14,848 nucleotides of DNA from Bacteroidales bacterium (lineage in GTDB: Bacteria; Bacteroidota; Bacteroidia; Bacteroidales; F082): contig JAFWRA010000248.1 in assembly GCA_017508895.1 (NCBI GenBank), positions 1 to 14,848 on the forward strand, read 5' to 3'. The notes beneath the pieces were generated by a model. The model was not told where the DNA came from. It searched no databases and saw nothing but the letters and a program-made list of their open reading frames with translations. Shown in pieces: positions 1 to 14,848 of the stretch. The translations under genes were made by a program, and so were the position numbers. Positions within the stretch are counted from its first letter, which is position 1. The number at the start of each line of letters is the position of its first letter.

Positions 1-2149
<2,149 letters not shown>

Positions 2150-2157
<8 letters not shown>

Positions 2158-2563
2158 TGGCCATTTTTTCCGATTCATTTATCAACATCTCACGTTCTTC
2201 ATCAGGAATCCGCTCCGCCTTGTTCGCCTCGCGGTCGAAATAGACCACCACGGCGTGGCACAAGGTCTTGACCTCGCCCGTTTCGGAGTCTTTCAGACAT
2301 TGCTCCATTTTGAAGCTGGAATTGCCTATTTCGGTGACGCGGCTCTCACAGACTATGGGGTCGTGAAAATGTACGGGGTTTCGGAAATCAAGGTCGACGT
2401 GGACGAGGACATATTTGAAGGTCAGCCAGTCGATTTCGGTTTGGAAGACATGCTCGAAATAGCGGCTTCGGCCCATGTCGAAATAGTTGCACTGCGACCC
2501 GTTGTTGACATGGTTGTAAGGGTCAAGGTCGCTCATTCGGATTTGGATGGGACAGGAGAACAT
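2150..2563 (-). CDS. Hotdog-fold acyl-CoA thioesterase (YbgC/4HBT family)
   Basis: Predicted cytoplasmic thioesterase of 137 residues, the usual size for a single-hotdog 4HBT/YbgC-type enzyme that hydrolyses acyl-CoA or acyl-ACP thioesters. The signature RMSDLDPYNHVNNG (9-22) holds the likely catalytic aspartate (Asp14) and the HVNN helix start. FRNPVHFHDPIVCESRVTEIG and a beta-rich second half ending VVVYFDREANKAERIP fit the fold. The frame is open back to an ATG at 2665, but that start would overlap the upstream gene and encode a Gln/Asn-rich tail from a repeat (KQFNNQQFNK), so the ATG at 2563 is preferred. It lies 55 bases after the transketolase-LOG fusion, in the same direction. The physiological substrate cannot be told from the sequence. 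Confidence 0.88.
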
Positions 2564-2570
2564 GTTTTTG

Positions 2571-2601
2571 TTGAATTGTTGATTGTTGAACTGTTTGATT
2601 G
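2571..2601 (-). repeat. Degenerate 7-9 base repeat upstream of the thioesterase start
   Basis: TTGA recurs at 2571, 2579, 2586 and 2595 (spacing 8, 7, 9), giving a low-complexity TTGAAT/TTGTTGAT/TTGTTGAAC run. On the coding strand it is a purine-poor CAATCAACAATTCAACAA tract that forms the untranslated leader between the fusion-gene stop (2619-2621) and the thioesterase start (2563). It resembles the other phased spacers in this window but is less regular. Confidence 0.45.
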
Positions 2602-2618
2602 TAAAGCACTTTTGAAGC

Positions 2619-4499
2619 TCATTTTCCTTCTTTGAACCGCACAATTGCATCGATAATCTCGTCATTGTCGTCGGATATGGTGAGAATCATGTTCTTGAAG
2701 ATGCCACGGTCGCTCAGGTCCTTCAGCAGCGAATAGGCTGGAATATAATTGGTGTAATAGTCCTTGCCCATAAAAATCATCGGACTGGCATAACCCTCAC
2801 TCTCATAATGGTTTTGGCCTGCGTCTTGGAAAATCTCTTGCATGGTACCTGCGCTGCCTGGGGTGTAAATGATGCCTCCCTTGGCGATGGTCACGATGCC
2901 ATCCTCACGCACACTGTTGTCGAAATATTTGGCGATGTCGGTGGCAAAAGGCGCGGTCGGCTCATGACCGTAAAAATAGGTCGGGATGGCAAGGCTACGG
3001 TAGTCCGTTTGCAAGGGGAAACGTTCCATCAACTCGAAAGAACGGCGAAGCCAACCCTCATCCTTATAAGTCGGCGAAGGCATGAGCATGTCAACGGCTT
3101 CGTTGGTCTCGGCCTCGCTCCTACCCGCCATCCAGGCTCCGAGATGCGCAGCTTCCATGGCTCCAGGACCGCCACCTGTCACCATCAGTTTGCCCATCTC
3201 GGTGAGACGCTTACTCAAGAAAACAATCTGGCGGTATTGCGGGTCGTCGCGGCGCTTGGCGTGACCGCCCATGACGCCGATGATATCCTTCTCATCATAC
3301 ATATCAAGCATTTTGTACAGTTGATGCGTGATGAAATGGTCATGAAGGGCGCGCGCCAAAGTCTCCAACACATCGTGACCACGTTTGCCTTGAGCGATAT
3401 AATGCCGATAGACTTTCGTGTCATAACAATTCTCGAAGGTGGATTCATCGTGGTAATCATAGCCTTCATACAGCCTCTTGCTGTCATACAACTTCTTGAT
3501 ATAGGTATCGAAAGGTTTGCCCAACCGGCGGATATAGACGCTGAAATCTTTGTTGGATGTAATCTCCAACACACGCTTGACGATGCCCGCAGCATCCAAC
3601 CCGAACTTGTGCATCAACGCCATGGCCTGCCCCGACTCGCCGAAGCGGTCGTCCATACCAATGCGGCATACACGAATGGGATGGTTTTCGGCCATAAACT
3701 CCGCCACGGCACTGCCCAGACCTCCTGTGATTTGATGTTCCTCGATAGTAAAGATCATTCGGGTTTCCTCGGCAGCCTTGTTGAGGATATCGCCATCCAA
3801 CGGCTTGATGGTGTGCATGTTGACGACGCGGGCAGAGACATTCATACGCTCCAACATGTGAGCGGCTTCCAAGGCTTCCCACACCTCGTGACCCGTAGCC
3901 ACAAGGGTAATATCCGTACCCTCGCGCATCAGCTGGGCCTTCCCGATCTCAAAGTCTTGGTTTTCATCGGTAAAATCCGGAACTGCTTCACGCCCAAAAC
4001 GCACATAGACAGGACCTTTGCATTCCAAAATGGCTTTCTCTGTAGCGATTTTGGCCTGCGTGGCGTCGCAAGGCGAGATGACGGTCATGTTGGGCAGCAC
4101 ACGCATGGTGGCGATGTCCTCCAAAGCTTGGTGCGTGGCACCATCGGGGCCAACCGATACGCCGGCATGGGCACCCCCTATGACGACATGCACATTGTTG
4201 TAGCACACCGAAATACGAATCTGGTCGTTGGCACGATGTGCAGCAAAAACGCCGTATGTGCTGAACACGGGAAGCTTTCCACTTAATGCCAAGCCAGCCG
4301 CAGTTGCCACGGCATCCTGCTCTGCAATACCCATGGAGAAGAACCTTTCGGGGAAAGCTTCAGCAAAGAGGTTCATTCCCACCGAATTGGTGATGTCGGC
4401 ACCCAGACCGACCACCCTTTTATCTTGTTGAGCCGCAGCGAGAACACCCTCGCCGAAGCCCGTCTTTGTGGCTTTGTTGCCTTTATTAGTATAGTTCAT
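2619..4499 (-). CDS. Transketolase C-terminal subunit fused in frame to a LOG-family nucleotide-binding protein
   Basis: A 626-residue protein with two recognisable parts. Residues 1-313 are a complete transketolase C-terminal subunit: pyrimidine-binding domain with the cofactor-activating glutamate in SMGIAEQDA (Glu60), GGAHAGVSVGPDGATHQALE (109-128), VYVRFGRE (164-171), and the C-terminal domain with HTIKPLDG and DRFGESG. Residues from about 314 to 626 are a LOG-type Rossmann protein: MGGHAKRRDD (410-419), VTGGGPGAMEAAHLGAW (440-456), NSVREDG (528-534) and TPGSAGTMQEIFQDA (546-560), the last a variant of PGGxGTxxE. LOG/PpnN enzymes hydrolyse nucleoside 5'-monophosphates to base plus ribose 5-phosphate, which transketolase can use. 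No linker is visible and the LOG part has no ATG of its own until residue 397. The start overlaps the N-subunit gene by 14 bases. Both family calls are firm; nucleosidase activity and channelling are inferred. Confidence 0.92.
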   Translation of the reverse strand: MNYTNKGNKATKTGFGEGVLAAAQQDKRVVGLGADITNSVGMNLFAEAFPERFFSMGIAEQDAVATAAGLALSGKLPVFSTYGVFAAHRANDQIRISVCYNNVHVVIGGAHAGVSVGPDGATHQALEDIATMRVLPNMTVISPCDATQAKIATEKAILECKGPVYVRFGREAVPDFTDENQDFEIGKAQLMREGTDITLVATGHEVWEALEAAHMLERMNVSARVVNMHTIKPLDGDILNKAAEETRMIFTIEEHQITGGLGSAVAEFMAENHPIRVCRIGMDDRFGESGQAMALMHKFGLDAAGIVKRVLEITSNKDFSVYIRRLGKPFDTYIKKLYDSKRLYEGYDYHDESTFENCYDTKVYRHYIAQGKRGHDVLETLARALHDHFITHQLYKMLDMYDEKDIIGVMGGHAKRRDDPQYRQIVFLSKRLTEMGKLMVTGGGPGAMEAAHLGAWMAGRSEAETNEAVDMLMPSPTYKDEGWLRRSFELMERFPLQTDYRSLAIPTYFYGHEPTAPFATDIAKYFDNSVREDGIVTIAKGGIIYTPGSAGTMQEIFQDAGQNHYESEGYASPMIFMGKDYYTNYIPAYSLLKDLSDRGIFKNMILTISDDNDEIIDAIVRFKEGK

Positions 4500-5292
4500 G
4501 CAAAAACTCCTTTAGTTGTTCCTTACTCGGCACTTTGCCATGCCATTGGTTGTTGTCTTCGATGCTTTTCACGCCCTTGCCCATGATGGTGTCGGCGATG
4601 ATTACCGTTGGCTTATCTTTTTCTTTATCAGCCAATTCCAAAGCCATCTTGATTTGACTCAAGTCATGACCGTCAATCTCGATGGTATGCCATCCGAAGG
4701 CCTTCCACTTGTCGCACAAAGGGTCAATGGCCATCACCTTCTCCGTACCGCCGTCGATTTGCAGACGGTTGCGGTCAATGATAGCACAAAGGTTGTCCAA
4801 TTTATGATGCGCCGCCGCCATGGCTGATTCCCACACGCTTCCTTCTTGCTGCTCACCGTCGCCCATGATGCAGAACACACGGTTAGGGCTGCCGTCCATC
4901 TTGGCTGCCAAGGCCATGCCCAATGCCACCCCAAGACCTTGTCCCAACGAACCCGAACAGGTCTCCAAGCCTGGCAAACGGAACTCGTAGCTCGGATGTC
5001 CTTGCAGCCGGCTGCCCAACTTGCGCAAGGTCAGCATTTCCTTTTCAGGGAAATAACCAGCCGCCGCCAAAGTCGCGTAAAGCACAGGTGCCGTATGCCC
5101 GATGGAAAGCACCACCTTGTCGCGGTCTTCCCAATCAGGACGTTTCGGGTCATGGCGCAAATGGTTGAAATACAAAACCGTGAAGATATCCACCAAGTCG
5201 AGGGAGCCGCCCGTATGTCCCGAGCCTGCCTCAGCCAAAGCGGTCAGTATCAATTCACGAATATGTCGTGCTTTTTCTTCCAAATCTATCAT
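4486..5292 (-). CDS. Transketolase N-terminal (thiamine diphosphate-binding) subunit
   Basis: A 268-residue split-transketolase N subunit that should pair with the downstream C subunit to transfer two-carbon ketol units between pentose phosphate pathway sugars. Visible motifs: GSGHTGGSLD (23-32), LSIGHTAPVLYATLA (62-76), SGSLGQGLGVALGMALA (113-129), and the Mg/thiamine diphosphate motif starting GDGEQQEGSVWE (144-155) and ending at the asparagine of IIDRNRLQIDGG (171-182). Length is normal for the split form. The start codon overlaps the stop of the DUF456 gene (ATGA), and its own stop overlaps the fusion gene by 14 bases, pointing to translational coupling and subunit stoichiometry control. 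Other split transketolases act on unusual sugars, so the exact donor and acceptor are not certain. Confidence 0.94.
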   Translation of the reverse strand: MIDLEEKARHIRELILTALAEAGSGHTGGSLDLVDIFTVLYFNHLRHDPKRPDWEDRDKVVLSIGHTAPVLYATLAAAGYFPEKEMLTLRKLGSRLQGHPSYEFRLPGLETCSGSLGQGLGVALGMALAAKMDGSPNRVFCIMGDGEQQEGSVWESAMAAAHHKLDNLCAIIDRNRLQIDGGTEKVMAIDPLCDKWKAFGWHTIEIDGHDLSQIKMALELADKEKDKPTVIIADTIMGKGVKSIEDNNQWHGKVPSKEQLKEFLHELY

Positions 5293-5789
5293 AATATTAC
5301 AATTAACTCTTTAACAATGAAATATATACATACACAGGCATAAATCAACTTGATGCCCGTACCCAACAAGAAACCGACGAACGAACCAAATGCCGACTTC
5401 CATGCCAAATGATCGTCAGTACCAGCTAATTTCTCACCAATATAGGCACCAAGGAAGGGACCCAAAAGGACAGCGATAAAGCCAATTGGGAAAACAAAAG
5501 TGATGAAAAGCCCAGCAAAAAGTCCTATCGTGCTGCCTCTAACCCCCGCTTTGGTTCCGCCCAGTTTCTTTGTTCCCCAAATAGGCACAACGTAATCTAC
5601 GGTGAAGACAATAGCGCCTATGATACCCATAATAATCAAAAACTTAGCGGAATAGGTAGCACCTTCGGCAAACGACAAGGCCAACAAGGCAAGAAAACTG
5701 AATGGTGTCCCCGCGATACCTGGAACGACAGCACCGACCAAACCGATGAGAGCCAATAAGATGGCTAAAACAATTATGACATAAACCAT
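5289..5789 (-). CDS. DUF456 family integral membrane protein
   Basis: A 166-residue hydrophobic protein that fits the DUF456 family: four to five membrane segments rich in Gly and Pro, including VVPGIAGTPFSFLALLALSFA near the N terminus, VDYVVPIWGTKKLGGTKAGVRG between segments, and LLGPFLGAYIGEKLAG. The biochemical role of the family is not established. It is first in the leftward run; its TGA stop overlaps the transketolase N start by four bases, so the two are probably co-translated, although no functional link is known. The start at 5789 is the first ATG in frame after the divergent spacer, 21 bases from a promoter-like element. Confidence 0.85.
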   Translation of the reverse strand: MVYVIIVLAILLALIGLVGAVVPGIAGTPFSFLALLALSFAEGATYSAKFLIIMGIIGAIVFTVDYVVPIWGTKKLGGTKAGVRGSTIGLFAGLFITFVFPIGFIAVLLGPFLGAYIGEKLAGTDDHLAWKSAFGSFVGFLLGTGIKLIYACVCIYFIVKELIVIL

Positions 5790-5809
5790 ACCAAAAAGTT
5801 ATTAGTCTG

Positions 5810-5817
5810 CGAAAATA
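5810..5817 (-). promoter_or_regulatory. Possible -7 element for the DUF456-transketolase run
   Basis: On the minus strand this reads TATTTTCG, one base off the Bacteroidota -7 consensus TAnnTTTG, 21 bases before the start at 5789. No convincing TTG-type -33 element sits 19-21 bases upstream, so it is a weak call based on position and partial match. Confidence 0.35.
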
Positions 5818-5848
5818 GTAAAAAAAGGTAATTGAGCTTGACGAAATG

Positions 5849-5879
5849 TTGTTTTTGTGAAAAAACAGTCCTACATTTG
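5849..5879 (+). promoter_or_regulatory. Bacteroidota-type sigma-ABfr promoter
   Basis: The -33 element TTG (5849-5851) and a perfect -7 element TACATTTG (5872-5879, consensus TAnnTTTG) are separated by 20 bases, within the range known for the primary sigma factor of Bacteroidota. Transcription would begin a few bases later, giving a leader of about 15 bases before the ATG at 5900. It should drive the barrel/helix-hairpin-helix gene pair. Confidence 0.75.
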
Positions 5880-5899
5880 CACCATAAAACTCCAATTGT

Positions 5900-6724
5900 A
5901 TGAAAAAACTTCTATTCCTTATAACCCTATTTTTCTCAACTTCAACGCTTTTCGCCCACGACTTCATCCATCCCCTCGGAGGGCGAGCTGCAGCCATGGG
6001 AGGCTCGTCGGTGGCCTCGCAAGGGCTGTGGGCCATGCAGAACAACCCCGCCGGCATGGCCAACTTGAACAAAATAAGCTTAGGATTGTACTATGAAAAC
6101 CGTTGGATGCTGCCCGAAACGGCCTACAAATGCGGTGCCTTTGCCCTGCCCACCAAGTTCGGATGCTTAGGACTTAGCTTCAACCAATTTGGCTCATCGA
6201 AATACAACGAGAACAAGTTTGGGCTCGCCTATGCCAAGGACTTTGGGCGTTACCTACAAATCGGGCTTCAACTCGACTACCTCTTACTGAAAATAGGCAA
6301 TGACTATGGCTCGTATAGAGCCGTTACCTTTGAGTTGGGTTTGCAATCGCAAGTCACTGACAAACTGACGCTTGGCACCTACATTTTCAATCCCGTCAAC
6401 TTCCGGTTGGAGCAGACCTTGAACCATGAGAAACTGCCCATCGTGATGCGTTTTGGTTTGGCCTACCAATTCACCAAAGATTTCATCGGGCAATGCGAAA
6501 TCGAGAAAAACACGGAGCACGAAGGGGTCAGCCTTAGAGGAGGGTTGGAGTATGAAGCATTCAAGAATTTCTACATCCGCGCCGGGGCGCAAACCAACCC
6601 TGGAATCTTGAGTTTCGGACTCGGCTATGGCATCCGCTTTGCGCAAATCAACGTCGCGGCGCAACTGCACAACGAATTGGGGGCATCCATACAAATCGGA
6701 ATGATTTTCAGCATTGGAAAGTAA
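5900..6724 (+). CDS. PorV/UPF0164-like outer-membrane beta-barrel protein
   Basis: A 274-residue exported protein. Residues 1-19 (MKKLLFLITLFFSTSTLFA) are a signal peptide. The mature N terminus HPLGGRAAAMGGSSVAS, followed by NNPAGMANL, is the hallmark start of PorV/PorQ/UPF0164-type FadL-like barrels, and the rest alternates in amphipathic strands (GLGLSFNQFGSSKY-type, ending SIQIGMIFSIGK with a near-terminal aromatic/hydrophobic strand). It is shorter than typical PorV or PorQ, so it is probably a separate small barrel and not a named type IX component. It has its own promoter and lies one base before the next gene's start, so the two are almost certainly co-transcribed and may work together. 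Function is unknown. Confidence 0.8.
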   Translation: MKKLLFLITLFFSTSTLFAHDFIHPLGGRAAAMGGSSVASQGLWAMQNNPAGMANLNKISLGLYYENRWMLPETAYKCGAFALPTKFGCLGLSFNQFGSSKYNENKFGLAYAKDFGRYLQIGLQLDYLLLKIGNDYGSYRAVTFELGLQSQVTDKLTLGTYIFNPVNFRLEQTLNHEKLPIVMRFGLAYQFTKDFIGQCEIEKNTEHEGVSLRGGLEYEAFKNFYIRAGAQTNPGILSFGLGYGIRFAQINVAAQLHNELGASIQIGMIFSIGK

Positions 6725-6725
6725 A

Positions 6726-8894
6726 ATGAAACGACTGGTTATCATCATATTATCTTTGTTTTTCGTCGCCGCTGCCAAGGCACAGATCGCTATCGACACG
6801 CTCAGCACCGAAGCCTTGAACCAACTGCTCATCGAACAGGTGGAACGCCTTGCCGAAGACAGCGATGAAGACATTGATTTTGAAGATCTTTTGGAGAATT
6901 ACATCTTCTTCAGCGAGAATCCCGTCAACATCAACAGCGCTGAAGTGATGCAATTGGTGGAGCTACACCTGCTCAATGTATTCCAGTATGAAGAGTTGCA
7001 GAAATACCGTCGCTATTATGGAGATTTTATGTTCCTCGACGAATTGGAAATGATGGAAGGTTTCGATGAACAAACTCTTGCCATCATCCGGCCCGTGGTC
7101 TGCATCGAGAAAGATCAAAGCAACGACAAACTCACGCTCAACAAAATGGCGCGTTACGGCAAACACCAGATTGTGGGGCGTTACGAACAAATCCTTGAAA
7201 AACAGCAAGGTTACCAACCCATCGACGACTCTGCACTTTTGGCCAAGCCCAACTCGCGCTATCTCGGTAGCCCGCAGAAATACCAGCTGAAATACACCTA
7301 TAATTATAGGAACAAGATTCGGGCATGCTTTGTACTTGAGAAAGACGCGGGCGAAATCTTCTTCACTGACAAGGTCGGCGACACGATTCAGAAACTGTTG
7401 GGCGACAAATTCTATCGCGGCTTCGATTTCGTTGGTTTCCACCTCTATGCCAAAGACTTGGGAATCGTAAAGGCTGCTGTGCTTGGCGATTACCAACTGT
7501 CGTTCGGGCAAGGTTTGACGATGTGGTCGGGCATGAGTTTCGGCAAGGCAGGCTCGGGCAGCAGCGTGATGAAGCAAGGACGAGGCATCACGCCCAAGGG
7601 CTCGGCCAGTGAATATGCCTTTATGCGAGGCGCGGCAGTCACCCTTGGTAGCGGACCTTTCAGCGGTACCGTGTTCTACTCCAATCGCATGATAGACGCT
7701 AATATCAGCGTGGTCGACACCATAGAAAATGAAGCCGAACTCGTCAGCAGCCTGCAAGAAACGGGCTATCATCGCACTATCGGTGAAATTTTAGACCGCC
7801 ATGCCATCCGTCAGCAGGTCATTGGAGGACATTTGGCTTATGCCATCGCCCATTTCGAGGTGGGTTATACCGCACACCACAATTGGCTCAGCGCACCACT
7901 CGAACTCAAGCCCAGCCATTACAACCAGTATTATTTTCAGGGCAAAAGCCTTACCAACCAAGGTATTGACTTCAAGTATGTGAAAGGGAAATATGCGCTG
8001 TTTGGCGAAGCCGCTATGAGCATGAACTTTGACAGTACGGCCCTTCGACAGGCTCAAGGACCGTTGGCTTTTGCAGGCTTGGTCGGCTTGACCGTAAAAC
8101 CTGCCGGTTATTTGAACTTCACCCTAATGTACCGCGATTATGGCAAGGCCTGTCAAAACCTCATGAGCAATGCTTTCGGCGAAGGCGGCCGCAACCAAGG
8201 GCAACATGGCATCTATCTCGGCGTGGAAGCCGCACCCGCGCCCTATTGGAACATCCTCGCCTATGTCGACCAGTTCCAATTCACCTGGCTGACCTCACAA
8301 GTCAACGCACCGAGCCGCGGCCACGATTACTACCTGCGCGTCAGCCACAGCTTCAATCGCCGCACACATGCCTACCTGCAATTCCGCTCAAAGACCAAGA
8401 TGAAGAACTCAACGGACGCTTTTGTCTTCAGCCACTACCCTATCTTCTACACCAAGAACGCCGTGCGTTTCAACATCAACTATGAATTAGGTTGGGACAT
8501 CCACTGTGCCAACAAAGCCGAATATGCCTATTACCGCAACGACGACGGCAGCAATGAACATGGTTATTTTCTCTGTCAGGACATCGCCTACAAACCTGAA
8601 AACAAACCCTATAGCTTCAGTTTCCGCTATGCCATCTTCGATGCCAAGGACTACAACGCCCGTATCTATGCCTACGAAAACGATGTATTGTATTCCTTCA
8701 GCGTGCCCGCTCTATACGGCAAAGGAATGAGAATCTATCTATTAGGTAAAGTAAAGCTATTCAATGCCTTGACACTCTACGCCCGTATCGGTCGCACCAT
8801 CTACAGCGACCGCGATGAAATAGGCAGCGGCTTGACGTTGATTGAAGGGAACCATAAGACGGATTTGAAAATAGAGGCGATTTGGAAACTGTAA
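6726..8894 (+). CDS. Outer-membrane barrel protein with N-terminal helix-hairpin-helix domain
   Basis: A 722-residue exported protein. The ATG at 6726 gives a clean signal peptide (MKRLVIIILSLFFVAAAKAQ); an in-frame TTG at 6714 would overlap the upstream gene and spoil it. After an acidic helical stretch (AEDSDEDIDFEDLLEN, 43-58), residues about 66-123 form a ComEA-like helix-hairpin-helix region (NPVNINSAEVMQLVELHLLN, then FLDELEMMEGFDEQTLAIIRP). The remaining 550 residues look like a beta-barrel: frequent alternating aromatic strands such as KYQLKYTYNYRNKIRACFVLE, Gly-rich turns and a basic C-terminal strand (DLKIEAIWKL). The helix-hairpin-helix part would be periplasmic and could bind DNA or mediate protein contacts. 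Proteins of this layout are found across Bacteroidota as uncharacterised. A REP-like palindrome is translated in frame near residue 440. Confidence 0.82.
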   Translation: MKRLVIIILSLFFVAAAKAQIAIDTLSTEALNQLLIEQVERLAEDSDEDIDFEDLLENYIFFSENPVNINSAEVMQLVELHLLNVFQYEELQKYRRYYGDFMFLDELEMMEGFDEQTLAIIRPVVCIEKDQSNDKLTLNKMARYGKHQIVGRYEQILEKQQGYQPIDDSALLAKPNSRYLGSPQKYQLKYTYNYRNKIRACFVLEKDAGEIFFTDKVGDTIQKLLGDKFYRGFDFVGFHLYAKDLGIVKAAVLGDYQLSFGQGLTMWSGMSFGKAGSGSSVMKQGRGITPKGSASEYAFMRGAAVTLGSGPFSGTVFYSNRMIDANISVVDTIENEAELVSSLQETGYHRTIGEILDRHAIRQQVIGGHLAYAIAHFEVGYTAHHNWLSAPLELKPSHYNQYYFQGKSLTNQGIDFKYVKGKYALFGEAAMSMNFDSTALRQAQGPLAFAGLVGLTVKPAGYLNFTLMYRDYGKACQNLMSNAFGEGGRNQGQHGIYLGVEAAPAPYWNILAYVDQFQFTWLTSQVNAPSRGHDYYLRVSHSFNRRTHAYLQFRSKTKMKNSTDAFVFSHYPIFYTKNAVRFNINYELGWDIHCANKAEYAYYRNDDGSNEHGYFLCQDIAYKPENKPYSFSFRYAIFDAKDYNARIYAYENDVLYSFSVPALYGKGMRIYLLGKVKLFNALTLYARIGRTIYSDRDEIGSGLTLIEGNHKTDLKIEAIWKL
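8038..8063 (+). repeat. REP-like imperfect palindrome inside a coding region
   Basis: The arms CGGCCCTT (8038-8045) and AAGGACCG (8056-8063) pair with one G-T mismatch around the core CGACAGGCTC. It matches, from memory, the widespread dispersed element of the TTCGACAGGCTCAGG type found in many bacterial genomes. Here it is in frame and encodes ALRQAQGP (residues 439-446) in the barrel protein. One copy was found in the window. The palindrome is seen; its identity as a dispersed repeat rests on recall. Confidence 0.6.
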
Positions 8895-8896
8895 AG

Positions 8897-10519
8897 TCAC
8901 TCCACCACCACCCTATCGACCTGCTGGTTTCCACCAACAAATGTCACCAAAGTATAAATGCCTTTAGACAGATTTTGGGTAGGAATAACGAGGAATTGGT
9001 TTTGCACAGCGAACGATTGCACCAAACGACCAGTCATATCATAAAGACTAACCACCGCTTCGACTTCTTCTTCAAAACGCAAATTGATACGATCCTTGGC
9101 AGGATTAGGAAAGATCTCAACAAATGGAGTTTCAACGACTTCCTCGACATTCCATGTGCCACACCCTGCATTGATTTCGCCATCCAAATAACTGAAACGG
9201 TCGTCCAACCAATCACTCATGTAGGTCAACTGGCTTTCATCAACGGTGTATTCGGGCCAAGCCTCATGCTCACGGTCGTAGGCACCACTCTCAACCAACT
9301 CATCGAATTGCCTTTGAACCAGTTCCATGATGTGTTCTGTGGTCAGAATATCATTGCGCAAGGCGTTGTAACGCGTTTTGGCCAAAGCCACAAATCCATT
9401 GTCATAACAGTCTTGGGTCAAACGATTGTAGAAGCCGTTGCTCGTCAAACCAGCCGCGTTGTAGGTCTTGTTGCCATCGGTGTCCAAACCCCAAACGGCA
9501 TCCAAGTCCCAAGGCAGGTACATATAGGCACTCGTTTTCTTGTAACGGGCCAAAAAGAGGTTGCGCCCCATATTGTCCATGGCCATCAAGCTATTGATAA
9601 ACAAGTAGTAATCAATGGCGTTATTCTTATCAAACTGGACGGCATACTGTGAATAGAACACGACGTCGGAGGCGTTTATCACGAAATTAGTGAAACTATA
9701 GAGATGGTTCCAATTGATGGCCGAGTCGCTCTCGTTGGGATACACCCATTCGTAGTTGTCCCACGTGTCTTGCGTATTGTCATAATCAGGCAAACTGTCA
9801 AAGGTGGGAGCACCAGGGCCATTGCCTTTGTACAGCACGCCTCTAATATCTCCGTTGTATTTGCGCAGTCTGAGTTGCTTGCGGTCCATACGCTCGGTCA
9901 AGGCGTAAATGCCCATATATTCGTCGTTGATGAACAGGTCGGCATACACCATGCGGATGCCTGGCAAAGCATCAGGCTCACTCTCTGCGTAAGGCAGTTG
10001 GTACATCTCCATCCACAGCTCATTGGCCACCTTGTCGCGAAGACGAAGCGGCTGTGCCCACATGGCTTCCAGATTCCAATCGTCATCGCTGCGCAAACCC
10101 AGGAAAGTGGTGTCGGCCATCACCGTTCCCGTTTCATCCGCCCATAGCTCAACACGATACGACTTCTTATCGTATTGCTGCGACGAAGTACCTCTAATCT
10201 TAAATCCGGCGTGCATCGTGATGACATTGCCATCGGCATCGGCCACGTTGATGACTCCATGCACCGCAGGCGAGTTGACAATCGGCCCATCGGTGGTAAT
10301 AGTGATAAGCGGCATTTCACTACGATAATAGACATAGGTTTCACCCTTCATCTCCATCGTTTCCTTATAGGGTTTCATGCCCTCAGGCAGTCGTCCCGTA
10401 GCCACTATGATTTTCTTCTCATGATCAACGCCGTACATCTTCCCGATCTGCTGCACATCCTGAGCCATCAATGCCCAACCCACAAACAGAAAGGCCATTA
10501 TCAAAAATAGTTTCTTCAT
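8897..10519 (-). CDS. Secreted CotH-kinase-family protein with type IX C-terminal sorting domain
   Basis: A 540-residue exported protein. The start at 10519 (MKKLFLIMAFLFVGWALMAQ) gives a signal peptide; the frame is open to an ATG at 10558, but that adds residues encoded by spacer repeats. The CotH-like domain covers about 85-450: FKIRGTSSQQYDKKSYRVEL (106-125) is the N-lobe lysine/arginine motif, YALTERMDRKQL (205-216) follows, and YLPWDLDAVWG (334-344) is the conserved metal/catalytic region. CotH proteins are atypical kinases in spore formers; related bacterial proteins are mostly uncharacterised. Residues about 463-540 are a Por-type sorting domain (FVEIFPNPAKDRINL, VSLYDMTGRLV, LSKGIYTLVTF), so the protein should be exported by the type IX system and cut or anchored at the surface. 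It is convergent with the barrel gene, the stops only two bases apart. Confidence 0.9.
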   Translation of the reverse strand: MKKLFLIMAFLFVGWALMAQDVQQIGKMYGVDHEKKIIVATGRLPEGMKPYKETMEMKGETYVYYRSEMPLITITTDGPIVNSPAVHGVINVADADGNVITMHAGFKIRGTSSQQYDKKSYRVELWADETGTVMADTTFLGLRSDDDWNLEAMWAQPLRLRDKVANELWMEMYQLPYAESEPDALPGIRMVYADLFINDEYMGIYALTERMDRKQLRLRKYNGDIRGVLYKGNGPGAPTFDSLPDYDNTQDTWDNYEWVYPNESDSAINWNHLYSFTNFVINASDVVFYSQYAVQFDKNNAIDYYLFINSLMAMDNMGRNLFLARYKKTSAYMYLPWDLDAVWGLDTDGNKTYNAAGLTSNGFYNRLTQDCYDNGFVALAKTRYNALRNDILTTEHIMELVQRQFDELVESGAYDREHEAWPEYTVDESQLTYMSDWLDDRFSYLDGEINAGCGTWNVEEVVETPFVEIFPNPAKDRINLRFEEEVEAVVSLYDMTGRLVQSFAVQNQFLVIPTQNLSKGIYTLVTFVGGNQQVDRVVVE

Positions 10520-10527
10520 ATTTAAAA

Positions 10528-10548
10528 ATTCAAGATTCAAAGATTCAA
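10528..10548 (-). repeat. Short ATTCAA repeat before the CotH-like gene
   Basis: ATTCAA recurs at 10528, 10535 and 10543 (spacing 7 and 8). It directly adjoins the heptamer array at 10549-10618 and extends it towards the CotH-like start at 10519, so almost the whole spacer is repeat. Confidence 0.55.
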
Positions 10549-10618
10549 CATACCTCATACTTCATACCTCATACCTCATTCTGCATTCTACATTCTACAT
10601 TCTACATTCTACATTCAA
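10549..10618 (-). repeat. Ten-unit heptamer array between the RSH and CotH-like genes
   Basis: CAT recurs at exactly seven-base intervals from 10549 to 10612 (ten units). The units are CATACCT or CATACTT on the left and CATTCTA (four perfect copies) on the right, with CATTCTG and CATTCAA as transitional forms. On the coding (minus) strand the array is ATG-anchored and begins directly after the RSH stop TGA (10615-10617): the first units read ATGTAGA, so each contains an AUG followed at once by a UAG stop. The spacing is not a multiple of three, so the ATGs fall in all frames. No CRISPR-like spacers are present. Confidence 0.85.
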
Positions 10619-12831
10619 TCGATTCTGTTTACATCAACAATGCCTTCAATAGCTTTAATCTTATTGATCAGCTGTTCAAGCGCTTCCACATCGGTGATTT
10701 GCAACACGATCCTTCCTTCAAAGAAACCTTCCTTGTCGGAATTGAAAACGATATTCTTCATGTTGACTTCCAAATCCTCGGAAATGACCTTAGTGATTTT
10801 GCCCAACAAGCCCATCACGTCGCGACCATAGATGCGGATGGTAGCTTGCGAGCCGTCAGCTTCAACGCCATTCCACTTCACCTTGATGATGCGATAACCG
10901 TAACGCTCCTGCAAGCCTTTGGCATTCGGACAGTTGGTGCGATGGATACTGATGGTGCCTTCATTGGTGACGAAACCAAACACACGGTCGCCAGGAATAG
11001 GATTGCAGCATTTGGCCAACTTGTAGGTCACATTGCTGATGTCCTCGCCAATGGAAAGCGACTCCTCCACTTCGGCGTTCTGCTCTTTTTTTGAAGCTCC
11101 AATAGTCTCTGGGACAGGCTTTTCACCTCTTTCCACATTCTCACCGAACTTAGCGGTCAGGAATCGCTTCACCTCCGCTATATCGATTTTTTCGGTAGAA
11201 ATCCGATGATAAAGCTGCAACGAGTTTTCCAACTTAAACTCTTTGACCAACATGTCGACCACAGTCTCCGAGAATGGCAGCTTCCAGTTTTTCAGCCTAC
11301 GTTGCAACATGCCCTTGCCCATCTCCGACTCTTTCAGTTCCTCTTCCTTGAGGTAGCGACGAATCTTGTTTTTGGCCTTTTCCGTGACCACCACATTGAG
11401 CCAGTCGGCACGCGGCGACTGTTTCTTGTTCGTGATGATTTCCACCTTGTCGCCATTGGTCAGCTCATGACGGATGGGCACCATACGCCCGTTGACGCGC
11501 GCGCCATTGCAGGTCTCACCCACACGCGTATGCACCTCGTACGCAAAATCAAGCACCGTAGAGCCAATCGGAAGCTGTTTCAGGTCGCCTTCAGGTGTGA
11601 AAATGAATATCTTATCGGACTTATGGATCTTCTTGTAAGAATTCTCAAACGACACCATACCAGGGTTTTCCAGCACTTGGCGCACATTGAGCAACCATTC
11701 CTCCGAAGTCTCCTTTTCACCTTTGTATAAATAGTGTGCCGCCTGACCCGTTTCGGCAACCTCATCCATTCGGGTAGTGCGAATCTGCACCTCAAACCAC
11801 AACTTGTCGTCATATTTCACCGTGGTGTGCAGCGACTCATATCCCGAGGCTTTCGGCTTGGTAATCCAATCGCGAAGGCGTTCCGGCATGGGGTCGTAGA
11901 TATTCGTGATAGCCGAGTACACAATCCAGCAACACTCCTGCTCGTCCTTCAAGGCGCAATTGATGATGACCCTTGCCGCCATCAAGTCGTAGACCTCCTC
12001 AAAAGGCACATTCTGCGCCTTCATCTTGGCATAAATCGAAGGAATCGACTTCAGACGCCACTTAATGGAATAACTGAACTTGTTTTTCCCGTTTTTCTTC
12101 GTCCTTTCAAGCTCTGCATCAATGCTTTCCGATATTTTGGCGACAAACTTCTCCGCGGTCTGCTTTTGGGCTTCATGAGTCGCCTCAATCTTGGTTTCAA
12201 TCTCATGGAACAACTCCGGATTCTCAAAGAGCATCAGCTTCTCTTCCAGCTCAGCCTTCAGTTTATAAAGGCCAAGTCGATGAACGATAGGAATATAGAT
12301 GTATTTGATTTCATGAAAATACTTCGACAACCGATCTAGCTCCACATCCTTTTGATTGCGAACGTCATACACACGATGCACCACTTTCAACAACACCGAA
12401 CGCATGTCGTCAATCATGGAAAGGAATAGCACCTGGAAGTTATCCGAGTTATAGGCCACCTTTTCCGTATCCAATTGCGAAATCTGGCTGAAGTCTTCAA
12501 GGATGATCGCCACCGTCTTTCCAAACTGGTCCTTCAACTCCTTGCCACTCACATCTTTCTTGTAATCAATGCCATGCAAAAAAGCGGCCACTACAGAGAT
12601 GTAGCCCAAGCCCACTTCGAGCACAGCGATACGCCCCAGTTCAATCAAGTGAAACATATAGGCCTTGCCCGACAACAGGTACCGGCCGTCATATTTATCC
12701 AGACAATAACGGTAAGCCTTGTCAATCAATTCCAGCTGATTGGGTGCATTGATGAAAGGTTGTATGTCTTTCAGCATCGATTCGTAGGCCTGCTGAATAG
12801 CCAATATTTCCAATGAAGAGTAACCTGCCAT
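10615..12831 (-). CDS. relA: RSH-family (p)ppGpp synthetase with degenerate hydrolase domain
   Basis: A 738-residue long RelA/SpoT homologue, normal length, making the alarmone (p)ppGpp from ATP and GDP/GTP. The N-terminal HD region (about 50-200) keeps the first histidine (YMFHLIELG, His61) but has FLHGIDYKKD in place of the HDxxED motif (Gly87 for Asp), and KVVHRVYDVRN where active hydrolases have ADRLHNMR (His152 for Asp), so hydrolysis is probably lost. The synthetase domain looks intact: RLKSIPSIYAKM (259-270), VYDLMAARVII with Asp282, SGYESLHT (329-336) and FEVQIRT with Glu347. Then come TGS (about 406-468, YEVHTRVG), the conserved cysteine pair (KLAKCCNPIPGD, 605-615) with IHRTNCPNA, and ACT (about 665-735). 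It follows clpS by 11 bases. RelA-type is preferred over SpoT because of the lost hydrolase residues; a second, hydrolase-active RSH is expected elsewhere. Confidence 0.93.
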   Translation of the reverse strand: MAGYSSLEILAIQQAYESMLKDIQPFINAPNQLELIDKAYRYCLDKYDGRYLLSGKAYMFHLIELGRIAVLEVGLGYISVVAAFLHGIDYKKDVSGKELKDQFGKTVAIILEDFSQISQLDTEKVAYNSDNFQVLFLSMIDDMRSVLLKVVHRVYDVRNQKDVELDRLSKYFHEIKYIYIPIVHRLGLYKLKAELEEKLMLFENPELFHEIETKIEATHEAQKQTAEKFVAKISESIDAELERTKKNGKNKFSYSIKWRLKSIPSIYAKMKAQNVPFEEVYDLMAARVIINCALKDEQECCWIVYSAITNIYDPMPERLRDWITKPKASGYESLHTTVKYDDKLWFEVQIRTTRMDEVAETGQAAHYLYKGEKETSEEWLLNVRQVLENPGMVSFENSYKKIHKSDKIFIFTPEGDLKQLPIGSTVLDFAYEVHTRVGETCNGARVNGRMVPIRHELTNGDKVEIITNKKQSPRADWLNVVVTEKAKNKIRRYLKEEELKESEMGKGMLQRRLKNWKLPFSETVVDMLVKEFKLENSLQLYHRISTEKIDIAEVKRFLTAKFGENVERGEKPVPETIGASKKEQNAEVEESLSIGEDISNVTYKLAKCCNPIPGDRVFGFVTNEGTISIHRTNCPNAKGLQERYGYRIIKVKWNGVEADGSQATIRIYGRDVMGLLGKITKVISEDLEVNMKNIVFNSDKEGFFEGRIVLQITDVEALEQLINKIKAIEGIVDVNRID

Positions 12832-12842
12832 GTATTTTGCGC

Positions 12843-13115
12843 TTAATCAATCTTGACCGTGAGCTGGTGAGCAAGCAGGATGTCGTAATACGGTTTCAGT
12901 TCGTCGAAGCTGCCATGCATGACGGCGCATTTACCCTTGTAGTGCGTTATCCAGGCGCAAGTCTCGGCCTGTTCGCGAGTATGGTGGCACACCTTCATCA
13001 AGGTGTCGATGACATATTCAAAAGTATTCACATCGTCGTTGATGAGCAACAGACTCTTCTCATTTTCAATCAGTTCCTCTTCCAGCACATCAACGTTTTC
13101 CTGTTCCTTGTTCAT
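12843..13115 (-). CDS. clpS: ATP-dependent Clp protease adaptor ClpS
   Basis: A 90-residue adaptor predicted to deliver N-degron substrates to the ClpAP-type protease. After a charged flexible N terminus (residues 1-20, Glu-rich, as needed for engagement of the unfoldase) comes the ClpS core: LLLINDDVNTFEYVIDTLM (22-40) with the Asn26-Asp27-Asp28 binding-pocket residues, and HHTREQAETCAWITHYKGK (44-62) with the pocket histidine His58. The length is normal. It is the first gene of a leftward run with RSH 11 bases downstream, divergent from the flippase. A shared role with the stringent response is possible but not shown by sequence. Confidence 0.92.
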   Translation of the reverse strand: MNKEQENVDVLEEELIENEKSLLLINDDVNTFEYVIDTLMKVCHHTREQAETCAWITHYKGKCAVMHGSFDELKPYYDILLAHQLTVKID

Positions 13116-13199
13116 TTCACATAGTCGAATTTCACGGGGTAAAAATACATATTATTTCCAAAATGAGAGCTGAAAAAAGCCTCAAAGAACTTTTTTTCC

Positions 13200-13207
13200 T
13201 ACTTTTG
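13200..13207 (+). promoter_or_regulatory. Bacteroidota -7 promoter element for the flippase gene
   Basis: TACTTTTG matches TAnnTTTG exactly and lies 22 bases before the ATG at 13230, the same geometry as the promoter upstream of 5900. No clear TTG-type -33 element is found about 20 bases upstream, so strength is uncertain. It sits in the 114-base divergent spacer shared with clpS. Confidence 0.55.
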
Positions 13208-13229
13208 CCCACCGAACAACAACGCATCA

Positions 13230-14723
13230 ATGCAGAACCGCTTCATCAAAAATATCATCTTCCTGCTGTTTCTCAACCTGTTGGTGAAGCCGTTCTGGAT
13301 TCTCGGCATCGACCGTGAAGTGCAGAACCTGCTTGGCGATGCTTCTTACGGCACCTACCAAGCCCTCTTCAACTTCTCTTACCTTTTTTATATATTGCTC
13401 GACCTCGGCATCACCAACTTCAACAGCCGTGCCGTCGCACAAGACCCGAAAAACCTTTCCAAGCATTTTGGCGGCCTCACCGAAATAAAACTCTTGCTTG
13501 GATTGCTTTATGCCGTCGTCATTTTCGTGGTCGGCTATTTCTGCGGCTACAACGAAGGCATGAAACTCAAGCTGTTGTTCTGGTGCGGTCTCAACCAAAT
13601 CCTGCTCTCCTTCATCCTCTTCCTCAGGTCGAACATGCAAGGGCTGCTGCTGTTCAAGCAGGACAGCATCCTCTCCGTCTTCGACCGTGTGCTGGCCATC
13701 ATCATCATGTGCCTGGTGCTGTGGAGCGGCTGGTTCCCCATGGAGAAGTTCAACGCCATCTGGTACCTGCAAGCCCAGACCGTGGCCTATGTCGTCACCC
13801 TCGCCCTTGCCCTTACCATCGTCTTGCGCCACACCGAAAATCTCAGTTTCAATGTCAACTTCCAGTTCTTCAAGGAGATACTACGACAGAGCCTACCTTT
13901 CGCCTTGCTCGTGCTGTTGATGAGCGTCTATAGCCGCATCGAGCCAGTGCTGTTGGAGCGCCTTTTGGACGACAAGGGCGTGCAAGCCGGTTTCTATAGC
14001 CGCGCCTACCGCCTCTTCGACGCAGGCAACAACATCTCCAACCTCTTCGCCATCATGCTGTTGCCCATGTTTGCCGCCACGCTGAAGAACAAGCAGGAGC
14101 TGAACAACCTGGTCAAGACCTCGTTCAACGTCATCGTGGCCATGGCGGGCATCGTCATGATTATGTGCGTCTTCTACCGCCAGGAAATCATGCAGCTGAT
14201 GTATCTTCCTGCCGACGCCACCGCCGACGACGTGGAGCGCATCGGGCAATATGCCAACATCTTCCCCATCCTCATGGGCAGTTTCTTCTGCCTGTCGACG
14301 ACCTACGTCTTCGGCACCCTGCTCACCGCCAACGGCAGCCTCAAGCAGCTCAACCTCGTGGCCGCAGCTGGCGTGGTCATCAACATTCTGTTAAATCTCA
14401 TCATCATACCTCGATTCTATTCGGTGGGCGCAGCATGCACAAGCCTTTGTGTTCAAGCCGTCACCGCTTTCCTGCAATATCTGCTTGCCAAACGCATTCT
14501 AAAACTGGAAATAAGCGGTCGCTATTGGCTTCATATCGTCATTTTCCTGGCCACCGTCACCTTGGTCACCTTCCTTGTAAAACAACTGAATCTCAACTGG
14601 ATGCTGGGATTTATCATCGCTTTTGCCATCAATTGCGGTGCCATCTTCTTTACCCGTCTGCTCAGTCTCAAGGAAATCGTGAGCCTCGTCATCCCCAAGG
14701 AAAAAAACCTAAGTTCAACATAG
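13230..14723 (+). CDS. Polysaccharide flippase, Wzx/MOP superfamily
   Basis: A 497-residue polytopic membrane protein with about 12-14 predicted helices, typical in length and layout for MOP-family exporters that flip lipid-linked oligosaccharides for O-antigen, capsule or exopolysaccharide. The first third has the usual DASYGTYQALFNFSYLFYIL and DLGITNFNSRAVA pattern (a glycine/tyrosine loop, then a conserved DLG and Asn/Arg at the second helix), followed by paired hydrophobic helices and short basic loops such as KNKQELNNLVKTSFN and YLLAKRILKLE. The start at 13230 follows a TAnnTTTG promoter. No glycosyltransferase or other sugar-assembly gene lies next to it here, so the glycan cannot be named. 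MATE drug transport is less likely. Confidence 0.88.
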   Translation: MQNRFIKNIIFLLFLNLLVKPFWILGIDREVQNLLGDASYGTYQALFNFSYLFYILLDLGITNFNSRAVAQDPKNLSKHFGGLTEIKLLLGLLYAVVIFVVGYFCGYNEGMKLKLLFWCGLNQILLSFILFLRSNMQGLLLFKQDSILSVFDRVLAIIIMCLVLWSGWFPMEKFNAIWYLQAQTVAYVVTLALALTIVLRHTENLSFNVNFQFFKEILRQSLPFALLVLLMSVYSRIEPVLLERLLDDKGVQAGFYSRAYRLFDAGNNISNLFAIMLLPMFAATLKNKQELNNLVKTSFNVIVAMAGIVMIMCVFYRQEIMQLMYLPADATADDVERIGQYANIFPILMGSFFCLSTTYVFGTLLTANGSLKQLNLVAAAGVVINILLNLIIIPRFYSVGAACTSLCVQAVTAFLQYLLAKRILKLEISGRYWLHIVIFLATVTLVTFLVKQLNLNWMLGFIIAFAINCGAIFFTRLLSLKEIVSLVIPKEKNLSST

Positions 14724-14848
14724 AAGTGCGAAAAAATAGGAGAAGTTACACATCGGCATTAATTGAAATGCCAGAGTAGATCAGCAAGCCCTTTTCCCTG
14801 ATGTTTTGGACTAGGATTACGTTGGAAGAATAGCAATACAAAATGAAA
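14724..14848. other. Downstream spacer with a small hairpin; no complete gene
   Basis: No open frame of note is present. A 6-base hairpin GGCATT / AATGCC (14755-14772, loop AATTGA) lies 31 bases after the flippase stop but is not followed by a T run, so it is at best a weak terminator. An ATG AAA at 14843-14848 could begin another plus-strand gene that leaves the window, but the visible part is too short to support a call. Confidence 0.3.

Follow-up and report, generated by a model that had tools for sequence, protein, structure and literature searches.

A split-transketolase C subunit naturally fused to a LOG-superfamily domain in rumen and gut Bacteroidales, with a possible link between nucleotide breakdown and the pentose phosphate pathway

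Analysis of a 14,848-nucleotide stretch of DNA from a Bacteroidales bacterium (the window) revealed a gene for a protein of 626 amino acids (positions 2619..4499, minus strand) in which the complete C subunit of a split transketolase (TK-C, residues 1 to about 313) is followed, without a linker, by a complete LOG-superfamily domain (residues 314-626; 2622..3560, minus strand). The initial annotation had described this single open frame, and the same two-domain architecture was recovered as one frame in 37 of 173 genomes of the family, which we take to be the one named F082 in GTDB. The fusion is natural and conserved in this family of uncultured rumen and gut Bacteroidales. Each of its parts is of a known kind and the novelty lies in their joining; a description of a transketolase-LOG fusion was not found in the open-licence PMC literature, and in the excerpts of PMC6908837, PMC11051065 and PMC10107265 in which matching terms occur, none is about such a fusion.

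An assembly or frameshift artefact was ruled out, as many assemblies share the identical frame; in a rumen Bacteroidales genome (locus L001), this frame recurs at 99 percent identity. The LOG domain was detected at E <= 1e-12 in 42 of the 173 family genomes, of which 37 carry it in an open frame of at least 599 amino acids that includes the transketolase part and five carry it without an adjacent transketolase. Separate genes in close relatives would have spoken against the fusion, and a LOG gene placed directly after TK-C in a separate frame occurred in none of the loci compared. All of the best 120 database matches of the LOG part include at least some TK-C; in 111 of them the alignment covers at least 280 residues of each part, and in the remaining nine it includes 52 to 271 TK-C residues. 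In one fused locus (L035 in genome G010), the reading frame shifts close to the start of the transketolase part (6001-6081 and 6057-6902) and not at the junction, which may reflect a decayed gene or an assembly error; this locus was left unchanged and its genome was counted among the 37. Among 393 genomes sampled from the order, 20 had a related LOG at E <= 1e-20 and three of these were fused, all already in the family list, the 17 unfused matches lying in frames of 80-442 amino acids, too short for both parts. Similarly, 13 of 395 genomes sampled from the phylum had a related LOG at E <= 1e-15, one of them fused (G001), and the unfused matches lay in frames of 372-460 amino acids, again too short. 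As both sets are samples, further fusions may exist outside the family. Family members include Candidatus Limimorpha equi (L022 in G003) and 'bacterium F082' (L011); the LOG of the latter is identical in DNA to that of locus L052 in genome G058.

At the junction (about residues 311-318; 3546..3569, minus strand) the window reads RVLEITSNKDF. When the alignment was read by eye, the junction was in register across the fused loci compared, and its position coincided with the TK-C stop of unfused relatives and with the LOG start of several standalone relatives. Unfused TK-C proteins of the clade end in RVLREWA or RILKEWK, followed by a stop, and several standalone LOG proteins start with MITSNDF or MITNKDF, others starting differently or carrying extensions. 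Both the TK-C ends and the standalone LOG starts are recognisable in the window junction, which fits an end-to-end joining of two complete genes, by which the C subunit would have gained a LOG-superfamily phosphoribohydrolase as a C-terminal extension. The absence of an ATG near the junction, stated in the initial annotation, holds for the window, but in-frame GTG and TTG codons are present there. In 22 of 34 fused loci the GTG is found at the same junction codon as in the window, and in 24 of 34 the LOG part has an in-frame ATG some twelve codons after its start, at a position occupied by TTG in the window; from these codons, internal initiation may give a separate LOG product.

The transketolase N subunit (TKN, 268 amino acids, thiamine diphosphate-binding) is encoded by a separate gene (4486..5292, minus strand), which in the window overlaps the fused gene by 14 bases as originally noted. 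The overlap is not general, because only 9 of 36 fused rows show it and in the remaining rows the matched parts are separated by up to 467 nt. A triple fusion TKN-TKC-LOG, considered for open frames of 907-962 amino acids in eleven genomes, was rejected: TKN and TKC share one frame in 11 of the 36 fused rows and a stop separates them in all 11, the other 25 rows differ in frame, and so do three further loci.

In the transketolase half, strong Pfam matches define a pyrimidine-binding domain (PF02779, Transket_pyr; residues 10-174; 3978..4472, minus strand) and a transketolase C-terminal domain (PF02780, Transketolase_C; residues 186-306; 3582..3944, minus strand), and the N subunit was likewise identified with Pfam. 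The PP domain and the Pyr plus TKC domains are therefore located on two polypeptides, the same arrangement as in the split transketolase of Carboxydothermus hydrogenoformans (6yaj, 6yak), which is the best solved match of both subunits (the 6yak N-component in the case of TKN) and has been described as an active alpha2beta2 heterotetramer (PMC7661550). Its matched C chain of 341 amino acids has no LOG domain, and it has an Arg in the phosphate site where the fusion has a Lys. An AlphaFold2 model of the full fusion had low confidence in the transketolase half (mean pLDDT 76.7, pTM 0.58) and was not used for geometry.

The catalytic Glu60 is kept, and K12, S39, F85, H111 and R170 form a phosphate site K-S-F-H-R, in which all residues of the canonical R-S-F-H-R (PMC11659671) except the first Arg are retained. 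The string K-S-E-F-H-D-H-R was present in 35 of 36 fused rows, the remaining row being a cut piece, in 5 of 5 rows that had lost the LOG domain, and in 11 of 18 rows of an unfused outgroup, the other seven having Arg. As Lys occurs in these 11 outgroup rows, the Arg-to-Lys change predates the fusion. Two distant rows read RSEFSLHR. At least 30 of the 37 fused genomes also have a second split transketolase, which is about 48 percent identical and has Arg at this position in 8 of 8 rows. Both the Lys and the second enzyme would suit a transketolase half that acts on another sugar, with the LOG domain supplying or removing a special phospho-sugar, and split transketolases for sulfofructose have been described (PMC11659671). 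We nevertheless consider this very improbable, since the other phosphate-site residues (S, F, H, R) are canonical, in contrast to the RAFDR of the sulfofructose enzyme (PMC11659671), and the Lys is older than the fusion.

The LOG part scored 24.9 bits against PF18306, below the cut-off of 26.3, and was therefore identified by comparing profiles and folds; against PF03641, the fused domains listed reached 20.6-23.7 bits and not the curated cut-off of 27. Its structure model has a Rossmann-type LOG fold and is nearest to type-II LOGs and Neisseria YgdH, followed by PpnN. A full PpnN was ruled out and identity of the LOG half as PpnN was not upheld: the LOG part scores 24 bits, far below the NCBIfam cut-off of 450 for E. 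coli PpnN (YgdH), its pocket residues are changed, and it lacks the C-terminal gating domain, the alignment and the protein itself ending at PpnN residue 335-338 and PAG2 (DUF3412) giving no Pfam match at E <= 0.001. The N-terminal PAG1 (DUF4478) gave no Pfam match at E <= 0.001 either, and some PpnN alignments begin near model residue 30.

In the nucleotide-binding motif PGSAGTMQE (residues 547-555; 2835..2861, minus strand), the counterpart of PGGxGTxxE from which it differs at one fixed position, E555 corresponds to the catalytic Glu178 of Cg1261 and T552 aligns with Thr175. By profile alignment to 1wek, a relative of Cg1261, R531 in the pair R531-E532 (2904..2909, minus strand) corresponds to the catalytic Arg155 and E532 to Lys156 (PMC5379747). 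In Cg1261, replacement of Arg155, Thr175 or Glu178 by Ala abolishes activity, and Lys156 and Asp177 in the pocket are reported to be needed as well (PMC5379747). R531 and E555 are invariant in a 44-row alignment, and equally invariant there are Glu532 and Gln554, which replace the adenine-pocket residues Lys156 and Asp177; the prenyl-pocket pair Phe152/Phe153 is replaced by Asn528/Ser529, residues that rule out a cytokinin-activating LOG. With R531, T552 and E555 kept and these pocket residues replaced, phosphoribose handling looks intact and base recognition looks changed. Compared with the type-II LOGs Cg1261 (5wq3), TtLOGII (1wek) and ScLOGII (5zi9), which have PGGxGTxxE instead of PGSAGTxQE and the original Lys, Asp and Phe residues, the fusion also has about 60 extra residues before the aligned core, in addition to the fused transketolase.

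The motif pattern spanning the Arg and the Glu is shared by 109 of 111 full fusions and 116 of 121 unfused, standalone LOG-like proteins of Prevotella and other Bacteroidales (P0121-P0241), which in the aligned rows are 49-56 percent identical to the LOG part of the window. The changed base pocket extends through a large Bacteroidales LOG-like family of which we met no characterised member, and its substrate becomes a direct question. In 14 standalone LOG loci inspected, over stretches of 7-13 kb, a transketolase neighbour was found in none.

For transketolase and LOG content, a set of 47 genomes was searched, comprising the 37 fused, five LOG-only and five transketolase-only ones. A full-length bacterial transketolase over the cut-off, a strict one (8 of 14 controls pass, 13 of 14 ring), was found in 0 of 47, and an unbroken full-length match was absent among the matches listed for them. 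At least 34 of the 37 fused genomes have two or more matches, some of which are perhaps other enzymes, and among the matches listed three fused genomes (G003, G058, G133) show one each. The second split transketolase is also present in four of the five LOG-only genomes, G006 showing none. These gut mesophile genomes have split transketolases, often two, and no full-length one. An ordinary LOG scored over the PF03641 cut-off in 46 of the 47, so the fused domain is an additional, divergent LOG and, given the second split transketolase, the fused parts are not the sole such enzymes.

In eighteen outgroup loci (L074-L089, L100, L101), whose TK-C is 61-77 percent identical and whose genomes are absent from the 42 family genomes with a LOG match, TKN-TKC occurs without LOG, indicating that the unfused state is ancestral and the fusion derived. 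A DUF456 protein (PF04306; 5289..5789, minus strand, in the window) is encoded by the first gene of the run DUF456-TKN-TKC(-LOG) and precedes TKN-TKC in 12 of the 18 outgroup loci. The fusion probably arose once, in an ancestor of a clade within one Bacteroidales family. Inside the fused clade there are also five transketolase-only loci (L028, L070-L073) and five that are LOG-only (L029-L032, L034). In the LOG-only loci, DUF456 immediately precedes LOG. Neither part is thus strictly dependent on the other.

In the trees of TK-C and of LOG, rows of both kinds fall within the fused clade; a single clade of all fused rows was nevertheless not rejected by AU tests (p 0.486 and 0.247), and as these two trees do not decide the matter, a reading of losses from them alone was dropped. 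In a tree of two flanking genes, available for 49 of 53 loci, transketolase-only and LOG-only loci again lie inside the fused clade and the fused loci as one clade were rejected (p 3e-6), in a tree with long branches and rows of odd composition whose groups were named after the trees were seen. In LOG-only proteins, the LOG part is preceded by twelve residues that match the junction in fused relatives, e.g. KNFERVLKEMST (LOG-only) versus CIYERVMKEMAS, with shuffle p values from 0 of 5000 to 0.007 and L095 as best match in 5 of 5 proteins, which are related to each other; to judge from this match, these residues are a trace of the lost transketolase. Together, the flanking-gene tree, the locus order and this TK-C scar argue for secondary loss of the transketolase or the LOG within the fused clade. 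A single clade of LOG-only loci was likewise rejected by the flank tree (p 1e-5), but in the LOG tree these loci do group together (98/91); from this conflict, locus forms seem to have been exchanged between species, or the transketolase to have been lost more than once. The DUF456 of loci L001-L035 is of two types, 58-62 or 69-99 percent identical to that of the window, among close relatives, which fits recombination at the locus.

Across 34 fused loci, median pairwise dN/dS was 0.054 for TK-C (108 of 561 pairs usable), 0.071 for LOG (96 of 561) and 0.072 for TKN (204 of 561), where the LOG has been lost it was 0.068 for TK-C (6 of 10 pairs), and where the transketolase has been lost it was 0.043 for LOG (7 of 10 pairs), all rough values with silent sites near saturation. 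Both halves are under purifying selection, each with or without the other. LOG-fold (SLOG) domains act as regulatory sensors in other proteins, and the domain studied here could sense a nucleotide or a derivative and regulate the transketolase, its hydrolysis being lost or irrelevant. We hold such a role to be unlikely, as the catalytic Arg and Glu are invariant in the 44 rows, which is not required of a pure sensor, and the LOG is still constrained where the transketolase is gone.

According to the reading we prefer, to which we would grant slightly less than an even chance, the LOG domain releases ribose 5-phosphate from a nucleotide and the transketolase then uses it. The complex would probably be, by analogy with the known heterotetramer, an alpha2beta2 transketolase with two LOG domains, so that one LOG dimer could form. 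A nucleoside 5'-monophosphate, or a related base-ribose-5-phosphate, would be hydrolysed to the base and ribose 5-phosphate, which the transketolase would combine with xylulose 5-phosphate. The fusion would fix the stoichiometry, co-locate production and use, and aid carbon salvage from nucleotides. The conservation of the fusion and the near-complete retention of catalytic residues in both parts make it plausible that nucleotide breakdown is coupled to the pentose phosphate pathway. Such a flux is realistic, as loss of PpnN in E. coli has been reported to abolish the starvation-induced rise of sedoheptulose 7-phosphate and erythrose 4-phosphate, and metabolomics has been used to argue that PpnN-derived ribose 5-phosphate feeds sedoheptulose 7-phosphate (PMC10311079). 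If the LOG domain is active, the fusion would physically link nucleotide breakdown with the non-oxidative pentose phosphate pathway, the link argued for in E. coli.

However, several observations weigh against this reading: the two sets of five loci in which one half has no adjoining partner, the absence of a transketolase from all 14 standalone LOG loci and of any wider association of both functions, the second split transketolase and ordinary LOG in most of these genomes, and the replacement of Lys156 and Asp177, which makes nucleotide activity putative. Loci keeping either half alone also speak against direct passage of ribose 5-phosphate between active sites, for which we found no support, although it had been part of the original proposal; because each half survives alone, coupling would be an advantage rather than a necessity, helpful and not obligatory. 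It appears rather doubtful that a bifunctional enzyme feeds nucleotide-derived ribose 5-phosphate straight into transketolase from one locus whose three interchangeable forms (fused, transketolase only, LOG only) are exchanged between species of one gut family. The survival of both halves alone and the standalone LOG loci would also be expected if the fusion were a convenience of co-expression or assembly, with enzymes in unrelated steps and a frame that persists because both are useful and splitting is rare. We judge this to be quite unlikely, as the fused frame has persisted in a diverse clade, and the LOG product, inferred from known chemistry, matches the transketolase substrate ribose 5-phosphate. 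The natural fused, transketolase-only and LOG-only forms provide a ready comparison set for the benefits of enzyme fusion.

A RelA/SpoT homologue is encoded about 5 kb from the operon (window 10615-12831), and three LOG-only loci (L029, L032 and L034) have one nearby as well; E. coli PpnN has been reported to be activated by (p)ppGpp (PMC10311079), and a link between this homologue and the fusion was not seen in the window or the compared loci. Divergent beside the operon (window 5900-8894) lie two genes, one for a protein of 274 amino acids that matches no Pfam family at E <= 0.001, the other for a protein of 726 amino acids whose sole match, a weak one, is to a helix-hairpin-helix; both were found in the 49 of 53 loci of the flank tree. 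They are followed by a gene for a CotH-kinase-like protein with a secretion-system C-terminal sorting domain (8897-10558). In a locus of another genome (L112, 5033-7619), about 1 kb separates a standalone LOG gene from a DUF456 gene on the opposite strand, which is perhaps chance or perhaps a hint at how LOG reached the fusion locus.
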